Part shown: piece by piece, positions 1 to 64,000 of the stretch | How positions within the stretch are numbered: position 1 is the stretch's first letter | How the letters are laid out: every line of letters starts with the position of its first letter | DNA from: a virus | IMG/VR virus record: IMGVR_UViG_3300036852_000239 | Location: 1 to 64,000 of that record | Length of the DNA stretch: 64,000 nt | Direction: 5' to 3' (one strand) | Program-made: the position numbers and the translations under genes | The notes under the pieces: model-generated | Told to the model about the DNA's origin: nothing | What the model saw: only the letters and a program-made list of their open reading frames with translations | Database searches by the model: none

Positions 1-26
1 GTGGCGCTCATGATCCAAACGGACTT

Positions 27-43
27 TGACCCCCGGGGGGTCA
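27..43. other. GC-rich perfect palindrome near left edge
   Basis: TGACCCCC is followed directly by its reverse complement GGGGGGTCA. It lies downstream of the last early gene on the minus strand, where actinophages often keep their genome ends next to an HNH gene. It may be a protein-binding site or weak terminator; the role is not shown by the sequence. Confidence 0.3.
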
Positions 44-127
44 CTCTCTGTATTTGCCCAGCTCAGACCGTTCGTGCCCGATCTTGCTGAAGTCACGCAG
101 AGTTAGCGCAGGTCACAACGGTTATCG

Positions 128-886
128 CTAGATCGCATCGAGGCTCACGCTCAACGACGCACGCACCAATGGCTCAGCGTTACGTCCTGCGCCCCTTCGC
201 CCATTGCATGATCTATGTGCGAGCCTGACCATTGAGCGATCAGGTACCCCTGACCCTCCATTGGCTATAGCGTCCAGGTGATCTGCTGTCCTGCTCATGG
301 GATGACGCCAGTCCAGTGTCTGGTCCACGTAGGTATTGCAGCGCCAGCAATGCGTCTCCTCGCGGAACACGCGCTCGCGTAGGCGCCTCCACGCGCGTGT
401 ACCCCTCGGGTCTCCAGCCTTGCTTGGTGTGCGCTTACATATGAGCGAGCGAGGGCCGAAGGCCATAGGTGACGTCGAGAGCGCTACGTCCCAGCCCGGC
501 CACTCAGGCAGCCCGTCTATCCGCTCGAGCTTGCCGTACCACGTGTCTATCGCGGCTTGGCTGTACTTGCGGTCCTCGCGCCTACGGTGGCCCACCCGGT
601 AGTGGCACACGTCGGGCGGGGTCAATATCAGGTAGGCGTGGGTCGCGTTGACCTCGCCGATCGTCCGACGTCTTGCTGAGCTCGTAGCGCCGGAGCGGAT
701 GATGACCGCTTGCGCGTTCGGGTCGTCGGCCAGTCTCGAGATGCCCTTGCGGAAGTACGCCTCACCATGCGGCTTCCAAGCTGGATCGTCACGGTCGTAG
801 ATCGTGAAGCCCTCAGGAGCCTGACGGGCGATGGTGGTTTTACCCGCGCCTGGAGGGCCGAAGAGGACCACTACGAGACGAGACAA
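128..886 (-). CDS. P-loop kinase-like domain fused to HNH endonuclease
   Basis: 252 aa. Residues 10-17 form a Walker A loop (GPPGAGKT) at the start of a small AAA/kinase-like domain of about 150 residues. The C-terminal part is an HNH nuclease: C180-x2-C183, the DHLDAIANGG strand-helix with H203, and a final H224-x2-CN that completes the zinc and metal site. The start is a TTG preceded by GAGGTGAGG. It is the last early gene on this strand, set apart from the gene upstream by a terminator. HNH proteins at this place in actinophages usually help terminase at the cos ends; that role is inferred from position. The kinase half could phosphorylate a nucleotide or polynucleotide end; its substrate is unknown. 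Confidence 0.8.
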   Translation of the reverse strand: MSRLVVVLFGPPGAGKTTIARQAPEGFTIYDRDDPAWKPHGEAYFRKGISRLADDPNAQAVIIRSGATSSARRRTIGEVNATHAYLILTPPDVCHYRVGHRRREDRKYSQAAIDTWYGKLERIDGLPEWPGWDVALSTSPMAFGPRSLICKRTPSKAGDPRGTRAWRRLRERVFREETHCWRCNTYVDQTLDWRHPMSRTADHLDAIANGGSGVPDRSMVRLAHRSCNGRRGAGRNAEPLVRASLSVSLDAI

Positions 887-1066
887 CGGGCCTCACCTCG
901 ATTGGCTGGGCTGCGGGTCTCCTGCCTCGACATACAGCGTCGGTGTCGACCCCGAGTGGATGCCACCGGCCGGTTCCCTGACGTACTCGCCTGTCCGCGT
1001 CCGAACCGCTTTCCGTCAAGCGCTTGCGCGCCCTGCCCGTAACGATTCTACCGTCCAGATATGACG

Positions 1067-1088
1067 AAAGCCCGCACTGTGGCGGGCT
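1067..1088 (-). terminator. Rho-independent terminator of the early operon
   Basis: On the minus strand AGCCCGC, a 6-nt loop and GCGGGCT are followed by TTTCG. It lies after the stop at 1126 and before the separately started HNH gene. The interval 887-1125 holds no other gene that I can support. Confidence 0.6.
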
Positions 1089-1125
1089 CGCTGGGCAGAC
1101 TCCTGGTTGGTCAGAAGCGTACCGA

Positions 1126-1491
1126 TCACGCCTCCCTTTTTGCAACTACCCGGTTGCCGCGTGTCCTTCGTCTCCGTTGTGCCTCCGCTGATGCATCCAA
1201 GACATCGCCAACCCGGTAGCCATCGCCCTTGCGCGCGAGCAGGCCCATCTGCACCCATTTGCGCAGGTCTGCCGTCGTTTTGTGGACCAGCCGCGCGGCC
1301 TCGGCTGGGATCACCACATCGTCGGCAGTCCACCTGACCAAGGTTTCGCCGAGCCAAGTTTCACCGATTGCATGCGCACGTGCGGCCCACACTGGACGCT
1401 CCTCTGCGGGCAGCAGCATCAGCAGCGAGTTGGCGATCCGCCGCGCCCGCTCGGTCGGGGTGTCTCCGGGCCAGGGCCACTTCTCCGTCAT
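1126..1491 (-). CDS. MerR/HTH-type DNA-binding protein
   Basis: 121 aa, start ATG chosen because it overlaps the stop of the gene upstream (ATGA). Residues about 65-105 read VIPAEAARLVHKTTADLRKW followed by a GDGYRVGDVLD wing, the usual layout of the small helix-turn-helix proteins related to MerR/BldC. The N-terminal half is tryptophan-rich and not recognised; the C-terminus is basic. It is last in the main early operon. Likely a regulator or accessory DNA-binding factor; the target is unknown. Confidence 0.65.
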   Translation of the reverse strand: MTEKWPWPGDTPTERARRIANSLLMLLPAEERPVWAARAHAIGETWLGETLVRWTADDVVIPAEAARLVHKTTADLRKWVQMGLLARKGDGYRVGDVLDASAEAQRRRRTRGNRVVAKREA

Positions 1492-2210
1492 GCAGCTCCT
1501 TGCAGGAAGGCGTTGCCGTAACGCTCGTAGTCGTCGTAGGGCATCGTGTGGCCGCAGCGGTTGCAGTAAACGGTGTCCGACCCTTCGACCTGCTGTAGCT
1601 CGTCGCGGGCGCAGTGCTTCTGCTGGCACCGGCCCGGTAGGTGCTTGACCCGTTTGGTCAGGCCCAGCCAGGATCTGGCGCGGTCGTGCAGCCACATGAG
1701 ATCAAGGATGCCCTGCGCGCCCGTGATCTCCGCCAGCACGACCGAGCGATGCCTGACCGCGTCCTCATCGGCGCACAGCGGATAGTCGGCCAGCTGCTGC
1801 GGACCGAGCAACGCCAGTTTGTGAACCCGCGGTTCGAGGATCCCGCACGCCCAGTTCACCGCCCAGCCGTCACGGACCCGCTTCGACAGATGCGACAGGT
1901 GCTCCAGGTCCGCCAGCACCTCCGCCCACGCCGTCGTCACCCACCAGATGGCCCGCTGCAGCGCCTCGATGTTCACCCGGATCGGAATCGGAGCCTCACC
2001 GCTTCCGCCCGGCTGTCCGTCCATCGCCTGGGTCGGGAACTTCGGTAGGTAGCGTGCGAGGTCGCGATAGTCGAGCACCAGCTGGGCCGCGGCCTGTTCG
2101 CCGGCGAACAGGCAGTCCGGGCATAGCGCCGTCTCAGCGACCTCGGCCGCGCGCTGGTGCTGGAAGTTGTAGTTGCGGCAGCGCCGGTCGGCCAGACAGA
2201 CGTCGGTCAT
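1488..2210 (-). CDS. Two-ended zinc-binding phage protein, unknown function
   Basis: 240 aa. Cysteine pairs stand at both ends: an N-terminal CRNYNF...CPDC region and a C-terminal zinc ribbon (CQQKHC ... CNRCGH). Between them lies a helical region with WW and leucine-rich segments. Both neighbours overlap by 4 nt, so translation is probably coupled. I do not recognise a catalytic motif. The layout fits a structural or nucleic-acid-binding protein. Confidence 0.7.
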   Translation of the reverse strand: MTDVCLADRRCRNYNFQHQRAAEVAETALCPDCLFAGEQAAAQLVLDYRDLARYLPKFPTQAMDGQPGGSGEAPIPIRVNIEALQRAIWWVTTAWAEVLADLEHLSHLSKRVRDGWAVNWACGILEPRVHKLALLGPQQLADYPLCADEDAVRHRSVVLAEITGAQGILDLMWLHDRARSWLGLTKRVKHLPGRCQQKHCARDELQQVEGSDTVYCNRCGHTMPYDDYERYGNAFLQGAA

Positions 2211-2476
2211 GACGCGCTCCAGGGAAGTGTGGTCCGGCCGATGCGCACCTTCGCCCCCGGCGGGACGGGCGTGACTCCACGAACCTTGACGTGATCAAAC
2301 ATGCTGCGGGAGCCAGGCATCACCAGATAGGTGCCGTTGGTCGAGCCCATGTCCGCGACGAAGTACCGGCCGTCCTGTTCAGTGATGCGGCAGTGGACAG
2401 GCGACATGTACTCATCCGTCGTGGACACGACCACATCACGGCCGGGACCACGGCCGAAGGTGACAGAGCGGCTCAT
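2207..2476 (-). CDS. FHA-domain protein
   Basis: 89 aa, almost entirely one forkhead-associated domain. It shows GRGPGRDVVV, the S-x2-H of SPVHCRI, and the closing GSTNGTYL motif. FHA domains bind phosphothreonine. No Ser/Thr kinase is visible in the window, so the partner may be a host protein. It overlaps the membrane protein gene upstream by 4 nt, which could couple the two at the membrane (inference). Confidence 0.85.
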   Translation of the reverse strand: MSRSVTFGRGPGRDVVVSTTDEYMSPVHCRITEQDGRYFVADMGSTNGTYLVMPGSRSMFDHVKVRGVTPVPPGAKVRIGRTTLPWSAS

Positions 2477-2916
2477 GCCTTCACCAGCACAGCGATCGCG
2501 ATGGCGCTGAGCACGCCCATCGCCACGATGCCGGCGACGAACTTGACCACGTGCAGCCACTTCGGGCCCCCGTAGACCGGTTCGGTGGTGACCCAACTCA
2601 GATCGACCGGGGCAGGCTTGAACACTGGGTGGCGGGAACGGCCGTGACCGTGCTCCGTGCCGTTCAGATCGCACGACGCGTCTCCGCACCAACGGGAATC
2701 GGGTATGCCGTTGGCCTGATTGCCGCGCGCAATGGCGATCTGGTCCCCCTGCCAAGATGTCCGATGCCACCTGTGCGCCGTGCGCGCGGCGAGGTAGCGC
2801 TCCTCGAACTCGGCGATCTGCTCAGCAGTCACGGATTCCGGGAAGCGGATCACATAGTCCGGTCGGTCGTTGACGCCGGAGTAGATCTCCATTTCGGCGC
2901 TCTCTGGCGTGCTCAT
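2473..2916 (-). CDS. C-terminally anchored membrane protein
   Basis: 147 aa. An acidic N-terminal part (YVIRFPESVTAEQIAEFEERY) is followed by a Cys/His-containing middle (WCGDASCDLNG) and one C-terminal hydrophobic helix (FVAGIVAMGVLSAIAIAVLV), leaving a very short tail. It overlaps the FHA gene, so the two may work together. Function is unknown. Confidence 0.65.
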   Translation of the reverse strand: MSTPESAEMEIYSGVNDRPDYVIRFPESVTAEQIAEFEERYLAARTAHRWHRTSWQGDQIAIARGNQANGIPDSRWCGDASCDLNGTEHGHGRSRHPVFKPAPVDLSWVTTEPVYGGPKWLHVVKFVAGIVAMGVLSAIAIAVLVKA

Positions 2917-3095
2917 GCATCCTCCGAAGGGTGAGACTCGACGCCGTACGCGAACGGAGCGCCATCAAGCGCGGCCTGTAGCAGCTCGCACCAGTTCCTG
3001 AGTCCTTCTGCTTTATCGAAAGGCACCGCCGGGTCGTCGGCCACGTGACGGAAGAAGTCCACCTCCTGCTGGATCGAGTGCACGAGTTCGCGCAT
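2913..3095 (-). CDS. Small coiled-coil protein, possible distal half of an amber-split gene
   Basis: 60 aa from ATG 3095. This frame is the same as that of the gene upstream (3132-3461); only one TAG at 3132-3134 separates them. The 12 codons between TAG and ATG encode LENANLRLEHAS, which continues a coiled coil into MRELVHSIQQEV. The ATG has no clear ribosome-binding site. It may therefore be a readthrough product or the second half of a gene broken by a nonsense mutation. Confidence 0.5.
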   Translation of the reverse strand: MRELVHSIQQEVDFFRHVADDPAVPFDKAEGLRNWCELLQAALDGAPFAYGVESHPSEDA

Positions 3096-3131
3096 GCTGG
3101 CGTGTTCCAGTCGCAGGTTGGCGTTCTCCAG

Positions 3132-3461
3132 CTACAACTCGCCGATCCGCTTGCGTTGACTTTCGCGGATCTCATCGTCCTCGCTACGCGACCTCGCCAA
3201 TCGGGAAGGCCAGGGAAGCTCCGCCTTGAACGGCCGGCGCAACGTCACCCGGACGAGGTTCCCGAAGGCATCCGCATACGAGTAGCCATTGGGCTGGTCG
3301 AACGTCTCCACCAGCCAGTCCCCGGTCGTCTCGTCGCGTTCTATCCGTGCCTCGACCGGGACCGTGGTGTAGACGATGTCGTGCAAGGTGCACCAGTCGT
3401 GAAGTGCTTCGCGTTCCTGCTCGGTCAGCTCCACGTACGGGATGCGTTCGTAGACGGCCAT
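3132..3461 (-). CDS. Hypothetical early protein ending at an in-frame TAG
   Basis: 109 aa. It starts at ATG 3461, sharing its A with the TGA of the gene upstream. It is acidic at the N-terminus (VELTEQEREALHDWC) and ends in a charged helix (DDEIRESQRKRIGEL) just before TAG. The frame stays open past TAG for another 72 codons. No known domain was recognised. Confidence 0.6.
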   Translation of the reverse strand: MAVYERIPYVELTEQEREALHDWCTLHDIVYTTVPVEARIERDETTGDWLVETFDQPNGYSYADAFGNLVRVTLRRPFKAELPWPSRLARSRSEDDEIRESQRKRIGEL

Positions 3462-3718
3462 CAGCTCACCTCCACCCTTCCGCGTAGACGGATCTCCCCG
3501 GTTGTGCCCTTGCCGCTCAGTGCCCTCAGTAGCTCTTCCACGGTCAGCGCACGCTCCAACTCGTAGACCGCTACGCCGCAGCCACGCTGGCAGATGTAGG
3601 CCCGAAACCCGGCGGCGAGCTCATCGAAACTGGTCCGCTCGATCAGCTCTCCATGGCCTTCCCGGTTGCAGATCTCCCGGATCACCGCCAGACGGGTCTC
3701 GTTGTCGATCTCGGTCAT
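3461..3718 (-). CDS. Small hypothetical early protein
   Basis: 85 aa, ATG start in a 4-nt overlap with the gene upstream. Helical and acidic, with a cysteine pair (ICQRGCG). Nothing in it points to a function. Confidence 0.6.
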   Translation of the reverse strand: MTEIDNETRLAVIREICNREGHGELIERTSFDELAAGFRAYICQRGCGVAVYELERALTVEELLRALSGKGTTGEIRLRGRVEVS

Positions 3719-4254
3719 CTTCTCCCCAACTCTCCGATGCCGACCACCACGCCGTCGGCGAACCCTTCGCTGTTGACTCGGTGGACGAGCAGCTGACCCA
3801 CGCCGAAGTGGACGACCTTGTGGCCGTCCTGCGTCCAGACGGACACGTGGTCCTGAACGTACAGGGCGAAGCCGTCCTCCATCCGGGCCTTGAACCTGAC
3901 CTCCCACGAGGCGCGGCCCGGCATGTACTTGCGGGAAGTGGCCTCGCGCATCTTCGGCTCGATCAGCTCGGAACAGATGCGACAGTGGTACTCGGTGATC
4001 CAATATCCTTCGCAGTCGTCATCGTGGTCCGGATCGGTGCAAACGATTTCCCGCTGCTCCGCCTTCAACGTCGGCAGGTTGCCTTTCTTGGTGTAGGCGT
4101 GCATGTGTCCAGCGCTGTCGAGGAACGTCCAGTTGGGATCGGGTTCCACGCTGGCCGTGACGTCGATCTGCTCCACGTCGTAGTCGATGGACGCCTCGAT
4201 CAGGCCCTTGCCGTTGATGAGGACGTTGAGCGGGTGATCCGTGGCCTGGGGCAT
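3715..4254 (-). CDS. Zinc-ribbon-like early protein
   Basis: 179 aa. An N-terminal beta-rich part is followed by DHDDDCEGYWITEYHCRIC, a cysteine cluster that resembles DPDDGCEGYHCYSCG in the gene at 5932-6273. The two proteins may share an ancestral metal-binding module. It starts in a TGATG overlap with the small cysteine protein upstream. Function is unknown. Confidence 0.6.
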   Translation of the reverse strand: MPQATDHPLNVLINGKGLIEASIDYDVEQIDVTASVEPDPNWTFLDSAGHMHAYTKKGNLPTLKAEQREIVCTDPDHDDDCEGYWITEYHCRICSELIEPKMREATSRKYMPGRASWEVRFKARMEDGFALYVQDHVSVWTQDGHKVVHFGVGQLLVHRVNSEGFADGVVVGIGELGRR

Positions 4255-4412
4255 CAGTAGCCTCCGTGTTCTTCAGGGTCACAGCCGCGCATCTTGATCG
4301 GCTTCGGTGTTTTGGCGTAGAGGTAGCAGTTCTCGTAGCTCCAGCAGCGGCGAGGCATGCGGCACGGGCCGGGTCGGCAGGCACCCTCGCGCTTGTCGCG
4401 AAGCGGAATCAT
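4254..4412 (-). CDS. Short cysteine-containing protein
   Basis: 52 aa. Strong GGAGGAG precedes ATG 4412 by a few bases, and both ends overlap neighbours (ATGA, TGATG). Cysteines occur as GACRPGPCRMPRRCW, then ENC and GCDPEEH, so a small metal site is plausible. Function unknown. Confidence 0.6.
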   Translation of the reverse strand: MIPLRDKREGACRPGPCRMPRRCWSYENCYLYAKTPKPIKMRGCDPEEHGGY

Positions 4413-4780
4413 CTGTGCTCCTCCATGCTCTTGGCGATCGTTCCCTCAACCCTGCCGGTGACATCAGGTCCGCCGTCCCACTGATCAAGTACGGCGTTGA
4501 AGGAGTGGGAGATGTAGCGGACCTTCAGCCGCGAGAAAAGGCGTGGGAGCCAGCCCTGCCATCTACCGTCCGGGACATCGAAGGTGACGCGGACCTTGCC
4601 CTGCGTCTCGGGGAACGGCTGGAACATGCCGCCAGAGTTGTTGAAGGTGAACGTCGCGCTGGCCGACTTCAGCCCGGCCAGGTACTCGCCCCAGATTTCG
4701 CTGTCGGGTATGCCGTGGTCGATGGTCACGTCGTTCACGAAGGACGTCATGTCCACGCCGTTGATGTTGAACTTGTCCAT
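4409..4780 (-). CDS. Beta-rich hypothetical protein
   Basis: 123 aa, start ATG with GAAGGAGG upstream. The sequence alternates aromatic and polar residues (SASATFTFNNSGGMFQPF) and looks like an all-beta fold. It overlaps the genes on both sides. No family was recognised; a structural or virion role would be unusual in this early cluster. Confidence 0.6.
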   Translation of the reverse strand: MDKFNINGVDMTSFVNDVTIDHGIPDSEIWGEYLAGLKSASATFTFNNSGGMFQPFPETQGKVRVTFDVPDGRWQGWLPRLFSRLKVRYISHSFNAVLDQWDGGPDVTGRVEGTIAKSMEEHR

Positions 4781-4950
4781 CAGCGCCTCCTTCGGCGTCG
4801 GGCCAGCAGAGCATCAGTTGACTTAGACGACGGGTGTACCGAGCTCGGAAAACTCGACACTTGCGGGCCGAGCGCCATGATTTGCGATACTTCGTCCGCA
4901 AAACACTTCCAGCCACGGGGACTGACCTCGAGAAACGTCTGACCGGTCAC
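4780..4950 (-). CDS. Small protein with poly-arginine tail
   Basis: 56 aa. GTG 4950 overlaps the stop upstream (GTGA) and its TGA overlaps the next ATG. The N-terminus is VTGQTFLEVSPRGWKCF; the C-terminus ends in LLARRRRRR. The perfect junctions at both ends are the main evidence. The basic tail suggests nucleic-acid contact. Confidence 0.55.
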   Translation of the reverse strand: MTGQTFLEVSPRGWKCFADEVSQIMALGPQVSSFPSSVHPSSKSTDALLARRRRRR

Positions 4951-5291
4951 GACTTCTCCCGGTGCGGGTCGTCGTAGATCTCGCCGTCACGCTTGAGCCA
5001 CTCCCGGGACTCGTGGTGCTCCATCCGAAGCAACCTCGACGACAACCACACGCCGAACGGGACATAGCCCTCGATCACACCCATGTCCACGACCTCGCGC
5101 GCTTCGACCGGGATCGTCCGTGACGGATCGCGACTGTCCGGTGCATGGAAGCGCACGATCAGCATCGCGCTCACCCATGGGCTCGGGTCCGCGACGATGC
5201 GCATCTCCCAGCCCGGCTTGTATGTCCAGCGGGCGAGCTCCTCCTGAAGCCGCTTGACGGTCAGGTAGTCGGTGATTGGATCAACTGTCAC
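4947..5291 (-). CDS. Hypothetical early protein
   Basis: 114 aa, GTG start overlapping the end of the gene upstream by 11 nt. Mixed alpha/beta, with VSAMLIVRFHAPDSRDPSRT and an acidic C-terminus. No motif was recognised. Confidence 0.6.
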   Translation of the reverse strand: MTVDPITDYLTVKRLQEELARWTYKPGWEMRIVADPSPWVSAMLIVRFHAPDSRDPSRTIPVEAREVVDMGVIEGYVPFGVWLSSRLLRMEHHESREWLKRDGEIYDDPHREKS

Positions 5292-5580
5292 GGCTTGCCT
5301 CGTCGCCGGCCTTCAGGACTCCACCCGTGGCCTTCTCGTCTTCTCCGTCGAGCACGGCCAGGATCGCCACGGGATCGAGCGCGCCGTCCTCGTGGGTGCA
5401 CACGCCGGTCTGGTCGTAGGCGCACGGCTTCGACGCCACCTCGGCCAACTCGCGTACCTTGCGGATGCGCCCCTCCAACACCTTGATCCGCTCTTCGAAG
5501 CGCTCCTTCAGCTCGTCAGCGATCTCCTTGAGCTGCTTGTCGTCGATCCGGACGTTCACGGTTGCGGTTTTCTGTGCCAT
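5281..5580 (-). CDS. Hypothetical helical protein with a Cys/His pair
   Basis: 99 aa, ATG sharing its A with the TAA upstream. A long charged helix (QLKEIADELKERFEERIKVL) is followed by PCAYDQTGVCTHEDG, which could bind a metal ion. Role unknown. Confidence 0.6.
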   Translation of the reverse strand: MAQKTATVNVRIDDKQLKEIADELKERFEERIKVLEGRIRKVRELAEVASKPCAYDQTGVCTHEDGALDPVAILAVLDGEDEKATGGVLKAGDEASRDS

Positions 5581-5942
5581 TACTGCTGCTCCTTGAGTAG
5601 GTCCCGGATCTGCTCGGCGTTGCAGCATTCGATCTTCGCTATGTAGTCGAGTGCGGCCTGACGCTGACGCTCCAAAACGAACACACGCTCTCGTAACGCA
5701 TCAAAAGCAGCACCGACAGGGAGACCCGATGTGCCCGAGGCCTGGCGGTCCCGATCGGCCGGGTCGGTGATGAACACCTCGTAGACCTGCTGCGGGTCGA
5801 TGAGCAGGCGCACCCGCTCGCACTCCTGCGCCAAGCCCAGCATGGCGTCGCGTTGGCGAGCCAGCAGGTCCCGTTCTTCCTCGGTGGGCATCGGGTTAGG
5901 AAGAACAGGGTCGGAGTTAGGAAGAAGCTCATCAGAAGTCAT
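5580..5942 (-). CDS. Hypothetical acidic coiled-coil protein
   Basis: 120 aa. Two helical segments (EEERDLLARQRDAMLGLAQE; LRERVFVLERQRQAALDY) flank a short beta part, and IECCNAEQI lies near the end. It overlaps the zinc protein upstream by 11 nt. Function unknown. Confidence 0.6.
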   Translation of the reverse strand: MTSDELLPNSDPVLPNPMPTEEERDLLARQRDAMLGLAQECERVRLLIDPQQVYEVFITDPADRDRQASGTSGLPVGAAFDALRERVFVLERQRQAALDYIAKIECCNAEQIRDLLKEQQ

Positions 5943-6273
5943 GGTGGCACTCCTGACAGAAGTTAATCTTCTCGGCGCGAATGGTCAGCAGCCGCCACAG
6001 CGACTCGACCAGCGACGGCTCGAACTCGTTCCCCCGGAACAAGCGCTGGCGATGCGGCGGCAGCGCGCCGCGCTTGATGAGCTTCCACATCTCTCGGCGG
6101 TAGGCGCGCACCAGATCCTTCGCAGTCCGGTAGCCGTGGCCGCACTCCAGGCACCACTCCCACGCGTCGCCGCGCTCGTCGACACCGCACGAGTAGCAGT
6201 GGTATCCCTCGCAGCCGTCGTCAGGGTCATGTACCTCGACCTCGCGGGTTGAGGTCGGACCCAGCCAGATCAT
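5932..6273 (-). CDS. Zinc-binding early protein
   Basis: 113 aa. Two cysteine knuckles (CEGYHCYSCG and WCLECGHGY) are followed by a basic helix and a closing CQECHHDF, giving at least three CxxC-type motifs. The first knuckle resembles one in the gene at 3715-4254. Probably binds nucleic acid or protein; target unknown. Confidence 0.65.
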   Translation of the reverse strand: MIWLGPTSTREVEVHDPDDGCEGYHCYSCGVDERGDAWEWCLECGHGYRTAKDLVRAYRREMWKLIKRGALPPHRQRLFRGNEFEPSLVESLWRLLTIRAEKINFCQECHHDF

Positions 6274-6443
6274 CGCTCCTCCAAAAGCTCTGGTGTGTCG
6301 GAGGCGTCGATGACCAGGCCGCCGTCTGGCCAGCGTTGGGCCTGCATACCGTGGACCTTCTCCAGGTGCTCGACGATCTCTGTGATGCTCTGGGTTTCGG
6401 CGCCGCAGAGAGCACAGACTGACCGCAGGCGTCGCGGGATCAC
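6270..6443 (-). CDS. Single C2H2 zinc-finger protein
   Basis: 57 aa from GTG 6443, which overlaps the upstream TGA and has AAAGGAG in front. CALCG, twelve residues, then HLEKVH gives a C-x2-C-x12-H-x4-H finger, rare in bacteria but common in actinophages. Probably DNA or protein binding. Confidence 0.65.
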   Translation of the reverse strand: MIPRRLRSVCALCGAETQSITEIVEHLEKVHGMQAQRWPDGGLVIDASDTPELLEER

Positions 6444-6607
6444 CGGGTCTCCTTTCGCTGCTTGGGTTGGGAGCGTCGCTCCTGCAACGCTTTCCACTCC
6501 TCTAGATGTTCTTGGGGGTCGTACTCGAGGTGAACGCCGATGGAGTGCAGATGCTGAGCGAACTCGGCCAGGTTCAGCGGATGGATCGCGGCGAAGTGAT
6601 CATCCAT
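6440..6607 (-). CDS. Small hypothetical protein
   Basis: 55 aa from ATG 6607. Histidine-rich N-terminus (MDDHFAAIHPLN) and charged C-terminus. It starts immediately after the tnpB remnant, so it may have gained its present upstream region from that insertion. Confidence 0.5.
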   Translation of the reverse strand: MDDHFAAIHPLNLAEFAQHLHSIGVHLEYDPQEHLEEWKALQERRSQPKQRKETR

Positions 6608-6611
6608 CGGC

Positions 6612-6915
6612 TCCCGCCTCCTTGTCTGTGTCGGATTGACGCCCGATATCGGTTCCTGTTTCATCGACGGTCGCCAGGGCAAGCCCCGGTCTTACACCCT
6701 CTCCGCAGGCGTTTAGCCTCTCCGCCCGTCCGGCGGCGAGGATGTTCTTGGCAGCGTTGTGGTCCCGATCGATGACCAGGCCGCACGCCGGACATTCGAA
6801 GGTGCGGATCCTCAGGGGCATCGCTGCCTTGACAGATGCGCATCCTGAGCACCGCTTAGATGTCGGCTCGAAGCGACCAACGGCATGCACAACCCTGCCG
6901 TACAAAGTGCCCTTT
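6612..6915 (-). pseudogene. tnpB: tnpB (OrfB) C-terminal remnant of an IS200/IS605- or IS607-type element
   Basis: The frame encodes GRFEPTSKRCSGCASVKAAM, then ECPACGLVIDRDHNAAKNIL, which is the zinc ribbon and final RuvC segment (D-x-N-A-A-x-N-I) of TnpB. After NACGEGVRP the frame shifts; a neighbouring frame reads the MKQEP typical of actinobacterial TnpB ends. Nothing of the N-terminal 300 or so residues and no tnpA is present. It is thus a decayed 3' fragment, in the same orientation as the phage genes. Confidence 0.8.
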
Positions 6916-7000
6916 TCGTCCCGTACCGGCGCAGGGTCTTCTCGATTTCGGCGCGTGAACGGTCGCTGGAGACCTCAGTACGCTCCGCGTAACGGGTCAT
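6908..7000 (-). pseudogene. Phage gene truncated by the tnpB remnant
   Basis: ATG 7000 begins MTRYAERTEV, then DRSRAEIEKTLRRYGTK, the N-terminus of a small protein I know from many Streptomyces phages, where it continues for roughly 70-90 more residues. Here the similarity ends after about 30 codons at the junction with tnpB sequence, and the frame then runs into unrelated codons. The original function is unknown. Confidence 0.65.
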
Positions 7001-7004
7001 CGGT

Positions 7005-7271
7005 CTACTCCTCTGATGTGGTGGGGGCTGGCTGGCATTGAGCGAGTTGGACGATCGCGGCGGCGAACAGCGAGGCCTGGCCCACCGGCTCTTGCTGGCC
7101 GATCTCGTAAAGCTGGGCGGCAAGGACGTCGACCAACTGGACCCGGTTCCAGCCCTCGGCCAGGTCCGCGCGGGCGCGGTCGACCATTGCGCCGAGCTCG
7201 CCGGAGATCTGATCGAACAGCGCCACTACCGCCGGTTCAGCAGGAGTAGACGCGTCGAAAGGAGTGATCAT
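7005..7271 (-). CDS. Small helical early protein
   Basis: 88 aa, ATG in a 4-nt overlap with the Nudix gene. Helical, rich in alanine and glutamine (QEPVGQASLFAAAIVQLAQ). Its stop is directly followed by the start of the truncated gene. No domain recognised. Confidence 0.6.
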   Translation of the reverse strand: MITPFDASTPAEPAVVALFDQISGELGAMVDRARADLAEGWNRVQLVDVLAAQLYEIGQQEPVGQASLFAAAIVQLAQCQPAPTTSEE

Positions 7272-8749
7272 CTCGTCGCCTCCGGTCGGGGCAGTTTGGT
7301 GATGGCTGTTCGGTCGGGTTCCACCACGTCCACGCCGTCCAGGGCGGACAGGTCGAACCAGACGGCCAGATCGTGCTCATCTGAGAGCGTCACCTCGCGT
7401 GCGGCGGCGGACTCGCAACGGAAGAACGTGCCGGTGATCTCGTGTGGGACCCCCCGGATGGTGGGGGACCAGGAGCCGGTGTGCACCTGCTCGCCCACCT
7501 GGACGGTCAGGCCGGTCTCCTCGACGACCTCCCGCACCAGGCCCTGCTCCAGTGTTTCGCCTGGGTTGATCCGGCCTCCCGGGAGCTGCCAGCGGCCCGC
7601 CTGGGTGCCGTCAGGGGTGGAGGAGGACTCCCGTAGCAGCAGGATCTGATCGTTCTCGTTGACGATCAGGGCCTTGGCCGCTGCGGCGTGGACGATCTCC
7701 GGGTGAGCCGGAGCGTCCTCGGCCGGCGCCTCCGGTTGCGGGCGACGGCGAGCGATCTCCTCGCGCATCTCGACGCGCAGTTCTTCGATGCGGCCCTCGG
7801 CGAGCATCTGAACACGGCGCGGTGCCTCACCGGGCTCGTAGAGGCCATGGTTCCCGCAGCCGGGGCAGTAGAACTCCCGGCCGCCCGAATAGGACTGGTA
7901 GGTCGTCCGCTCATTGCAGGCTGGGCAGCGGTGAGGCTGGGGCGGTTCTTCGCCGCCATCCACCGACAGAACGGCGAGAGACTCGATGGGAGCGGAGTTG
8001 CACTCGGCACAGATGTAGCTGGAGCCCTCATGGCGAAGCGGCCCGCGTCTCCCGCATTCCTGACAGTGGTGGTAGTGGCCGTCTTCGAACCACATCTCCA
8101 TCATCTCCCGGACCTTGCCCAGGGCCGCGTCTACGATCCGGTCACAGTCCTTCGGCGAGATCCGGGCGGGCGTTCCGGCGGGAGCCTTCTTGTGCGGCCA
8201 CAGGGCACCCCAGCCCCACAAATGCCCAGACGTGGTGAGCATCTTCCACCGGCCATCGCCGAGCTTGCAGCCTCGTTGTGACGCGGCCTCGAGATCGGTG
8301 AGACGTTTCAACTCGGCGCGGGCTTCGGCGAGGTCTCGGGTGACCCGCTCGAGCTCGGCCGCCAGCTTCTTGATCTCAAGGTCTCGCCACCGGACCTCGC
8401 CCCAGGCTTTCATCGTTTCGTCGTTGCCACGCTCGATGTGCAATTGCGCGATGTCCAGCTCTGCCATGAGCCAGTCGAGCAGCGCGCCGAGATCTGGCAG
8501 CACGCCCTCCCGTGCCGGATCGTCCTGCTGCCACAAGGCTGTAGCGGCTTCCATCCGGGTGTGCTGGAGATCAAACAAGGCGGTCAGCTCAGCCAGTTCG
8601 TCGGCCTGTCGCTCGACCTCGGCTAGCAGTGCCCGCGTGTGGCAGAAGAAGATCGACGCCTCATCGGTGCGCGCAAAGTCGTCACGGTCGACAAGGTCCT
8701 TCCGGATCTCTGCGATCAGCTCGGGTGTCATAGCGGAAGACTCGGTCAC
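7268..8749 (-). CDS. Coiled-coil, zinc-ribbon and Nudix hydrolase fusion
   Basis: 493 aa. Residues 35-155 form a coiled coil. Two zinc ribbons follow (C229-x2-C ... C247-x2-C; C275-x2-C ... C295-x2-C). The C-terminal third is a Nudix hydrolase whose box runs from GGRINPGETL (391-400) to REVVEETG (406-413), with all catalytic glutamates present. Nudix enzymes hydrolyse nucleoside diphosphates linked to another group. The long N-terminal extension is not usual for the family and may direct the enzyme to a nucleic acid or partner. Joined by ATGA overlaps to both neighbours. Confidence 0.85.
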   Translation of the reverse strand: MTESSAMTPELIAEIRKDLVDRDDFARTDEASIFFCHTRALLAEVERQADELAELTALFDLQHTRMEAATALWQQDDPAREGVLPDLGALLDWLMAELDIAQLHIERGNDETMKAWGEVRWRDLEIKKLAAELERVTRDLAEARAELKRLTDLEAASQRGCKLGDGRWKMLTTSGHLWGWGALWPHKKAPAGTPARISPKDCDRIVDAALGKVREMMEMWFEDGHYHHCQECGRRGPLRHEGSSYICAECNSAPIESLAVLSVDGGEEPPQPHRCPACNERTTYQSYSGGREFYCPGCGNHGLYEPGEAPRRVQMLAEGRIEELRVEMREEIARRRPQPEAPAEDAPAHPEIVHAAAAKALIVNENDQILLLRESSSTPDGTQAGRWQLPGGRINPGETLEQGLVREVVEETGLTVQVGEQVHTGSWSPTIRGVPHEITGTFFRCESAAAREVTLSDEHDLAVWFDLSALDGVDVVEPDRTAITKLPRPEATR

Positions 8750-9114
8750 CGCTCCTCCTCAAGATCTTCGTGGGTACCGTCCGCCATCCGCCAGGTCTCA
8801 CAGGGCCAGCGATAGCCGCACTCGTTGCAGTAGTCGCCGGCCAGGCCGCCTTCGGCCGTCTCCCGTGAGTGCCACGCGGCGATGCGCTGCAACCGGTCTC
8901 CGGCGTCGTATGCCGCCGATTGAAGATCACGAAGGTGCCCGTAGGTCAGGCGCTCCGTTCCGTCCGCTGTCGCCACCGCAGCGACCGTGTCCCCCTCGCC
9001 CATGCCACGGAAGCGCGCGAGGACCAGGCCCACTCTGGCGAAGGCGTCGGTCACCTTCGGGTTTTCGATCTTAGGCATCGCTGGCTTCCTTGCGCCGATC
9101 TTCTCTTCGGTCAC
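8746..9114 (-). CDS. Hypothetical early protein with CxxC
   Basis: 122 aa from GTG 9114, which overlaps the TGA of the zinc-finger gene upstream. Helical, with VTDAFARVGLVLARFRGMG, and a cysteine pair near the end (DYCNECGYRWPC). The same frame stays open upstream to ATG 9564 without a stop, so a larger product is possible. Confidence 0.55.
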   Translation of the reverse strand: MTEEKIGARKPAMPKIENPKVTDAFARVGLVLARFRGMGEGDTVAAVATADGTERLTYGHLRDLQSAAYDAGDRLQRIAAWHSRETAEGGLAGDYCNECGYRWPCETWRMADGTHEDLEEER

Positions 9115-9260
9115 CGGGAACCTCCCTCGTCCTTCGGCGGCTTGGCTGGCGAGGTGCCCATGCTCATCCGGTAGGCGCAGTTGGAGCAGGTGTTCTGGAG
9201 TAGCAGCGACGCGATCCGACCAAGTTGGGCGGTGCAGTACTGACAGCGGCGCCTGGCCAT
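9111..9260 (-). CDS. Small zinc-finger protein in an alternate frame
   Basis: 49 aa. MARRRCQYCTAQLG and NTCSNCAYRMSMG give two CxxC knuckles. Third codon positions are more G/C-rich in this frame than in the long frame that overlaps it, and its TGA overlaps the next GTG start. This supports it as the true gene of the interval. Confidence 0.6.
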   Translation of the reverse strand: MARRRCQYCTAQLGRIASLLLQNTCSNCAYRMSMGTSPAKPPKDEGGSR

Positions 9261-9564
9261 GGGCCACCGCCGTGGGCGTGATGAACTCGGTGACGGGTGC
9301 CTCGGCCCAGGCGATCGAGTCCTGGCCGTATTCGGCGGCGTACTTGGCCAGGGTCAGCTTCAGCCCGGTCTTCTGTGGGTCCCATTCGAAGCACCAGCAC
9401 GCGTTCTGCCACGGCTCGGCCGAAGGGGAGACCCAGGCTCCGTGGATTGTGCCCGCCCAGCGACGAACGAGGTTGTCGATGTCCTGGCGGTACATGGACC
9501 ATTCGCGCTGGGTGAGCTTGTCGTCGCTATTCCCGATGGAAAGGTAGATCGTTTTAGTGCTCAT
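9115..9564 (-). CDS. Hypothetical protein lacking its own stop
   Basis: Starts at ATG 9564, overlapping the end of the Nudix gene upstream by 11 nt. About the first 95 residues look like real protein (MSTKTIYLSIGNSDDKLTQR, later WCFEWDPQKTGLKLTLAKY). Beyond VTEFI the frame has poor codon use but no stop and runs into the gene at 8746-9114. Either a stop was lost or the product is an A-C fusion. The right end given here is only where the next gene begins. Confidence 0.45.
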
Positions 9565-10438
9565 TGGCCGCCTCCACAGGAGAGGAAGACTCGGCGGCCA
9601 TGCGGTTGAGACCGTCGGCGGCAGCCTGAGCCCGCTTCCACGCCTCCAGTGCCTCAGCCTCGTCGTCGCAGTCGTCCAGATCGATCTCAAGGAAGATGTC
9701 TGAGCTGGTGCAGGTGCCGGGCAGGTGCTCGTCGCCGGCGCGAGCCGGCAATGCGCTGCCGCATCGGACGCTGATTACGCCATCGCCGTCGTCTGCGAAG
9801 ATCTCGCGGATCGCCTCCTCCTGGTCGTCGTGGATCCACCCGTAGCGGTCGGCCACGACCGCACGCCACGGGCCGGTGGAAGACTCGGCGGCGGGTGATC
9901 CATTGGCGAGCCGCAGCCACATCACGGCCACCTGCGCGTCCTGAACCCGTGCGAGGTCATCCAAGTCGAGCCACACGGCTGCGCTTTCCGCCTCCACTCG
10001 ACTGCCATCACCGATCGCCTCACCAGGTTCGCGGCCAGTCAGATCCACGGAGAACAGCGAGTAGACCGTGTCGGCGGACTTGCTGGCGTAGCAGGTTCCG
10101 AGCGGGATCAGTTCGTCACGGGTGATCCCGTAGCCTGTCTCCTCGAGCATTTCGCGCACGGCATCGTCCTCGATATCGCCCCCTTCGTAGCCGCCGGTGA
10201 TCGCGGACAGGACTTGGTCGAAGCCCCAGCACGGCGTCATCTCGGACTTGACCAAGAACTCGCGGCCGTGAGCCGTGTCGCGGTAGGGCAGGATCGCGAC
10301 GATGCGTCCCTGACAGCGGGTCTCGTGCGAGTACACGTAACCGTTGACGCCTACGGATGGGTTGCGGACCTCGCGAAGGGAAACCCACCCGTTGTGGTGC
10401 AGCTCGATGTCGCAGATCTCGTTGGTCGACTCAGTCAC
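9554..10438 (-). CDS. Second Nudix hydrolase
   Basis: 294 aa. GTG 10438 was chosen because it follows the upstream gene with a short overlap. The Nudix box is GGYEGGDIEDDAVREMLEET at residues 82-101, slightly diverged from GX5EX7REUXEEXGU in its first half. A long acidic C-terminal extension (RADR-like, then EIDLDDCDDEAEALEAWK) is not recognised. With the 493-aa protein this gives the phage two Nudix enzymes in one operon, which suggests work on nucleotide pools or modified nucleotides. Confidence 0.75.
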   Translation of the reverse strand: MTESTNEICDIELHHNGWVSLREVRNPSVGVNGYVYSHETRCQGRIVAILPYRDTAHGREFLVKSEMTPCWGFDQVLSAITGGYEGGDIEDDAVREMLEETGYGITRDELIPLGTCYASKSADTVYSLFSVDLTGREPGEAIGDGSRVEAESAAVWLDLDDLARVQDAQVAVMWLRLANGSPAAESSTGPWRAVVADRYGWIHDDQEEAIREIFADDGDGVISVRCGSALPARAGDEHLPGTCTSSDIFLEIDLDDCDDEAEALEAWKRAQAAADGLNRMAAESSSPVEAANEH

Positions 10439-10670
10439 GGGTCGCCTCCACAGGCTCAAGAGAGGAAGACTCGGCGGCTCGGATTGCGACGTCGAGACGG
10501 GATGCTCCCCATCGGAGCCAGTCCTCATGAGACATTTCGGCGCCATCGGTTCGGGCTTTGTGTGGGATCCGGTTGGCGGCGTAAGTCAATGCCCGCAGGA
10601 ACGCGCGACCCGCATCAGGGGTCATGGTGAGCGCGACGGTGACGTCGTTCTCGGCGGCGGTCTTACTCAC
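10431..10670 (-). CDS. Small hypothetical protein
   Basis: 79 aa with ATG overlapping the gene upstream by 8 nt. One beta strand (DVTVALTMTPDAGRAFLRAL) and an amphipathic helix. Function unknown. Confidence 0.55.
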   Translation of the reverse strand: MSKTAAENDVTVALTMTPDAGRAFLRALTYAANRIPHKARTDGAEMSHEDWLRWGASRLDVAIRAAESSSLEPVEATRD

Positions 10671-11100
10671 GGGTGGACTCCTCGGCTTCGTCGGCTGCTT
10701 CCTCGATCGCCTCGGCCAGGTCCCGAGCAGCGGCAGGGGTCAGATTGGCCACCAGCCAGTCGCCGCCGCGAAGCATCACCCGGCCGGCCAGCACGTCAGG
10801 CTCCAACTCCTCGACCAGCAGCGTGTTGTTGTCGAATGCCGGCTCGCCCGGGACCACCCTGAGGCGCAGCTCTTCGGCGTAGTCCTCGCAGTGCTCGGTC
10901 CATGGCGCGCCTTCGTCGGCGCCGTCGAGCAGCATCCTCGCGGCGTACAGGATCCCGTTGTCGTAGGCCTTCTCCAGCGGCGTCTGCGCCTCGCCGTCCT
11001 CGGAGTTCTCCGCAGACTGGATGATCGAGCACAGGTAGGCGGCCAGCCGGTGGCGCTCCTGCTCCTGGACCTGCGCTGTGGCTTCGTCGATCTTGCTCAT
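10663..11100 (-). CDS. Acidic hypothetical protein
   Basis: 145 aa. N-terminal helix QVQEQERHRLAAYLCSII, a middle part with ARMLLDGADEG, and a very acidic C-terminus (DLAEAIEEAADEAEE). Strong acidic character could mimic DNA or bind a basic protein; this is only an inference. Confidence 0.6.
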   Translation of the reverse strand: MSKIDEATAQVQEQERHRLAAYLCSIIQSAENSEDGEAQTPLEKAYDNGILYAARMLLDGADEGAPWTEHCEDYAEELRLRVVPGEPAFDNNTLLVEELEPDVLAGRVMLRGGDWLVANLTPAAARDLAEAIEEAADEAEESTRE

Positions 11101-11286
11101 CTAGTTGATCTCCTTCGATCGCTGATCTTGTTTGGCGGGTTGGGTTACTGCCTCCACAGAGGAGGCGACAGGCTGGCACTCGGTCAGCCGGAAGTTGTGG
11201 ACCTGGCATCGGCAACGCCTACAACGCGGGCACCAGCGCCAACAGCAGACGCATCGGCCGGGATCCTCAATCCACTCATGCACCAC
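11101..11286 (-). CDS. Cysteine-rich mini-protein
   Basis: 61 aa (or 60 from the second GTG), preceded by AGGAGGG. GRCVCCWRWCPRCRRCRCQ packs eight cysteines within about 20 residues, ready to bind one or two metal ions. It overlaps the 3' part of the gene at 11184-11471 in another frame; codon usage favours this frame over that tail. Confidence 0.5.
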   Translation of the reverse strand: MVHEWIEDPGRCVCCWRWCPRCRRCRCQVHNFRLTECQPVASSVEAVTQPAKQDQRSKEIN

Positions 11287-11471
11287 GGACGGCCCTCCTG
11301 ATCTCCTTCAGTCGGGTTGGAAACCACAGAGGAAGAGACAGGCGGCGTCTTGCTCTTGGTCAACTTCGCCCAAGCGCGGCGCTGAGCACGGTTACCGAAC
11401 TGGTCAGGCGATGCCTTCTCCCGGTCAAGTTCGCCTCGGTCTGTGGCAACGAACACGGCTTTGTGACCCAT
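11184..11471 (-). CDS. Small basic hypothetical protein
   Basis: 95 aa from ATG 11471. The first 55 residues (MGHKAVFVATDRGELDREKA, then GNRAQRRAWAKLTKSK) look genuine. The last 30 have poor codon use and overlap the cysteine-rich gene, so the 3' end may have been extended by mutation. Confidence 0.5.
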   Translation of the reverse strand: MGHKAVFVATDRGELDREKASPDQFGNRAQRRAWAKLTKSKTPPVSSSVVSNPTEGDQEGRPWCMSGLRIPADASAVGAGARVVGVADARSTTSG

Positions 11472-11472
11472 C

Positions 11473-11877
11473 TCAGCCCTCCTGGGTGTTCTGTTCGGTG
11501 CGGGCGACAGCGGGCAGGCCGTGCTCAAGTGCCTTGACTTGCTCGTCGATCTTGATCGCCTTCAAGCGTCGGTCGATGGCCTCGATCCAGGCAACACCGA
11601 CAGCGACCACCTGAATCAGCTCGGCGCGGAGTTTGGCGGGGTCCTTCTCGGCGTACGCCTCGGCCACCTCTTCGTTGAGGATGTCGAGCCAAGTACCGGT
11701 CCCCTCGGCGAACTGGCGCTTGCACTCCAGCCGGGCCACGTCGGCGTCGCGAGCTGAGCCCGCGAAGCCGGTACCGTCGGGGTGGTTCTGCTCGCCCCAC
11801 TTAGCGTCCTGGCGGGCGCGTTCGTCGAGGATCTCGTCGAGGACAGCGGTCGTGATGTGGATGGTCTTGGCGTTCAC
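11473..11877 (-). CDS. MazG-like nucleotide pyrophosphohydrolase
   Basis: 134 aa. DEILDERARQDAKWGEQNHP, then WLDILNEEVAEAYAEKDPAK and LRAELIQVVAVGVAWIEAID show the helical ExxE ... ExxD arrangement of all-alpha NTP pyrophosphatases used by phages to clean or shape nucleotide pools. Length is typical for the phage type. Confidence 0.75.
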   Translation of the reverse strand: MNAKTIHITTAVLDEILDERARQDAKWGEQNHPDGTGFAGSARDADVARLECKRQFAEGTGTWLDILNEEVAEAYAEKDPAKLRAELIQVVAVGVAWIEAIDRRLKAIKIDEQVKALEHGLPAVARTEQNTQEG

Positions 11878-11920
11878 TAGTTGATCTCCCTTGGTGGATG
11901 GTGGGTCAGACCGCAGGGGG

Positions 11921-12394
11921 TTACTTCACTCGCCCTCTTGGCACCCAGTTCTCGCTGTAGCCACGCTTGTCGTGTTCGGGTGCGACGATCGGATCGCCGT
12001 ACAGGGTCGTGCCGATGCGGGTTCCTGGTGTGAGGAACAGGTTTCCGGTGCTTTGACTGTCGGGGCAGGACCAGCAGTTGTCTGCCTTGTGCCGGCCGTG
12101 CTCGCATCGGTCCAACGCGGCCAGCACCGGCTCGTACGTCTGGGCTGGCGGTGGGTTGTCCCACGTGACTTCTGTGTCGGTCTCCTCGTGCGGCCCGTCG
12201 TGGCTTGCGGGCAGGTCGCAGGAGACGATGCGCGTGTTCGGCATCGCGTTGGATGACATGGGCATCTGCTGGCGGCAGGCGCTGGCTGGGCGTGGGATGC
12301 CTCCGTGGCAGGGTTCCCCTTCGTGTTCCCACTGGCCGCCTCTGCGGATCAGGGGCTGGTTGCACCACATGCAGTGGTCGCGCTTGATATCCAT
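11921..12394 (-). CDS. Zinc-binding protein, copy 1 of a duplicated gene
   Basis: 157 aa. CMWCNQPL with EPCHGG, and CEHGRHKADNCWSC, are two likely zinc sites. The protein is identical to that of 12650-13129 apart from the first few residues. ATG 12394 lies just after the stop of the gene at 12397. Function is unknown. Confidence 0.65.
   Translation of the reverse strand: MDIKRDHCMWCNQPLIRRGGQWEHEGEPCHGGIPRPASACRQQMPMSSNAMPNTRIVSCDLPASHDGPHEETDTEVTWDNPPPAQTYEPVLAALDRCEHGRHKADNCWSCPDSQSTGNLFLTPGTRIGTTLYGDPIVAPEHDKRGYSENWVPRGRVK
11940..12384. repeat. Near-exact direct repeat, copy 1
   Basis: About 445 bp match the segment at 12669-13113 base for base by eye. Similarity extends a further 60 bp or so on the left with a few changes. 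The period is 729 bp. It covers almost the whole of one small gene and leaves the gene between the copies single. Confidence 0.85.
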
Positions 12395-12396
12395 GG

Positions 12397-12603
12397 TCAG
12401 ATGCCGTCCTCGGGGCCTTCGTCGTCCAACTCGTTCGCGCCGTCCACGATCTGGTCGAGTGCTTCCTTCGCGATCCGCCACAGCCGTGCCAGGTCTTCGT
12501 CTTCGATCGAGTCGGCGCTCATGTAGTGCTGGATGGCGTAGCCCAAGCCTTCGCTTTCGACGATGTCAGCTACTTGCTCGATCGAGTATTTTTCGTCGCT
12601 CAT
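12397..12603 (-). CDS. Small acidic hypothetical protein
   Basis: 68 aa, helical and acidic (ESEGLGYAIQHYMSADSIED). Similar short acidic proteins are frequent in actinophage early regions. It sits between the two copies of the duplicated gene. Function unknown. Confidence 0.6.
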   Translation of the reverse strand: MSDEKYSIEQVADIVESEGLGYAIQHYMSADSIEDEDLARLWRIAKEALDQIVDGANELDDEGPEDGI

Positions 12604-12649
12604 CTCAGTTGATCTCCTTCTTGGTGGATGGTGGGTCAGACAGCGGGAG

Positions 12650-13129
12650 TTACTTCACTCGCCCGCGTGGCACCCAGTTCTCGCTGTAGCCACGCTTGTC
12701 GTGTTCGGGTGCGACGATCGGATCGCCGTACAGGGTCGTGCCGATGCGGGTTCCTGGTGTGAGGAACAGGTTTCCGGTGCTTTGACTGTCGGGGCAGGAC
12801 CAGCAGTTGTCTGCCTTGTGCCGGCCGTGCTCGCATCGGTCCAACGCGGCCAGCACCGGCTCGTACGTCTGGGCTGGCGGTGGGTTGTCCCACGTGACTT
12901 CTGTGTCGGTCTCCTCGTGCGGCCCGTCGTGGCTTGCGGGCAGGTCGCAGGAGACGATGCGCGTGTTCGGCATCGCGTTGGATGACATGGGCATCTGCTG
13001 GCGGCAGGCGCTGGCTGGGCGTGGGATGCCTCCGTGGCAGGGTTCCCCTTCGTGTTCCCACTGGCCGCCTCTGCGGATCAGGGGCTGGTTGCACCACATG
13101 CAGTGGTCGCGCTGAACTTGGGTGGTCAT
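12650..13129 (-). CDS. Zinc-binding protein, copy 2 of a duplicated gene
   Basis: 159 aa. ATG 13129 has a good GAGGAG 8 nt upstream, stronger than the start context of copy 1. The first residues are MTTQVQRDHC against MDIKRDHC in copy 1; the rest is the same. It may be the parental copy. Confidence 0.65.
   Translation of the reverse strand: MTTQVQRDHCMWCNQPLIRRGGQWEHEGEPCHGGIPRPASACRQQMPMSSNAMPNTRIVSCDLPASHDGPHEETDTEVTWDNPPPAQTYEPVLAALDRCEHGRHKADNCWSCPDSQSTGNLFLTPGTRIGTTLYGDPIVAPEHDKRGYSENWVPRGRVK
12669..13113. repeat. Near-exact direct repeat, copy 2
   Basis: Partner of 11940-12384. The high identity, including silent positions, points to a recent duplication or to ongoing gene conversion. 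Confidence 0.85.
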
Positions 13130-13153
13130 ATCGGAATCTCCTCGGTTGGTGAG

Positions 13154-13981
13154 TCAGACGGCGGGGGAAAGATCAGCAGCATCGAACAGGGACGGCTGCA
13201 TCCCAAGAGGACGGTTGGACCACAGGACCTCCGTGCGCGGGTCATATGAGCCGCCCTGGCCGGTCCCGGTGGCGATCTCGTGGACGTGCCAGCCGCGGTA
13301 GATCTCGTCGTAGAGCGGCGAGTGGTAGCCGGACAGGACGACAGCGGACTGGTTCGCACACAGCGCCTCGGCCAGCTCGCGATGGTCCGCGTCCGAGCCC
13401 ATCTCGTGCCGGTAGTTGCGGGCCCGGGCCGAGCCGACGTAGGGCGGATCGACGTAGAGCAGGACATCCTCGTGCGCGCCGTACTTGGCGATGATGTCCA
13501 GCGCGGGCAGACACTCCAGGCTCACGTCCATCAGCCGTTCGGCGGCGGGCGGTAGCCGGCGCCGGTAGGCCTCGAGGTAGCCGCTCATCGGGATGGACGT
13601 GCCGTGCGGGTCTACGTAGTGCCGCCAGCCGGTTTTGCGCATCGTGCCCGATCGGCCCTGCGTGAGCATCACCCAGACGCGGCGGGCACGCTCGAGCTCG
13701 TCGTCGGTGTCGGCGTAGGCCTCGAGGTGCTCGGCGCGGGAGTGCGGTGTCAGCCCCACTTTGTCGGCCAGTTCGTCGTAGCGGTCCCGGACTACCCGCC
13801 AGAACAGCATCAGGTCGCGGTCGATGTCGTTGACGGTCTCCAGCTTCGACGGCTGTTTGGCCAGTAGTACCGACAGCGACCCGCAGTACGGCTCCACGTA
13901 GTGCTGGTGTTCAGGCAAGAGCGCCACGATCCGCTCGGCGATCGTCGCCTTGCTGCCGTAGTAGCCGATCGGCGGCTTCAT
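13154..13981 (-). CDS. D12-class DNA N6-adenine methyltransferase
   Basis: 275 aa. GYYGSK at 6-11 is the SAM-binding motif of Dam-like enzymes, and VDPPYVG (DPPY at 178-181) is the catalytic motif; EPYCGSLSVLL is motif II-like. Full length for the class. No partner restriction gene is visible, so it probably protects phage DNA or marks it for replication or packaging. It works beside a C5 methyltransferase at 18.4-19.2 kb. Confidence 0.9.
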   Translation of the reverse strand: MKPPIGYYGSKATIAERIVALLPEHQHYVEPYCGSLSVLLAKQPSKLETVNDIDRDLMLFWRVVRDRYDELADKVGLTPHSRAEHLEAYADTDDELERARRVWVMLTQGRSGTMRKTGWRHYVDPHGTSIPMSGYLEAYRRRLPPAAERLMDVSLECLPALDIIAKYGAHEDVLLYVDPPYVGSARARNYRHEMGSDADHRELAEALCANQSAVVLSGYHSPLYDEIYRGWHVHEIATGTGQGGSYDPRTEVLWSNRPLGMQPSLFDAADLSPAV

Positions 13982-14093
13982 GCGGTTCTCCTTCCGGCGG
14001 ACAATGATCTTGCGGGCAGATGCACGGTGGCTCTACAGGGACACGGCCGGACCTGATCAAGAAGTCGCGGCGAAGCCAGGCATCGCAAACCAT
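13911..14093 (-). CDS. Possible small cysteine-containing protein
   Basis: 60 aa from ATG 14093, which overlaps the TGA of the primase gene. MVCDAWLRRDFL is followed by CICPQDHCPP. It overlaps the methyltransferase start by about 70 nt, and a competing frame with a TTG start ends exactly at that start (ATGA). I cannot decide between the two. Confidence 0.3.
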   Translation of the reverse strand: MVCDAWLRRDFLIRSGRVPVEPPCICPQDHCPPEGEPHEAADRLLRQQGDDRRADRGALA

Positions 14094-15679
14094 CACGGCG
14101 CGGCCTCCCTCTTCTCCGGTGGCGACCAGGCGACCCACGGCAGATGACCGACGGGTCCGTACTGCAGGTTCTTGGGCCAGTCCCGGTCGTCACGCGGGCC
14201 GCGCCAGGCGATGACATCGATCTCGCGGCACCGTCCACGGTCATCCGGCTGCGCGAGAGCGTTCTGGGCAAGGCCGTAGCCGAACTCGGGCCAGCGCAGC
14301 AGCAGCGATGACCCGATAGGCCGGACCGAGCGGGACTTACCCGCCTCGCCGTGACCCGCGTGGGCCTCGGTCAGCAGCGCGGCGCCGGAGATGCTGCGCG
14401 CGTGGTCAAGCACGGCGGCAACCCGGCGGGCGTTCTCTTCCTTGTTGATGTCTCCGGAGTGCAGTTTGTAGAACGGGCCGATCACCAGGAGATCCGGCTT
14501 GTATCCGGTGACCTGCTCGATCAGCCAGTCCGCGTCGTCGGTGTCCAAGTCGATCCCGTTGGGGCGATGTACGACAAACATCATGTTGTTGGCCGGAGCC
14601 CGGTTGTAGTTCTTCATCACCGTGGCGATCGGCCGCATCTTGCGCCTGCCCTGGGTTTCGGAGTTCTCGCAGTCGATGAACAGCACTCGCTTCGGTTCGA
14701 AGTTGGAGTGCTTGCCCGGGTCGAACGGGTGCAGGCCTGCCGCAGCGCACAGCGCGAGCTGCCGCACGAGCATCGACTTGCCCAAGCCCTCGAACCCCGT
14801 CAGCAGTAGCCGATCATTGCGCTCCAGCAGTTCGGGAAGCACCCATTCGGGCGGCGCGTCGGAAGCATCTAGGAACGCCCACAGCTCAACTGCAGCGAGC
14901 GGCTTGGCCAGCCCCTGCGCCGTCCAGGTGGTGATCAGGTCGTCGAGCGTCAGGCCTGCATTGAAGTGGTCCGTTACGTCCTTCACCTTCTCGTCGCCCG
15001 CAGCCTCCTTGACGGTGACGTCTGCGGCGACGCCCTGTAGCGCTTCACGAACCAGGCGAGCGTGGGCCTGGCCGGGCTTGTCCTTGTCCGCGACAATGAC
15101 GACCACCGCATCCCGCAGGCACTCGGTGTACTCCGGCTTCCACTTGCCGGCGCCGCCCGGGTTGCAGGTACCGACCAGGCCCTGGTTTTCCAGGCTGTGG
15201 ACGTCCTTCTCGCCCTCGACGAGATAGATTTCCCGGTTTTCCTCAACCGCCTTGAGAACCTTCTGCAGCCGGTAGAGCACGCGCCTCGTATCGCCTAGCT
15301 TCCAGGTGTAGCCGTCGCGGCTGGACGGGTCGGGCTTGCGCTGCAGGAACTTCTTGTCCGCTGTGCGGCACACCTGGAACAGCAGTTCGCCCTGCTCGTC
15401 GCGATAGTCGTAGATCGCGGCGAATCCGCGGTCGGTCTGTTGTCGCTCGCGCGGTGCGGACAGCACAGCCCAGTCCAGGCCGAGCGCCTTGCATACCGCT
15501 TCCGCGTCGCATCCGGCATGGCAGTGGAACACCACCGGGTGGTTGCGGCCCTCGCCCACGGACAGGCTGTTCTGCCGGTCCTCGTGGACGGGGCAGCGGG
15601 CCATCCACCCGGAACCCGAGCGGCGTAGCGGGCCGAGTTTGCTCAACTCGGGCAACACCAGATCGCGAAGGACGTCCAT
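14093..15679 (-). CDS. Primase-helicase
   Basis: 528 aa. Zinc finger C29, H32, C53, C57 as in CHC2 primases; TOPRIM with VEGEKD (154-159) and DKDKPG (198-203); then a RecA-like ATPase with Walker A GFEGLGKS (295-302) and a Walker B-like LLVIGPFY. This is the layout of phage primase/helicase proteins that prime and unwind at the fork. ATG 15679 overlaps the upstream TGA and has GGGAGG. It forms one unit with the initiator-like gene upstream. Confidence 0.9.
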   Translation of the reverse strand: MDVLRDLVLPELSKLGPLRRSGSGWMARCPVHEDRQNSLSVGEGRNHPVVFHCHAGCDAEAVCKALGLDWAVLSAPRERQQTDRGFAAIYDYRDEQGELLFQVCRTADKKFLQRKPDPSSRDGYTWKLGDTRRVLYRLQKVLKAVEENREIYLVEGEKDVHSLENQGLVGTCNPGGAGKWKPEYTECLRDAVVVIVADKDKPGQAHARLVREALQGVAADVTVKEAAGDEKVKDVTDHFNAGLTLDDLITTWTAQGLAKPLAAVELWAFLDASDAPPEWVLPELLERNDRLLLTGFEGLGKSMLVRQLALCAAAGLHPFDPGKHSNFEPKRVLFIDCENSETQGRRKMRPIATVMKNYNRAPANNMMFVVHRPNGIDLDTDDADWLIEQVTGYKPDLLVIGPFYKLHSGDINKEENARRVAAVLDHARSISGAALLTEAHAGHGEAGKSRSVRPIGSSLLLRWPEFGYGLAQNALAQPDDRGRCREIDVIAWRGPRDDRDWPKNLQYGPVGHLPWVAWSPPEKREAAP

Positions 15680-16452
15680 CAAGCCTCCCAGGCGAACTTG
15701 GCTCGCTCGGGCGGCATAAGCGGCTCGGGCTCCTCCCACGGCCTGGCGTGCAGCCAGGTCACGGCCTGCTTGGTGTACTGCGGATTCTCACCCACCCGGT
15801 CTTTGGCGTAGGCCTGCAACGCGGTCAGGATCTCGGCAGGGTCGACGCCTCGCTTGAGTGCGGCTTCGTAGGCGATGCGCGCCTTGTGCTTCGAGTTGTT
15901 TTTGCGTGGCGGGTAAGTCCTCCAGAACTCGTCAAACCTCTCGTCCGTGTCGGACGAGAGAGAGTTCGAAGAACTCTCTTTATGGTCGGGTCGGGTCGGG
16001 GCGCTGTTACTGCGCCCGTTACTAATGCCGTTACTGCGTCCGTTATTTGCGCCATGTAACGCGTTACGTTCCACCTCGGCCTGACGCTCGCGCCACCTCG
16101 CCTGCCTTTCGGCATTGGCGGCGCGCTCGGCGACCACCTTCGACTTGCTCGGCTGGTACTCCCAATAGTCGTGGATCACCCAGCCGTTCGGGCCCGATGG
16201 AGGACAGTCTTCGCTGTCGCATTGGAACCCTGCTTCGTGCCAGAGGCCCCGGCGAACGAGTTCGGTGCCGAAGCGTGCCGGCGCTCGCACCCGTGCTGTC
16301 ACGAGCTCGAGGTCTTCCTCGGGCACGACCCCGTCCGTGAGGTTGCGTGCGCACCAGAAGATCGCTGAGACGTGAAGACGGAATGCCGTGTCCGACAGGC
16401 CATCCACCTTCCTGTTGACCGGGAAATGGTCATCGAAGCGAACCCAGGGCAT
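15679..16452 (-). CDS. Replication initiator / replisome organiser
   Basis: 257 aa. It begins MPWVRFDDHFPVNRKVDGLS, the start of a winged-helix replication protein family of actinophages, and ends in a helical DnaD/O-like domain with FDEFWRTYPPRKNN. Between them is a low-complexity linker (asparagine, glycine and serine repeats) whose DNA carries iteron-like repeats. Position before primase-helicase supports a role in opening the origin and loading the helicase. Confidence 0.75.
   Translation of the reverse strand: MPWVRFDDHFPVNRKVDGLSDTAFRLHVSAIFWCARNLTDGVVPEEDLELVTARVRAPARFGTELVRRGLWHEAGFQCDSEDCPPSGPNGWVIHDYWEYQPSKSKVVAERAANAERQARWRERQAEVERNALHGANNGRSNGISNGRSNSAPTRPDHKESSSNSLSSDTDERFDEFWRTYPPRKNNSKHKARIAYEAALKRGVDPAEILTALQAYAKDRVGENPQYTKQAVTWLHARPWEEPEPLMPPERAKFAWEA
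15959..16067. repeat. Iteron and inverted-repeat cluster inside the initiator gene (origin candidate)
   Basis: AGAGAGTTC and GAACTCTCT (15959-15979) form a 9-bp inverted repeat with a 3-nt centre. GTTACTGCG occurs at 16006 and 16030 (period 24 bp), with further CCGTTA copies. GTAACGCGTTAC (16056-16067) is a perfect 12-bp palindrome. The stretch is less GC-rich than its surroundings. Iterons within the initiator gene are the layout of the lambda origin. Confidence 0.5.
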
Positions 16453-16994
16453 CAGGCGCCTCCCCGGTGGGGGCGAGGCGCGCGGATGAAGGGGAGCTGG
16501 CCCGGCCACCAAAGGTTGCCGCCAGCGTCGTTGAAGATCTTCTTGCCTTGCATGTGGCAGAACCGGCACTGCCAAGTGCCGGCGTAGTCCAGGAACGAGT
16601 ACCGGTCGCAGTTGGCGCAGACCAGCATGACGATGTCCTGGGCGTAGGTGGTGCCCTCCCACACGCACATGCCGCCGCGCGACGGGCGCCCGATGACGAC
16701 CAGCTGCTGTTCGAAGTCCCATTTGTGGGCGTCGACCTGGAGCAGTGCCTTCTGGAACTCGAGCGCCTTGTCGATGTTGTCGTCGCCTGGCCCTTTGACC
16801 TCAAGCCAGACGTGCTGCATAGGGAGGTGGAAATCGGGAAGGTACTTGATCCCGTCGTGGATGTTCACCGCATTGGGCTCGTACTCCCAACTGATCTGGT
16901 AGTGGTCCAGTGTGGCGCACCAGTCGGCCTCCAGGCGGGATCGCATGTGCTCTCCGCCGTACCAGGTGGGCACTGCCTCGATCGCCACGGTCAC
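16452..16994 (-). CDS. PD-(D/E)XK-type nuclease with zinc ribbon
   Basis: 180 aa. RSRLEADWCATLDHY, then KYLPDFHLP and WLEVKGPG give the E ... PDF ... ExKG core of a PD-(D/E)XK nuclease. A zinc ribbon follows (CANCDRY ... CRFCHM). Start GTG 16994, or GTG 16988 which has the better spacing to GGGAAGG. First gene of the replication operon, transcribed away from the box cluster at 17.1 kb. Likely a recombination or replication nuclease. Confidence 0.75.
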   Translation of the reverse strand: MTVAIEAVPTWYGGEHMRSRLEADWCATLDHYQISWEYEPNAVNIHDGIKYLPDFHLPMQHVWLEVKGPGDDNIDKALEFQKALLQVDAHKWDFEQQLVVIGRPSRGGMCVWEGTTYAQDIVMLVCANCDRYSFLDYAGTWQCRFCHMQGKKIFNDAGGNLWWPGQLPFIRAPRPHRGGA

Positions 16995-17040
16995 CTTCCC
17001 GATAAGAGGTATTTCTCTGTCGTTCGTACGTGCTAGGTGG

Positions 17041-17151
17041 ATATCCAGATCATACGCGAGTGGATATCCACAAGACCGTGCACAAGGTCAGCTATTCTTG
17101 TCCACAGGGCTGACCTCGTATATCCACAGGTTGTCCACATGGATGTCCACA
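17041..17151. promoter_or_regulatory. Cluster of DnaA-box-like 9-mers
   Basis: Plus-strand 9-mers: ATATCCAGA 17041, ATATCCACA 17064, TTGTCCACA 17098, ATATCCACA 17120, TTGTCCACA 17131, ATGTCCACA 17143. TTGTCCACA is the actinobacterial DnaA-box consensus; the others differ by one to three bases. The cluster fills the gap between the replication operon (minus) and a small plus-strand gene, so it may be an origin or a divergent operator. Confidence 0.6.
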
Positions 17152-17166
17152 GGTACTCTGTGAGCT

Positions 17167-17349
17167 GTGGCCAAGCAGGACGCGACTACGCACACCCCGC
17201 ATCGGCCTATTCGCGTACCCCAAGCACGCTGGGACGCATTCGGCGCGCTCGTTGGAATCCGCGACCGGGCACGTGTCGTGAACGAATTCATCGCGTGGTA
17301 CATCCGGGAGCCCGGCGCCAAATTGCCGAAGCGTCCCGACACCGCCTAG
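17167..17349 (+). CDS. Small ribbon-helix-helix-like protein on the plus strand
   Basis: 60 aa from GTG 17167. RPIRVPQARWDAFGALV followed by DRARVVNEFIAWYIREPG resembles a short beta strand plus two helices (CopG/Arc type) seen in actinobacterial plasmids and phages. It is the only plus-strand gene in the early half and lies next to the 9-mer cluster, which it may bind. Confidence 0.65.
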   Translation: MAKQDATTHTPHRPIRVPQARWDAFGALVGIRDRARVVNEFIAWYIREPGAKLPKRPDTA

Positions 17350-17390
17350 CCGCCCCGTAGGCGCCGGCCCACCCAAGATCAAGAGACTGG

Positions 17391-17606
17391 TCAAGACTGA
17401 CCACCCGCCGCCTCGCACCGCTCACACCGATCACCACGGATGACCGCCAGCAAGTCCTCGTCCGTGGCCACGCGCGTGCGCAGCGACCAGTTCCCGGCCG
17501 CCTGCATCCGGGCGATGAACGGCTCCCACACTCGGCGATCGGCGTGGACACCGAGGACATGCGCGCAGTGGCGGTTGTAGACGGCGTACAGGGCGTGACC
17601 GCTCAT
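17391..17606 (-). CDS. Small hypothetical protein with C-terminal CxxC
   Basis: 71 aa, ATG 17606 overlapping the upstream TGA. YNRHCAHVLGVH in the first half, DRCERCEAAGG at the end. Its gene converges on the plus-strand gene at 17167. Function unknown. Confidence 0.55.
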   Translation of the reverse strand: MSGHALYAVYNRHCAHVLGVHADRRVWEPFIARMQAAGNWSLRTRVATDEDLLAVIRGDRCERCEAAGGQS

Positions 17607-17857
17607 GCGCACTCACGCTCGATCCGGTCGTGGAAACGCTCGCCCTCGCTGGCGGATTCCTGCCACACCACTGGCCGCAGCTGCGGATCGGTCACCTCAC
17701 CGCACCGCGAGCAGACCCCGACGATCGTGGTAGCGATCCCGTAGTACTCGCCAGGATCAATACGATCCGTTGAGCGGATGGAATCCCGGCCGATCCACCT
17801 GGAGCACAGCGGGCAGCACCAGCGCCAGACTTCAAGCTCGGGAAGGATCACGGTCAC
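17603..17857 (-). CDS. Zinc-ribbon protein
   Basis: 84 aa from GTG 17857 (GTGA overlap). WRWCCPLCSRW and VCSRCGEVTD are the two knuckles of a zinc ribbon. Role unknown. Confidence 0.6.
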   Translation of the reverse strand: MTVILPELEVWRWCCPLCSRWIGRDSIRSTDRIDPGEYYGIATTIVGVCSRCGEVTDPQLRPVVWQESASEGERFHDRIERECA

Positions 17858-18030
17858 GACTGGGCCGCGCTTTCCCGTACGGCCGGCTCCAGTGCGGCGA
17901 CTACCGCCTCGGCGAGGGCTTCGGCCCACTCGTCGCTCTGTGCGTTGTCCACCTCGTCCAGTCCGTAGTTCCACCAGGGGAACTCGACGATCGCTTCCTT
18001 GACGGCGGCGATCCGCGCATCAGTGCTCAT
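17854..18030 (-). CDS. Small acidic hypothetical protein
   Basis: 58 aa. ATG 18030 has GGAGAG 4 nt upstream and the stop overlaps the next start. VEFPWWNYGLDEV and a helical, acidic C-terminus. No family recognised. Confidence 0.6.
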   Translation of the reverse strand: MSTDARIAAVKEAIVEFPWWNYGLDEVDNAQSDEWAEALAEAVVAALEPAVRESAAQS

Positions 18031-18096
18031 TGATCTCTCCTTGGTCTTGGGGTTGCCCGTGCCGGAGGGTGGCCGACACGGGCAGAAGGGGATGGG

Positions 18097-18345
18097 TCAG
18101 TTGTCTTTGACCTTCACGCGCATGCCGCCGTGGATACTCCCGGCCAGCGCCGAAATGCCCAGGATGACCAGAACGGTGGCCCAGTAGCCCAAGGCCGGAA
18201 TCTGCGGCCAGTACTTGTTGGCCACACCCAAGCCGAGCATCACGAACCATGCGTTCAGAAAGCTCACGACGACCTGCACGAGGAAGCCGAACAGGCCGAC
18301 GAGATACTTCTCCAGCCGCTTCTCGGTATCCGACCTATACGTCAC
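18097..18345 (-). CDS. Two-helix membrane protein
   Basis: 82 aa from GTG 18345 with GGAG 5 nt upstream. A charged N-terminus (SDTEKRLEKYL) is followed by two hydrophobic helices around residues 14-40 and 53-72 and a short basic tail. It might be an early membrane effector; a lysis role is unlikely here. Confidence 0.6.
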   Translation of the reverse strand: MTYRSDTEKRLEKYLVGLFGFLVQVVVSFLNAWFVMLGLGVANKYWPQIPALGYWATVLVILGISALAGSIHGGMRVKVKDN

Positions 18346-18427
18346 TTGATCTCCATTTCGGGGTTGGTTCGGCTCGCCACAGAGGGCGAGACGTCGGTTG
18401 AATGCGCACAGACAAGCGCCCGGATCA

Positions 18428-19231
18428 TCAGGAGGACACCTCAATCAGGGAGCGGTGGTGCGCGAGGATCAGCCGGCCGATGTGCTCCGCCGCCGGCGGG
18501 ATGACCGCGTTTCCGAGTGCCCGGATACGGTCCAGTTGCTCGGGAATCCCATGAGCCAGTCGAGCCACTCGGGGTTCACAAGCCAGCCACTCACCCGCTG
18601 CCCGCCTGCGCTGATGTGCTGCCAGGCCAGAAAGTCCTCCAGTTGATAGCGGTGTTTCCCACTCTCCGCCCTTGCCCAGCAGATCCCGTGCTCGCCCATC
18701 GACGCCCGTGGGGTAGGCCACGAGGTAGAGCCGTTCACGCGGATGCGGTGCACCGAACGCGGACGCTCGTAGCAGGCTCCATTCCGCATCGAACCCGAGC
18801 GAGGCCAGGTCGGCGAGGACGGCCCCGAAGGCATCTCCATCGGCAAGGAGTCCGGGTACGTTTTCGACCAGGACATATCGGGGTTCAACCGTGCGAATGA
18901 CGTCGCGCATCCACGGCCAGCCCCAGCGGGGATCTCCCATTCCGAGTTGCTTTCCACCGAAGCTGAACGGCTGGCAGGGGAATCCGCCAGCGACCAGGTC
19001 AACGGGAGCTCCTCCTCTTGCCAGCCACCAGGCAGCAGCAGTTCGGACGTCGTCATGCTTCGGCACCTCCGGCCAGTGGCACGCGAGAACCTCGCGGCAG
19101 TACGGGTTGATTTCGACCTGACCCACGCACCGCCAACCGGCCCAGTCCAGGCCGAGGTCGAGCCCGCCGATGCCGCTGAACAGAGACAAAAACGTCGGGT
19201 TGTCCACAGGGTTGCCCACAGGAAGGCTCAC
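18428..19231 (-). CDS. DNA (cytosine-5) methyltransferase
   Basis: 267 aa from GTG 19231 (GTGA overlap; GTG 19240 is possible). Motif I FSGIGGLDLG, motif IV FPCQPFS with the catalytic Cys, motif VI VENVPG, motif VIII RERLY and motif X RALGNAV are all present in the usual order. The target domain is short. It can modify phage DNA against host restriction. A second same-strand frame inside it (18469-19056) also looks protein-coding. Confidence 0.92.
   Translation of the reverse strand: MSLPVGNPVDNPTFLSLFSGIGGLDLGLDWAGWRCVGQVEINPYCREVLACHWPEVPKHDDVRTAAAWWLARGGAPVDLVAGGFPCQPFSFGGKQLGMGDPRWGWPWMRDVIRTVEPRYVLVENVPGLLADGDAFGAVLADLASLGFDAEWSLLRASAFGAPHPRERLYLVAYPTGVDGRARDLLGKGGEWETPLSTGGLSGLAAHQRRRAAGEWLACEPRVARLAHGIPEQLDRIRALGNAVIPPAAEHIGRLILAHHRSLIEVSS
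18469..19056 (-). CDS. Overlapping same-strand ORF inside the C5 methyltransferase gene
   Basis: 195 codons in the frame +1 to the methyltransferase. It reads SWSKTYPDSLP, TWPRSGSMRNGACYERPR, SWPTPRASMGEHG and, at the end, LVNPEWLDWLMGFPSNWT. These short motifs match a phage protein family often found beside C5 methyltransferases. Two recognisable proteins in one stretch suggest overprinting. The frame could also be a by-product of the conserved methyltransferase sequence. Confidence 0.4.
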   Translation of the reverse strand: MTTSELLLPGGWQEEELPLTWSLADSPASRSASVESNSEWEIPAGAGRGCATSFARLNPDMSWSKTYPDSLPMEMPSGPSSPTWPRSGSMRNGACYERPRSVHRIRVNGSTSWPTPRASMGEHGICWARAESGKHRYQLEDFLAWQHISAGGQRVSGWLVNPEWLDWLMGFPSNWTVSGHSETRSSRRRRSTSAG

Positions 19232-19455
19232 GCCGCCCACCTCTCCCGCGCCAGCTCGGCACCGGAAGGGAACCGCTCACCGGACAGATCGGGGCCGGGC
19301 TCCTGACCACCGCCTTCACACCAGTCCGGGCCGTTGGCCACACCGGCAGCGGTCATGATCCGTTCACGGTGGCGGGACAACACACCCTTTCCGTTGATCG
19401 AAACATCCTCACCGCCACATATATGGCAGGTGACCTTGTAGTGGTAGGCGGTCAT
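19228..19455 (-). CDS. Zinc-finger-like small protein
   Basis: 75 aa, ATG 19455 in an ATGA overlap. CHICGGEDV, then LSRHRERI gives a C2H-type finger; DWCEGGGQ follows. Function unknown. Confidence 0.6.
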   Translation of the reverse strand: MTAYHYKVTCHICGGEDVSINGKGVLSRHRERIMTAAGVANGPDWCEGGGQEPGPDLSGERFPSGAELARERWAA

Positions 19456-19730
19456 CGGCCCTGCACCACCCGCATCGGCAAGCGCCCGTATCCCCGGCAC
19501 CATCCGCTGTCGTGGGAGCCGCGCGAATGCAGACCCATCCCGCCGTCCAGGAGCACCGTTTCGCGGTTACCACACACCGGGCACAGACCTTTAGGCAACG
19601 GCCGTCCCGGAGCGGTGACGGGCTTCTCGCGCCGTGCCCTCGGTGAAGGCCTCGACGTGTCGTAGGTGTGGCCGAACGTGTCCAGGTAGCGGATCGCCTT
19701 CTCCGTCAAGGCGTAGGCGCGAGGTCTCAC
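19452..19730 (-). CDS. Winged-helix-like protein with zinc motif
   Basis: 92 aa from GTG 19730, overlapping the RusA stop. The first part (YALTEKAIRYLDTFGHTY) could be a small DNA-binding helix pair; GLCPVCGNRETV is a CxxC knuckle. Possibly a DNA-binding accessory of the resolvase gene upstream (inference). Confidence 0.5.
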   Translation of the reverse strand: MRPRAYALTEKAIRYLDTFGHTYDTSRPSPRARREKPVTAPGRPLPKGLCPVCGNRETVLLDGGMGLHSRGSHDSGWCRGYGRLPMRVVQGR

Positions 19731-20167
19731 GATGCCACCGCCTTCGGTGTCGACCAGATCAGCAGTACCAACGCCTCCCGGTTCCACGCCACGGCAGGAC
19801 CCAGCCGCATGTCCGGTCCGATGACCCATTGCGAAGAGTCGTCAGGCCACACACCCACATCCACCAGGCCGTCTATTGCGGCACAGGCGGTCAGGTTGAA
19901 GTTGGCCGGATCGACGCGACCCCGGATCTCGTCACGGACATGCAGCTCGGCCACGACCAGCGACGGGCCGAGGGCCGACAACTTCGACGCCTTCGCGGCC
20001 CAGCCGGCAGCCTGGCGCCACACCTCGGTCTGCTTGGCGTCCACGGACCAATGCGTCCTGCGCCGGTTGTTTTTGTTCATCCACTTCTCCGGGCACGGAA
20101 TCGACAGCATGTGATCCGGTGCCGGGGTGTAGGTACGCGACAGGATGTCGAAGGTGACCACGCTCAT
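19727..20167 (-). CDS. rusA: RusA-family Holliday-junction resolvase
   Basis: 146 aa. KNNRRRTHWSVDAKQTEVWR, then RVDPANFNLTACAAIDGLVD and GVWPDDSSQWV carry the pattern of RusA: an acidic cluster that binds metal and the DxxN/DGL segment. RusA cuts four-way junctions made in recombination and replication. Length is normal for the family. Confidence 0.85.
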   Translation of the reverse strand: MSVVTFDILSRTYTPAPDHMLSIPCPEKWMNKNNRRRTHWSVDAKQTEVWRQAAGWAAKASKLSALGPSLVVAELHVRDEIRGRVDPANFNLTACAAIDGLVDVGVWPDDSSQWVIGPDMRLGPAVAWNREALVLLIWSTPKAVAS

Positions 20168-20274
20168 CGGCGGCCGAACCTTTCCCGCCGCATGCGCAGG
20201 CGCCTAGCCCATGGCCGCTCCATCGCGAGCAAGTGGAGGACCTTGGCACGCATCAACTGCCGGTAGGTGATCAT
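20164..20274 (-). CDS. Very short basic peptide
   Basis: 36 aa with ATGA overlaps at both ends: MITYRQLMRAKVLHLLAMER, then an arginine-rich tail. The two precise junctions make a chance frame unlikely. A basic helix like this could bind nucleic acid. Confidence 0.55.
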   Translation of the reverse strand: MITYRQLMRAKVLHLLAMERPWARRLRMRRERFGRR

Positions 20275-20633
20275 TGGCGCACCGCCTCAACCGCGACAAC
20301 CGGCAACGGAACCTTCGCCACCCACCAATGCATCGGCAACACACCTGGGCAGTCCTCCACTACCCGGCGTGCAGCACGAGGCAGATCACGGGCGTACACC
20401 GGCCAGCGGATCGCCTCGTCCTCCACGACCGACGTAGTCACCCGGAACTGGGTCCGATCACAGGTCAAAGCGAAGGAGGTCAGACCCAGGCCGAGCCGGT
20501 CCGGCAGCTCCAAATCGGTCAGCCAGATCAGCAACGGCTTATGCGGGAACTGCACCTGGATGTACGGGACCAACTGCTGTGCCTTGCGGATCTGACCCAC
20601 CCGGTGATCACAGGTGTAGTGGAACAGCTTCAT
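20271..20633 (-). CDS. ADP-ribosyltransferase-like hypothetical protein
   Basis: 120 aa. It opens MKLFHYTCDH and continues with LLIWLTDL and FALTCDRTQFR. The L-x-HYT opening is shared by a family I know from actinobacteria and phages that resembles small ADP-ribosyltransferase folds. No catalytic residues can be assigned with confidence. Confidence 0.5.
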   Translation of the reverse strand: MKLFHYTCDHRVGQIRKAQQLVPYIQVQFPHKPLLIWLTDLELPDRLGLGLTSFALTCDRTQFRVTTSVVEDEAIRWPVYARDLPRAARRVVEDCPGVLPMHWWVAKVPLPVVAVEAVRQ

Positions 20634-20998
20634 GCGCTCACCGCCTCACGCTGCGGCACCGGCTCGACAACCTGGTCCACGAACACGGCCAAGATGTCGA
20701 CCTGACCGTCCAACTCGGCCACAGGCGCCGGCCACGGCTCAGGGTCTCCGTCGCCGCCCTTGTCGTCGGGCTCGAACTCGGAGCAGTGGTAGCGGTTCTC
20801 CAGCCCGCCCGGCTCGACCTCAGTCCACTCCTTCGGCGTCACGCCAAGGAATGCCGCCATAATCAGCGGACAGTCGCTGTCACGGTCCTTCCTGCACGGC
20901 GCCTCACACCAGCGGCCCATCCAGATCTCACCCTCGAAGCCGTTGGAGAACGCAGGCTCGTCCTGGGCTTCGGCCATGATCTCGTCGAAGCTACGCAT
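20630..20998 (-). CDS. Hypothetical acidic protein with three cysteines
   Basis: 122 aa. GRWCEAPCRKDRDSDCPL may bind a metal ion; the C-terminus is acidic and ends in a hydrophobic strand (GQVDILAVFVDQVV). The start overlaps the gene upstream by 8 nt. Confidence 0.55.
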   Translation of the reverse strand: MRSFDEIMAEAQDEPAFSNGFEGEIWMGRWCEAPCRKDRDSDCPLIMAAFLGVTPKEWTEVEPGGLENRYHCSEFEPDDKGGDGDPEPWPAPVAELDGQVDILAVFVDQVVEPVPQREAVSA

Positions 20999-21482
20999 CT
21001 TCGACCACCGCCTTGAACTCGGCGACGATCGCGGCGACCATCTCACGCCTATCCCACGGGCCGATCTCCGGCTGAAGCTTCTCGACCACCTCGGCGAACG
21101 CCTTCCACATCTGCGAGGTCTCGTCGTCGAGCAGGGCGTAGACACCCTCCCAGTACGCATCGAGTTGGTTCTCCACCGCGCGGTCAATCGCCATCTGCTC
21201 AAGGTCTGGATCGCCCTCGTCGTTGCGGGACAGCGACTCCAGGACGGTTCCGTGCGAGCACTGGCCGAACTGGTCGCGGTGCTCTGCCTCCCACTCCGCG
21301 TGAGAGATCAGCTCGACAAACACGCCCTCGTCTCGTGCCGCGCGGACCTTCACGGCCGTGTCGAACGCCTCGAACCAGGCGCTTGGCTCCGTCGGGTGAT
21401 GCTCTTGGGTCATCACCGAAAACGAGCAGCCGCACGAATAGCGGAACAGCCAGTGCATACGCGGAATCTCAGGCGTCGGCAT
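20991..21482 (-). CDS. Hypothetical helical protein
   Basis: 163 aa from ATG 21482; a shorter start at MTQEHH is possible. N-terminal FRYSCGCSF, then a long helical, acidic part with WEGVYALLDDETSQMWKAF. Not recognised. Confidence 0.55.
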   Translation of the reverse strand: MPTPEIPRMHWLFRYSCGCSFSVMTQEHHPTEPSAWFEAFDTAVKVRAARDEGVFVELISHAEWEAEHRDQFGQCSHGTVLESLSRNDEGDPDLEQMAIDRAVENQLDAYWEGVYALLDDETSQMWKAFAEVVEKLQPEIGPWDRREMVAAIVAEFKAVVEDA

Positions 21483-22032
21483 CCCGACCACCCGCCTCGG
21501 GGACACGAACCCACGGCCCGACACGGCGAGTTCTTAGTGACAGATCCCGGTTGTGGGCCACGCTGGTGCGCGCATCTTCCTCGTCCCACGCCTTCAGAAC
21601 CCGGCCGTCGTAAGCGCGGCACATGCCCCACTCGATCTTGTCTCGGTCGTAGGCCGACTCCCGGCCAGCCTGGAACGCCGAGGAGAACTTCTGTGGCAGC
21701 ACCCCGACACTGACCAGTCCATCGGCGACGATCCGAGCCCCGTGCACTCGTAGCGCACCACCGCCCCAGAACAAGTCGGTGTCGTCGCTGTCGTCGGGCC
21801 GGTAGAGGACGTGCGACAGGCGCTTGTCATGGCACTCGATCCAGGTCTCAACCTCAGAAAACTGGCCGTCACGCTCGGGCGACTCCCACCGCAGGTGCCA
21901 CGCATCGTCCTCGTTGGGTGCACCGAGGTAGTCACGGCTCTCTGGCTGGTACTCGCGCTTGAACGTCCACCCGTTGGCGCGTCTCCACTCGATTAGCTTG
22001 CGCAACAAGCCGAACTCTTCAGTCGTCAGCAT
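21469..22032 (-). CDS. Hypothetical protein
   Basis: 187 aa. MLTTEEFGLLRKLIEWRRAN, then alternating charged and aromatic segments (WHLRWESPERDGQF; DTDLFWGGGALRVH). Its start overlaps the cysteine-rich gene by 14 nt. No known domain. Confidence 0.6.
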   Translation of the reverse strand: MLTTEEFGLLRKLIEWRRANGWTFKREYQPESRDYLGAPNEDDAWHLRWESPERDGQFSEVETWIECHDKRLSHVLYRPDDSDDTDLFWGGGALRVHGARIVADGLVSVGVLPQKFSSAFQAGRESAYDRDKIEWGMCRAYDGRVLKAWDEEDARTSVAHNRDLSLRTRRVGPWVRVPEAGGRDADA

Positions 22033-22171
22033 TGGCCATCTCCCATTGCTCCTCAGGGCACGTCTCACACAGACAGCAGCAGTCACACAGGGTGCATTCG
22101 CGGCAGTCAGCCCAGCACCGGCATGTGTTCTCCATGACGTACGGCGGCTCGTCCAGCCAGACCACGCTCAT
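22019..22171 (-). CDS. Cysteine-rich mini-protein
   Basis: 50 aa. CRCWADCRECTLCDCCCLCE and one more Cys give about ten cysteines in 25 residues. ATG 22171 overlaps the upstream stop. Probably folds around metal ions; compare the one at 11101-11286. Confidence 0.6.
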   Translation of the reverse strand: MSVVWLDEPPYVMENTCRCWADCRECTLCDCCCLCETCPEEQWEMANADD

Positions 22172-22317
22172 CGGCGGCACCCCCGCTTCAACAAGCCGAC
22201 TCCCACAACCTCCACGGCAATCTCCACCAGCGGATCGCACAGAATCGCCAACGCCTCAACCTCCTCGGCCAGACGCGCCGGAAACACCTCGATGGGCTCG
22301 TTGAGCCAGTCATGCAT
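22168..22317 (-). CDS. Small hypothetical protein
   Basis: 49 aa, overlapping both neighbours. MHDWLNEPIEVFPARLAEEV, then a hydrophobic valine-rich helix and KRGCRR. Perhaps membrane-associated. Confidence 0.5.
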   Translation of the reverse strand: MHDWLNEPIEVFPARLAEEVEALAILCDPLVEIAVEVVGVGLLKRGCRR

Positions 22318-22582
22318 CGGGAACCACCCCTCCCGCTGCGAGAAGCAGCTGCGTCCTTCGGTACGGCTGCTTGCACGAGTCGCATCGCGGCAACCCGTGC
22401 TCCCAGCCCAACTTGTCCCAGTCGCGGCCGTGGTAGCGGCAGGCCAGGGACTCGTGCGACATGGCGACGATCACCGCACGCTCCAGGCGGTTCAACCGGG
22501 CCAGCACCGCCACACCCCCCGGATGATCGCCGAACCCCAGCGGTGGGCCTACATACGAATCAGCAGACGACATCGGGCTCAT
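22310..22582 (-). CDS. Small zinc-knuckle protein
   Basis: 90 aa, ATG 22582 in an ATGA overlap. ACRYHGRDWDKLGWEHGLPR, then CDSCKQPYRR: a C-x-H and CxxC pair. Function unknown. Confidence 0.55.
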   Translation of the reverse strand: MSPMSSADSYVGPPLGFGDHPGGVAVLARLNRLERAVIVAMSHESLACRYHGRDWDKLGWEHGLPRCDSCKQPYRRTQLLLAAGGVVPDA

Positions 22583-22815
22583 GCGGCACCTCCCGATATC
22601 AAACCGTCACGGACACCGATCGCCGCCGCGTGTGCCCGGTTTCGGGCAGGCAACAGCAGATAGATTTCCTGGATGCGGTCCTTGACGAAGTAGTAGTCCA
22701 ACTCCATCTCCTCGGCGATCTCCTTATCGCTGAAGCCCTTCGCGATGAAATGCAGGATGTCCACATGCTGCTGGGTGATGCAGCGTTCCTTGGGCTTCGG
22801 CCCGCGCTTGCCCAT
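22579..22815 (-). CDS. LuxR/GerE-type HTH protein
   Basis: 78 aa consisting of one four-helix HTH domain: HVDILHFIAKGFSDKEIAEE, then FVKDRIQEIYLLL. It lacks a sensor domain, so it acts as a bare DNA-binding unit, probably on phage or host promoters. Confidence 0.75.
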   Translation of the reverse strand: MGKRGPKPKERCITQQHVDILHFIAKGFSDKEIAEEMELDYYFVKDRIQEIYLLLPARNRAHAAAIGVRDGLISGGAA

Positions 22816-23174
22816 CAGACGTTCACCGCCTTCAGGAACTCGATCGCGGCGTCCTTCGACGGGAACCGGCCCGGCTGGCCGCCGTTCACGTCAGTGCGGA
22901 CCGCGAACCACACCTGCGGGTCGTCGACAGCCGGACCCCACACAGCGCCCTCCTTGACGCCGTTGCGCATCCGCAGCACCGACGAGCCCTGGTCCACGAA
23001 CACGACCGGGTTGAGGATCGCGTCAACATCCGATCGCCGGAAACGAGCATGACCGCCAGGGGTACGAATCGACGGGATACGGCCCGCCTGCGCCCACCTG
23101 GACACCGTTTTCGGGTCCACACGCAGCAGCCGCGCAAGTTCGCAGGGCTTCAACAGGTCAGAAAGGCTGTCCAT
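22815..23174 (-). CDS. BldC/MerR-like HTH protein with extra C-terminal part
   Basis: 119 aa. LKPCELARLLRVDPKTVSRW, then RTPGGHARFRRSDVDAIL is the classical BldC/HTH_17 unit. The last 55 residues (VWFAVRTDVNGG) form a small beta part resembling an Arm-type or AP2-like strand set. Transcription factor or excision factor; target unknown. Confidence 0.75.
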   Translation of the reverse strand: MDSLSDLLKPCELARLLRVDPKTVSRWAQAGRIPSIRTPGGHARFRRSDVDAILNPVVFVDQGSSVLRMRNGVKEGAVWGPAVDDPQVWFAVRTDVNGGQPGRFPSKDAAIEFLKAVNV

Positions 23175-23664
23175 CGGGTTCCTCTCGTAGCGCTGGGATG
23201 GCGACTGCTTCGCCGTCATTGGTGAGCAGGGAGCTGCCCCTTGCGAGGTCCACAGGAATCTCGGCCGAGTCTTCAGTGGAAAGGATCAGGAATCCGGCCA
23301 GTCGCGCCTGCGCTATCTCCGAGTGGCAGGCGCCATGGCAGCCGGAAGTCCCATGGCCACAAAGCGCGACGAGGTTCGACAGCCGGTTATCGCCGCCTTG
23401 GCTGCGCCGCTTGCGATGGTGAATCGAGTACTCGATGCCACGCCGGCCGTGCAGCTCGTCGCCGCACGACTCGCATCTTCCGTCCGCGCGCTTCAGTACA
23501 GCCTTGACCGTCGCCTCGTCCGGGCCCGTGTCGGCGGGCCGCTTCGGCTTCGCCTGTGTTCTCGGCTGGCCCGGCTTGTCCAGCGAGGACCGGGGCGTGT
23601 GGCCGTTGAACTGCGCGAGACGCTTCGAGGAGATCTTTGCGATCTCGGTACGCCGCAACGTCAT
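23158..23664 (-). CDS. HNH endonuclease
   Basis: 168 aa. CESCGDELHG, SIHHRKRRSQGGDN and LVALCGHGTSGCHGACHSE form a zinc-bound HNH nuclease core with the HH dyad. The N-terminal 60 residues are basic and proline-rich. It lies far from the cos side, so a recombination, homing or anti-competitor role is more likely than packaging. Confidence 0.8.
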   Translation of the reverse strand: MTLRRTEIAKISSKRLAQFNGHTPRSSLDKPGQPRTQAKPKRPADTGPDEATVKAVLKRADGRCESCGDELHGRRGIEYSIHHRKRRSQGGDNRLSNLVALCGHGTSGCHGACHSEIAQARLAGFLILSTEDSAEIPVDLARGSSLLTNDGEAVAIPALREEPDGQPF

Positions 23665-23885
23665 CGGTCCACCGCCGGAACAAGCACCAGGTCGTAGCCC
23701 AGCGCCTGCGCCCACTCCCGCGCATTACTCAGTGACGGGTCGTGCCTGCCTGCCTCCCATTGCCACACCAGCTGAGGCGACCGACGTCCCATCAGTTGGG
23801 CAACGGCTTGCAGCGACAGGCCACGCTCCCGGCGTGCGGCACGCAGTGCGGCGGCGAGCGGGTCGAGTACCTCTTTCACGGCCAC
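23661..23885 (-). CDS. XRE-family HTH protein
   Basis: 74 aa, a single Cro/C1-type HTH: LRAARRERGLSLQAVAQLMG, then LVWQWEAGRHDPSLSN. Small early repressor or activator. It overlaps HNH by 4 nt. Confidence 0.8.
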   Translation of the reverse strand: MAVKEVLDPLAAALRAARRERGLSLQAVAQLMGRRSPQLVWQWEAGRHDPSLSNAREWAQALGYDLVLVPAVDR

Positions 23886-24445
23886 ACCTCGCGGTAGCGT
23901 CCCGAGCCTGGCTGGGCTCGTTCGGCCTCAAGGCGTTCGATCTCCAGTCGGTCGCGTTCGGCTTGTTCCTCCAGGCGTTTGACGGAGGAGCGGAGGGATT
24001 CGACCTGGGCGACGAGTTGCCCAACCTCCGAGAGCTCCAGCCGGGTGAGCTTCTCGTTTTGGACCGCGATCAGCTTGGATTGGGCCCGGCCGTTGTCCCG
24101 TTCGGCACCCAAGTCTTTGGTCAGCCCCTCGATCTGCCGGGCCTGGTCCTCGATCTGGCCTTTCTGCTGCCAGATCGTGGCGCCGGCCTCCAGCAGCTGC
24201 CGGTTCACACCGTCCAACTCGCCCAAGACTCGGGCCTTTTCGGCCAGCACCGGGCGCAGCCGGTCGGTCACGTCCCGGTTGTGGTCCCGCAGCCGTCCGA
24301 TTTCCCGCTCGGCGGCGGTGAACCGTCCTTCGAGCTCGGCGATGCGCACCCCGCGGGCCGCATAGTCGGCGACCAGATCGTTCGGGGCCCGCCAGCTCGG
24401 TGTTGGCTCGACACGCTGCCGGGGTTTACGCCACGTCCAGCTCAT
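23876..24445 (-). CDS. Coiled-coil protein
   Basis: 189 aa from ATG 24445 (TGATG overlap). Residues 35-180 are almost one continuous coiled coil (GQLVAQVESLRSSVKRLEEQ). Likely oligomeric; may scaffold early complexes. No enzymatic motif. Confidence 0.65.
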   Translation of the reverse strand: MSWTWRKPRQRVEPTPSWRAPNDLVADYAARGVRIAELEGRFTAAEREIGRLRDHNRDVTDRLRPVLAEKARVLGELDGVNRQLLEAGATIWQQKGQIEDQARQIEGLTKDLGAERDNGRAQSKLIAVQNEKLTRLELSEVGQLVAQVESLRSSVKRLEEQAERDRLEIERLEAERAQPGSGRYREVWP

Positions 24446-25734
24446 CAAGCACCTGCCCTAACTGGCTCACCGGAGCGGCACCCGTAGGGTGAGCAGCCGT
24501 CCGGGTCGCCAAACTCTTCGACGTCGAACAGCCCCAACTGCTGCCCGCGCCGCTCCGACTGACTCAGGCGGTCGATCGGTGCCTGGTCCAACGGGACACG
24601 AGAGGCGTGCAGGTACCGCTGGCTGGCCATGCCCGGCGCGGTTCGAAACTCAGCATCGAAGGCCACCGCGTCTTCCCACTCTGATGCCTGGAACCCGAGG
24701 CATGAGCACATGTAGTTGCCGTATTTGTTTGCCGGGCTCAGAATTCGGCAGGCTCCACGCTCGGTGTCGCTGATGTGGAAGTGCGAGTCGCGGTGGTGCC
24801 CGCACTCACAGGTGTCGCGCAGCTCCCGCCATTGGGCGTTGCCGTGAAATGGACAACCAACGCACGCCGACTTCACCACATGGTCCCAGCCCCGCGACTC
24901 CAGCCAGCGCAGGCAGTCGTCGCGACTCATGCCCAACCCCAGCAGCGGATACTGCGGGGTGATGTACGGCGGGAACCGGTTGTCGTTGACCCGGCTGGCC
25001 TCATCGTTGGAAAACCCGATCCACTGCACCGCAGTGGCGCCGGCCGGAACCGGGCCAACCAGATTCCGTGTCCCACTCCCACGACAAACCGAGCATGGGC
25101 CGAGACCTGCGTCGGCATCCCACGGCGGAACACGGGAGCCCGCGGCGTCACAGAACCGGCATGGCACCTGACGCACCTCGGCGCCGAGAAGCTGGCGGAT
25201 CTCCCGCTCGATCGGCTCAACCTTGTAACGGCCAGTGCACCTACGCGAGCCCATGCCTTTGACACGGCGCCACTCAACGTGGCTGCGGACCACGGTGATG
25301 CCCCTGGAATCACAGCCTTCACATGGCAGCGGCTTGACGGGAGGCGTCAGGCCATCCTCGTCATCCGCGAGGTCGTCGAGATCGGCTAAGGCCTCGTGGT
25401 AGGCATCCCAGCCACACCACGCCGGACACGGCCTCGACTCGTCAATTACCACCTCGCGCCGCAGCGGACCCAGCGTGAAGTACGGAATGCCAGCCTGAGT
25501 ATGGGGACTCAACACGTCATCGCGCAGGTTGCCACGTGAAACCCGATGCAGCGGTATACCGGCCTCGTCGAGCGCCTTTCCTAGCCGGTTGAGGTGGTCG
25601 TAGACCCGCTTCGGTTCCCACCCGGTGTCGGCGAAGATGGCCGCGTCTGGCTTGGGGAGCACGCCCTCGACAGCCATCAGCGCCAGCGTCGTGGACTGCA
25701 CCCCGGCGCCGAGGCTGAGCACGGTGATCCTCAT
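24445..25734 (-). CDS. PP-loop ATPase, PAPS-reductase-like, with zinc-finger insertions
   Basis: 429 aa from ATG 25734. SLGAGVQSTTLALMA near the N-terminus is the PP-loop of PAPS reductase/adenine-nucleotide alpha-hydrolase proteins, and FADTGWEPKRVYDHL fits the next strand-helix. Inserted are DnaJ-like knuckles (CRFCDAAG ... CSVCRGSG), a CEGC unit, and VKSACVGCPFHG with a second CECGHH cluster. Such proteins in phages may serve nucleotide or tRNA sulfur chemistry or DNA modification; the reaction is not deducible here. Confidence 0.75.
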   Translation of the reverse strand: MRITVLSLGAGVQSTTLALMAVEGVLPKPDAAIFADTGWEPKRVYDHLNRLGKALDEAGIPLHRVSRGNLRDDVLSPHTQAGIPYFTLGPLRREVVIDESRPCPAWCGWDAYHEALADLDDLADDEDGLTPPVKPLPCEGCDSRGITVVRSHVEWRRVKGMGSRRCTGRYKVEPIEREIRQLLGAEVRQVPCRFCDAAGSRVPPWDADAGLGPCSVCRGSGTRNLVGPVPAGATAVQWIGFSNDEASRVNDNRFPPYITPQYPLLGLGMSRDDCLRWLESRGWDHVVKSACVGCPFHGNAQWRELRDTCECGHHRDSHFHISDTERGACRILSPANKYGNYMCSCLGFQASEWEDAVAFDAEFRTAPGMASQRYLHASRVPLDQAPIDRLSQSERRGQQLGLFDVEEFGDPDGCSPYGCRSGEPVRAGA

Positions 25735-25826
25735 CGTGGCCACCATCCCCAGCGCAGAGTGGGCCAGCAGGCAGCGCAGAGGATCGTCGCGATCCCAAGT
25801 GCCACAAGCCCAACAGCGATGTTCAT
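25731..25826 (-). CDS. Single-helix membrane peptide
   Basis: 31 aa: MNIAVGLVALGIATILCAAC followed by a tryptophan-rich end. It shares start and stop bases with both neighbours (TGATG, ATGA). Probably a small membrane peptide of unknown purpose. Confidence 0.6.
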   Translation of the reverse strand: MNIAVGLVALGIATILCAACWPTLRWGWWPR

Positions 25827-26305
25827 CACGACGGCCCGCCCGCCTTGACGGCCGCGCGCTGGCGGATCAGGTCCACGAAATGTTCGTTGCATAGCGCCCA
25901 CTCCGAGCGCCTCTCGCGGATCAGCGCGATCGCCTCATCCGCACCGTGGCCGAGCGCCAGTAGCACCAGCGCCACCACCAAGCCACTGCGGTTGTAGCCA
26001 GCCTGGCAGCGCACCAGCACCTTGCGTTCCGCCTCCAGTGCTATCAGCACCCGGTCAACAGCCTCGGCGACAAGGCGGCGATCGTCGGCGTTAAGCAGCC
26101 CATCCGGGATCCGGCAGCGCCAGTGCGGGACGCCTGCATCGGGTCCGGTGTCCCATTTGGGGTGCATCGAGACGACCAGGCCGAATTCGTTGGTAGGTAT
26201 CGCGTCCTCGATCTCGAAGAGCCTCTGGTCGCGGTCGAAGTAGAGCCCGCCCTGCCACAGGTTCGGGATGATCTCGTTCCAGGGGTCTTTGGCCCACGGG
26301 ATCAT
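25826..26305 (-). CDS. Dual-specificity/tyrosine phosphatase-like protein
   Basis: 159 aa. VRCQAGYNRSGLV holds the C(x)5R signature with C100 and R106, and PNLWQGGLYFD is the usual opening of the fold. A general acid Asp may lie in CRIPDG (about residue 68). It would remove phosphate from Tyr/Ser/Thr or from a nucleotide or lipid. It sits next to membrane-protein genes, and the same operon encodes an FHA protein. Confidence 0.8.
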   Translation of the reverse strand: MIPWAKDPWNEIIPNLWQGGLYFDRDQRLFEIEDAIPTNEFGLVVSMHPKWDTGPDAGVPHWRCRIPDGLLNADDRRLVAEAVDRVLIALEAERKVLVRCQAGYNRSGLVVALVLLALGHGADEAIALIRERRSEWALCNEHFVDLIRQRAAVKAGGPS

Positions 26306-26517
26306 CGGCGGGCCCCCCGCTCCTTGAGGGTCCTTTCGTTGCGGGCCTTGACCTTCGCCTTGACATCGGCCAGCTTCCTGCCCGCCCACCGTGACCCAGC
26401 GCCGGTCCAGGCGATCAGGTCCGGGGTCAGCAGGTACAGGCCGATCAACGCCAGCACCACCACGCCGCCGATCGCGGCCCACTCCAGTTGGTCTTCTGCT
26501 CTATCGGGGAAGCTCAT
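26302..26517 (-). CDS. Single-pass membrane protein
   Basis: 71 aa. Hydrophobic helix WAAIGGVVVLALIGLYLLT, then a highly basic tail (KLADVKAKVKARNERTLKER). ATGA overlaps on both sides. May tether nucleic acid or an acidic partner to the membrane. Confidence 0.6.
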   Translation of the reverse strand: MSFPDRAEDQLEWAAIGGVVVLALIGLYLLTPDLIAWTGAGSRWAGRKLADVKAKVKARNERTLKERGARR

Positions 26518-27023
26518 GAGGTCCTCGCAGTCAGGTTCTGTTCGGCGCGGATCCGCTTGATCCGCTCGCCGAGCTCTTTCGGGGTGACGACCGGCATGCG
26601 TGTCGGCCGTAGGCGCGGCAGGATCCCGCGCGGCTGATAGGTGTTGGGCCAGCCGGACCTGTCCGTCATCGATTTCACGGTGGCGAGCTCTTCATCGGTC
26701 CAATCCGGAGGGTTCTGCACCGGCACCATTGCGGCGCCGATCCTCTGCCGCATGTCGGTGATGACGCTGAGCGCGTTGAACTTGGCCTTGTCGGCCGAGG
26801 CCACCAACGGCCGCATGTCGATGGCCACCGTCGGCTCCGTGACGCAGTCGATGTTGTGCCACAGATGCTCGGCCCGCTTCTCCGACTGTTTCGCATCGGC
26901 CAGCCGCCGGCGCACCACAAACCACGTCACCAACCCGGCCGGTGCTATCAGCGTCAGCACAACCAACGCCCACGGCAGGGCAGGCTTAGCCGTCTCCAAC
27001 CATCGGGACAGTTCCTCAGCCAT
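26514..27023 (-). CDS. Membrane-anchored hypothetical protein
   Basis: 169 aa. One N-terminal helix (ALVVLTLIAPAGLVTWFVV) and a cytoplasmic, basic C-terminal part. No known motif. Confidence 0.6.
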   Translation of the reverse strand: MAEELSRWLETAKPALPWALVVLTLIAPAGLVTWFVVRRRLADAKQSEKRAEHLWHNIDCVTEPTVAIDMRPLVASADKAKFNALSVITDMRQRIGAAMVPVQNPPDWTDEELATVKSMTDRSGWPNTYQPRGILPRLRPTRMPVVTPKELGERIKRIRAEQNLTARTS

Positions 27024-27249
27024 CGGTGCGCTCCTCCCGGATCGTGGTGGGCCACTTCAAACCGACGTCGGCCTGCCAGTGCTCCCAGCTTTTGGCCCAC
27101 ACGGCGTTGACCTCGTCCACGGTCAGCTCGTGGAGCGGCTCGGGAGCGTTCTGCTTCCTGTTCAGGCGGCGGTGCAGCCAAGCGCACCCGGCGATGCACA
27201 AGCCGATCCCGCCGGGGAAACCGAGCAGGAACAACAGATCAGGAGACAT
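27016..27249 (-). CDS. Small membrane protein
   Basis: 77 aa. Hydrophobic start (LLFLLGFPGGIGLCIAGCAW), then a soluble part with HELTVDEVNAVWAKSW. Overlaps both neighbours. Function unknown. Confidence 0.6.
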   Translation of the reverse strand: MSPDLLFLLGFPGGIGLCIAGCAWLHRRLNRKQNAPEPLHELTVDEVNAVWAKSWEHWQADVGLKWPTTIREERTDG

Positions 27250-27700
27250 GACCCACCTCCACCGCCGACTGTCGGCGCACCTGGGCGACCCGCTCCCGCG
27301 CGCACTGGCGGCAGTGCCGCCGCCCGGTCGCATCCACGTAGGTGTTCGCGTAGTCGTAGAGGTGCATCTGCGGGCAGTGGGTCTTGGAGGCGTTCCCGCT
27401 CTTCGGGCGCGGCTCCAACGCCTGCGACCGCGGCGGTTTATGCCCGAGGCGCCGCTCCCTGTCGGTCAGCCCGGCCCAAATCCCGAACTCGCCCCGACCA
27501 ACGGCATCCCGATAGCAGTCGTCGATCACCGGACAGCCGCGACACACAGCTTTCGCCGCCTCGACCGTGACGTAGTCGGTGTCCCCGATCGGGAACCACA
27601 TCTCCGGGTCGTAATCGCGGCAGGCGGCACGCGCCTCCCAGGATTCATCCCGGTCGGTGCCCAGCCCGTACTGGGTCGTGTTGGAGCGGTGGTGTCTCAT
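27239..27700 (-). CDS. WhiB-family regulator with extra zinc module
   Basis: 153 aa. C27, C53, C56 and C62 (AACRDY; VCRGCPVIDDC) are the four iron-sulfur ligands of WhiB proteins, followed by the GIWAGLTDRERR turn and basic tail. About 70 further residues hold HCPQMH and HCRQCARER, a likely zinc site not usual in host WhiB. WhiB proteins pair with the main sigma factor; phage copies are known to inhibit host WhiB2. Confidence 0.88.
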   Translation of the reverse strand: MRHHRSNTTQYGLGTDRDESWEARAACRDYDPEMWFPIGDTDYVTVEAAKAVCRGCPVIDDCYRDAVGRGEFGIWAGLTDRERRLGHKPPRSQALEPRPKSGNASKTHCPQMHLYDYANTYVDATGRRHCRQCARERVAQVRRQSAVEVGHVS

Positions 27701-27915
27701 GACAGACCGCCCTGCGCCCTGTGTGCCTGGCGGAAACACACGATCGCCCGAAGCCCGGCGACCACCAAGGCCGTCAGCGCTGCGAGTGAACCCACCAAAC
27801 CAGCCAACCCTTGCGGCCGCACCAGATTGGCCAACAGCACCGGGATGAAGGCGGTGAACAGCCCCGCCCAGAAGCAGCCTCGGCGACGCCACGACCGAGC
27901 ATCAACCTGCGTCAT
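27697..27915 (-). CDS. Two-helix membrane protein
   Basis: 72 aa from ATG 27915. Helices FWAGLFTAFIPVLLANLV and GSLAALTALVVAGLRAIVCF. Overlaps WhiB by 4 nt. Function unknown. Confidence 0.55.
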   Translation of the reverse strand: MTQVDARSWRRRGCFWAGLFTAFIPVLLANLVRPQGLAGLVGSLAALTALVVAGLRAIVCFRQAHRAQGGLS

Positions 27916-28094
27916 CGGGTCACCTCCGGTCCGATCCCGCGCAGCACATCGCGCAGGTCCGCGCCGTCCACCAGCAACTGACGGCGCGCATCCGGCCAAC
28001 CCAACAGTGAGCAGTTGCGCTCGGCCCGGTCGAGGCGCGCCGTCAGCTCGGGCAGGCGCTTGCCGACGTTGAGGGTTCGCGTCACGGTGCTCAT
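27912..28094 (-). CDS. Small helical protein
   Basis: 60 aa from ATG 28094: LPELTARLDRAERNCSLLGW, then VDGADLRDVLRGIG. ATGA overlaps on both sides. No family recognised. Confidence 0.55.
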   Translation of the reverse strand: MSTVTRTLNVGKRLPELTARLDRAERNCSLLGWPDARRQLLVDGADLRDVLRGIGPEVTR

Positions 28095-28537
28095 GCCGAC
28101 GCTCCAACCGGCTCGGAACGGTCGGCCAGCAGCGGCATACAGCGCCACTCGACGATCTCGACCTCTTCGGTCACCTCAACCTCAGGCACAGCAGCGAGCG
28201 CCTCAGGGTCCTTGACCTTCTTCGTCTCGGTCTTGGTGCCGACAACGACGCGCTCGCACACCTCTTCCCGCTCGGTGTACACCTGGATCGTGATCGGTCC
28301 GAAGATCAGCAACGCGCCCGCGTAGTCCCCATGCAGGTACTTGTCGACCTTCGCTCCGGCGCGCAGTGCCGCCCTGACGGCGGTAACGACAGACTCGCGG
28401 TCATCGACAGGAGCCAGCATGCGGGCCAGGGCGTACCGCAGGTCCTTCATCAGCGGCCCGTCCGGGTTGGTCTCGACCATGTCGGCGAGGGCTCGCAGGC
28501 CTTCGGCGTATTCGGTAGCCTTGGTCTCAGTGGTCAT
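28091..28537 (-). CDS. Hypothetical early protein
   Basis: 148 aa from ATG 28537, with GGAAAGGAA upstream. The N-terminal helical part (TEYAEGLRALADMVETNP) is followed by a beta segment with ALLIFGPITIQVYTEREE and an acidic C-terminus. First gene after a long structured leader. Similar proteins occur in actinophages; role unknown. Confidence 0.6.
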   Translation of the reverse strand: MTTETKATEYAEGLRALADMVETNPDGPLMKDLRYALARMLAPVDDRESVVTAVRAALRAGAKVDKYLHGDYAGALLIFGPITIQVYTEREEVCERVVVGTKTETKKVKDPEALAAVPEVEVTEEVEIVEWRCMPLLADRSEPVGASA

Positions 28538-28564
28538 CGGAAGGTTCCTTTCCTTTGATCCCAT

Positions 28565-28874
28565 GGGCTCCGGTTGCGTCGGAGCCCTTCTTCTTTGCCT
28601 TGCAACGTCTTTGAGTTGTCGTCCCGGGGCCGTGTCGCCCGACCCCGGGACTGCCACACCCGACCCAGAACCCCCTTGTGGGTCTGGGCCCCTCCGCCTT
28701 GGCCGGCGGAAGCTTCCTTGTGGGCCCGGCGGCGGTTAGCGGCTCACCGCCGGACCCCTTCTCCCCATCGGGAACCCGACTTCGGTTCCCGGGCCACCCA
28801 CTCAAACCGCCACCCTCGAGACGGGAGCCAGGTGATAGGCGGTCTGCCGCGCCGGGGAGGCTCCACGGCAGACC
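28565..28874. other. Structured non-coding interval with several stem-loops
   Basis: The 387-bp gap 28538-28924 holds no gene I can support. Stems: GGGCTCCG/CGGAGCCC (28565-28587), CCCGGGGCCG/CGACCCCGGG (28623-28649, one weak pair), CCCAGA/TCTGGG (28664-28688), GGGAACC/GGTTCCC (28770-28790), GGTCTGCCG/CGGCAGACC (28841-28874). The first is followed by TTCTTCTTT on the plus strand, a terminator for plus-strand transcripts. It may be a leader RNA of the gene at 28091-28537 or an attenuator. Confidence 0.45.
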
Positions 28875-28924
28875 GGTTTGCAGCTGCGGGCACGGACGCG
28901 ATGGCACTCACCCGCAGCGCGTCT

Positions 28925-29746
28925 TTATGTCTCCGACCTCCACCAGGAAGGCAGTTTCTTGCCACCACGACCGGCGTTATTGATCTCGACAGCAGCAGCA
29001 GCGACACAGTGGTTACGCGGGTTGCCGGTCTGCTTGCGCAGGTTCTCCGCCTTGCCCAGCAGCGCGTTGACACCACCGTGCGCCTTGGCCAGCTTGGCCA
29101 CGAGCTGCTTGTCGTCCAGGTCGCCGTTGTAGCGGTGGCACAACAAGCCGATCCCGTCGATGACCGCCGCCTCCAGGCCCGGATCCCCGAACGCATCGCG
29201 GATGATCAGCAAAGTGCGGGCCAGGGTCTGCGGGCCGCCGGTGCGGTAGACCCGCATCAACGTCCCCACGGCACCGATCGCCCCGTCGCCCTTGTCCTGC
29301 GAGACACGCAGCATGCACTCCCGCACAACCCGGTCGACCTCAGTCTCATCCGGCCGTCCGGCCTGCACCCCGACACGGAACTTGGCGAATGCATGCACCG
29401 TCAAGGTGTCGTTGAGCTTGAGGAAGATCTCAGCCTCTTCCTCTTCGGTCAGGCCCTCATACATCCAGCACTGGACGCTTTGGGACTCCCAGTCATCACC
29501 GAGCCAGCTCTTCAAAGCCTCCAGCCGGTGCTGCCCGTCGATCACCCAGTAGTGGCTGGCGCGGAAGTTCACGGTGGGCGAGCCGAGCTGCTCCGGGTCG
29601 AACTCTTCGGCGAGCCTGAACACCCGCGATTCGTTGAGGTCCCGCTGCGCCAGCGGGTTGACCTTCACCAGGTTCAGCGGGATCCATTCCAGGCGAGCGG
29701 TACGCTCAACCTTTTTCCCTCCGGCGGGACCTTGGGTAGACTTCAC
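28925..29746 (-). CDS. ParB-like nuclease-domain protein
   Basis: 273 aa. WIPLNLVKVNPLAQR and the VIDGQHRLEAL motif (G-Q-H-R) mark a ParB/Srx fold; a helical domain follows. Actinophage copies of this family have no separate ParA. It may bind CTP and DNA or act as a nicking protein. It forms a pair with the ParB-like gene upstream. Confidence 0.75.
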   Translation of the reverse strand: MKSTQGPAGGKKVERTARLEWIPLNLVKVNPLAQRDLNESRVFRLAEEFDPEQLGSPTVNFRASHYWVIDGQHRLEALKSWLGDDWESQSVQCWMYEGLTEEEEAEIFLKLNDTLTVHAFAKFRVGVQAGRPDETEVDRVVRECMLRVSQDKGDGAIGAVGTLMRVYRTGGPQTLARTLLIIRDAFGDPGLEAAVIDGIGLLCHRYNGDLDDKQLVAKLAKAHGGVNALLGKAENLRKQTGNPRNHCVAAAAVEINNAGRGGKKLPSWWRSET

Positions 29747-30849
29747 GAGGCTTTCTCCTTCAATTGCCTGACAAGCCGGTTGAGCGTCCGGATTGATGTG
29801 GTGATGGAAGAGGCCCAGCCGTCGATTTCGGCGGGGTCCAGGTCGTTGATGTTGACGAGTTGGACCCCCATGGCCAGCCCGTCCAGTGCGATCGCGGTCT
29901 CCCGCACAACCCGGTTCGAGTCGATGCTTTTGCGGGTCCGCACGCCCAGCGCCTCGTCGGCCGGAATCGTGATCCCTTGCTTCTTCGCCGCCACGCGAAG
30001 GGTCGCCGCGCTTGAATAGCCGAGAGTCTTGGCGATTTGCTCGGAAGTGTGGCCGCTGTTCGCGAGCTCGCGCATCCTGTCGAAACGTTCGACGCCCGGC
30101 CTCTTTGGTTCATCCGGCTGCGACTCAACTGGAGGCTCGGCTAGGACTGCCCGCTTGACTTCCTGCGCTTCGCGTTTGGCGCGCAGCTGGCGACGTAGAT
30201 CACGTGCCGGACGCGCGATGGCCCCAGTGCGGTCCATCTCGGCGAGCGCTTTGCGAGCTAGTTCGCGCTCCTCTTCGCTGGCATCGGTGTCGGTGGCGGC
30301 TCGATGCGCAAAGTGCAGTTCGCTGTAGGTGCGGCCAGACATTCCGAGGGCCTCGCCGACAACATGGCGCGTCTTGTTGTGGTCCGATCCGGGCTCTCCG
30401 ACATCACTTGTGGTACGCGTACCCTGAGTGTGCGAGGGTCGGCCCGGAGCCGTTCCTCCATGCTCGCGCTGGCGCGTTTTCGCTGACTCTGCCTCAATCT
30501 CGTACAGCGCCGCACCAAGCGATCCCAACTCCGATGGCCGCATCTCCTGGCGGCAGAGGTTCTCGTCCCGCTCTGCGCGCAGCAGCTTGGCTGCGTCGTC
30601 GAGAGAGTCCACGAACCGCACTGGCACCTGCGACCAGCCCAGCAGCCGACACGCCTCCAGCCGACGCTGACCAGCCACCAGCCGACCGTCGCGAGTGAGG
30701 GTGATCGGGTTGAGCAGGTCCACGTCCTGGATCGACAGAGCTAACTCGCGCAGGTCGCCGAGATCCTTGCGGTGTCGCCCTGCCACTTTGATCGCCTCAA
30801 TGCTCACGAACGCGTCGATGGCGGTCGGCGAGATCAGCGTATGTGTCAT
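29743..30849 (-). CDS. ParB-like DNA-binding protein
   Basis: 368 aa. Residues 10-90 hold the ParB N-terminal domain (LNPITLTRDGRLVAGQRRLE). After a long linker, HTSEQIAKTLGYSSAATLRV is a HTH unit. The C-terminus may dimerise. No ParA is seen nearby, so it may regulate transcription or act on DNA topology rather than partition; partition of a plasmid-like lysogen is a weaker option given int and attP. Confidence 0.8.
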   Translation of the reverse strand: MTHTLISPTAIDAFVSIEAIKVAGRHRKDLGDLRELALSIQDVDLLNPITLTRDGRLVAGQRRLEACRLLGWSQVPVRFVDSLDDAAKLLRAERDENLCRQEMRPSELGSLGAALYEIEAESAKTRQREHGGTAPGRPSHTQGTRTTSDVGEPGSDHNKTRHVVGEALGMSGRTYSELHFAHRAATDTDASEEERELARKALAEMDRTGAIARPARDLRRQLRAKREAQEVKRAVLAEPPVESQPDEPKRPGVERFDRMRELANSGHTSEQIAKTLGYSSAATLRVAAKKQGITIPADEALGVRTRKSIDSNRVVRETAIALDGLAMGVQLVNINDLDPAEIDGWASSITTSIRTLNRLVRQLKEKAS

Positions 30850-31190
30850 CGCGCACCCCCAGGCTCACGGCCGATCCGCGAGAAGATCTGAGGGGCCCGC
30901 TTCGGTGCCACCGCGGGCATGAACAACAGCGGGGTGAACCCGTAGACCACCAGCAGCAGCAGGAACAGGCCCGAGGTGAACCATCCCTCCACGGCTGCCC
31001 AGCGGGCTTGGCTGCCCAAGAGAATGGAGCCACCCAACGTGATTGCGGCCAGAGCGAGCAGGCCGACGATATGGCGGGGCTGAGCCTTAACGGCGTACAC
31101 CCTGCCGGGCCGCGGGGGCTTGGGGTAAGGAGTCGGGTTCGACGGCTTGGGCGGCGGAGGCGGCGTTGGCCGGGTCGGGTGGTGGATCAC
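30846..31190 (-). CDS. Proline-rich membrane protein
   Basis: 114 aa from GTG 31190 (GTGA overlap). The N-terminus is PTRPTPPPPPKPSNPTPYPK; then two hydrophobic helices (HIVGLLALAAITLGGSILLG and LFLLLLVVYGFTPLLF). It resembles the next gene in layout. Function unknown. Confidence 0.6.
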   Translation of the reverse strand: MIHHPTRPTPPPPPKPSNPTPYPKPPRPGRVYAVKAQPRHIVGLLALAAITLGGSILLGSQARWAAVEGWFTSGLFLLLLVVYGFTPLLFMPAVAPKRAPQIFSRIGREPGGAR

Positions 31191-31348
31191 CACGCCACCT
31201 CCCCGAAGATCGCGACAAAGACGACGACAATCAGGAGCACCAGCGGGAAGCGCCAGGCTTCGTTGAAGTCGGCGACGCGTGGCCTGCTCGGCGGCGGGGC
31301 GGTCGGCTTCGGCGGCGGGGGCGGGGAGGCGGGCTTCGGCTTGGTCAT
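31187..31348 (-). CDS. Proline-rich single-pass membrane protein
   Basis: 53 aa. KPKPASPPPPPKPTAPPP, then FPLVLLIVVVFVAIFGEV. It looks like a shorter relative of the gene at 30846-31190. Confidence 0.55.
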   Translation of the reverse strand: MTKPKPASPPPPPKPTAPPPSRPRVADFNEAWRFPLVLLIVVVFVAIFGEVAW

Positions 31349-31581
31349 GCCGACCTCGCCATGCGCTGGGAGCGCCTGCGCGCAACCTCGTCGCGTGTGG
31401 GCACGGTCTTTGGCTTGCGCGCGTGCATCTCGATGATCTCTTCGATCTGATCGTCGGTGAACCTGATGATCCGGCCGAACCGCGTGAAGGGGATGAGCTC
31501 CTTTGAGCACTGGTCGTCCCAGTAGTCCACCGACATGCCGGTGATCTCGGCGAGGTACTTCTTGTCGTGTAGAGGGCTCAT
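31345..31581 (-). CDS. Excisionase-like HTH protein
   Basis: 78 aa. LAEITGMSVDYWDDQCSKEL, then FTRFGRIIRFTDDQIEEII is the winged HTH of the Xis/MerR (HTH_17) group. Second gene of the early operon, two genes from the switch and near int, as expected for a recombination directionality factor. Confidence 0.65.
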   Translation of the reverse strand: MSPLHDKKYLAEITGMSVDYWDDQCSKELIPFTRFGRIIRFTDDQIEEIIEMHARKPKTVPTRDEVARRRSQRMARSA

Positions 31582-31856
31582 CGGGTGCCCACCTTGGTGA
31601 TGAACAACTTCTCGACCTTGGTCCCGAGGACGTCGGACATGTGGATCGCCAGGGGAAGCGAGGCGATTCGCTCGCCGTTGCACAGCCGGTAGAAGTGGGC
31701 CCGGTGGATATGGAAAAGGCGCGCTAGGTCGTCGACTCGCATGTCGTCTTTCCTGATACCGAGCTTTTTTGCGCTGAGGTTCTTGCAGACGTCCACCCGC
31801 AGGCGACCTACGTCACCCTCTGGCGACTCAGTGTCGGGATATCCCGTCGTTCTCAC
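31578..31856 (-). CDS. Cro-like HTH regulator
   Basis: 92 aa from GTG 31856; an internal ATG at 31742 would give 54 aa. RVDDLARLFHIHRAHFYRLC, then LAIHMSDVLGTKVEKLF is a Cro/C1-type HTH. GTG 31856 falls 7 nt after the -10 hexamer TAACGT, so the mRNA is probably leaderless. First gene of the early operon, divergent from the repressor. Confidence 0.7.
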   Translation of the reverse strand: MRTTGYPDTESPEGDVGRLRVDVCKNLSAKKLGIRKDDMRVDDLARLFHIHRAHFYRLCNGERIASLPLAIHMSDVLGTKVEKLFITKVGTR

Positions 31857-31863
31857 GCTGCCT

Positions 31864-31892
31864 ACGTTAAACGTCGTCTTATGACGACGCAA
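31864..31892 (-). promoter_or_regulatory. Early promoter of the Cro-side operon
   Basis: On the minus strand TTGCGT, 17 bp, TAACGT, with the predicted start at GTG 31856. The operator repeat 31872-31889 fills the spacer, so a bound repressor would block RNA polymerase. Confidence 0.65.
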
Positions 31893-32067
31893 GGGATGTC
31901 GTCCTGTGACGACGAAATCAGCCGAACGGGGGAGGTGCGCTCATGAGAGAAGACCTCTACAGTCGCCAATATGCAACATGGAGGGGGTCGGTACGCAGCC
32001 CGACAAGAGGAGCGGATACAGCTCCAGCTCACCAAAAACGCCAAGTATCGTGTCGTCAAAAGACGAC
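31872..32067. promoter_or_regulatory. Three-operator immunity region
   Basis: Inverted repeats GTCGTC-N4-GACGAC at 31872-31889 (CGTCGTC-TTAT-GACGACG), 31898-31913 (centre CTGT) and 32052-32067 (centre AAAA). All three have 6-bp perfect arms and a 4-bp centre. They lie between the Cro-like gene and the repressor, the classical arrangement for a lysis-lysogeny switch. Confidence 0.75.
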
Positions 32068-32101
32068 GCCGGCAGGCTGGAAGACGGCTCTGGGCGGCAG
32101 C

Positions 32102-32107
32102 TAATGT
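32102..32107 (+). promoter_or_regulatory. -10 element of the repressor transcript
   Basis: TAATGT lies 7 nt before ATG 32115, which fits a leaderless repressor mRNA. No good -35 is seen. Another TACAGT 7 nt before ATG 31971 would give a longer product with a basic N-terminal extension, which I consider less likely. Confidence 0.4.
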
Positions 32108-32114
32108 GTTGTCC

Positions 32115-32546
32115 ATGGGCGACACTCAGCCGACACACGAATGGGGTAGATACCTCCGTCGGCTGACCAAGGACCGCAACCCGACGATCAAGGAACTCGC
32201 CGAACGTGCCGGCATCGCCCGCCAAACACTGTCCGAATACATCCGCGACGGCGCGGAGTCGGTCACCATCGGCATCGTCAGGGCCATCGCACGCGCCGCC
32301 GGCGACGAGTTCATCAACGCGCTGCTCGCCGCGGGCAACATCCCGCAGCACGATGTCGACCAGGAGATACGCGCCGTGCTCGACGCCGAGGATCTCACCG
32401 ACGTCCAGAAGATGCACATCATCGAGTTGCTGGAAACCGACCGCGAACGGGACCAGCAGCTGCTTGCCGAGCTCGCGCGCCGCGACAAGGAGCGCCGCAT
32501 CAGCCGCGCCACCGCACTGATCGAACAGGTCCGCCGCGCTGCGTAG
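32115..32546 (+). CDS. Immunity repressor-like XRE protein
   Basis: 143 aa. WGRYLRRLTKDRNPTIKELA, then GIARQTLSEYIRDGAESVTI is the HTH. The C-terminal half is helical and charged (DVQKMHIIELLETDRERDQQ), probably for oligomers. It is divergent from the Cro-like gene across the operator repeats and directly precedes int, so it is the best candidate for the lysogeny repressor. Confidence 0.75.
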   Translation: MGDTQPTHEWGRYLRRLTKDRNPTIKELAERAGIARQTLSEYIRDGAESVTIGIVRAIARAAGDEFINALLAAGNIPQHDVDQEIRAVLDAEDLTDVQKMHIIELLETDRERDQQLLAELARRDKERRISRATALIEQVRRAA

Positions 32547-32576
32547 AGCTGGCGCGTCCATCCATGGGAGCCCGTG

Positions 32577-33779
32577 ATGTGGGTTGAAAAACACCGAAAG
32601 GTGTTCCGCATCCGCGACGAGTTCATCGATGCGGATGGCAAGCGGGTCAAGTTCGACCTGGCCACCGGCTTTGCCACGAGGACGGCCGCCAACGACGCCA
32701 TGGCGATCCTGAAAGCCGAACAGCTCCAGGGCACCGGACTCGTGCCGCGCGGCGGGGAGCGGACGCTTGCCCAGTACTGCGGCCAGTGGTGGGAGGACAG
32801 CGAGGGCATCTACACCAGAGTCCGCTCCCGCGAGACCATCAAGAGCAGGATGGACCGCTACATCGTGCGGCTACTCGGCAGCCACACCCTCGCCGAGCTC
32901 GAGGAAAGCCCACGGCTGGTGCAGCGATGGGTGAACGCCCTGCTGCTGGGCCGCACGAAGCCGCTTCGGGGCAACCCCAGACCGCTTGCCCCGAAGACCG
33001 TCCGCGACGCCCACGGCCTCCTCCACCAGATCCTGGCGGCAGCGGTCAAGGAGAAGCTGATCCGGTCCAACCCGTGCGCGGACACGAAGCTGCCCGAGCG
33101 GGTCGACACCGAGATGCGGTTCCTCACCCCGGCTGAGGCCGACCGGCTCGTGAACGCGTTCCCGCCGCACTGGCGCCCACTGATCCTGTTCCTGCTCGCT
33201 ACGGGGTGCCGGTGGTCAGAGGCGATCGGGTTGCGGCTGAAGAACCTGGACGTCCTCGCCTGCCGCGCGCGGATCCTGGTCAAGACGGTCATGGATGACT
33301 CCGGGAATTGGCATGACGAGCCTCCCAAGTCCCGCCGAGGGCGGCGGACGGTGTCGTTCCCCAAGCGGGTCGCCCAGTCACTGATCGCACTGGCGATGAT
33401 CGACGACGACCGGGAGCGGCGAATCTTCCTCGGCCCCCGAGGGGGCATGATCGCGGCGAAGGATTTCTATGCGATCTGGCGCAAGGCGCTCGCCGAAGCC
33501 GGACTAGAGGGCCTGCGTATCCACGACCTGCGCCATACACATGTCGCCTGGTTGATAGCGGCGAAAGTGCCGCTGTCGGCCATCAGCCGGCGGATCGGGC
33601 ACAAGAGCATCGCGGTGACCGACGACATTTACGGCCACCTCCTGGAGGAGATCGAAGACTATCTCACCAGCTCGCTCGACGCGGTCATGACCGTGATCGA
33701 GATCCGGGGGGAGTGGGGGGAAATCCGGGGGGAATCGGTGTCCGATGAGGACCGGCGAGAACCGGTGAAGACCGGCTAG
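32577..33779 (+). CDS. int: Tyrosine integrase
   Basis: 400 aa from ATG 32577 (GTG 32574 is possible). N-terminal arm-binding and core-binding domains are followed by the catalytic domain: R212 in ATGCRWSEAIGLR, H316-x2-R319 in HDLRHTH, H342 in IGHKS and the nucleophile Y352 in DIYGH. A Gly/Glu-rich tail follows. It recombines attP with a tRNA-Ser attB. attP lies 45 bp after the stop. Confidence 0.95.
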   Translation: MWVEKHRKVFRIRDEFIDADGKRVKFDLATGFATRTAANDAMAILKAEQLQGTGLVPRGGERTLAQYCGQWWEDSEGIYTRVRSRETIKSRMDRYIVRLLGSHTLAELEESPRLVQRWVNALLLGRTKPLRGNPRPLAPKTVRDAHGLLHQILAAAVKEKLIRSNPCADTKLPERVDTEMRFLTPAEADRLVNAFPPHWRPLILFLLATGCRWSEAIGLRLKNLDVLACRARILVKTVMDDSGNWHDEPPKSRRGRRTVSFPKRVAQSLIALAMIDDDRERRIFLGPRGGMIAAKDFYAIWRKALAEAGLEGLRIHDLRHTHVAWLIAAKVPLSAISRRIGHKSIAVTDDIYGHLLEEIEDYLTSSLDAVMTVIEIRGEWGEIRGESVSDEDRREPVKTG

Positions 33780-33824
33780 AGCCCTGCTCATCTGGGCTTT
33801 CGGATCATTCCCCGAGGCCCGGTG

Positions 33825-33852
33825 ACGAGTTCGAATCTCGTATCCTCCGCCA
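33825..33852 (+). other. attP core: 3' end of a tRNA-Ser
   Basis: T-stem ACGAG, loop TTCGAAT, CTCGT, acceptor ATCCTCC, discriminator G and CCA match the 3' end of an actinobacterial tRNA-Ser (acceptor 5' GGAGGAT). No 5' half is present. Sequence just upstream may be a degraded variable arm. Phages often carry such a fragment so the host tRNA is rebuilt on integration. Confidence 0.75.
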
Positions 33853-33875
33853 AGATCATAAGGTTGTTTACGCAG

Positions 33876-33911
33876 TTCGGGCCCGGTCACCATGACCGGG
33901 CCCGAATCTTT
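33876..33911 (+). terminator. Terminator after int and attP
   Basis: TTCGGGCCCGGTCA, loop CCA, TGACCGGGCCCGAA, then TCTTT: a 14-bp perfect stem. It should stop int transcripts and also work on the minus strand to some degree for the gene at 33938. Confidence 0.8.
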
Positions 33912-33937
33912 GGGGGGTGTACGGGGGGAATCGAAGA

Positions 33938-34570
33938 TCAAGCCGTCTCGTCGGGCCGTACCGACCGCAACGCTGGAGCCCCATTTCCGTTCGGCGAATC
34001 GACGCGCTGCCGTACGCCGCGCAGGTACCCCGCCGCATATGCCTTCTCTATCTCTTCCCGGACCACCGGCGCGATGATGCCCTGGGCTGTCTCGCGGATC
34101 AGTTGGCGAAGCACCGGCGTGACCGCCGAAAGGAACGCCGGGATGAGCCGCGGCGCGATGTCGCGTATCAGCGAATGGGTCCCCTCGTGCAAGGCCACGA
34201 GGCGGCCGAGCTCCACCGCGTCGGCCGGGCGAGCATCGCGGATCTCGCGGCGCAACTCTTCCTCGACGTCGTCGCGGCCGATGCGGTTGTGGCGGATCCA
34301 CATGCCGATCCCAAACAGCAAGCCGCCCAGGATGAAGACGGCCAGCGCCGGATTGGTGGTTATCTTGAGGGCATCAAGTTCAGGGTCGGCAAGGATGACG
34401 ATGACGATGACGCCGGCTGTGGCTGCCCCGATGGAACCCAGCCACAGCCCAACCTTGATGAGCAATCGCGCGGGCCGGTCGCGTCGTCGTTCCCGCCTAG
34501 CCCGTTCGTCTCGCTCTTGCTGTTTCTGGATCTGTTCGACAGTCTCTTTCAGGTCGGTCGTGGTGCTCAT
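33938..34570 (-). CDS. Membrane protein with charged coiled-coil ends
   Basis: 210 aa. N-terminal coiled coil (ETVEQIQKQQERDERARRER), two hydrophobic helices around residues 37-60 and 73-88, then a mostly helical cytoplasmic part with ETAQGIIAPVVREEIEKAY. It lies alone next to attP, like a lysogenic-conversion gene. Function unknown. Confidence 0.65.
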   Translation of the reverse strand: MSTTTDLKETVEQIQKQQERDERARRERRRDRPARLLIKVGLWLGSIGAATAGVIVIVILADPELDALKITTNPALAVFILGGLLFGIGMWIRHNRIGRDDVEEELRREIRDARPADAVELGRLVALHEGTHSLIRDIAPRLIPAFLSAVTPVLRQLIRETAQGIIAPVVREEIEKAYAAGYLRGVRQRVDSPNGNGAPALRSVRPDETA

Positions 34571-35076
34571 TGCTTGCCTCGCCTCACCTTGTTGAATGGT
34601 TTGGGTGAGGGGCTGGTGATCCTGGCGGGGATCGTCGCATGTGCGGGAATCGGATTGATGAGGTTCACTCCTGATGATCCTCTCTCTTGGAGGGACCGTC
34701 CAGGATCCCCGAGATTGATCGCGACGAGTGCCGCGTGGTGGAGAGTTTCGCGGCGGGTGAGTACGGAAAGTTAGTCACACCGTGACCGGCTGTCGATGGC
34801 CGATCATCCGATGTGCACACACCTTCCGGTGAAGGTGTTGGGTCCGCTTGGCCATGCGAGCCCACGGGGGAATCGATGCTGGGACGGCCCGCACCGCACG
34901 TCCCGAGCGTGCCTTTTACCATGCGTCAGCGAAGTGTGTGATTCAAGTCATTCACGTTCTTGCACGCGAAGATCCAGCCGAACGGGCGGAGTTCGATAAC
35001 GATCACACGGTGACCCGTAACATTTCCGACAGTCCAATCGATGTAACACGGATGTGCGTCGCGAGACGCTGCGGGA
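34571..35076. other. 506-bp interval without a supported gene
   Basis: Neither strand has an open frame with good codon use or a ribosome site. It should hold the promoter of 33938-34570 and the end of the GntR transcript. I see no convincing -35/-10 pair or terminator. Confidence 0.5.
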
Positions 35077-35304
35077 CTACCTCCTGCGCCCCTCGGGCAC
35101 GAACACGCCGCGGCCTTGCACGCCGACCACCGCACCACGCTCCTTGAGGATCACGATCACGGTGGCGATCGTGGTGTAGCCGACGTCGTAGAGATCCATC
35201 AGGTCCCGGTAGGACGGCAGCTTGCTTCCAGGCGGGTATTCCCCGCCGCGGATGCGCTCGGCAAGGTCGTCCGCGATCTGCATCGCGGACATCGGTATAG
35301 GCAT
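35077..35304 (-). CDS. GntR-type winged-helix regulator, DNA-binding domain only
   Basis: 75 aa. QIADDLAERIRGGEYPPGSK, LPSYRDLMDLYDVGYTTI and GRGVFVPEG are the GntR signature and wing. No effector domain follows. ATG has GGGAG 7 nt upstream. CATCCGG repeats lie 80-110 bp upstream and could be its site. Such short GntR proteins are frequent in actinobacterial mobile DNA. Confidence 0.85.
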   Translation of the reverse strand: MPIPMSAMQIADDLAERIRGGEYPPGSKLPSYRDLMDLYDVGYTTIATVIVILKERGAVVGVQGRGVFVPEGRRR

Positions 35305-35430
35305 CTTTGTACTCCCGGAGTCAGCACCAGGAGTCGATCACAAAACTTGTCCGAGTTCCACGACTTGTATGCCTTATCCGGGCCATCCGGATATGTTGAG
35401 CGGGCATCCGGAGTCAGCGCCTGGGTGCGC

Positions 35431-35460
35431 AACGGCCGCGGACATCAAGCCGCGGCCGTT
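35431..35460 (-). terminator. Terminator hairpin after the HTH-TPR gene
   Basis: AACGGCCGCGG, 8-nt loop, CCGCGGCCGTT: an 11-bp stem 16 bp past the stop at 35477. On the plus strand a short TGTCCTTT tail follows; on the minus strand the tail is weak. Confidence 0.5.
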
Positions 35461-35476
35461 GTCCTTTGAGAGCTCG

Positions 35477-36820
35477 CTACGCGATGTCGCCTGCCAGTGT
35501 CAGCAACCTTCTCACCGGAGCAATCTGCCGGTTGGCCAGCGGCATCAGCATCGAACGCATGTCGCGGACCACCTGACGGCCACGCTCGGACTGGATGGGT
35601 GCCAGCCGATGACACGCCGCCTCCCAGTTCGAGAACGCCAAGTCGACCCGCCCGGCCTTGAACGCCACCTCCGCCAGCCAGCCCTGCGACAGGCCCACAA
35701 TCAGCGCATGGTCGCCGGCGAACCCGCGCGCCCCCACCGACAGTGCGAAATGCTCCTGCGCCCCGTCCAAATCCCCCAGGTCGGCCAAAGTCTTGGCGAC
35801 GTGGGAGTGGTACTGGCCGGCGTTGTTGCGCAGCTTCACCCAGCCCGGACGGGTGTCGCCCAGTTTGGCGCGCTCGTTGAGCGTCTCCGCCCAGTTGATC
35901 GCCTCCAGGGCGAGGCGTTTCTCGCCGCGCATGGCGTGCGCCCGGGCCACGGTCAAGGTGAACACCGCTTCGGTGTGCGGGTCGGCCTGGCCGCGGATCG
36001 ACTCCACCGCGGAGGTGGCCAGATCCAGGCAGTTGACGTAGTGCCCGAGGTCGAAGGCCTGGTGGGCGAGGATGCGCTTCACGTACGCGGCTTGGCGCAG
36101 GTCGTTGGAGTGGGCGGCCAGCTGGTAGGCGTACAGGTAATACCGCTGCGCCAGCCCTTCCTGCATCAAATCGTGGCATTTCCATGCGGCGAGGTAGGCC
36201 AACTGCATCGCCTGGTTGAACATGGCCCCGCGTACCGCCTCGGTGGCCGGCGCGCGGCAGTAGGCGGTCACGTCGGTGGTGAGGTATTCGACGAGGGCAG
36301 AGCGGCCGAACCCGCCGCCGAGCCGCTCGTCGGCCATGTCGAATGCGCGGGTGACCTCGGCGACCGCTTCCACCTCCGCCTGGCCGATCGGCCTACCTGA
36401 AGCCGCTGCTGCGGCCCGTTCATCTTGTTCGGCCACGTATTCGGCTGGCAGCATCAGCGCCGACAGCGAGTAGGCGGCGCTGGCCAGGAACCCTCGTCTG
36501 TCCACATCGGCCCTTCCCAGTCGTCGAAGTGCGGCGATGGGATCATCCGGCAGCCGGTCAAGAGTGTCGCCGTCGGCGCCGCCGTGACCTAACTCGATCG
36601 GGTGAACGGCACGCCCGAGCCTGCGCGATAACGCTTCGGCGATGTAGCCGACCGCTGCGGGCTGCGGCTTGTGTGCCCCAGACAGCCACTGCGACACGCT
36701 GGCCTTGGTGTATCGCAGCAGTTGGCCGTTTTCGGCGGCGATCCGGTTGACCGCCCTGGCCAGGGCGTCGTGGGTGTACCCGGATTGGCTGATCAAGGCG
36801 CGCAGGCTGGCGTTTTCCAT
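35477..36820 (-). CDS. HTH-TPR transcriptional regulator of the actinomycete type
   Basis: 447 aa from ATG 36820 with GGAG 8 nt upstream; an ATG at 36880 would overlap the operator. N-terminal XRE-like HTH (YTKASVSQWLSGAHKPQP), a short RRGFLASAAYSLSAL segment, then many TPR-like helices. This architecture belongs to streptomycete regulators that respond to signals and also occurs in integrative elements. The inverted repeat at its promoter suggests autoregulation. Confidence 0.8.
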   Translation of the reverse strand: MENASLRALISQSGYTHDALARAVNRIAAENGQLLRYTKASVSQWLSGAHKPQPAAVGYIAEALSRRLGRAVHPIELGHGGADGDTLDRLPDDPIAALRRLGRADVDRRGFLASAAYSLSALMLPAEYVAEQDERAAAAASGRPIGQAEVEAVAEVTRAFDMADERLGGGFGRSALVEYLTTDVTAYCRAPATEAVRGAMFNQAMQLAYLAAWKCHDLMQEGLAQRYYLYAYQLAAHSNDLRQAAYVKRILAHQAFDLGHYVNCLDLATSAVESIRGQADPHTEAVFTLTVARAHAMRGEKRLALEAINWAETLNERAKLGDTRPGWVKLRNNAGQYHSHVAKTLADLGDLDGAQEHFALSVGARGFAGDHALIVGLSQGWLAEVAFKAGRVDLAFSNWEAACHRLAPIQSERGRQVVRDMRSMLMPLANRQIAPVRRLLTLAGDIA

Positions 36821-36855
36821 GTGCGACTCCGCATCCAGAGGTGTGTGCTGGTTAC

Positions 36856-36882
36856 GTGTGGTCTTAACCCACTTAACCACAC
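36856..36882. promoter_or_regulatory. Operator-like inverted repeat
   Basis: GTGTGG, 15 nt, CCACAC, with CTTAAC and ACTTAAC inside. It lies 36 bp upstream of the start of the HTH-TPR gene, where binding would cover the promoter. Confidence 0.5.
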
Positions 36883-37202
36883 TGTCCGGTGCGGATGGTC
36901 CCGGAGCGGCCAGTCATGCGCCACCATCTGTAGACATCACTCCGAGAAACGTCGATGCCGGAGCGAGCACACCTACTCACTCCGGCACGTAGACGGTACC
37001 CCGGGCAAGGCGAAGCCGCACGAGTCCAGTCCTGGGTACCCCACAAGCGGGGTCGCCACCAATGCGCGGCTCCTGGTCACGGCCACCACAGGACTTCGGG
37101 CCGTGGCTCAGCAAGTTGCAAACGGGGGCACCGGTACATCGGGTTATCTGCGTTCGCCCCGGTGCCCCCACCCTGACCCCGGCATGTGCGGGAGGTGCAG
37201 CG
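36883..37202 (+). other. Leader interval with a strong hairpin before a plus-strand operon
   Basis: No gene is supported here. GGGGGCACCGG (37124) and CCGGTGCCCCC (ending 37169) form an 11-bp stem with a 24-nt loop, 33 nt before the GTG of the first small gene. It may be an attenuator or an RNA-stability element. Confidence 0.4.
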
Positions 37203-37322
37203 GTGGACGAGCGGTTGGAGACGGTCCGCGTGCTGGTGGAGTTGGTGGCGCTCGGTCGGGATGTGGCCACGCTGGCGGTGTTGGCTGTGGTCATACCGGT
37301 GCTGTTGCGGCGTAAGGGGTGA
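37203..37322 (+). CDS. Small single-pass membrane protein
   Basis: 39 aa from GTG 37203 with GGGAGGTG 5 nt upstream. DERLETVRVLVELVALGR, then LAVLAVVIPVLLRRKG. First of three overlapping genes. Confidence 0.6.
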   Translation: MDERLETVRVLVELVALGRDVATLAVLAVVIPVLLRRKG

Positions 37323-37663
37323 GCGCGGTGACGTCCTGGGGTGCGGTGACGTGGGTGGGTTTGCCGGCGTTGATAGGCGCGGTGGGCTGGATCGCGTGGG
37401 AGGTCCGAAGGGCCGAGCGGGTCCGCCGCGAGCGGCCTTTGCCGCGGCCTTGGGTTCGTACCGAGGTCGCTACTGGGCGGCCAGAGCCGGACCCGGAGGT
37501 GAAACCCGCGGTGATCCTGCACATGGACCGCGACGACGGACAGCTGCTCGGCGAGGCGGTGTACAAGCCGATCGAGGACATTCTCCGCAAGCAGGCGCAG
37601 GGTCTTGCCGAGGACAACGGCGCGGGCCGGTTCGGGATCAACTACAAGCGGAGGCCGCGGTGA
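37319..37663 (+). CDS. Membrane-anchored small protein
   Basis: 114 aa from GTG 37319 (GTGA overlap). Helix VGLPALIGAVGWIAWEV, then a soluble part with AVILHMDRDDGQLLGEAVYK. Unknown function. Confidence 0.6.
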   Translation: MSAVTSWGAVTWVGLPALIGAVGWIAWEVRRAERVRRERPLPRPWVRTEVATGRPEPDPEVKPAVILHMDRDDGQLLGEAVYKPIEDILRKQAQGLAEDNGAGRFGINYKRRPR

Positions 37664-37971
37664 CCGGACGACGCCAGCTGCAGCACTACAAGCATCACGC
37701 TCGTAACGAAACGTACTGTGGCATCAGCCCGCCTCCACCGCCGCCGTTTGGTCTGGTGGAGATCTGCGATCCATGCTGGCGTGGCTTTGCGGCGCATCGT
37801 AGGAAGAAGCAGGCGGCGGGGTGGATGCTGTTCGGCTCGTCTCCGCCGCTGATGTGCGTGCCGCCCGAGGGGGATGTGCCCCTGCCGTTGCTTATGGGGT
37901 GTGCCCAGCGGTGTGGGGCGGGGCGGCGTCTCGAGTTCCCCCCGTGCTCGAGACGCCGCCTCAGACGTTGA
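37660..37971 (+). CDS. Small basic protein with CxxC
   Basis: 103 aa from GTG 37660 (GTGA overlap). HHARNETYCGI, a proline run and EICDPCWRGFAAHRRKK suggest a metal knuckle on a basic protein. The C-terminal 50 residues are less convincing. Third of the set. Confidence 0.5.
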   Translation: MTGRRQLQHYKHHARNETYCGISPPPPPPFGLVEICDPCWRGFAAHRRKKQAAGWMLFGSSPPLMCVPPEGDVPLPLLMGCAQRCGAGRRLEFPPCSRRRLRR

Positions 37972-38052
37972 TCGCCTAGCCTGCATGCCGGGGTTTCGGC
38001 GTCCGGTTCCCCCGAGCCGGGCGCCGCATTGCCACCGTGTCCCACGCGCACG

Positions 38053-38082
38053 AAAAAGCCCGCCCGGGTTGGCGGGCGGGCG
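38053..38082 (-). terminator. Rho-independent terminator
   Basis: On the minus strand GCCCGCCCGCCAACCCGGGC closes on itself with an 8-10-bp stem and is followed by TTTTTCG. It ends the two-gene operon whose last stop is at 38098. Confidence 0.75.
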
Positions 38083-38097
38083 GGAGTATCGATGCGG

Positions 38098-38415
38098 TTA
38101 GGCGCGCTGGAGCTCGCGTACCTTCTGCTCGCTTACGGCGAACGGCGGCCATTGGGGCGTGTAGCAGCCGGCGGCGTGCAGTGCGGTGCGCAAGTCGACG
38201 AGGTAGCGGGCGAGTGCATCGTCTTCGCTGGCGCCGGGGATGATTGCGGAGAAGTCGGCGGTGCGTGCGGCCAGGCTGGCAGAGATCGACAGGTCACCGT
38301 TGCTGATCTTCTCGAATTCTGTCATGGCCGCGTCGATGAATCTTTCGAACTGGTCGTCGGTGGCGTTCGGCGGTCCGACGAAGACAGCGCTTACGGAGAT
38401 CATGTAATCGGTCAT
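38098..38415 (-). CDS. Possible antitoxin partner
   Basis: 105 aa from ATG 38415 with GGAAGGAG 6 nt upstream. MTDYMISVSAVFVGPPNATD is followed by two helices. It overlaps the HicA-like gene by 4 nt, a spacing usual in toxin-antitoxin operons. No HTH or RHH domain is evident, so the pairing is an inference. Confidence 0.5.
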   Translation of the reverse strand: MTDYMISVSAVFVGPPNATDDQFERFIDAAMTEFEKISNGDLSISASLAARTADFSAIIPGASEDDALARYLVDLRTALHAAGCYTPQWPPFAVSEQKVRELQRA

Positions 38416-38636
38416 GGTGACTCCTTCCAGCATGCTCTTCGTAGGTTCCTGATGACGACTCGCAGATTGGCGGAGGCGTTTTTCGGTGTGGTGGAGACGG
38501 TCACTATGTGTTTGTCCTTGCATGGGCAGAACATCTGGAAATGGGTGTCTCCGCCGCCTCGGATGCTCCAGCTTCGTTTCTCGGCTCGTTTAAACAGTTG
38601 CTCATGATGTTTGTCTGGGTGACGTGGGCGTGACAC
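38412..38636 (-). CDS. HicA-like small protein
   Basis: 74 aa from GTG 38636. KRAEKRSWSIRGGGDTHFQM, then PCKDKHIVTVSTTPKN resembles the dsRBD-like fold of HicA mRNA interferases, where a strand-turn carries a catalytic His in a GxxH setting (here GGGDTH). It lacks a long N-terminal extension. It lies directly on a palindrome that may autoregulate the operon. Confidence 0.5.
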   Translation of the reverse strand: MSRPRHPDKHHEQLFKRAEKRSWSIRGGGDTHFQMFCPCKDKHIVTVSTTPKNASANLRVVIRNLRRACWKESP

Positions 38637-38656
38637 AGAGTTAACGCCTCTCTGTG
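38634..38656. promoter_or_regulatory. Palindromic operator at the start of the HicA-like operon
   Basis: CACAGAG, 9 nt, CTCTGTG. Upstream on the minus strand is TTGACA (about 38687-38692) as a -35, with the -10 falling near 38664-38669. A protein bound to the palindrome would block initiation. Confidence 0.55.
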
Positions 38657-38758
38657 TGATGACGTTACCGGTCCTACGGCTGTCAAGGACAGAGTCCCGG
38701 TCCAGTCGTTATAGAAACACCCATCGAATCTCATGCGTTCGCTTATCGGACGGTCGGA

Positions 38759-39034
38759 TCAACGACAGTGGCCGGGGGTTTTGCGCTTGCCGCCGCTGAC
38801 GCCTTTGGCGATCTGTGCCACCCGGGTGCGGTGCTGGCCGATCTCCGCCCCGATCTCCGCATAGGACAGGCCCAACTCCTCGTGCATTTCGACGACTGCA
38901 GCTTGACGCTCCGCCTGTAGCTGGCTGGTGATCGCGGGTAGGTCGCGGGCGAGTAGGTCACCTAGGGCTTTGGCGCGTTCGGCGAGGTCGGTGAGTGCTC
39001 GCGCTTTCTTGATCGCTTTGGTTGGGTCGTCCAT
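38759..39034 (-). CDS. Small HTH protein with N-terminal coiled coil
   Basis: 91 aa from ATG 39034. LQAERQAAVVEMHEELGLSY, then AEIGAEIGQHRTRVAQIAKG is a sigma-like/HTH unit, with a helical N-terminus. TACACT stands 7 nt before ATG, so the mRNA may be leaderless. Probably a local regulator of the divergent plus-strand genes. Confidence 0.7.
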   Translation of the reverse strand: MDDPTKAIKKARALTDLAERAKALGDLLARDLPAITSQLQAERQAAVVEMHEELGLSYAEIGAEIGQHRTRVAQIAKGVSGGKRKTPGHCR

Positions 39035-39115
39035 GAGGGTGAGTGTAGTGGGTGGGTCAACATTTGTGTAGTGGGTGGGTTGACAACTGTAGTGGGGGGG
39101 TCTACACTTAAGGCA
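39035..39115. promoter_or_regulatory. Divergent promoter with direct repeats
   Basis: Plus strand: TTGACA, 17 bp, TACACT (near 39080-39110), an almost consensus promoter for 39174. GTAGTGGGTGGGT occurs twice with a third partial copy, overlapping both promoters; these repeats are good operator candidates for the HTH protein. Confidence 0.7.
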
Positions 39116-39173
39116 TAACACAAGACGGGCAATCGCCAGAGGCGTGGGGATTCAGCCAACGAAGGAGATCGAC

Positions 39174-39374
39174 ATGAGCGAGCACCTACCCAAGGTCGGA
39201 GACACCGCTGAGTACATCTTCGACGAGATACACGGCGAGCTGGCCGACACCATGGTCATCGGCGACGTGGTGAAGGTCGGCAAGACCTACGCCGATGTCG
39301 CCTGGCGCGGCGGCCGGGTGGAGCGGATCCGCTTCCGCGAGCCCCACCGGGTGACCTTCAAGCCCGCCACCTAA
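39174..39374 (+). CDS. Small beta-rich hypothetical protein
   Basis: 66 aa from ATG 39174 with GAAGGAG 7 nt upstream. GDTAEYIFDEIHGELADTMV, later YADVAWRGGRVERIRF. Perhaps an SH3-like fold. First gene under the strong promoter. Confidence 0.65.
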   Translation: MSEHLPKVGDTAEYIFDEIHGELADTMVIGDVVKVGKTYADVAWRGGRVERIRFREPHRVTFKPAT

Positions 39375-39426
39375 TCTCCTGGCCCGGTCTTCCCCCAGGC
39401 ACCCCCAAAACCCAAGGAGCACGAAG

Positions 39427-39636
39427 ATGCGCATGACTCGCGAAGACGCCATTGAGAAAGCCTGCGCCGTTGTCGCCCGGAACCCGCACCTCGACGGCAT
39501 CGCCGATGACACGAAGGTCTGGCTGGTCAACGACATCGCCAATGCTGTCTACGACGCCTGGTTCAACGGGCGCGACGAGGGCTACGAGGCCGGCGCCGAA
39601 GCCGTGGGAGCGCAGTGGCGCGCCTCCATCAGCTGA
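39427..39636 (+). CDS. Small hypothetical protein
   Basis: 69 aa from ATG 39427 (AAGGAG upstream). MRMTREDAIEKACAVVARNP, ending in a helical DEGYEAGAEAVGAQW. Follows 39174 in the same operon. Confidence 0.6.
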   Translation: MRMTREDAIEKACAVVARNPHLDGIADDTKVWLVNDIANAVYDAWFNGRDEGYEAGAEAVGAQWRASIS

Positions 39637-39699
39637 CGACAACGGCACCGGAGTGCTCGTATCACCCCGGTGCCCCCCACGACCTTACGGGAGGACCAC

Positions 39700-40023
39700 A
39701 TGACCATCACCGAAACCACCCCAGCCGCTCAACTGAGCGCACCACCCGCTCGGCGGAACCCGGTCGAGGTGGCCAGAGAACAAGTCGTGGCATGGTGGGA
39801 GCGGCACGCCGCCCGCACCAACGGCAACCAAGAGCTGCTCGACCTGCTGGAATGGAAACTCGCTGAACTGGCGGAGGTTGAGCGGCTCCTTGGTGAAGAA
39901 CGAGCGTGCACCCTGCGCGCTATGAGCCAGGAGGCTGGTTCCATTCGCAAACTGTCCGAGCGGATGGGTCGCCCGTTCTCCACGTTGCGAGCACAGATGA
40001 AGCTCAACAAGACCGATGAGTGA
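39700..40023 (+). CDS. Small HTH-like protein
   Basis: 107 aa from ATG 39700 (GGGAGG upstream). Helical; GSIRKLSERMGRPFSTLRAQ looks like a short helix-turn-helix. Last in the plus-strand operon, before a strong terminator. Confidence 0.6.
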   Translation: MTITETTPAAQLSAPPARRNPVEVAREQVVAWWERHAARTNGNQELLDLLEWKLAELAEVERLLGEERACTLRAMSQEAGSIRKLSERMGRPFSTLRAQMKLNKTDE

Positions 40024-40133
40024 TTGGACGCCCGGGACGAATCCAGCACGGTAACGACGCGCTGGCGCGCCCCGGGCGCCCGTACAGAGTAGAGGATTCC
40101 AACTCGATCCCTGAGCCCCGCAGACGACAAAGC

Positions 40134-40172
40134 AGCGCCCCGCCGTGCTCTCGACGAGCTGGCGGGGCGCTT
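40134..40172 (+). terminator. Terminator between the convergent operons
   Basis: AGCGCCCCGCC, 16-nt loop, GGCGGGGCGCT, then TTGCG. The 11-bp GC stem lies between the stop at 40023 and the stop of the Ro gene at 40201 and can serve both strands. Confidence 0.65.
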
Positions 40173-40200
40173 GCGTTCTGCCGGATGGTTCGGAAGGGCT

Positions 40201-41808
40201 TCAGGATACTGGCTGGAGCCACGGCCAGGCGGCGTTGCGGCCTGATTCAACCAGCGGTATGACCTTAAAGCCTGCGTCGGTCAGGCCACCGATGGTGAGC
40301 CGGTTCGGCCCACCAGGGGCGTGTCCTCGTTCGTAGCCAGCTAGGTTGAAGGTTGTCATCGGCGTGGTCTTCGGTGCCGAGTCGCCTACCTCTTGCCAGT
40401 CCGATGCCGCCTGCTCGTCGGTGAGGATGACGATCCGGTCGTGGCCTGCGAAGTGCTTACGCACAGCCGCCGCCGTGGCCGTGCCGCCGCCCAGGAACCA
40501 GCCGCCGCCCTTCCACCGCTCCAGCGACTTGAGCAGCGACTCGCCGGCGGTGAGCGGGAACACCTTGGTGTGTGCGCCGTGCGCCTGGCCCCAGTACTGG
40601 GCGGTCGAGGAGAACGACACCACATCCGCATTGGCGCACCGCTGGGCCAAGGCGACACCGAACAGCACCGCCGCGTCCCAGCGCATCAGCGTGCCGTCCT
40701 TGGAGAACGACCCGTTCATGCTCGACGACGTGTCCACCAGGATCAGCGTCCGACCCGACAGGACTGGGATGTTGGCCAGGCTGTGGCCGAGCGCCTTCTC
40801 CAGCGGGTACCCCCAGCGCAGGCTTGGCGCCGCCCGGTAGGCCGATAGGAACCGCATCGGCAACTGGCGGCTCTTGGCCACCTGCTGAGGGTCAGCAAGA
40901 CGCGCCGCGACTTTGTCGGCCACATCGTCCGGCACACCGGCCTCGTCGAAGTTGCGCAGGTTACGCAGCAGTGCCATGTAGCCCATCGACGGGATCAGCG
41001 CCGACCACAGCTTCGCCTTGTCCAACTTCGACCCCGCCAGCGACAGCACGTCCTCCCACGTCATACCCGCACCCTTGAGCGTGTTCGGATCGAGAAGATC
41101 GCCGTACTCGCCGCGCGCTGCATTCTCCCGCAGCTTCGCGTTCAGGCGCACCATCGCCAGCGACGACGGGATGCCGTCTCGGTTGTGGCGCCGGTCGAGC
41201 GCCAGCTTGAATAGGGTGGCTTGCTTGATGTCGGTCGCGTCAGGGTGGGTCAGGTCGAGCACATCAGCGAACCGGAATCCCTTGGACGCGGTGTCGTACT
41301 TGAGCAGGTTGTACTCCGTGTAGAGCTTCCGTGCCGCGTCGGCAATGCCGCGCTTGACCGGCATCGGCAGCTTGCGGCCGTACCGCGACATCCAGTAGGC
41401 CAGCGCCTCGCCAGGCTCATCGGCGCGCTGCAACACGCTGGCGATCATCTGGCGGGAGCCGGGGACGTTCGCGGCGAGCATCGCCTTCGTGGCCTCCAGC
41501 GCGCCGACGAGGGACGCGGAGCGCATATTGCCCTCGCCGCGAAGCCAGCGCAGGAAACCGGCCGTCCACTGCGGATCGGCCGCCGCCACCTGGTGCACCA
41601 GCTGCTCGTAGCGGGCGTCACGGTCGTTGGCCGACTCATAGAAGGCTCGTTCCCCGACCATATTGCTGACCGCCAAGAGGAAAAGCTCACTCTTGGCGTC
41701 GCGGGCATAACCTGGGCCACCCTCGTAGGTGTGGCCGCTTGCGCGCTGCTCGGTGACGATCGGCGAAGTCACCGAGGGCTTCGCGGCACGGACGTTGAAC
41801 TTGCTCAA
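40201..41808 (-). CDS. rsr: Ro60/Rsr homologue (TROVE plus vWA domains)
   Basis: 535 aa. TTG 41808 was chosen for GGAAGGGG 6 nt upstream; ATG 41841 lacks a site. Residues about 30-340 form the TROVE ring of HEAT-like repeats (for example FYESANDRDARYEQLVHQVA; RWLRGEGNMRSASLVGALEA). The C-terminal part is a von Willebrand A domain whose MIDAS motif is DTSSSM (359-364). Ro proteins bind Y RNAs on the outside of the ring and the 3' ends of misfolded RNAs inside it, and in Deinococcus work with PNPase. Three Y-RNA-like genes lie immediately upstream on the same strand. Size is near that of bacterial Rsr. Confidence 0.95.
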   Translation of the reverse strand: MSKFNVRAAKPSVTSPIVTEQRASGHTYEGGPGYARDAKSELFLLAVSNMVGERAFYESANDRDARYEQLVHQVAAADPQWTAGFLRWLRGEGNMRSASLVGALEATKAMLAANVPGSRQMIASVLQRADEPGEALAYWMSRYGRKLPMPVKRGIADAARKLYTEYNLLKYDTASKGFRFADVLDLTHPDATDIKQATLFKLALDRRHNRDGIPSSLAMVRLNAKLRENAARGEYGDLLDPNTLKGAGMTWEDVLSLAGSKLDKAKLWSALIPSMGYMALLRNLRNFDEAGVPDDVADKVAARLADPQQVAKSRQLPMRFLSAYRAAPSLRWGYPLEKALGHSLANIPVLSGRTLILVDTSSSMNGSFSKDGTLMRWDAAVLFGVALAQRCANADVVSFSSTAQYWGQAHGAHTKVFPLTAGESLLKSLERWKGGGWFLGGGTATAAAVRKHFAGHDRIVILTDEQAASDWQEVGDSAPKTTPMTTFNLAGYERGHAPGGPNRLTIGGLTDAGFKVIPLVESGRNAAWPWLQPVS

Positions 41809-41850
41809 AACGGCCCCTTCCGGGATTGGAGGGAGCCGCATTCAGAGAGT

Positions 41851-41992
41851 GGGTGCCCGAGATCTAGTCGGCCCGGCGGACATTAGGCGCTCTGCCATCT
41901 GAGCTACAGGCCCCAAAGGCGCCTGACGGGATTCGAACCCGCGACAACCCCATTACAAGTGGAAGAACTCCGAACCTTCGCAACGGGCACCC
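41851..41992 (-). ncRNA. yrlA: Y-RNA-like gene 1, YrlA type with permuted tRNA-like module
   Basis: 142 nt. Ends GGGUGCCCG and CGGGCACCC pair over 9 bp. GUUGCGAAGG follows the 5' stem and AGAUCUC precedes the 3' stem. Inside, in permuted order, are a T arm (stem ACGGG/CCCGC with GTTCGAAT, 41926-41942), an acceptor-like stem CAGGCGCC-UUU-GGGGCCUG (41907-41925, one mismatch), and a D arm GCUC-AGAUGGCA-GAGC (41889-41904). This is the arrangement of YrlA RNAs, which mimic tRNA. It ends 42 nt before the Ro start codon. Confidence 0.85.
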
Positions 41993-42005
41993 ATCTGAAG
42001 TTGTG

Positions 42006-42104
42006 CTCCCTGAGATCAAGGCGGCTGGAGTTCGGGGCTCTCTAGTTCCCCAAGGTGCCCTCACAGGCTGGAAGAGAAGTAGCTCCGGCCATCGCAACAG
42101 GGAG
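42006..42104 (-). ncRNA. Y-RNA-like gene 2
   Basis: 99 nt. CUCCCUG and CAGGGAG pair over 7 bp. GUUGCGAUGG and UGAUCUC stand at the same places as in the neighbours. Inner stem GGCCGGAG with CUCCAGCC (one mismatch) and an apical GGGG ... CCCC hairpin. No tRNA-like module. Confidence 0.75.
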
Positions 42105-42121
42105 TTGCTATTCAAAAGTCA

Positions 42122-42202
42122 TGCCTTCCGAGATCAGAGCGCTCTGCGGTTGTGGTTTCAAATGCGAATTGAAGTAACCGTGGAGCTTCGCAACGGAAGG
42201 CA
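42122..42202 (-). ncRNA. Y-RNA-like gene 3
   Basis: 81 nt. UGCCUUCCG and CGGAAGGCA pair over 9 bp. GUUGCGAAGC and UGAUCUC are conserved. Inner stems GCUC/GAGC and CGGUU/AACCG, and an apical UUCAA/UUUGAA. First RNA after the promoter. Confidence 0.75.
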
Positions 42203-42208
42203 GTGCCC

Positions 42209-42239
42209 ACGGTAGCACGCGGGTCCGACAAGACCGCAA
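42209..42239 (-). promoter_or_regulatory. Promoter candidate of the Y-RNA cassette
   Basis: TACCGT (42214-42209) is a -10 whose expected start, 7 nt on, is 42202, the first base of the Y3 stem. TTGCGG 19 bp upstream is a weak -35. The coincidence with the RNA end is the main support. Confidence 0.5.
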
Positions 42240-42242
42240 ACC

Positions 42243-42274
42243 AAAATGCGCCCCACGCCGAAGCGTAGGGCGCA
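42243..42274 (-). terminator. Late-operon terminator upstream of the Y-RNA cassette
   Basis: TGCGCCCTACGC, loop TTCG, GCGTGGGGCGCA, then TTTT: a 12-bp stem with a UUCG tetraloop. It ends the lysis transcript and isolates the Ro/Y-RNA unit. Confidence 0.85.
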
Positions 42275-42335
42275 CAGACCGGTGAGATTGGATGATCGGC
42301 CAGGGTTGTCGTACCCGCGGGTGAGACTGGATGGC

Positions 42336-42383
42336 TCAGAGCAGCGAGATGAAGACCTCGATCAGCACCGCGATCGACAGCAT
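42336..42383 (-). CDS. 15-residue membrane peptide
   Basis: MLSIAVLIEVFISLL, preceded by a very strong GAGGAGGGG. It lies 2 nt after the stop of the gene upstream. Tiny hydrophobic peptides with strong sites also occur in other phages. Expressed with the lysis genes by position. Confidence 0.5.
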   Translation of the reverse strand: MLSIAVLIEVFISLL

Positions 42384-42385
42384 GG

Positions 42386-42541
42386 TCACCCCTCCTCTGC
42401 CGCGTGACGGCCATCCTGCACAGCCATGGCCTCAAGGTTGTCCCGCAGCTCGTTGAGCAGTTCCCGCGCTCGCGGGGTGACGTCGCCGAGCTCGGTCTCC
42501 AGGTCGTCGATGAGCCGCTGCATTTCGTTGGTGGTGGGCAT
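42386..42541 (-). CDS. Small helical protein of the lysis region
   Basis: 51 aa. MPTTNEMQRLIDDLETELGD, then ARELLNELRDNLEAMA: two amphipathic helices. AAAGGG upstream. Function unknown. Confidence 0.6.
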   Translation of the reverse strand: MPTTNEMQRLIDDLETELGDVTPRARELLNELRDNLEAMAVQDGRHAAEEG

Positions 42542-42616
42542 GGTTTAGCCCTTTCGTCTGGTGGAGATAGAGCGGTTGCCTCCAACTCCACATCCACCAC
42601 CAGTGGCGACGCCCTT

Positions 42617-42862
42617 CTAGCCAGGGGCGTCGTCGCTGTCTGCCGCGGCCTTGCGCCGGTATCTCACGTAGAAATGGCCCGGAAGCCACAGCAGCAGCAC
42701 GCCAACGGCTGCGAACGTGACCCAAGCCGGCACATGGTCCACCAACAGTTGAGTCCAGGGTTCGGTGTCGGTACTGCCGTCGAAGCTGGCGACCAGCTCC
42801 CATCCGACCGCGAGGCCGGTGATGAGCAGGAAGACCCAGCGCAAGGCGAGCTTTCGGCTCAC
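42617..42862 (-). CDS. Two-helix membrane protein after holin
   Basis: 81 aa from GTG 42862 (GTGA overlap with holin). Helices LALRWVFLLITGLAVGWELV and WVTFAAVGVLLLWLPGHFYV, then a basic tail. Possibly a second holin or an antiholin. Confidence 0.6.
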   Translation of the reverse strand: MSRKLALRWVFLLITGLAVGWELVASFDGSTDTEPWTQLLVDHVPAWVTFAAVGVLLLWLPGHFYVRYRRKAAADSDDAPG

Positions 42863-43116
42863 CGGCTGGTCTCGCGGACAACCACGGTCGGCGCGGTCTC
42901 CACCAGACTGGGCGAGTTGTCCTTGCCGAACGGCGCCGACACGAGCGAGGTCAACGCGGACAGCAGCGCCGCGCCGGCGGCGATGCCGAGGGCCAGCTTC
43001 CAGTCCGCGTTCAACGCGTTGAAGCCGCCGTCGAGGACCCATAAGCCGAGCAGAGCCTGAGCCGCCGACTTGGCCGCCCGCTCCGCCGTCTCCCTCCAGA
43101 AGGTCTTACGAAACAT
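42859..43116 (-). CDS. r1t-like holin
   Basis: 85 aa. FRKTFWRETAERAAKSAAQA is the conserved opening of the r1t holin family, with a membrane helix after it and a second (LALGIAAGAALLSALTSLVS). It forms the lesions that release the lysin. Confidence 0.8.
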   Translation of the reverse strand: MFRKTFWRETAERAAKSAAQALLGLWVLDGGFNALNADWKLALGIAAGAALLSALTSLVSAPFGKDNSPSLVETAPTVVVRETSR

Positions 43117-43144
43117 CGTTCCCCCTTAATCGATTGCGTGGATT

Positions 43145-43285
43145 TCAGCCGGGCCACGCCGCGATCAGCGTCGGCAGAACGAAGCAGGCCAGGCCGAGCC
43201 AGCCCAACGCGACGCGTGAGCCGACGCCGAACGCCGCGAGCAACAGCAGGATGAACGCGGCGAGGTAGAGCAGGAACGCGAGCAT
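43145..43285 (-). CDS. Small hydrophobic membrane protein
   Basis: 46 aa from ATG 43285 with GAGGTG 6 nt upstream. MLAFLLYLAAFILLLLAAFG, then a second hydrophobic segment. Next to holin; likely helps membrane disruption. Confidence 0.6.
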   Translation of the reverse strand: MLAFLLYLAAFILLLLAAFGVGSRVALGWLGLACFVLPTLIAAWPG

Positions 43286-43341
43286 GGTCATCACCTCGGT
43301 GCTCTTGAATGACCCTGTATAGATCTGGCAGTGTGCCGGGG

Positions 43342-43593
43342 ATGGGTTGGCAGACCAGAGAGCATTGGCGCAACGGCCACCACCAGGTGTGGCTGATGGA
43401 GATGCACGACGTGTTCTCCTCCGGATGGCGGGTAGCGCAGTCCTGGCCGACCCGCCACGGCGAATCGTTCACCAGCGGCCGGTATGAGCAGCCGCCAGAC
43501 CGGGACCGGCACGCAGCCCGGGAAGTCGTGGCCCGCAAGAAGCTGGCGGAGAGGATGGCCGAGGTGGAAGGCGACTGGGAGCAGGTCACCTAG
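43342..43593 (+). CDS. Plus-strand moron candidate
   Basis: 83 aa from ATG 43342. MGWQTREHWRNGHHQVWLME, later EVVARKKLAERMAEVEGDWE. The TATAGA at 43318 could be its own -10. Its 3' end overlaps the stop of the collagen-like gene (opposite strand) by 8 bp. Confidence 0.5.
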   Translation: MGWQTREHWRNGHHQVWLMEMHDVFSSGWRVAQSWPTRHGESFTSGRYEQPPDRDRHAAREVVARKKLAERMAEVEGDWEQVT

Positions 43594-44212
43594 CGGCAGG
43601 TGAAGGGGACGGCTCGTCTTTGGTGCACACCAGGAACGTCCGCCGGTCGCCTAGCGGGTTGTACTCCTCGATGTGTGACCCGCTTGGGCAGTACGGAAGT
43701 GGATGCTCAGCCATCCAGGCGTTGACCGCCGCGAGGATCTGCTCGGCCGTGGGGCCTGGGCCTTGCTCACCGGTGTCCCCTTTCTCGCCTTTCGCTGGCG
43801 GGTTGGCCACCAGGTAGGCGGTCACCTGCGCGGCGATCTCCTCAGCCGTCGGCGGTCGCCCGTCCTTGGGTGGGTTGTTGCGGTAGACGATCTGCACCGC
43901 CGCCAGGATCTCCGCCTCGGTAGGCGGTCGGCCAGGCTCACCCTGACGCCCCTGCTCGCCCGGGTCGCCCTTAAGGTCCGCCGGATTGACCGGGCAGGTG
44001 AACCCGGCCCGCACAAGCCGCACGCACGCCTCGTCGTAGGCCGCCTGCGCCTCGTTGGCTCGGCGTTCCTGTTCGGTCGCCTGGGCGTGAATGGACACCA
44101 GCGAGTAGATGCCGATGGCTAAAGCCACAACCGTGCCGACCGCCACCACGGCCATCACCCATAGTTGGCGGGGCGGCAGGCTCCTGATGGGGCGGGTGGG
44201 CTCCTCATGCAT
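43586..44212 (-). CDS. Collagen-like membrane-anchored protein
   Basis: 208 aa. An N-terminal helix (LWVMAVVAVGTVVALAIGIY) is followed by a helical part, then Gly-x-y stretches (KGDPGEQGRQGEPG; KGEKGDTGEQGPG) between repeats of P-T-A-E-x-I-x-A-A-V. The last part has two Cys. Might be a tail-associated or surface protein. Confidence 0.65.
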   Translation of the reverse strand: MHEEPTRPIRSLPPRQLWVMAVVAVGTVVALAIGIYSLVSIHAQATEQERRANEAQAAYDEACVRLVRAGFTCPVNPADLKGDPGEQGRQGEPGRPPTEAEILAAVQIVYRNNPPKDGRPPTAEEIAAQVTAYLVANPPAKGEKGDTGEQGPGPTAEQILAAVNAWMAEHPLPYCPSGSHIEEYNPLGDRRTFLVCTKDEPSPSPAAR

Positions 44213-44496
44213 CACACACCGCCGGCGAGGGCCTCAAGGTGGGCGATGCGTTCCTCGAGGATGGCCATCCGCTCAGTGGCCCGCTCCAGCGCCGCAGTGG
44301 CGCGGGCCTCACGTGCCTCGGCGTCGCGACGCAGCCGGATCTGGTCGTCGAGTTGCCGTTCCGTTTCGGCGTGGGCTTTGACCTCGTCGAGACGACGTGA
44401 CTGTTCGAGGATGAGCGCCCGAAGGCACAAGCCGAGCAGCACCACGAAGCCGGCGAACGCCCCGGCCGCTGGCGCGAGTAGTGCGAAGTCGCCCAC
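44212..44496 (-). CDS. Membrane-anchored coiled coil
   Basis: 94 aa. Helix LLAPAAGAFAGFVVLLGLCL, then a coiled coil (ATAALERATERMAILEERIA). Location beside lysin and holin suggests a spanin-like or lysis-timing part; this is not proven. Confidence 0.55.
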   Translation of the reverse strand: MGDFALLAPAAGAFAGFVVLLGLCLRALILEQSRRLDEVKAHAETERQLDDQIRLRRDAEAREARATAALERATERMAILEERIAHLEALAGGV

Positions 44497-44508
44497 ACAG
44501 TCCCGGGC

Positions 44509-45342
44509 CTATTGGGTTGCGATAGGGGCGACGCCGGTCAAGAGCACCTCACGTAGCGCCGACTTGACGTCCTCGCGGGAGGCGACGTCGTCGGGCAGCG
44601 CGGAGACGAACGCGGCCACGAGCTCGTCGAGCGAGCCGAGAACGCCACTGTGGGCACCCGCCTCGGCCGCTGCCTTGATCTGCTCCAGTTCGGCCGGCTC
44701 CAGGTCAACCTTGGCGGCGATCGCGGCCAGCGTCGCCCGGGTCTCCACGATGAACTTGGTCAGCCCAACGTGTACCCCCCACCACACATCGCCGAAGACA
44801 TCGCCGACGTTGCGCTCCTTGTTGTCTGGGCTTGCCGCCTGCGGCACCAGGTCCGAGAGGTTCATGTCGTCTCCAAAGAATCGTTTGAACACAGCGGTTT
44901 TGTCGCGCGACTCGGCATCGCGGAAGAAGCTGATGTGCGTGTGCGTAAGGTGGCTGGAGTCGCCTGATGCCCTGCGGCCCAACCGATCCCACCGTTTGAC
45001 CGTCTGCCCGTCCGGCGAGTAGATGACCTCCCGGATGTCCACGGTGTCAGGTGCCCCCGCAGCGCACTGCCCGACCAGCCACACAGACAACTCACGCAGC
45101 CGCGCGAACATGCCGATGTCGAACGCACTCGCCGCGTTCGTCTTGTGGCTGGAGTCGCGTGTGGACTCGTTCCAGGAATAGTCCGAAGTGACCCCGTCCA
45201 CGATGCGTCGGTCGTCCCAGCCGTGGTGATACCCGCCCAGGTGGTTCTCGTCGCCAACGATCCCAAGCTCATAGTCGCGCAGGCCGGTCAACGGCTGGAG
45301 GTAGTGACGCAGATCCAGCAGCCGCGCAGGGGCGTAGGTCAT
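44509..45342 (-). CDS. M15-type lysin (D-Ala-D-Ala peptidase-like)
   Basis: 277 aa from ATG 45342 (TGATG overlap). SSHKTNAASAFDIGMF matches the SxH...AxD metal motif of M15 peptidases and HLTHTHISFF supplies the HxH. The C-terminal 100 residues are helical and may bind the wall. It would cut peptidoglycan stems at lysis or entry. Confidence 0.75.
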   Translation of the reverse strand: MTYAPARLLDLRHYLQPLTGLRDYELGIVGDENHLGGYHHGWDDRRIVDGVTSDYSWNESTRDSSHKTNAASAFDIGMFARLRELSVWLVGQCAAGAPDTVDIREVIYSPDGQTVKRWDRLGRRASGDSSHLTHTHISFFRDAESRDKTAVFKRFFGDDMNLSDLVPQAASPDNKERNVGDVFGDVWWGVHVGLTKFIVETRATLAAIAAKVDLEPAELEQIKAAAEAGAHSGVLGSLDELVAAFVSALPDDVASREDVKSALREVLLTGVAPIATQ

Positions 45343-45785
45343 CACTGCACCTCCAGTGCCTGTAGGGATATCCAGTCGTTGCCATCCACAGTCAGCACCC
45401 CAGTGCCCGACACCTGCCGCCAGCGTGCCTGGATCGTGTACGTGCCAGCGGCGATACCGGTGATCCGGCTCGCGCCCGAGATCTGCCGGTGCGCCGACGC
45501 CTCGTTGAAGTAGAAGTTGGCGACGTCGTAGTCGACGCTGTTGACCAAAACACCGAGGCGGATCACCGTGGCTGCCAACGTCGAATACATCGACAGGTGG
45601 AAGTCGATCAGCAGTGCTGTGCTCGAATGCAACTTCGTAAACGAAAAACTGCTCGTGGCCGGCAGGGACGCGTACGACGTCGTGTTGTGGGTGCCCGCGC
45701 CACAAGCGTTGTTGATGCCGCCCGAGTTGGCGACCGCGTTGAACCGGGAAGCCAAAGGTTTCTGCCCGGCGGCGAAGATGCCCAA
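45342..45785 (-). CDS. Minor tail / fibre-tip protein
   Basis: 147 aa from TTG 45785 with GGAGGA upstream. Beta-rich, with SSTALLIDFHLSMYS and a jelly-roll-like pattern near the C-terminus. Lies between lysin and the large minor tail protein. Confidence 0.6.
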   Translation of the reverse strand: MGIFAAGQKPLASRFNAVANSGGINNACGAGTHNTTSYASLPATSSFSFTKLHSSTALLIDFHLSMYSTLAATVIRLGVLVNSVDYDVANFYFNEASAHRQISGASRITGIAAGTYTIQARWRQVSGTGVLTVDGNDWISLQALEVQ

Positions 45786-45793
45786 CGATCCTC

Positions 45794-48025
45794 CTATACG
45801 CCCAGATATGTGGGGTCAGCCAACTCGACCGACCAGCCTGCGGAAATGTCTTTGGTGACGGTGGCGCCGGTGACGGTGAACGTCTGCGGACTCGAGGCGC
45901 CAGAAACGGCGGTGACCTCGATGTCGATGCCGGAGACCTGCACGGTCAGCGGATAGTCGGCCGAATCGGTGGACCACAGATCAGCAATGTTCGAGGTGGC
46001 CACCGACAGCGACCCGGCACCAGCGGAGACGGCCGCGGCGAGAGTCGACGAGCCGGAATCGATCAACCCCAGGCTGGCGTCCTCAAGCGTGAAAATCCGG
46101 TATGGCGACGCCGGGCTCGTCGTCAACGCGACACCCCAGGAGACGGTGTCCCACCGTTCCGCGTAGCCCTCGATCACCGCATCGATCGTGTCCGGGTTCA
46201 TCTGCGACGGCGGATTAGCGACGTTGATCCGGGCACCGAACGGCGTAGACAGCCAGCCGGGGATCAGGTCCGGGCTGCCGTGCAGCCGGAACGGGATGAC
46301 CGGCCACCGGTCCTCGTCCACCGTACCCAGATGCACCCGCCACGAGGCGAAGTCGGCCAACTGTGAGTCGGCCTCGACGTTGACCGTGGCGGAGCTGTCG
46401 TAGACGCCCGACCCGCCTGGCCCGGTTCCGAGGGTGCCGGCCTCTTCCTCGGCGGTGGCGCTGGAGCCATCGGGCCGGCTGGCGGTGAACTTGTTGACCA
46501 GTCTTTGGTCATCGTCGGCCGGTTCGGGGGTGCCGGCGATGTGGCCGGAGTCGAAGTCCAGGTTGAAGGCGACGGGCTGGTTGTAGCGCTCCGAGAGCGC
46601 TTGATAGGCCAAGCCGTATTGGTATTCGTGCAGAACGCCCTGATCGGCGACCTCGCAGTCGCGCAGAAGCCCCAGCAGAGTCCCTGTCGGCTGCGGACCC
46701 ATCGCTGCGGATGTGGCCGCCTGCGTGGTGAACTGGACGCCTTCCTCCCGGCACAGGCGTCGCATGCGTTCGTGCGCCAGCTCGCCGGCGTGGCCGTTCA
46801 TCGCCTGCGCGTTGTTGCTGGCTTCGTCCAGGTAGTTGAACCTGGCATCGGTGTAGATGGCCTGATGCCCAAAAGAGATCCCGTTGCCGCCCCAGAGCGT
46901 TGCAGTGCTCAGCACGCCTGGTGCCCCAGTTTGAACGCTGCCACCGCCGCTGGAGACAAGCTCGCCGCCGGCGAAGTAGTGGAAGTCGGCGAAGGCATCC
47001 ACGAAGGAGCCCACGGTGGTTTCCGAAATGGACAGCATCACCCAGTGCCCGTAGACATTCGCTTCGGCCGTAGCGTCGAGTTCAACGGACAGGCTGTCGG
47101 ACAACGTCGCACCGACATAGCTGTCCAGCCTCAGAAAGCTTGGCGTGCCTGGCATACATCGCACTACGTGCCGTGACCAGAACCCGCCGAGCACGCTGAG
47201 TTCGGCGATGTCTGTCGTGCCCCCAGGTTCGCTCGGCAGCTTGAACGCCACCTCATAGACCCATTGGCCCTCGTTGGTGTAGCTCGGGATTACAGCTGTC
47301 ACAGTGGCAGCCGCATCGAGGGTCGGCAGCGCTTCCGATCCGATCAAATCCGATGCGGCAGCGAAAGACACCTCACCCGAGATGGTCAGCGGCCGCCCGC
47401 CCGGCATGGCCGAGGCGAACTGTGTAGCGTCGCGGCCATCCTCCATCGGCCAATACGCGTGCGGGGTGTAGTCGTTTGCTGCAACGCCGATCATCGATCG
47501 GAACATTGGCGACCGCAGTACCTGGCCCTGTGCCAACCGGCGCATGACACCAGCGCATTGAATGGTGACCGTGGTGTCGGTGGCGGACTCGTCGGTCCAC
47601 CGTGTGGGCCATTCGTTGATGAATCCGAAGTAGCGGTCTACGAACCCGGAGCCGGGATCCAGCTGGATCCAGATCGGAGTGTTCTTGGTCAACAACCCGT
47701 AGTAGGGGCTGAACGGGTTGCGGCGGCAGAACGCCCCGTCATCGTTTTCGATCTTCAGTTGGCAGCGCGACGGGGTGACCTGGGTAGACTCATCCCGCCT
47801 GCCCGCCGCGACGGAGATGCCGAGGTCGTGCCTGACTCTGTCGGTGATGTCCAGCCAGTTCCACGTCAAGTGGCTCGCGGTCAGGTCCGCACCGAGCGCG
47901 ATGTAGACGCGGGTGGACAGTGGCGACGACGGGAAAGTGACCGAAGGCGGCTGACCTGCGGGCAGCAGCGAATACGGCCCGCCGCGGATCCGCTTGAGCG
48001 CAGCGGTCAGCGCCGCAATGGCCAT
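45794..48025 (-). CDS. Large minor tail protein
   Basis: 743 aa. It opens MAIAALTAALKRIRGGPYSL and has WNWLDITDRVRHDLGISVAA, then a LamG/concanavalin-like part and further beta domains. This pattern is typical of actinophage distal-tail or baseplate proteins just after the tape measure region. Confidence 0.75.
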   Translation of the reverse strand: MAIAALTAALKRIRGGPYSLLPAGQPPSVTFPSSPLSTRVYIALGADLTASHLTWNWLDITDRVRHDLGISVAAGRRDESTQVTPSRCQLKIENDDGAFCRRNPFSPYYGLLTKNTPIWIQLDPGSGFVDRYFGFINEWPTRWTDESATDTTVTIQCAGVMRRLAQGQVLRSPMFRSMIGVAANDYTPHAYWPMEDGRDATQFASAMPGGRPLTISGEVSFAAASDLIGSEALPTLDAAATVTAVIPSYTNEGQWVYEVAFKLPSEPGGTTDIAELSVLGGFWSRHVVRCMPGTPSFLRLDSYVGATLSDSLSVELDATAEANVYGHWVMLSISETTVGSFVDAFADFHYFAGGELVSSGGGSVQTGAPGVLSTATLWGGNGISFGHQAIYTDARFNYLDEASNNAQAMNGHAGELAHERMRRLCREEGVQFTTQAATSAAMGPQPTGTLLGLLRDCEVADQGVLHEYQYGLAYQALSERYNQPVAFNLDFDSGHIAGTPEPADDDQRLVNKFTASRPDGSSATAEEEAGTLGTGPGGSGVYDSSATVNVEADSQLADFASWRVHLGTVDEDRWPVIPFRLHGSPDLIPGWLSTPFGARINVANPPSQMNPDTIDAVIEGYAERWDTVSWGVALTTSPASPYRIFTLEDASLGLIDSGSSTLAAAVSAGAGSLSVATSNIADLWSTDSADYPLTVQVSGIDIEVTAVSGASSPQTFTVTGATVTKDISAGWSVELADPTYLGV

Positions 48026-48028
48026 GAC

Positions 48029-48535
48029 TTAGCCCAGCTCGGTGAAGACAACCCAGCAGGTCATGTTGGTGGCCGACGTGAATGTGCACCGCACCCGCAG
48101 AAACTTCGACACCGCGACAATCGGACGGGCGTCCGGCATGAACGTGCGCGTGTACTGCAGGTCCGTTGTGCCGGCGGCGACGGAGACCTGCCGCGCGTCG
48201 AGCACCCGCGCCGCGGTCGTGGTGCCCTCCGCCGACGCGGTGTAGCCGGTATTGGAGGCGCCCAACGTCAGAAGGCTGGCCGTGCCGTTCGGGTCGAGGT
48301 TGACCACCCCGGAGGCGACGTGCGCGGTCACGGTGGCGGCCACGTCGGTCTGCAGCAACTCGACCTGACCCACCGCCGCCGATGCGGCATCCAGCGAGTA
48401 GCCCCACTCCAACACCTGGATCTGCCTGGTGCTGGGGGTGGACAGCTGCAGCATGGTCTTGATCGCAGTGCCGGTGGTGACCTTCTGCTGCGCCGCGGTG
48501 GTCGGCGACGGGCCATTAAACGTGATAAAAGGCAC
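48029..48535 (-). CDS. Minor tail or decoration protein
   Basis: 168 aa from GTG 48535 (AAGGAG upstream). VLEWGYSLDAASAAVGQVEL and a beta sandwich pattern. It resembles the protein at 55109-55579 in layout. Confidence 0.55.
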   Translation of the reverse strand: MPFITFNGPSPTTAAQQKVTTGTAIKTMLQLSTPSTRQIQVLEWGYSLDAASAAVGQVELLQTDVAATVTAHVASGVVNLDPNGTASLLTLGASNTGYTASAEGTTTAARVLDARQVSVAAGTTDLQYTRTFMPDARPIVAVSKFLRVRCTFTSATNMTCWVVFTELG

Positions 48536-48544
48536 GGAATCTCC

Positions 48545-50503
48545 TTACGCAGCACCGAACACGGACAGGTCTCCGCCGTCGACACGGATCCGTTTGAGGA
48601 TGTGAGGCCACATGGCCTCGATCAGGGGGTCCCAGGGGCTGCCGCTGGCTTGGCCCAAGCTGAGATTCACGACCGGCCGGGCCACAATGGCGGAGCCGCC
48701 CATCGACGCCCCACCCGAAGCGCCCGACATCATGGCCCCGGTCTGCTTGTTGTTGTAGACGGTCGCGCCGCCGCCCGGATGCATCGACACGACCTCGACA
48801 CCGTTCTCACCGACCGTGTACCACTTGCCCGGGTCCATCGGACCACCACCAGCGCGGCCGCCGCCGTAGCCGGAGGTGTCGCCCCCACGGGCACGGGCGC
48901 CTGCGGAGATGCTGCCAAGTAGGCGGTTAAGGTACTGGGCTCGGGCGATCGCCTCCAGTAGGCCGGGCGCCCGAACCTCGACATCCGTCTGTGCGGGTAT
49001 CGCCTTCAGTGCGGCGATGAAATCGTCGACCTGCTCCTTGTTCAACCCCATCTGGTACGCGTGCTGACGCAGCCTCTCGATCATCTCGTCGTACGCGGTG
49101 TTGGCGGCGCCCATGTCGCCGGTCTTCTCGAAGATGTCCTTGCGGATTGCCTCGATGGCTTCCGCCTCGGCGCGCATGGCCGCCAGGTTCTCCCGGCCAG
49201 CTTCGTTGCGGATGTCGAGGCTCTTGCCGTTTTCCTGCACCGATTTGGTGAGGTTGTCGATGGATTCCTGATAGTTGCTGGCCAGCTCCTGCGCGCCCAG
49301 GACCCGGTCGAACATCTTGTCCATCGCCTTGAGCTGGTCTTCGATGGCCTCGGTCGCAGTCTTGGTGATCTTCGCGACTTCTTCCTCGGCGCGGATGATC
49401 GACTGGATGCCGCCGCCGACGAAGTCTTTCGAGGCGTCGTTGGCTGCATCGATGGCGGCGACCTGGTCGCGGAAGTTCTGGCCCTGGTTCTTGATCGCAT
49501 CGCCTGCGACGGGAAGCCAGCCGAACAGGGTCTCCATCGTGCCGGATATGGCGGCGCCGGTTCGTGAGGACCATTCGAAGATGTCCCCGAGTGTGGCGAG
49601 CAGGTCGCCCGCGAACTCGATGGTGCCCTGGATGGCCTGGGAGATCGCGACGATCGCCATTACCGCCTGGTCGGGATCGTCGCTGATCTTGGTGAAGAAG
49701 TCCGAGACGGCTGCGCCGATCTTCGGCAGTTCGGCGCCGATGGCCCGGATGACCGGTTTCGCGGCGTCCATGGCCTTGATGAATCCGGGCATGACCTCGC
49801 CGACGAATCCGGTCAGGCCTTTGGTCAGCGGCACCAGGGTCGGGGCGATCTTCGTGCCGGCTTCCTGGAAGTTCTTCGCCAGCCGGTCGCCCGCGTCATC
49901 GAGCAGTCGCAGGCTCTCGATCAGCGGCTCGACGAACGGGCCACCCGCATCCGTCAGTGCACTACCGACGTGGTCCGCGACGCGCTTCGCCTCGGCTTGG
50001 ACCCGCTGATCCTGGGCTGCCGCGGCGATCCCACCGACGATCCCACCCGCACCCGCGGCGCCGATCACCGCGGCGGAGATGGCCGATCCGATGGCCGGCG
50101 CCAGGATGACGCCGATGCCCACCGCGGCAGCGATCGCCGGTCCGCGCAGTGCCATCAGCGACTTGGTCAGGCCCTCGCCGATCTTCTCCCCGGCATCGGT
50201 TCCGACCTTCACCGCCTCGGAAGCGATGGACTTACTTAGCCGCTCAAAGATCCGCAGGTTCGATTGTTCCTTGCGGATGGACTTGAGCAGGTCCATGTCG
50301 CCGGTCTCGTCGAACTGTTTGACCAGCTTCTTTACTTCAGCTTCGGTTTCCGAGATCTTTTTGGTAAGGATGCCCGATTCCTTGGACACGCCCTCCAGCG
50401 AGTCGCCGAACTTGTCCGCCGCCTTCGCGTCGCGCAGCAACCCGCGCTCGACGCCCGAGTCGTGCAGATTGAGGTCGATGTTGACCGACTGACGAGTGGC
50501 CAT
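48545..50503 (-). CDS. Tape measure protein
   Basis: 652 aa. N-terminal coiled coils, a long hydrophobic Ala/Gly segment (AAAVGIGVILAPAIGSAISA) and later helical parts. It sets tail length; at about 1.5 A per residue a tail of roughly 100 nm is expected. It follows the frameshifted chaperones as usual. Confidence 0.9.
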   Translation of the reverse strand: MATRQSVNIDLNLHDSGVERGLLRDAKAADKFGDSLEGVSKESGILTKKISETEAEVKKLVKQFDETGDMDLLKSIRKEQSNLRIFERLSKSIASEAVKVGTDAGEKIGEGLTKSLMALRGPAIAAAVGIGVILAPAIGSAISAAVIGAAGAGGIVGGIAAAAQDQRVQAEAKRVADHVGSALTDAGGPFVEPLIESLRLLDDAGDRLAKNFQEAGTKIAPTLVPLTKGLTGFVGEVMPGFIKAMDAAKPVIRAIGAELPKIGAAVSDFFTKISDDPDQAVMAIVAISQAIQGTIEFAGDLLATLGDIFEWSSRTGAAISGTMETLFGWLPVAGDAIKNQGQNFRDQVAAIDAANDASKDFVGGGIQSIIRAEEEVAKITKTATEAIEDQLKAMDKMFDRVLGAQELASNYQESIDNLTKSVQENGKSLDIRNEAGRENLAAMRAEAEAIEAIRKDIFEKTGDMGAANTAYDEMIERLRQHAYQMGLNKEQVDDFIAALKAIPAQTDVEVRAPGLLEAIARAQYLNRLLGSISAGARARGGDTSGYGGGRAGGGPMDPGKWYTVGENGVEVVSMHPGGGATVYNNKQTGAMMSGASGGASMGGSAIVARPVVNLSLGQASGSPWDPLIEAMWPHILKRIRVDGGDLSVFGAA

Positions 50504-50569
50504 GCGCGCGAGTCACCTCCCCCGATCGACGGACGGTGATCTCGTGACATGGGCCGCTACGGTGCGCGT

Positions 50570-51112
50570 GTGAGCAACGACAACATCACCCGCATCGGAC
50601 CCGGCGTGCCCGTACGGCAGGAAAAGAAGACGCGCAGGTGGTTCGGGATCAAGCCGGAGTTCGTCATCGCCGCGGCGGTCATCATTGCGATGGGCATGAT
50701 GATCACAGCTGTGGCTGTTTCCGGCACATTCGACCGAAGTCCAGCCGGAACCTTCATGATCGCCGGGCGGGTCCGGGTGTCCGGGTCCGGATCAAACCTC
50801 GCGTTCGGCAACAGCGTCGGCGACTGCCGCGGCAAGGCCGGGTTTGACGACCTCCACGAAGGCGCCCAGGTGGTCGTCGCAGACGCCGGCGGGAAGACGA
50901 TTGCCATCGGCCAACTCGGACTCGGCGAGAGCGCGACCACGGACAACGGCATAACCGGCAGTGTCGTGCGGCTTGTGGCCTGCACGTTTCCCATCGAGGT
51001 ACGCGATGTTCCCGAGGGGCAAGCCTTCTACCGGATCACGGTCACGCACCGGGGAACGCAGGAGTACACGAGAGGGCAACTCAGGCAACCGATCCACCTG
51101 ACGCTGGGCTAG
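50570..51112 (+). CDS. Plus-strand membrane-anchored moron
   Basis: 180 aa from GTG 50570; ATG 50549 is possible. TACGGT lies 6 nt before GTG and would give a leaderless mRNA. One helix (FVIAAAVIIAMGMMITAVAV), then an extracellular domain with two Cys. It runs against the late operon and its 3' end overlaps the chaperone gene by 32 bp. Likely expressed in the lysogen. Confidence 0.65.
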   Translation: MSNDNITRIGPGVPVRQEKKTRRWFGIKPEFVIAAAVIIAMGMMITAVAVSGTFDRSPAGTFMIAGRVRVSGSGSNLAFGNSVGDCRGKAGFDDLHEGAQVVVADAGGKTIAIGQLGLGESATTDNGITGSVVRLVACTFPIEVRDVPEGQAFYRITVTHRGTQEYTRGQLRQPIHLTLG

Positions 51113-51595
51113 CCGCCGCCTCCTTCTTGCCCCACTCGTTGAGGAAGGCGTCGATGACGCGCGGGCTCATCGCCCGCACGTCCAGGTAGCCCTGGCCGCA
51201 CCTGGCCAGGGTTGGAGCGATCAGCGCGAGGCCTTCTTTGATCGAGCGCCCGCCGTAGACGGCGAGGAAGAGTCTGGGGGGCCGGCATCGCCGCCTTCCG
51301 CCGTCTCTTCCTTCCATTCGACCTTGCGGATTTTGATCCGGAACTCATGCAGGTCAGGGACCAGGAACCCGGCCATCCGGCAGGCCATCCATGCCTGCGA
51401 CGCCTGCCACCGGATGGTGTTGCGGGGCTTGTCGTAGGCGTCGAGCACCGAGAACCAATTTCCTAGCCCGGCCTCGTATTCGGAGAGCACGACGGAGTCC
51501 AGGTCGTCCAGCTCGGCCTCGTCGAACCGAAGCCATTCCTTGGTGATCTCGTAGGTCTTTCGGTCCTCTTCGGACAATTTCAGCAGGACTGACAC
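51081..51595 (-). CDS. Tail assembly chaperone, long (frameshift) form
   Basis: 171 aa made by a -1 slip at 51281-51275. The first 107 residues are those of the short form; then RLFLAVYGGRSIKEGLALIA to 51081. The gpG/gpGT pair chaperones tape measure assembly. A separate start for the second frame is not convincing. Confidence 0.8.
51221..51595 (-). CDS. Tail assembly chaperone, short form
   Basis: 124 aa. LLKLSEEDRKTYEITKEWLR, then KPRNTIRWQASQAWMACRMA are typical of actinophage gpG proteins. Position just before the tape measure supports it. Confidence 0.8.
   Translation of the reverse strand: MSVLLKLSEEDRKTYEITKEWLRFDEAELDDLDSVVLSEYEAGLGNWFSVLDAYDKPRNTIRWQASQAWMACRMAGFLVPDLHEFRIKIRKVEWKEETAEGGDAGPPDSSSPSTAGARSKKASR
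51275..51281 (-). other. -1 ribosomal slippery heptamer
   Basis: C CCC CCA on the minus strand. After slipping both tRNAs can re-pair as CCC CCC. It is placed 107 codons from the start, and the -1 frame then stays open for 64 codons to 51081. Confidence 0.75.
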
Positions 51596-51633
51596 TGCTT
51601 GCCCTTCTTCCTGGGAGAGCGGGAGAGTTGACC

Positions 51634-51673
51634 GGCCCGCGACGACGCACTTTCCCAGGACGTCACGCGGGCC
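51634..51673 (-). promoter_or_regulatory. Hairpin upstream of the chaperone gene
   Basis: GGCCCGCG and CGCGGGCC pair over 8 bp with a 24-nt loop, about 38 nt before the start of the chaperone gene. It may tune its expression. Confidence 0.35.
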
Positions 51674-51727
51674 GGAGATATGCGAGCGCCCTGGGCCGGA
51701 AGGGGCTCCAGGGCTTCGGTTGAGGGG

Positions 51728-52198
51728 TCAAAGCCCGGTGATGTGCCGGGTGATCCGCTTGGCGGCGTTGTCCAGTTCCCGCACGGCCTTCGGCGTGGCG
51801 CGCTGGGCGGGTTCGGACATCCAGCCCGCTTTGATGCGCTGCCATGCGCTCGGCTTGTGCACCCATCTTCCCCAGAAGGGATGCTTGAGTCGTCCGCGCT
51901 CGAGCTCTTCGACTTGCCGGTCGTGTCCGCGGCGGCCATAGGCCCGCCCGGTCAGGGTTACTTTGCGGGTGGCGCCGCCCTTGTGGAGCTGAACTTTGAT
52001 GATCAGCGCGCGCTTGAACACCTGCTCGTAGCCGCGAGGCATGTAGGTGTCGGTCGATGCGCGGATTTCCTTCTCGACGACGTTGCCGGCGTCGAGCATG
52101 GCCTTGTCCAACTCGCGATCCGTTGCCTTGGCGGCTTGGCGCAGGTTGCGGGCCAGTCGGTCGAGTTGTCGTTTGTCGACGTCGACCCGCAGCGCCAT
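51728..52198 (-). CDS. Connector/tail-completion protein, HK97 gp10-like
   Basis: 156 aa from ATG 52198. RVDVDKRQLDRLARNLRQAA, VVEKEIRASTDTYMPRG and HPFWGRWVHKP follow the pattern of gp10-like proteins at the head-tail joint. Here it lies after the tube genes rather than before, which is less usual. Confidence 0.6.
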   Translation of the reverse strand: MALRVDVDKRQLDRLARNLRQAAKATDRELDKAMLDAGNVVEKEIRASTDTYMPRGYEQVFKRALIIKVQLHKGGATRKVTLTGRAYGRRGHDRQVEELERGRLKHPFWGRWVHKPSAWQRIKAGWMSEPAQRATPKAVRELDNAAKRITRHITGL

Positions 52199-52200
52199 GG

Positions 52201-52614
52201 CTAGGGGGTCACATCTCGCACAACTGCGCCGGTGATCGGGTATTGCAATTGCTTCTCCGCCAGGGTTCCGACCCCGCCACCCATCTGCCACGCATTCGGC
52301 AACACGTTGAACTGATATTCCGGGTTGGTGGTGGCGATGGTGGTGTTCACCGGACGTGTGGCGACTGCGACGGCCACGTTGGCGTCGAAGGCCGCCCAGA
52401 TGGTGGCGTCGACTGAGCCGCTTGCGAAGTCGTCGTGCAGGTTCATCGTGAACGTGCCCGACTTGAGCCCGCCGGTGCTCTCGCGCCAACTGTCGCCGAA
52501 CGCAGTCGAGTCGAGTGCGTCGGCGGACAGGGCAAGCTGGAAGTTCGTGCCGTGGTCGGACAGGTTGACGCTGTTGAAAACGCAGTACATGTTGAGCAAA
52601 GCCAAGACGCTCAA
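52201..52614 (-). CDS. Tail-tube-like protein, short paralogue
   Basis: 137 aa from TTG 52614 (overlapping TGA, GAAAGGGG upstream). MSVLALLNMYCVFNSVNLSD, then SWRESTGGLKSGTFTM. Its opening and the W-R-E motif resemble the 250-aa protein at 52961. Probably a tube or tube-adaptor protein. Confidence 0.6.
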   Translation of the reverse strand: MSVLALLNMYCVFNSVNLSDHGTNFQLALSADALDSTAFGDSWRESTGGLKSGTFTMNLHDDFASGSVDATIWAAFDANVAVAVATRPVNTTIATTNPEYQFNVLPNAWQMGGGVGTLAEKQLQYPITGAVVRDVTP

Positions 52615-52964
52615 GGCTTTTCCCCTTTCGTGGCCTGGTCCTGGATGTGGGATGCCTGGACCAGCCAGGCGGGGTAGTCGGTGATCTGCACGACAAGCGG
52701 CACGCAGCTGATCTGGTTGAGGGCGTAGTCGACGACGAGGCCGCCGGCGTTGTCCTTGACCATGCGGGTCAGGTGCAGCAGCAGGCGCTTGTCCTCGGCA
52801 TTGGCGGTGATGACCAGCTCGGGACGGCAGTCGCGATACGGGATGCCGAGCGATTCCAGCCAGGCGCAGGCTTGTGCGCGTTGCTCGTCGGTGACGGGTT
52901 CGGCGCAGGTGTCGACGCGGGCGATCTTCCACAGTTCGCCGTACGGGGGTTCTATGTGGTTCAC
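52611..52964 (-). CDS. Hypothetical tail-region protein
   Basis: 117 aa from GTG 52964 (GTGA overlap). PELVITANAEDKRLLLHLTR and VVDYALNQISCVPLVVQITD. Set between the two tube-like genes. No clear family. Confidence 0.55.
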   Translation of the reverse strand: MNHIEPPYGELWKIARVDTCAEPVTDEQRAQACAWLESLGIPYRDCRPELVITANAEDKRLLLHLTRMVKDNAGGLVVDYALNQISCVPLVVQITDYPAWLVQASHIQDQATKGEKP

Positions 52965-53713
52965 GGGTTGGTGGTCCGGATGGCGAGTGCGGAACCGATT
53001 ACCCAAGATCCCGTGATGCTGCTGATGTTGATACGCCACCAGGTGTCGGTGATCGCGCCGGCCACGGGGGTCAGCCAAAATCCGGCCGCCGTGGTGATCG
53101 CGCCGCCGTTGAACGTCGCACGCGTGGTGGGGGTAGTGAAGCCGGAGTTGTCGTCGGACTCGACGATCGCCGTGATAGACGTGCCCGGGGTGCCGAAGGT
53201 GTGCAGCGTTCCGTAAAGACTTTGGGTGGAGCTGATCGCGCCGAGCTGGATGCCGGTGCCGGTCGCGCCAGTGGCGGAGACGGTGCCGTATTCCTTGAAC
53301 AGCTTCCCGCGGATCTGCCCGATATTGCCGTCCGAGCCTTCGCCTTCCAGCTTGGCTTTGGACAGGTCGCCGACATCGCCGTCGAAGAACGTGATACTGG
53401 TGGGCAGTTTGCGCATGATGTGCGCGATTTCGCCCTCGGTTTCCTGCAACCCGGCGGTGACCACCTGCCCGCCGGTGCCCAGGTTGTTGAAGAACTCCGG
53501 ATCCACGTCGTTGGCGCTGTCGCAGGACCAGAACCCGCCGGTCGACAACTGCGACTTCTTGAGCGTGTTCTTGTGCTCACGCCACCCACCGGAGCGCATG
53601 GTGGTCCGCTCGCGAGTTTCCGCCTCACACCGCAGCAGCATCTCTTCGGCGGAGCCGGTGAAATCCAACGGCCCCATGTAGACGAAGGCGTTGGTGAGCG
53701 CGAGAACTCCCAC
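52961..53713 (-). CDS. Major tail (tube) protein candidate
   Basis: 250 aa from GTG 53713. MGVLALTNAFVYMGPLDFTG, then a tube-like beta domain with MRSGGWREHKNTLKKSQLST; the last 80 residues look like an Ig-type decoration (TTRATFNGGAITTAAGF). Larger than the paralogue, so more likely the main tube subunit. Confidence 0.65.
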   Translation of the reverse strand: MGVLALTNAFVYMGPLDFTGSAEEMLLRCEAETRERTTMRSGGWREHKNTLKKSQLSTGGFWSCDSANDVDPEFFNNLGTGGQVVTAGLQETEGEIAHIMRKLPTSITFFDGDVGDLSKAKLEGEGSDGNIGQIRGKLFKEYGTVSATGATGTGIQLGAISSTQSLYGTLHTFGTPGTSITAIVESDDNSGFTTPTTRATFNGGAITTAAGFWLTPVAGAITDTWWRINISSITGSWVIGSALAIRTTNP

Positions 53714-53714
53714 G

Positions 53715-53981
53715 TCAGGACTCCTGCTTGCCCTTGGCTGGCTCCTCCGGCAGCAGCTCGATCGCGCCGGACTCGACCAGCGCCGAAATCAAGGTCCCGC
53801 CTGGCTTGCCGGGTTCGCCTGGGTCCAGGCGGACGATCCCGCCTTCGACGATGTCTTCCCGCGTGACCGCGTCACGGATGGCGAGCACGCCGACGACTTT
53901 GGCTCTGACGCAGCGGGCCTCGATGGCCTTCTTGCGCTCGGCGACCTGATCCGCCGTAGAGTGCACGACTTTGTTGGCCAC
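53715..53981 (-). CDS. Small tail-region protein
   Basis: 88 aa from GTG 53981 with AAAGGAG upstream. TADQVAERKKAIEARCVRAK, then a GEPGKPGGT turn. Unknown role between connector and tube genes. Confidence 0.55.
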   Translation of the reverse strand: MANKVVHSTADQVAERKKAIEARCVRAKVVGVLAIRDAVTREDIVEGGIVRLDPGEPGKPGGTLISALVESGAIELLPEEPAKGKQES

Positions 53982-53994
53982 TGGAACTCCTTTG

Positions 53995-54336
53995 CTACGG
54001 CACGACTTTGACGACACCGCAGGGCAGGATGGGCGCCTCTGGGGTGTCGGTGACCTTGACGAACATGTAGTAGGTGCCGGCCGCCAGCTCGACTGTTCCG
54101 CCAGGCCCGACAAGACACTGGGCCCGGTAGGTGGCCGGGGTGGTGGTGGAATCGGTGTCCCACGTGGCGGCTTTCCAGTCGGAGGCACCCGCCGCGGGTG
54201 CGATGTTCGTGGTGGGGAACGCCATGGCGACCGCGTTGCCGGTGGGGTTGACCGCGGCGCCGGACTCCCTGCCGGAGACCTGCGCCTGCAGGTAGTCCAG
54301 GGAGGTGACGCGGATGGTGATCGCCCGCAAGCTCAC
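53995..54336 (-). CDS. Small virion-structural protein
   Basis: 113 aa from GTG 54336. Beta-rich: RAITIRVTSLDYLQAQVSG, TYYMFVKVTDTPEAP. Similar short beta proteins accompany actinophage connectors and may decorate capsid or tail. Confidence 0.55.
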   Translation of the reverse strand: MSLRAITIRVTSLDYLQAQVSGRESGAAVNPTGNAVAMAFPTTNIAPAAGASDWKAATWDTDSTTTPATYRAQCLVGPGGTVELAAGTYYMFVKVTDTPEAPILPCGVVKVVP

Positions 54337-54337
54337 G

Positions 54338-54538
54338 TCAGCCCCTCTCCGGTGGCCCTGCGCGCCACTTGACTTCGGGAGACTCGGCGGCCCACTTGAT
54401 CTCTGGTGGCCCGGCCGACCATTTCGCCTCGGGCGGCCCGGCCTTCCATGTCGCCGGGGTGCCAGCGGGTGGGGCGTCGAAGGTGCGGGAGTGCACGATG
54501 AGCGGGCGGTTGGGCATGGCCCGTCCGAGGCGCGCCAT
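54338..54538 (-). CDS. Repeat protein with KWxAGPPE units
   Basis: 66 aa from ATG 54538 (TGATG). The second half is TWKAGPPE, KWSAGPPE, KWAAESPE, KWRAGPPE: four near-exact 9-10-residue repeats. Function unknown; it might be a linear binding peptide. Confidence 0.55.
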   Translation of the reverse strand: MARLGRAMPNRPLIVHSRTFDAPPAGTPATWKAGPPEAKWSAGPPEIKWAAESPEVKWRAGPPERG

Positions 54539-55101
54539 CACCAACTCCCCGCGCGGACAACCGCTGCCGGATTGGGCAGCAGGATGGTGGGACGTGCCGA
54601 GGCCGCCGCTTCAACGGTGATGTCGGCGAAGAAGTAGTCGCTGCTGGTGTTGGTCGGAGGGTCGGTGCGGGTGCCGCCGTTGCGGAACCGGCCTGTGGTT
54701 GCCGAGAGCACCCCTGTGCCGATGGGGAACGTGGTGGCGGGGCTGGTGTAGACGAAGTGCCCGTCGTCGCAGAACACGCCCTCCACGTAGGAGGTGGAGG
54801 CGGTCAGGCTCACGTTGCCTGGGGAGATGAAAAGCGCCGAGGTGAACGACATCCACGTGTTCGATGTCGGTGTGCCGTGGGCCGCATCGTTGAGGTCCGT
54901 CTCGGCCAGCAGCGCCCAGTCGGGTGTGCGCTGCCACAGCTGCCAGAAGAAGGTGGGCGGTCGTCCCGCCGCCGGCACCCACGCCCGGCCGCCAGCACAG
55001 TCCCGGTCGGCTGACGAGGTGAACTCCAGCCCGAAGAAGTGGGTGATGAAGTCGAGGTCGTCGGTGGCCGGTGTCTGGTTGGTGTACAGGGTGTCGGCCA
55101 C
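54538..55101 (-). CDS. DUF4082-like structural protein
   Basis: 187 aa. GLEFTSSADRDCAGGRAWV, later NTSSDYFFADITVEA fit the DUF4082 beta-sandwich seen in phage and surface proteins. Likely part of virion decoration. Confidence 0.65.
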   Translation of the reverse strand: MADTLYTNQTPATDDLDFITHFFGLEFTSSADRDCAGGRAWVPAAGRPPTFFWQLWQRTPDWALLAETDLNDAAHGTPTSNTWMSFTSALFISPGNVSLTASTSYVEGVFCDDGHFVYTSPATTFPIGTGVLSATTGRFRNGGTRTDPPTNTSSDYFFADITVEAAASARPTILLPNPAAVVRAGSW

Positions 55102-55108
55102 GACGTGC

Positions 55109-55579
55109 TCAGCAGCGGGAGACTTTGAGAGTGGCCCGTACGTTGACCACTGCAGGCGCGGTGCACCGGATCGCGAACCCTTCGGCTAGCGCGCAGTCCG
55201 GTTCGGTGCCCAGCGGGAAGTCGTAGACGATGGTGCCGCCGTTGGGGGTCAGCAGGATTTCCCGCATCACCGTAAGCGCGGTCGGTTCGGCCGACCAGTT
55301 CCGGGCGGCTGTGGCACCCACCGCGATCACCCGGCCCAGCTCCTGCGTCGGGGTGAGCGAGGTCGAGTTGGTGCCGGGGGAGTTGGTGGCCCACGTGCAG
55401 TAGCAGATCTCCACCAGCACCGGCACGGCCGAGGCGGTAACGCCGTCGAAGCCGATGTTGTATCCGGTCAGCAGCAGGCCCGAGTTGGCGTGCGCTTTCC
55501 AGCCGATGACAGTCTTCGCGGTGGCGGCCGACAGTGCGACCGCCGCGCTGGTGGAGGCCGTGTAGACGGGTGCGGGCAT
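55109..55579 (-). CDS. Beta-sandwich structural protein
   Basis: 156 aa. TAKTVIGWKAHANSGLLLTG and ILLTPNGGTIVYDFPLG. Probable capsid or tail decoration, related in layout to 48029-48535. Confidence 0.55.
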   Translation of the reverse strand: MPAPVYTASTSAAVALSAATAKTVIGWKAHANSGLLLTGYNIGFDGVTASAVPVLVEICYCTWATNSPGTNSTSLTPTQELGRVIAVGATAARNWSAEPTALTVMREILLTPNGGTIVYDFPLGTEPDCALAEGFAIRCTAPAVVNVRATLKVSRC

Positions 55580-55589
55580 CAGACCTCCA

Positions 55590-56045
55590 TCAGGTCAGGT
55601 AGGACAGGAGTCCGATGGTGAGGACGATGGATGATGTGGCGCCGTCGTCGTCGAGGCCGCCGCGCAGGTTGACGTTGGCGACTTTGGCCAGCTTCAGGTC
55701 TGGAAGATCACCAAGTGTGGGGTTGGCGGCGATCCACTCGACGATCACGTCGGCGATCTCCACCGCCCTGGCGTCGCCTTCCTCGCGGGTGGCCTGGCCC
55801 GGCTTGTAGACCTTGACCTCGATGTTCATCGACAGGTTCTCGGTGCGAGGGGATCTGGCGTTGTTGCGCATGGCGGCCAGGTCGGGTTCACCTTCGACAT
55901 CTCCGACGCCTGCGACGGTCTCGCGTAGGACGTCGCGGGGCATGTCGTACTGGACATCCACGCCCTGCAAGCCGGGGAGTCCGGCCAGTAGGCCGTTCTT
56001 GCCCACCAGCCGCGCTTTGGCCGCGGCGGCGTTGGTGCCGCTCAC
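55590..56045 (-). CDS. Tail terminator-like protein
   Basis: 151 aa. MNIEVKVYKPGQATREEGDA, then EIADVIVEWIAANPTLGDLP. A short alpha/beta protein between connector and tube genes, where the tail terminator stands in HK97-like maps. Confidence 0.6.
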   Translation of the reverse strand: MSGTNAAAAKARLVGKNGLLAGLPGLQGVDVQYDMPRDVLRETVAGVGDVEGEPDLAAMRNNARSPRTENLSMNIEVKVYKPGQATREEGDARAVEIADVIVEWIAANPTLGDLPDLKLAKVANVNLRGGLDDDGATSSIVLTIGLLSYLT

Positions 56046-57028
56046 CGCAGATACCTCTGGTGGAACAGCGAGTACCGCTGCGGATGGTAGGTCAACGTCC
56101 GGGAGGCGGGTGCCCGTTTGGCGTTGGCGCCGGAGCCGTTGACCCGCCGCGAATACCTCGAGTAGACCGCGTCGACTTCAGGCAAGCCGGTCTTGAAGCT
56201 GTCGGGCATGTCCAGGCGGTAGGTGCCGAACTCGCCCATCGAGTAGGAGGTGGCCCGGTCGGGGATGCCCGACTTGTTGAAGTTCAAGCGGCTGCGGAAC
56301 CGGGTCAGGCAGGCCGGGATCAGGTCGGATGGTGGCCCGTCCAGGCCGTATTCGAACTCCACCACCACATTGGCGCGGCCTTCGGTGAACACATTCCCGT
56401 CGGTGCGCACCAGCGTCCCGTCCGAAAGCGGCGCCACACCAGCCAGCTCCGCTGCGGTGAAGTCGACGAACGTCTCGTCCACATCCGGGGCCACGGAGAT
56501 GCGCCTGATGGTGCGGATGTTGGCGATGGACCGGATCGGGTCGGACATCTTCAGGACCAGGTGGCTGGTGCCCGACCCATCGAGGACGACCCGCTCATAC
56601 CTTGGGAAGAAGGCCTGGTCGCAGATGTTCTCAACCTCGACCTCAACCTCGGTGCGTTTCGTCTTCAGGTCGTCGGTCGTGTACCTCTCCGAGGAGGACA
56701 GGGACTCATCGGAGTCCCTGCCTTCCTTGAGGGAGAAGAAGAACGAGCTGACGATCTCGAAGTGGTCGGTTTCGGTGGTGGCGTTGCCGCCGATGGTGCC
56801 GGCCCAGGCGACCGTGCCGCGTTTGAGCTGCGACTGCGACGGCAGGGTGAACGTGTACCGCCCGGATCCCACACCCGCCGAGCTGGCGTTGCCGGATGCC
56901 ACCGAGGTTCCGTTCGCGTCGAGCACCGAATAGGTGACTGTGACGGATGAGTCGGTGGGGGTTTCGTCCACCAGGAAGGTGTGACTCAGCGTTCCCGCCT
57001 GGCTTTTGAGGATCCGGGTCAGGCCCAC
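56042..57028 (-). CDS. Head-tail connector with N-terminal Ig-like domain
   Basis: 328 aa from GTG 57028. Residues 1-95 are an Ig-like domain (VTYSVLDANGTSVASGNASS); the rest resembles connector/adaptor proteins (VENICDQAFFPRYERVVLDG). The Ig-like part may face the virion surface. Confidence 0.65.
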   Translation of the reverse strand: MGLTRILKSQAGTLSHTFLVDETPTDSSVTVTYSVLDANGTSVASGNASSAGVGSGRYTFTLPSQSQLKRGTVAWAGTIGGNATTETDHFEIVSSFFFSLKEGRDSDESLSSSERYTTDDLKTKRTEVEVEVENICDQAFFPRYERVVLDGSGTSHLVLKMSDPIRSIANIRTIRRISVAPDVDETFVDFTAAELAGVAPLSDGTLVRTDGNVFTEGRANVVVEFEYGLDGPPSDLIPACLTRFRSRLNFNKSGIPDRATSYSMGEFGTYRLDMPDSFKTGLPEVDAVYSRYSRRVNGSGANAKRAPASRTLTYHPQRYSLFHQRYLR

Positions 57029-57031
57029 GGG

Positions 57032-57316
57032 TCAGCCCACCCTCACGGAGCCCTCAACGGTGCCGGACACGATGTCCACGTAGATGCCGTTCGCGACCTG
57101 GATTCCCGGCTCGTGCATCAGGCTCGCCGACCCGTTGGCCGCCAACGCCACCACGTCGAGCAGGGTGCCCGACGCGGCGGAGGCGTTGTCGTAGACGCGG
57201 ACAGCGGCTGTTGCACTGGCGGTCTCACGTAGGCAGATGCCGCGGTAGAGACCGTGCGTGGCGCGGATGACCTGATCCGAGCCGGTGAGCGCGATCGCTG
57301 TCGCCCGCGCCGCCAT
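57032..57316 (-). CDS. Small virion-structural protein
   Basis: 94 aa. TAIALTGSDQVIRATHGLYR, then VRVYDNASAASGTLLDVVAL: beta-rich. It belongs to the short genes after the capsid gene. Confidence 0.55.
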   Translation of the reverse strand: MAARATAIALTGSDQVIRATHGLYRGICLRETASATAAVRVYDNASAASGTLLDVVALAANGSASLMHEPGIQVANGIYVDIVSGTVEGSVRVG

Positions 57317-57319
57317 CGG

Positions 57320-57730
57320 TCAGACCCCGGACCACTGGTAGGTCACGACGATCAGACAGTTGGGGATAACCAACCCCGTGCCGCCGACCGTCTTGACGAT
57401 GGTGATGGTGTCGTCGGCGGCGAGAACGAGGTTGGCCGCCGTGCCGGACAGGGTCATGCTCTCCGCCGTGAGCGCCACCGAGTTGGTGGCCGCCCACGAG
57501 CGGGTCGCCACCGTGGTCGCCGAGGCGCCCGCAGTGTGACGGGTCAGCGTGTAGACGGCGTTGTTGGTGCCGTCGGCGGTGATCGCGGCGGACGGGACGA
57601 GGGTCACGGACTGGACGGTGGCCTTGTACGGCGCCCGCCAAACGGGCAGGTTGCCGGTGGAGGCGGCGTTGCCGGTCGACTCGAGGTTCACCGCGACCGT
57701 CAGGTTGCCGCCCATTTCCTTGATCTGCAT
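57320..57730 (-). CDS. Capsid decoration-like protein
   Basis: 136 aa. GNLTVAVNLESTGNAASTGN, later TITIVKTVGGTGLVIPN. Beta-rich, first gene after the major capsid gene, a usual place for a decoration protein. Confidence 0.55.
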   Translation of the reverse strand: MQIKEMGGNLTVAVNLESTGNAASTGNLPVWRAPYKATVQSVTLVPSAAITADGTNNAVYTLTRHTAGASATTVATRSWAATNSVALTAESMTLSGTAANLVLAADDTITIVKTVGGTGLVIPNCLIVVTYQWSGV

Positions 57731-57778
57731 GGGAAAACGTCTCCTTGATATGGCTGGAAGTCTGGGCCTGGAAACGCC

Positions 57779-57803
57779 TCAGCCCGCCGACGTGGCGGGC
57801 TGA
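57779..57803 (-). terminator. Terminator after the capsid gene
   Basis: TCAGCCCGCC, loop ACGTC, GGCGGGCTGA, then GGCGTTTCC. A 10-bp stem 20 bp after the capsid stop; partial termination could raise capsid mRNA over downstream mRNAs. Confidence 0.5.
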
Positions 57804-57822
57804 GAGGCGCGATGGGCGGCGG

Positions 57823-60297
57823 TTACTGGGTGCCCTTGTACATGGCGCGGTGATCCAAGATCGTCCCGCTGTATATATGGCGGATTTTATACAGGATGGA
57901 ATCGTTGTTGAACATCGATCCGACGTTCGGGTCGTTCTGGGTGAACAGCTCGGGCTGCTCCTGGCCGCGATAGAAGCCGATCTCGATGGTGGGGCACATG
58001 TCCGGGCTGGCGAACAGGTACCAGTCGTCGGCGTCGGACAGGTACGACAGCACCAGCAGTTCCAGGTTCTGGTGCAGGTTCGGGATAGTCGCGTTGCTGT
58101 TGGAAATCACCTTCACCGCGGAGTTGACCAGCTCCCAGCCGGTCTGCTCCAGCTCCGGCGGAACCACCAGTAGGCGCGGGGTGAGATCGAGGATGTCGAC
58201 GCTGTCGCCGTAGGCCGATTGCTCGCGCATCTTGCGCCGCGCGACGGCAAGGTTGGAGTCATTGAGCGCCGCAGCGTCGGTGTTGGCGTGGTTGGTGTGG
58301 AACACCGCCGTGCTGTCGTAGGTGCAGGTGGCGTTGGTGCGGACCATGTCCCAGACGAAGCGGTGCAGCGTGATGGCTGCCGCGCGGCCGAGCTTGGCGG
58401 GGATCTTCTGGATCGTCCGGACGTCGTCGTTGGCGATCGCCTCGAGCGTCAGATCCTCAGTACCGCCGCGCTTGCTCAGGGCGTAGGTCGCCTCTTCGTC
58501 TGCCGGGGTGGTAAGCGGCTGGTAGGGCGCCCCCTGGTTCACCGTCGGCAGGGTGCCGTAGCCGCCCATCCGGCCGATCCGCTGAGTGCGGAAGTCGTTG
58601 ACCGGCGGGGTTGAGGAGACGATCAGGCGCCAGTTGTCCAGGCCCGGCTTGGAGTATTCGGCCACCACGCGCCGCGTGATCGAGTCGCCGAGCAGCTGGT
58701 CGAATGTCGAGGTCGTCACCGACTCCGTCGAGCGGACCGCCGAGTCGAACCCGCCTGAGCGGCCGATGCACTCGCGCAGGATCACGCGGTTGAAATCCTC
58801 GTCCAGGGTGCGCGGGCCGCGGATGCCGGTGACGTCGATGAACATCTCCCGGAAGGAGCGGTAGCCGGTGTTGTCGCCGGCGAAGAAGCCGTCCATGGCG
58901 GCCTTCTTCTTGTCCAGGCTCTCCTGGGTCACCTGTGCGGTGAACGACGGCCGCAGGTCGGCCCGCTCAGCGAGGCCGAGGGCGGCCTTCAGGGTGGCGA
59001 TCTTCGCGTCCACGTCGGACTCGGTGATGCGTTCGGCCAATTCCTCGGCGATGGATTCGGCGACCCGGGCAGGAAGCCCGGCGTCCTCCACCTTGCCCTT
59101 CACCATGAGCCTCGCGACATACGAGGTCTTGTCCATCTTGCCGTCGTTGACCGCCTCGACCGTGCGGGTCTCCTCGGTGGTGGTTGTGGTGGTGGACTCG
59201 CTCGCCCTGGTCAGACCGGCCGCGAGCTTCGCACGCTGCTCGTCGGTCGCGGTCTCGAATGCGGCGAGCATTGCTTCCAGGGTGACGGTCACGCCATCCT
59301 CCTCATTGCTCTCTTCGGTGATCCCGCCCGCGAGCACGCGGGTGGCTTTTCCTCCTGCTGCCGGGTCGGCGACCACATCGCAGGAGTTGACTTTGGTGAT
59401 GCGCACGGCCTCCTGGGTGCGGCGCCCGCCGGAAACGACGGGGCGCAACTCGGTCAGCGCATCGTGGGAGATGCCGACGATCGGCGGCAGGCCTTGCGCT
59501 TGCGCCTCGATCGACGCGTCGAGCGCCTCGGCTGTGTGTCTGGCGCTCGGGAGCAGGTGCAGGTCGCCTTCCAGCCCGCGGCCGTTGGAGCGCACGTTGC
59601 GGTAGTGTCCGACCAGGCCGGTGATGGTGGAGGACTGGAGTTCCTGCGCGGTGCGGTGATGGTCGAAGGCTTTCGCGCCCTCGTACAGGCCGACAGCGGA
59701 CTCCAGGACGTGCGCCGGGTAGTTGCGGCCGTTGCGGCTTTGGCCGGCGGCGATGATTTCGACCCGGAAGACACGGCCGCCATCCGGCGCGGATGAGAGC
59801 GCTTCGATCAGTCGGCCTTCGATGCGCTCCGTGGCTTCGGTGGTCCGCTCTGCCTCGACCGCCACTGACTCCTGGGTCTCCACGCCGTAGCGCTCAAGCG
59901 CTTTGCGGATACGCCCCTTGACCTTCTTCAGGTCCTCAGCCGAGTACTTCGCCGCGTTCTTCGGCATCGATATGTACGACCAAGCCGCGCGCGCGTGCTC
60001 CTCTGAGTCACAGGGATAGCGCTTCTTGCCGTCTGCTTGAAGGCCTTCGTCGGCGTAGTAAACGTCGCCGTACGGCATCGTGCTGGAGTCGGCCTCCTGC
60101 AGGTGCGCCTCGACGATCGCCTCCACTGCCCGTCCAAACTCAGGTGCGTCCGGGTCCGAGCCCACCAGCGGCGACAGGCGGAACACGAACGTCATCGAGT
60201 CGAGCAGGTCGGCATGGCCGGATTCGGTCACCGCTTCGGTGACAGCGGCGTGCCAGTCGAGGACGTAGTCCTCGTCCAGGTCTTCTTGGGTGAGCAC
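57823..60297 (-). CDS. Protease-major capsid protein fusion
   Basis: 824 aa from GTG 60297, chosen for GGAGGAG; ATG 60324 follows a terminator U-run directly and has no site. Residues about 80-130 are a ChaB/DUF6582-like helical unit (SAEDLKKVKGRIRKALERYG), about 165-330 a prohead-protease-like domain (AFDHHRTAQELQSSTITGL), then a linker rich in Thr/Glu, and from about 450 the capsid domain (DDWYLFASPDMCPTIEIGFY). Cleavage between the parts at maturation is likely. Confidence 0.85.
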   Translation of the reverse strand: MLTQEDLDEDYVLDWHAAVTEAVTESGHADLLDSMTFVFRLSPLVGSDPDAPEFGRAVEAIVEAHLQEADSSTMPYGDVYYADEGLQADGKKRYPCDSEEHARAAWSYISMPKNAAKYSAEDLKKVKGRIRKALERYGVETQESVAVEAERTTEATERIEGRLIEALSSAPDGGRVFRVEIIAAGQSRNGRNYPAHVLESAVGLYEGAKAFDHHRTAQELQSSTITGLVGHYRNVRSNGRGLEGDLHLLPSARHTAEALDASIEAQAQGLPPIVGISHDALTELRPVVSGGRRTQEAVRITKVNSCDVVADPAAGGKATRVLAGGITEESNEEDGVTVTLEAMLAAFETATDEQRAKLAAGLTRASESTTTTTTEETRTVEAVNDGKMDKTSYVARLMVKGKVEDAGLPARVAESIAEELAERITESDVDAKIATLKAALGLAERADLRPSFTAQVTQESLDKKKAAMDGFFAGDNTGYRSFREMFIDVTGIRGPRTLDEDFNRVILRECIGRSGGFDSAVRSTESVTTSTFDQLLGDSITRRVVAEYSKPGLDNWRLIVSSTPPVNDFRTQRIGRMGGYGTLPTVNQGAPYQPLTTPADEEATYALSKRGGTEDLTLEAIANDDVRTIQKIPAKLGRAAAITLHRFVWDMVRTNATCTYDSTAVFHTNHANTDAAALNDSNLAVARRKMREQSAYGDSVDILDLTPRLLVVPPELEQTGWELVNSAVKVISNSNATIPNLHQNLELLVLSYLSDADDWYLFASPDMCPTIEIGFYRGQEQPELFTQNDPNVGSMFNNDSILYKIRHIYSGTILDHRAMYKGTQ

Positions 60298-60324
60298 CGC
60301 TCCTCCAAAGCTGTTGCGGGGCAT

Positions 60325-60351
60325 GAAAAAAGCCCGCGAGACAGCGGGCTT
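60325..60351 (-). terminator. Intrinsic terminator directly before the capsid gene
   Basis: AAGCCCGC, loop TGTCTC, GCGGGCTT and a run of six T on the minus strand. The run ends 1 nt before ATG 60324. It separates the 918-aa gene from the capsid gene. Confidence 0.75.
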
Positions 60352-60372
60352 GAAGTAGTTGGGCTTGAGGGA

Positions 60373-63129
60373 TCAGAGTTGCCGGATGGCTGCGGAGTTG
60401 ATGCGGTTGCCGACCGTGAACTCGACGATGGACGCGAGCAAGTCGTTCTTACTTAAGGAGCCGACACCTCGCATGCCCAGATCGGCCGCTACCGCCTTGA
60501 GCTCAGCGACCTTGAGGCCCACGAGAGCAGACCTTGCCTCGTCGCGGGTGGTCGCGGTCGCGAGCCGGCCACCGATCGAGCTAGTGCCGGCACCGCCGCT
60601 CGCGGCGGGTGACGTGGCGGGCGTGTCCTTGCCCCACATCATCTGGCCCTTGGCTGAGCGTTCCATCCAGTCCGAACCCGACTGGGGCGCTTCGGCTGGA
60701 GCCGCCGGCGCGGCTGCAGGGGTCTGCTTCGAGGTGCCGGCACGGCTGATGCGGCGGCGTGGGGCTTTCGGTTCGGTGTCGCTCCACATCATGTCGCCGG
60801 CGGCGGCGCGCTGCATCCAGTCCGTGGTTGGCTGGTTCGACTTCGACGCGTGGCTGGCCTGCTGGGCGTCGTACGCCTTGCGCATCCAGTCGGGTGCGTC
60901 GGCTGGCGGCGGCGGTAGTTCGTTGCGGTTGGGCCCGAGCGGGCTGCCTAGGTCGACTCGCATCATGGCGTCGCGGTCGAGTCTGGAGCCGACCAGGTTC
61001 TCCACCAACGTTCGGTGTTTCTGCTCCCGTGTGCCCCTGACGAAATCGCCGAGGCCGAACTCCCGGGCGACCTCGTCAAGTTCCTTGTGGGACAGCGCCT
61101 TGAGCGTCTCGTCGACTGCGTCACGGTCGCCGGAGACAGGGGCTGCCTTCTTGTCCCTTAACACGGAAAGCACCGAGCCCATATCGGACTTGGCAGGTTT
61201 GGCCTTCTTCGCCTGTGCCTTCTCCCGATCCGCCTGCTCTCTGGCTTTGTGACCTGCGGCGAACTGGGCGAAGTAGGAGTTTGCCTCGACCTCGGGTCCT
61301 TGCTCCTGCCGCTGGCGCAGCTTGGCGAACACGTCTTCCGTGCCGGAGATCGCGTCGGCCTGTTCGCGGTTGAGCTGCGGTCGGTCGCTTCCGATTACTG
61401 GCGGCGCGAACGGTTCGGCGGGCGCGCGCCCGCGCCGGGGACGCTCGGCGACGCTCTGTTCCCGCTGCATTCGCCGCTTCTCCCACAGGTCCGACATGCC
61501 GGCGATCGCATCACCGCGGTCACTGTCGTCGGAGGCTCGGCCGCTGGGCGCGTTTTCGTGGTCCCACAGCATGTCTTTGATGACGTCTTCATGGGCGCCG
61601 CGGGGGACGTCGATACCTCGGCTTCTGGCTTCCCGCCGCAGAGCTTCGCGTCCGAATCCGTCCAGGGCGTTGGTGTCACCGGATGCCATGGCCTTGGCGA
61701 CAGCGGAACGGCGGGGCTTGGTCGTGTCGACCGGCGCGTTGGCCGACGACTCGCCACCATCGTCGCCCAACCAGGTGACGTTCTTGTCCGTGAAGGGCAC
61801 GCGCTCAACGCGGTCGGATTTGTCCCACTTCACACGTGCCGCAATGGTGTTGCGGGAGACAATCGTGCCGCGAGAGATCCCGCCATCGGACCCACGCCAC
61901 TCGACCCTGGTCGCGTCGCGCGGGCGAACGCCGCGCGCAACCTTTTCGGCCGCCTCGCCGATATCGTCGCCGATCTTCCTGGCGAACTTCCCGCCCTTGC
62001 CCCGGTTTACCGAGATCCGTTGTCCCTTGCGCAGGAAGGAGTCTTCAGCCTCCAGCATCCGGGCGTACATCATCAACTGCACGGCGGGCGAGGACAGCGC
62101 TTCCAGCGAGCGGGTTCCGTTGTGCACTCGGGTGACCCCCTCGGGTGAGCGGTCGGCCTTCTCCATTTTGGCGAGGAGCCGGACGAACTCGTCCGCTTCG
62201 GCCATGGCGAAGGACGCGGTCATCTCAGCACCGCGCATGTCGTCGAAGTCCATGTCGGACCCGTGCGGAACGGCACCGAGTTTGACCTCTACGCCTACGT
62301 CCGGATCGTCCAGATAGATGTCGTAGTGAACGTCGGCCCACTGGCCGGGGATCGAGCCTTCGGCAAGCGTCCAGTAGCCCGTTTCGGGTCGCTCGGGTCC
62401 GGAAAGCGGGTCCAACTCGGACTCAGCCCGTGAGATCTCGGCGGTCAGCCGGTCCCACTCGGCGTCCTCTTCGACGGTGAACTTGCGTCCCAGGGCCTTG
62501 CGCTTGAGTTTGTCCCGCTGGAGCGTCAGCCGGTCGAGTTCCTGATACGGCTTGTCCAGCTCGGCTTGTAGCTTCTCACCGTCATCCAGTGCCTTGGCCA
62601 GCGTCTCGCGCAATCGCCGCGCGCTGTTCTCGTCGAGAACGGCCGTGTAGCCGCCCGGCAACTCCGCCACATCTGAACCGGCATCCTCGTATTCTTCGAG
62701 CTGCGCTCGCAGTTCCGCGAGAAGGACGGGATCGGCGTCCGGGTCTGCCTCGAGATCGTCGATTTGGTCCTCGAGGTCTTCCGCCAGCGCGCGCCGCTCA
62801 GCGCGTTCCTCGTCGAGTTCGGCAGTCCGGTCAGGTCCTGCGCTCCATGGCCCACCGTGGTCGTGGCGGGTGCCGAAGACGGCGTTGCCCAGGCCGATTC
62901 GCAGGCTTCGGTTGCCGTCCTTCTCGGTGACCGCCAGCCATGCCCGGCCGCCCTCGCCCGATATCCGGTCGGAGCGCAGGAGCCGTTCGCCGGGCTGAAG
63001 GTCGATGCGGCCTGCGCCCTTCAGCTTGTCGCCCAGGATTGGGACTCCGGGTACGTCTGCGAACTGTCCTTCGGCGTCGCGGATGTATTCGCGCTCCAGG
63101 GAGCGCTCGGGCGCGACGGCGAGGGTCAT
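60373..63129 (-). CDS. Large pre-capsid protein with SAP-like and DWM repeats
   Basis: 918 aa. The central part has coiled coils (ALAEDLEDQIDDLEADPDAD). Near 500-540, 690-740 and the C-terminus are short SAP/Rho-N-like helix pairs (LKVAELKAVAADLGMRG). Three repeats carry DWMRKAYDAQQ, DWMQRAAAGDMMW and DWMERSAKGQMMW. Position between portal and capsid suggests a scaffold, internal or MuF-like protein. Confidence 0.6.
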   Translation of the reverse strand: MTLAVAPERSLEREYIRDAEGQFADVPGVPILGDKLKGAGRIDLQPGERLLRSDRISGEGGRAWLAVTEKDGNRSLRIGLGNAVFGTRHDHGGPWSAGPDRTAELDEERAERRALAEDLEDQIDDLEADPDADPVLLAELRAQLEEYEDAGSDVAELPGGYTAVLDENSARRLRETLAKALDDGEKLQAELDKPYQELDRLTLQRDKLKRKALGRKFTVEEDAEWDRLTAEISRAESELDPLSGPERPETGYWTLAEGSIPGQWADVHYDIYLDDPDVGVEVKLGAVPHGSDMDFDDMRGAEMTASFAMAEADEFVRLLAKMEKADRSPEGVTRVHNGTRSLEALSSPAVQLMMYARMLEAEDSFLRKGQRISVNRGKGGKFARKIGDDIGEAAEKVARGVRPRDATRVEWRGSDGGISRGTIVSRNTIAARVKWDKSDRVERVPFTDKNVTWLGDDGGESSANAPVDTTKPRRSAVAKAMASGDTNALDGFGREALRREARSRGIDVPRGAHEDVIKDMLWDHENAPSGRASDDSDRGDAIAGMSDLWEKRRMQREQSVAERPRRGRAPAEPFAPPVIGSDRPQLNREQADAISGTEDVFAKLRQRQEQGPEVEANSYFAQFAAGHKAREQADREKAQAKKAKPAKSDMGSVLSVLRDKKAAPVSGDRDAVDETLKALSHKELDEVAREFGLGDFVRGTREQKHRTLVENLVGSRLDRDAMMRVDLGSPLGPNRNELPPPPADAPDWMRKAYDAQQASHASKSNQPTTDWMQRAAAGDMMWSDTEPKAPRRRISRAGTSKQTPAAAPAAPAEAPQSGSDWMERSAKGQMMWGKDTPATSPAASGGAGTSSIGGRLATATTRDEARSALVGLKVAELKAVAADLGMRGVGSLSKNDLLASIVEFTVGNRINSAAIRQL

Positions 63130-63401
63130 CAGGCAGCCTTACTCGCCTTGGTCACGGCCTTCTTCGCTACCGACTTGGGTGCCTCGTCCTTCTCTGCGCC
63201 GTCGTCAGGCTCCTCGACCGCCCTGGCAGGCTTCGCGGGTGCGTCGTCGACCACGGGCACGTATGCGCGGGCGACGGTACCCGAGATGAGCATCCGCGTG
63301 CCGTCGCGCAGGGTCACCACGCAGTCTGATTCGCGGTCTTCTACGGTGCGGACTGCGGTTTCGTGCACTCCGAGCCGGTGTGCTGCTTCTACTGGGGTCA
63401 C
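63129..63401 (-). CDS. Small protein with Lys/Ala tail
   Basis: 90 aa from GTG 63401 with GAGGAG upstream. HRLGVHETAVRTVEDRESDC, then a beta strand and a tail KKAVTKASKAA. Possibly binds DNA or portal; unknown. Confidence 0.55.
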   Translation of the reverse strand: MTPVEAAHRLGVHETAVRTVEDRESDCVVTLRDGTRMLISGTVARAYVPVVDDAPAKPARAVEEPDDGAEKDEAPKSVAKKAVTKASKAA

Positions 63402-63403
63402 GT

Positions 63404-64000
63404 CTATCTCCTCACCAGACGCAGGTGGGCCTCTTGCGCCTTGTCCACTTCGGTGGCGATGTCGTCAGGGTTGGCGTCGGGCTTGGCCAACTCGGTCGAG
63501 AACGGTATGCCCACATAGTCTTCCCAGGCCTTGCGGGCGGCCATCGCGGCGGCTTCCTTCGACAGGGCGCCGATGGTGACCAGCTTCTCCAAGCCGGTAC
63601 TCAGATTCAGCATCACCTGCGCGGTGATCTGCGAGTCGGCGGCGGCGATTTCCGGGCCGGTGACGATGACGGCTTCGGATGCCCGGATTTGGGTAGCCTC
63701 ACCGGTTTTCGGGTCGTGGGCCTCGACCATCTCCGGGAGCCGCTTGGCCGCAACGGCCCGGTCGACCGCGAAGCGTACCAACTCGTTCTGTTGTCCGAGC
63801 CAGATGTTCTGCACACTGCCGACTCGACGGCGCACGGGTTCGGCCATCGACATCGACGTGGCCCGGTTGGCACCCTCCGGCTCGGACAGCCAGATCTTGC
63901 TCAGGCCGGCACCGGAGGCGATGTTGGTCAGCACGCTCTGGTTGGCGACGGTGTCTTCCATCGCCCCGGTCTGGGCGGAGATGGACTTCCACTCGACCGA
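63404..64000 (-). CDS. Portal protein, C-terminal part (cut by window edge)
   Basis: The visible 198 codons end at 63404; the N-terminus lies beyond 64000. Upstream of residue MEDTV the frame continues as SVEWKSISAQTGA. GLSKIWLSEPEGANRATSMS and SVQNIWLGQQNELVRFAVDR fit the end of portal proteins. It feeds DNA into the head and anchors the tail. Confidence 0.75.
   Translation of the reverse strand, partial: SVEWKSISAQTGAMEDTVANQSVLTNIASGAGLSKIWLSEPEGANRATSMSMAEPVRRRVGSVQNIWLGQQNELVRFAVDRAVAAKRLPEMVEAHDPKTGEATQIRASEAVIVTGPEIAAADSQITAQVMLNLSTGLEKLVTIGALSKEAAAMAARKAWEDYVGIPFSTELAKPDANPDDIATEVDKAQEAHLRLVRR

Follow-up and report, generated by a model that had tools for sequence, protein, structure and literature searches.

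The cluster of DnaA-box-like repeats at positions 17041 to 17151 of the window (the whole 64,000-nucleotide stretch analyzed here, taken from a 67,171-bp viral contig) is best explained as the operator of the divergent gene for a 60-amino-acid (aa) Arc-like ribbon-helix-helix (RHH) protein rather than as a DnaA origin. Based on sequence comparison, we consider it highly probable (roughly 0.86) that the array is the bidirectional operator-promoter region of this protein. The initial annotation had allowed for either a host-DnaA-dependent phage origin or an operator array; the second possibility is now strongly supported, and the first is unsupported.

The source record also encodes an integrase (32574 to 33779 in the window), two ParB-like proteins, and head and tail proteins, which indicates that it is likely a temperate phage. 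The two genes for ParB-like partition/nuclease proteins (28925 to 30849) are adjacent to each other and near the integrase gene, in the region that contains the minimum of the cumulative GC skew (31.0 kb). In another part of the window, a leftward open reading frame (ORF) is found in near-identical tandem copies (11881 to 12481 and 12640 to 13129; ..RDHCMWCNQPLIRRGGQWEHEGEPCHGG..), which represent a recent duplication.

Organization of the box cluster

Two exact copies of TTGTCCACA are found in the cluster, along with near copies at 17064 and 17120 (ATATCCACA) and at 17143 (ATGTCCACA). The copy at 17041 (ATATCCAGA) differs at three positions and counts as a box only through the palindrome that contains it. 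The earlier observation of two exact and four near copies is confirmed, and the clustering is real. The outstanding property is the clustering of the boxes, not their number in the window. NT[AG]TCCACA has five matches within ~90 bp, and the largest cluster across 400 Markov-1 resamplings contained two; over the whole window, there are 14 matches to TTGTCCACA with one mismatch and 9.6 are expected, so that the enrichment is not significant. Only one more exact copy of TTGTCCACA is present in the whole record, at 19200. At that location, TTGTCCACAGGGTTGCCCACAGG (19200 to 19222) provides two half-sites 12 bp apart, as in the pair at 17131/17143, at the 5′ end of a C5-methyltransferase ORF (18428 to 19240, minus strand), and this is possibly a second, weaker candidate operator.

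The two leftmost copies lie inside perfect palindromes (sites 1 and 2; Table 1), and the last copy is held by a near-palindrome, TGGATGTCCA (17140 to 17149). The remaining boxes are half-sites of the same motif as the two perfect palindromes. Because of the palindromes, the two left copies read alike on both strands, and the statement that all copies are on the plus strand is only partly meaningful. Three of the six window sites are half-sites and not palindromes, and there are fewer full palindromes than in the related loci L091 and L096. The centers of the six sites are spaced at 23, 34, 22, 11, and 12 bp. The original description of the flanking genes is correct, with the nuclease, initiator, and primase-helicase genes reading leftward and the 60-aa ORF reading rightward. 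The next plausible ORF downstream of the RHH gene (17391 to 17612) is on the minus strand; with plausible genes on both flanks reading leftward, the RHH gene forms a one-gene island.

Table 1. Observed and predicted features of the operator region and flanking genes (window coordinates)
Feature	Coordinates	Strand	Remarks
Primase/helicase with AAA_25 domain	14093..15739	-	
Replication initiation protein	15679..16452	-	phrog_2447, 4e-33; listed ORF extends to 16722, likely start near 16452
Nuclease, Holliday-junction-resolvase/endonuclease-like	16452..16994	-	First gene of divergent operon
Operator site 1	17038..17047	.	Perfect palindrome TGGATATCCA; leftward promoter start region
Predicted leftward -10, TATGAT (ATCATA on plus strand)	17049..17054	-	Between sites 1 and 2; nuclease/replication operon
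Operator site 2	17060..17071	.	Perfect palindrome GTGGATATCCAC; center 23 bp from that of site 1; leftward promoter spacer
Operator half-site TTGTCCACA, exact box 1	17098..17106	+	Center 34 bp past site 2
Operator half-site ATATCCACA	17120..17128	+	
Operator half-site TTGTCCACA, exact box 2	17131..17139	+	Includes predicted -35, TTGTCC (17131-17136)
Operator site beside -10	17140..17151	+	Near-palindrome TGGATGTCCACA; center ~22 bp before start codon, the conserved last-site position
Predicted RHH-gene -10, TACTCT	17154..17159	+	7 nt before start codon; leaderless
60-aa Arc-like RHH protein	17167..17349	+	GTG start; predicted DNA-reading strand HRPIRV

The 60-aa protein and its relatives

Homologues were collected from viral contigs, bacterial genome contigs, and sampled actinobacterial genomes. 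The ~50 that were found belong to actinobacterial prophages, mobile elements, and viral contigs, and at least one match is present in 44 of 298 sampled Streptomyces-family genomes and in 14 of 297 genomes in the class. Some of the RHH loci in host genomes are within ~20 to 30 kb of an integrase or helicase gene.

PHROG_6506, annotated as “Arc-like repressor,” matches 32 of 46 aligned relatives (best, 2e-10), and Pfam RHH_1 weakly matches 6 of them. The window protein itself falls below thresholds, with no Pfam or PHROG match; its assignment comes from these relatives, and by the same reasoning it would form an RHH dimer. The AlphaFold2 model of the monomer (pLDDT of 84.6) has predicted helices at residues 19 to 29 and 31 to 45 after an extended N terminus. 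Neither Foldseek against solved structures nor VIA-align returned a match for this single-chain 60-aa model, and a sequence search of the PDB gave only chance-level matches, among them one CopG-family protein and ParG. There was also no match for the RHH protein or its relatives in tblastn searches of phages and plasmids, or for the region in a blastn search of phage records.

Two traits are specific to this family, namely, the PGAKLPKRP tail at the C terminus and conserved W residues. In three members, the tail (17311 to 17340 in the window) weakly matches an integrase repeat unit, PF14882 (best, 0.024). One candidate relative, L023, was set aside because its similarity (56% over 25 residues) reflects a chance match to the string AKLPKRPD.

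Probable operator arrays accompany the RHH family

Nearly all of the homologues have two to six copies of one palindrome immediately upstream of the gene; no clear array was seen at six weak or truncated matches. The cores vary across the family and include GTGGATATCCAC, GTGTACGTACAC, GTGTAGCTACAC, GTGTGGCCACAC, TTGTGGCCACAA, GTGTATATGCAC, GTGTCATGACAC, GTGGTCAACCAC, and GTGGCTTGCCAC, among others. Overall, the family provides ~80 natural repressor-operator pairs, several of them near-identical, and the palindromes in these pairs have about ten different cores. In the 50 loci that were scored, spacings of 22 to 24 bp (38 cases) and 34 to 35 bp (38 cases) predominate, and the last site is centered 21 to 25 bp before the start codon in 39. 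These equivalent arrays, with their conserved geometry and matching palindromes, strongly support the suggestion of an operator array for the RHH-like gene.

The genes on the other side of the array differ in the loci of the GGATATCC class. The divergent genes are the initiator/helicase operon in the window, an AAA_25 ATPase in L018, an initiator of phrog_2149 in L026, an initiator of phrog_270 in L091, and a Prim-Pol in L096. Since these five loci adjoin unrelated replication genes, the array goes with the RHH gene and not with one replication system. Replication genes that lack an RHH neighbor mostly lack such an array: relatives of the window replication operon in L004/L024 (the closest, with a nuclease 71% identical), L006, L007, and L008 have no upstream box cluster. 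In L005, TTATCCACA, CTATCCACA, TTTTCCACA, and TTGTCCCTG are found at 4369 to 4422, upstream of a related nuclease/replication operon that has no RHH gene. Control of replication is likely in the GGATATCC class but is not general, because the first divergent gene in other classes often encodes another short protein, such as DUF6011 in L052.

Predicted promoters and the proposed circuit

In 39 of 52 loci (background, 0.04 for each bin), a TAnnnT motif ends 6 or 7 nt ahead of the start codon; at this distance, it is the mark of a leaderless actinobacterial transcript. In the window, the likely -35 hexamer of the RHH promoter is TTGTCC, which is part of the 17131 box and lies 17 bp upstream of the -10. 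The same hexamer is retained in L018, where the site reads TTGTCCCCC, without the DnaA 3′ end. In the opposite direction, a leftward TAnnnT is located between the top two sites in 32 of the 37 family members that have a 22- to 25-bp pair, and the position of window site 1 relative to the leftward -10 matches that of site S1 in the relatives. The presence of -10 boxes in both directions indicates that two divergent promoters are covered by the array. Given this location of the leftward -10, between sites 1 and 2, repression by the array probably extends to the replication operon as well as the RHH gene.

In the proposed circuit, RHH dimers would recognize the half-site GTGGAT/ATCCAC via the N-terminal strand HRPIRV and would occupy all six sites, which lie roughly along a single face of the DNA. 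Occupation of the right-hand sites, which would cover the -35 and -10 of the leaderless RHH promoter, may result in negative autoregulation. The two left-hand palindromes bracket the leftward -10, and the nuclease/initiator/primase-helicase operon would thus also be repressed. The homologues have the same architecture with core palindromes that differ with the strand residues, so that each mobile element may have a private repressor-operator pair.

Strand residues and operator cores

The predicted strand residues, which correspond to H12 to R16 (HRPIR) of the window protein, predict the inner bases of the half-site. Proteins with HRSVR pair with GTGTACGTACAC (GTGTAC half-sites in nine of nine proteins), those with xRQ[IM]R pair with GTGTAGCTACAC (TAG in all nine RQ[IM]R proteins), and those with HRPIR pair with GTGGATATCCAC (GGAT in three of three), while SRFR/RKFR proteins pair with TGG. 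Members that were added later (L153, SRFR; L160, RQTVR; L161, RKFR) also obey this rule. Among pairs of proteins that are <50% identical outside the strand, the inner trinucleotide is common to 48% of those with similar strands (80% or more) versus 5% of those with different strands. In a permutation test that took the remainder of the protein into account, strand and operator showed a significant, if modest, partial correlation (0.22; P of about 0.0025). In this covariation set, five half-site registers were hand-corrected and two loci were left out, and many of the sequences are related to one another.

Searches of viral contigs that used only DNA confirmed this rule. All 16 GTGTACGTACAC pairs adjoin an RHH gene with HRS[VI]R, and 27 of 36 GTGTAGCTACAC pairs adjoin an RHH gene (22 with RQ[IMVF]R and 3 with T[RV]P[IV]R), although several of these DNA-only matches are near-identical and some are loci already found. 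Direct pairs of GGATATCC adjoin an RHH gene in 4 of 10 cases, and the proteins include HRPIR (in L096 and in L092, the same contig as L018) and HRPLR (in L091). The recovery of RHH genes with the strand expected from the palindrome strengthens the operator reading. Seven of the nine GTGTAGCTACAC pairs that are away from an RHH gene are in contigs with such a gene elsewhere and are located before other genes, which suggests a small regulon.

In large phage contigs of ~98 to 99 kb (L119/L128, L133/L136, and L142/L143), GTGTAGCTACAC pairs precede several other genes, and one PRQVR-type RHH is encoded elsewhere in the contig; these are apparent multi-promoter regulons. Pairs of GTGGATATCC (L090, 9334 to 9371; L093, 4480 to 4516) adjoin a different small RHH-like family (..TPGYVYRPTPPDLLKQVDETMGAGWRARVITSLLRRFV..).

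As a correlation across the sequences compared, the agreement between strand and core argues that the strand residues may determine the operator sequence. A broader proposal, which we put forward tentatively and hold to be possible but not probable, is that these small RHH proteins are specificity-switching repressors of actinobacterial prophages and mobile elements with a readable recognition code, in which the five-residue strand would set the inner three bases of the half-site. Co-resident elements would therefore keep mutually blind (heteroimmune) circuits, and these circuits could be attached to unrelated replication cassettes.

Alternative explanations

TTGTCCACA is the preferred DnaA box of high-GC actinobacteria, and its two exact copies beside a replication operon could be read as host DnaA boxes, with the gap serving as a DnaA-dependent phage replication origin. 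The three near boxes in L005 (TTATCCACA, CTATCCACA, and TTTTCCACA, at 4369 to 4410), which lie just upstream of the nuclease gene at a locus with no RHH gene, would also fit an origin. However, this explanation is very unlikely. The GC skew is ~-0.05 on both sides of 17 kb, with no switch there and a cumulative minimum at 31.0 kb, although skew is only weakly informative for a phage. The intergenic region, which is 50% AT, lacks a strongly AT-rich unwinding element; its best 50-bp window is 56% AT. The cluster is not conserved with the replication genes, as it is absent from L004, despite the 71% nuclease, and from L006 to L008. Furthermore, the 17131 box carries the likely -35 and is altered in L018, and the array geometry is shared by RHH relatives whose cores do not resemble DnaA boxes. 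Four considerations (skew, AT content, nonconservation with the replication genes, and promoter elements within the array) led us to discard a DnaA origin as the main reading, and the claim of a host-DnaA-dependent origin is not upheld.

The two functions might also be combined, with some of the drifted half-sites also being real DnaA boxes, so that the RHH protein and host DnaA would compete for an origin or promoter. The ATCCACA half-site of the RHH class of the window overlaps the DnaA consensus; of the RHH members examined, only the window has exact TTGTCCACA boxes; and the near-box cluster of L005 could again be cited in favor. Yet there is no exact TTGTCCACA in the arrays of the HRP[IL]R relatives L018, L026, L091, and L096 and thus no sign of selection for resemblance to DnaA boxes, and we consider such dual use very improbable. 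A better candidate for a DnaA origin than the window is in L011 (9271 to 9501; also L012, 4337 to 4567), where both strands carry TTATCCACA-type DnaA boxes, five to six in all, spread over ~230 bp before a terminase-like gene.

Iterated short sites beside a gene for a small RHH protein, in a window that also has ParB-like genes, could represent a partition centromere bound by a ParG/Omega-type protein, but this is extremely unlikely: the ParB-like genes are 11 kb away, the RHH gene has no ParA-type gene beside it (its neighbors are nuclease/replication genes and short ORFs reading toward it), the sites follow two promoters at a fixed distance to the -10 boxes, and many members occur in host genomes where integrases are also encoded, in some cases on the same stretch. 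It is equally hard to credit that the RHH protein is a type II antitoxin that autoregulates its own toxin-antitoxin operon, since no same-strand gene follows it in the window and it is paired with a divergent gene, which varies from locus to locus, even though toxin-antitoxin modules commonly include RHH proteins that autoregulate through palindromic operators (PMC4803016).

Significance and comparison with known systems

With the operator-promoter reading, a false origin call gives way to a testable circuit in which an Arc-like repressor is tied to a phage replication operon. The natural pairs that link operator cores to five strand residues make RHH recognition testable by residue swaps, and dozens of relatives with differing docking sequences could be used to learn how such repressors read DNA. 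For many Streptomyces prophages with regulators annotated only as hypothetical proteins, it would become possible to predict operators, the promoters that they target, and possible regulons.

A phage RHH autorepressor with an operator array is of a known kind. Searches of a set of open-licence articles gave no description of the family-wide set of operators, their shared leaderless bidirectional layout, or the rule that links strand to operator.

The resemblance to actinobacterial oriC arrays consists of the TTGTCCACA 9-mers and the 11- to 12-bp spacing in part of the array. Unlike those arrays, the window has two palindromic copies and promoter elements that overlap the sites, and it has no unwinding element and no conservation with replication genes.

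The immunity region of phage P22 contains the small RHH repressors Arc and Mnt at divergent phage promoters. The window likewise would encode a small phage RHH repressor that acts at divergent promoters. However, no antirepressor was found here, and the GGATATCC-class operator faces replication genes.

CopG of pLS1-type plasmids is an RHH repressor of a replication operon. The proposed circuit is similar in that a small RHH protein would repress both its own gene and replication genes. In contrast to CopG, the repressor and replication genes are divergent, there are two to six spaced sites, and the replication genes depend on the locus.

The operators of Arc and CopG are palindromic and arrayed, as are those of the present family. 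The kinship with PHROG_6506 and the RHH_1 (Arc-MetJ-CopG) superfamily is further seen in the matches of the relatives and in the extended N terminus followed by two helices that is predicted for the window protein. What distinguishes the present family is that its operators vary widely and that each array serves both a leaderless autogenous promoter and a divergent one.

What the first reader, a model, noticed from the sequence alone, without database searches (positions are those of the whole stretch)
40201..42239. Phage-borne Ro60/Y-RNA cassette with three tandem Y-RNA-like genes
A TROVE-vWA protein is directly preceded on the same strand by three short elements. Each has a perfect terminal stem (9, 7 and 9 bp), the same 5' motif GUUGCGA after the stem, and the same 3' motif GAUCUC before it. 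The terminal stems differ in sequence between the three but pair within each, a strong sign of selected RNA structure. Three Y-RNA genes in one phage cassette is an unusual dosage and diversity. The phage may use Ro to handle host RNA, tRNA or nuclease complexes during infection.
Basis: partly seen in the sequence, partly recalled or inferred. Interest (0 to 1): 0.95.

Follow-up and report, generated by a model that had tools for sequence, protein, structure and literature searches.

The report
Phage Ro protein with tRNA-mimicking Y RNAs
A temperate phage of an actinobacterium carries a self-contained cassette of three small Y RNAs and the Ro protein that is expected to hold them; such cassettes are a known kind and three copies is common, but the third RNA (like dozens of relatives) contains a whole tRNA with its ends re-wired, including an anticodon loop that I did not find described in the papers I could read.

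Summary
Upstream of a Ro60-type (TROVE-vWA) gene lie three minus-strand RNAs of 81, 99 and 144 nt, each with a paired terminal stem, GUUGCGA and GAUCUC. A covariance model built only from other genomes ranks exactly these three first in the whole record (123, 30.3 and 29.6 bits; next 14.9). The Ro/Y-RNA reading is supported by fold and profile matches to Ro60 and Rsr. The 'unusual dosage' claim is wrong: a relaxed scan of 160 related loci found two to five Y RNAs in 123 and three or more in 54. Rfam's YrlA scores Y3 at 40.5 bits, below its cut-off of 69.

In relatives the anticodon stem closes across the permutation with strong covariation (74/80 double Watson-Crick; shuffles at most 39). The triplet varies, while the loop follows tRNA rules (U36-A37, G36-G37, A34 rare). 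The cassette has its own promoter-like site, flanking terminators and a Shine-Dalgarno-sequestering hairpin before Ro. Most likely it makes a Ro-Y ribonucleoprotein whose tRNA mimic recruits RNA or tRNA enzymes. Use as an anticodon-nuclease decoy is possible and untested.

The parts
42246..42275 (-). intrinsic terminator-like hairpin (13 bp, UUCG loop, then UUUU) that separates the cassette from the lysis genes
   Evidence: -26.7 kcal/mol, z -5.6
42209..42214 (-). TACCGT, actinobacterial-type -10 element ending 6 nt before the first base of Y1 (weak TTGCGG -35-like at 42239-42234)
   Evidence: sequence; a TANNNT lies 17-23 nt before the 5' motif in 50 of 126 first elements and 6 of 107 later ones. 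The sigma-70 scan found no site
42122..42202 (-). Y1, 81-nt Y RNA, 9-bp terminal stem
   Evidence: 30.3 bits; z -3.9
42157..42173 (-). 5-bp stem and 7-nt loop UUCAA-UUCGCAU-UUGAA in Y1, at the place of the anticodon arm
42006..42104 (-). Y2, 99-nt Y RNA, 7-bp terminal stem; no clear anticodon arm and no T arm
   Evidence: 29.6 bits
41850..41993 (-). Y3, 144-nt YrlA-like Y RNA, 10-bp terminal stem, holding a complete circularly permuted tRNA
   Evidence: (123 bits)
41948..41964 (-). Y3 anticodon arm UUCCA-CUUGUAA-UGGGG (tRNA positions 29-43; anticodon-like UGU)
41926..41942 (-). Y3 T arm GCGGG-UUCGAAU-CCCGU
41907..41925 (-). Y3 acceptor stem closed by a UUU loop (no CCA, no free 3' end)
41889..41904 (-). 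Y3 D arm GCUC-AGAUGGCA-GAGC
41886..41887 (-). Y3 CC (tRNA positions 27-28), pairing with GG 41949-41948 (positions 42-43) across the permutation
   Evidence: covariation in relatives
41810..41839 (-). leader hairpin that pairs the Ro Shine-Dalgarno sequence GGAAGGGG with CUCCCUCC
40201..41808 (-). Ro60/Rsr-type TROVE-vWA protein, TTG start
40132..40174 (-). terminator-like hairpin after the Ro gene
   Evidence: -35.6 kcal/mol, z -4.4

Best explanation
The locus is an autonomous phage cassette that makes a Ro-Y RNA ribonucleoprotein. One promoter is inferred to transcribe the three Y RNAs and Ro together. Each Y RNA is inferred to bind the Ro ring through its basal stem and its GNUGCG/GAUCUC internal loop, and to present its other end to a partner. 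Y3 presents a full mimic of a tRNA, rebuilt as a circular permutation opened between positions 28 and 29 of the anticodon stem: anticodon arm, T arm, closed acceptor stem and D arm, with pairs 27-43 and 28-42 closing the break. By analogy with YrlA, the tRNA face recruits an enzyme that recognises tRNA or structured RNA (PNPase as in RYPER, tRNA-modifying or tRNA-cutting enzymes) and couples it to Ro for RNA handling in the lysogen or during infection. A hairpin over the Ro Shine-Dalgarno sequence is inferred to keep Ro output below that of the Y RNAs. Shown by computation: protein family and fold, RNA structure, conservation, cassette anatomy. Inferred: transcription, binding, partner and role.
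For: Ro: Pfam TROVE 65 bits; profile hits to Ro60 1YVP and Rsr 2NVO; AlphaFold model (pLDDT 85) matching 1YVP at TM 0.69/0.71, 2NVO at 0.64/0.70 and Thermus phage phiLo Ro60 9L5Y at 0.62/0.72. RNAs: model R1; 29 of 38 pairs with two-sided changes, covariation 0.547 against 0.157 +/- 0.009 shuffled and at most 0.11 slid; pairs 27-28/42-43 both Watson-Crick in 74 of 80, no shuffle above 39, seven pair combinations. tRNA mimicry: 7-nt loops preferred over other sizes (79 long elements with at least 5 bp against 1-20), C/U32, U33, A37, A38 conserved with a variable triplet; U36-A37 62/64, G36-G37 10/13 (0 of 20,000 shuffles), A34 4/120; 51 of 79 loops identical to a real tRNA loop in the same loci, column-shuffled maximum 45. 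Literature: YrlA binds Rsr and PNPase and mimics tRNA (PMC8394870); the Salmonella Y RNA 6CU1 superposes on tRNA as a circular permutation (PMC11472068).
Against: No expression or binding data. Y3 is below Rfam's YrlA cut-off (40.5 against 69 bits). Single-sequence folding of Y2 and Y3 is not exceptional (z -0.7 and -0.5), and Y3's centroid structure omits the anticodon arm, so that arm rests on comparative evidence. Only about half of the long Y RNAs have the arm (95 of 181). The partner (PNPase or other) is inference from other bacteria.
Confidence: 0.75

Rival explanations
1. Decoy: the anticodon arms are bait for host anticodon nucleases (VapC-, MazF- or PrrC-type) or for enzymes that act on anticodon loops. 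Ro concentrates and protects the bait, and the phage carries several Y RNAs to present several loops.
For: Loops copy real tRNA loops and keep the 36-37 rule. In several actinophages Ro sits inside clusters of real tRNA genes. Mycobacteriophage tRNAs are argued to evade VapC through anticodon-loop mutations (PMC10264068). A competitive-inhibitor role for Salmonella YrlA was suggested (PMC7790460).
Against: The same RNAs occur in bacterial genome contigs, not only in phages. Triplets in one cluster always differ (19 of 19), but random draws would nearly always differ too (4.6% chance identical). No cleavage data. The Salmonella YrlA tRNA-like domain was not cut by the anticodon nuclease.
Confidence: 0.2
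2. Permuted tRNA gene: Y3 is processed (RNase P, RNase Z and ligation) into a functional tRNA-Thr(UGU).
For: Complete cloverleaf with a tRNA-Thr-type loop; ARAGORN calls a tRNA here.
Against: The acceptor is a closed hairpin without CCA and strands 28 and 29 are not continuous. The ARAGORN call is a different, linear fold that misses the D and acceptor arms found here, and it scores 23 bits, under the Rfam tRNA cut-off of 29. Many relatives lack the anticodon arm and still keep the Y RNA frame.
Confidence: 0.03
3. Plain YrlA: the tRNA-like domain only recruits PNPase, and the anticodon arm is a neutral leftover of tRNA capture.
For: T, D and acceptor arms are conserved even where the anticodon arm is absent.
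Against: Fixed position of the arm on the UACUUC motif, many compensatory changes at 30-40 and 31-39 (16 and 20 of 42 sequences) and the 36-37 rule across many genera suggest maintained selection.
Confidence: 0.25

Closest known systems
YrlA (Rfam RF02553), bacterial Y RNA with tRNA-like module (Salmonella 6CU1; Mycobacterium smegmatis)
   Same: Ro-binding basal stem, T arm, closed acceptor stem and D arm in circularly permuted order, next to a Ro gene; Rfam YrlA matches Y3 at E 2.7e-7
   Different: Below the gathering score; the Rfam consensus has a 4-bp helix and no room for a hairpin where this clade has an anticodon arm; none of 12 related loci gives a YrlA match at the cut-off
Ro60 / Rsr, including Thermus phage phiLo Ro60 (PDB 9L5Y) and actinophage 'Ro-like RNA binding proteins'
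   Same: TROVE ring and vWA fold with intact DxSxS, near the same kind of RNAs
   Different: 38-47% identity to the named actinophage proteins; 14-23% to solved structures
RYPER (Rsr-Y RNA-PNPase of Deinococcus)
   Same: Same protein and RNA classes
   Different: PNPase contact not testable here
rsr-yrlBA-rtcBA RNA repair operon (Salmonella)
   Same: Ro plus Y RNAs side by side in one locus
   Different: No RtcB in this record or in 16 related viral records; no conserved neighbour gene

Membership tests
Ro60/Rsr | TROVE domain and C-terminal vWA | tested here: met
   PF05731 65.2 bits over a cut-off of 23; PF13519 only 20.1 against 27, but the vWA fold is in the model
Ro60/Rsr | ring fold like 1YVP and 2NVO | tested here: met
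   TM 0.69/0.71 and 0.64/0.70
Ro60/Rsr | binds Y RNA | not testable with these tools
   needs pull-down
YrlA | tRNA-like module with T, acceptor and D arms in permuted order | tested here: met
YrlA | Rfam gathering score (69 bits) | tested here: not met
   40.5 bits; Y3 is therefore called YrlA-like, a separate clade, not a member of RF02553 as curated
YrlA | adjacent Ro gene | tested here: met
   Y3 ends 41 nt before the Ro start
this actinobacterial Y RNA clade (model R1) | match to a model built without the window | tested here: met
   Y3 E 1.8e-27, Y1 1.8e-5, Y2 2.7e-5
tRNA (functional) | Rfam tRNA cut-off, free acceptor end | tested here: not met
   23 bits against 29; closed acceptor hairpin
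RYPER | Y RNA tethers PNPase to Ro | not testable with these tools
   biochemistry needed
RNA repair operon | RtcB nearby | tested here: not met

The most novel reading that the evidence does not exclude
Actinobacterial and actinophage Y RNAs form a set of Ro-bound decoy tRNAs: permuted cloverleaves that carry exchangeable anticodon loops and mislead or recruit anticodon-loop enzymes (toxin or defence nucleases, t6A37/m1G37 modification enzymes) during phage-host conflict.
Probability: 0.2. Interest if true: 0.85.

Novelty: new variant of a known kind. Interest (0 to 1): 0.5.

Why it matters
Bacterial Y RNAs are described as mimicking the D, T and acceptor arms of tRNA (PMC8394870). A large actinobacterial and phage clade that also rebuilds the anticodon arm, with variable triplets and the natural 36-37 rule, makes it directly testable whether Y RNAs engage anticodon-loop enzymes, an open point about what Ro-Y particles do. 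It also explains a class of false tRNA annotations next to phage Ro genes, and the Rfam YrlA cut-off misses the clade.

Tried and rejected
Rfam at gathering scores found nothing in the window and no Y RNA in 12 related loci. The ARAGORN tRNA-Thr at 41991-41917 was rejected as a linear misreading of Y3. A partner gene was sought by clustering neighbours: only families shared within small groups, mainly Amycolatopsis; RtcB absent. Comparing triplets within a cluster was uninformative. A sigma-70 scan found no promoter; the -10 assignment rests on comparison. Key papers (Chen 2014, Wang 2018, Sim and Wolin 2018, Sim 2020) are not held, so prior description of an anticodon arm cannot be excluded.

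Full report
What is there. The window lies in a 67,171-base virus record. It codes for a capsid protein, head-tail and tail proteins, a tyrosine integrase at 32574-33779 and a holin at 42859-43116, so it is a temperate tailed phage, of an actinobacterium judging by its relatives. Between the holin and an HTH-domain gene (35477-36880), on the minus strand, lie a terminator-like hairpin (42275-42246), a TACCGT -10-like site, three Y RNAs, a leader hairpin, a Ro gene and a second terminator-like hairpin. This is the layout of an autonomous extra cassette.

The Ro protein. The 535-residue product (TTG start 41808, Shine-Dalgarno GGAAGGGG, MSKFN shared with relatives) matches Pfam TROVE well above the cut-off. 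A profile of relatives hits Ro60 1YVP and Deinococcus Rsr 2NVO at E about 1e-13 to 1e-12. The AlphaFold model (mean pLDDT 85) finds every Ro60-type structure first, among them the Ro60 of Thermus phage phiLo (9L5Y), and no other fold below E 0.04. A phage Ro60 is thus not new.

The three RNAs. Y1 (81 nt), Y2 (99 nt) and Y3 (144 nt) share GUUGCGA, then a UACUUC-type motif, then GAUCUC and a closing stem. In 160 related viral and genomic loci a conservative scan found 230 such elements upstream of Ro and none in 722 kb of control sequence. A relaxed scan found 335 against 4 in 578 kb, with two to five copies in 123 of 160 loci and three or more in 54. An element of the long class (over 122 nt, the class that holds the tRNA-like domain) is present in 132 of 143 positive loci. 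Three copies is therefore ordinary. Named lytic phages show the same: VanLee, Neville, GiJojo and BRock carry about four.

Structure and covariation. RNAalifold on 42 long relatives, chosen for an anticodon-like hairpin but without the window, gave terminal stem, second stem, anticodon arm, T arm, acceptor hairpin and D arm. In that prediction the two outer pairs of the anticodon stem, made with the UU of UACUUC, vary on one side only. Replacing them by pairs to the two nucleotides after R26 that follow the D stem gave two-sided changes (GC 23, AU 18), with 98.3% of cells paired over the whole structure and a covariation score of 0.547 against 0.157 shuffled and at most 0.11 slid. On 80 long elements not selected for these pairs, both were Watson-Crick in 74, in seven combinations; shuffles averaged 23 and never exceeded 39. 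The RNA is therefore a whole tRNA, circularly permuted, with the opening between 28 and 29. Shuffles do not remove relatedness among sequences, so these numbers are not probabilities. Y3 in the window obeys it: GG 41949-41948 with CC 41887-41886.

The anticodon loop. Among long elements, hairpins starting at UACUUC with at least 5 bp have a 7-nt loop in 79 cases against 1-20 for other sizes. The loop is C/U32 U33 N N N A/G37 A38 with a variable triplet. Among arms with U33, U36 is followed by A37 in 62 of 64 and G36 by G37 in 10 of 13 (no shuffle of 20,000 reached this), and A34 is rare, 4 of 120. In the 79 best arms, 51 loops equal a real tRNA loop found in the same loci, against a column-shuffled mean of 32 and maximum of 45. 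Window Y3 has CUUGUAA, found in 12 real tRNAs there; Y1 has UUCAA-UUCGCAU-UUGAA, not in that set; Y2 has no clear arm.

Independent recognition. Model R1 puts Y3, Y1 and Y2 first in the window at 123, 30.3 and 29.6 bits, next 14.9, and again in the whole record. In five whole actinobacterial genomes of 8-11 Mb the strongest hits lie at the Ro loci. A sample of 149 genomes of the phylum gave five positives at E 1e-8, one of them the reference genome; four of the five have Ro beside the hit. Rfam's YrlA matches Y3 only at 40.5 bits, below its cut-off of 69, and reaches no cut-off in 12 related loci.

Control of expression. A TANNNT hexamer lies 17-23 nt before the 5' motif in 50 of 126 first elements and in 6 of 107 later ones, so the cluster is most simply one transcript, cut into RNAs later (inferred). 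Between the last Y RNA and Ro, a hairpin pairs the Shine-Dalgarno sequence in 82 of 130 distinct leaders against 26 in shuffles (maximum 34); with at least 9 Watson-Crick pairs, 33 against 1.8. It would hold down Ro translation, or end transcription where a U run follows (inferred).

What it works like. YrlA RNAs bind Rsr by the basal stem and PNPase by the tRNA-like module (PMC8394870), and a Salmonella Y RNA superposes on tRNA as a circular permutation (PMC11472068). The window cassette has the same parts. It differs by the complete anticodon arm, for which the Rfam consensus has no room. What that arm meets is unknown; nuclease decoy and recruitment of tRNA enzymes are the two live readings. 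It is not a tRNA gene (closed acceptor, no CCA, below the tRNA cut-off) and not an RNA repair operon (no RtcB).

Limits. No expression or binding data are available. The primary papers on YrlA are not held, so the anticodon arm may already have been described. Y2 and Y3 do not fold better than shuffles on their own; their support is comparative.

Noticed in passing
L163 2707-2778, L162 2769-2843, L166 2748-2838 (phages VanLee, GiJojo, Frankenweenie): Annotated 'tRNA-Arg(tct)', 'tRNA-Arg(cct)' and 'tRNA-Pro(tgg)' just upstream of Ro lie in Y RNAs, so they look like misannotations. ARAGORN makes 55 such calls in 52 related loci.
   Followed up: yes
window 41810-41839 and leaders of relatives: Hairpin that buries the Ro Shine-Dalgarno sequence, often followed by a U run; possible attenuator or translational control of Ro.
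   Followed up: partly
spacers between Y RNAs, e.g. L002, L004, L016: A recurrent ACAACUUCA-like motif between elements, sometimes also between promoter and first element; role unknown.
   Followed up: no
Y RNA anticodon-like loops of relatives: U36 is more frequent (64 of 120) than in real tRNAs of the same loci (about a third), i.e. loops of the t6A37 class are favoured.
   Followed up: partly
L082 435-4167: Micromonospora locus with 27 tRNA genes in a row directly upstream of Y RNAs and Ro.
   Followed up: no
L162, L164, L167: In several lytic actinophages Ro and its Y RNAs sit inside the phage tRNA gene cluster; Atuin also has Y RNA matches downstream of Ro.
   Followed up: partly
window 7268-8749 and 9554-10546: Two NUDIX-domain proteins in the phage.
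   Followed up: no
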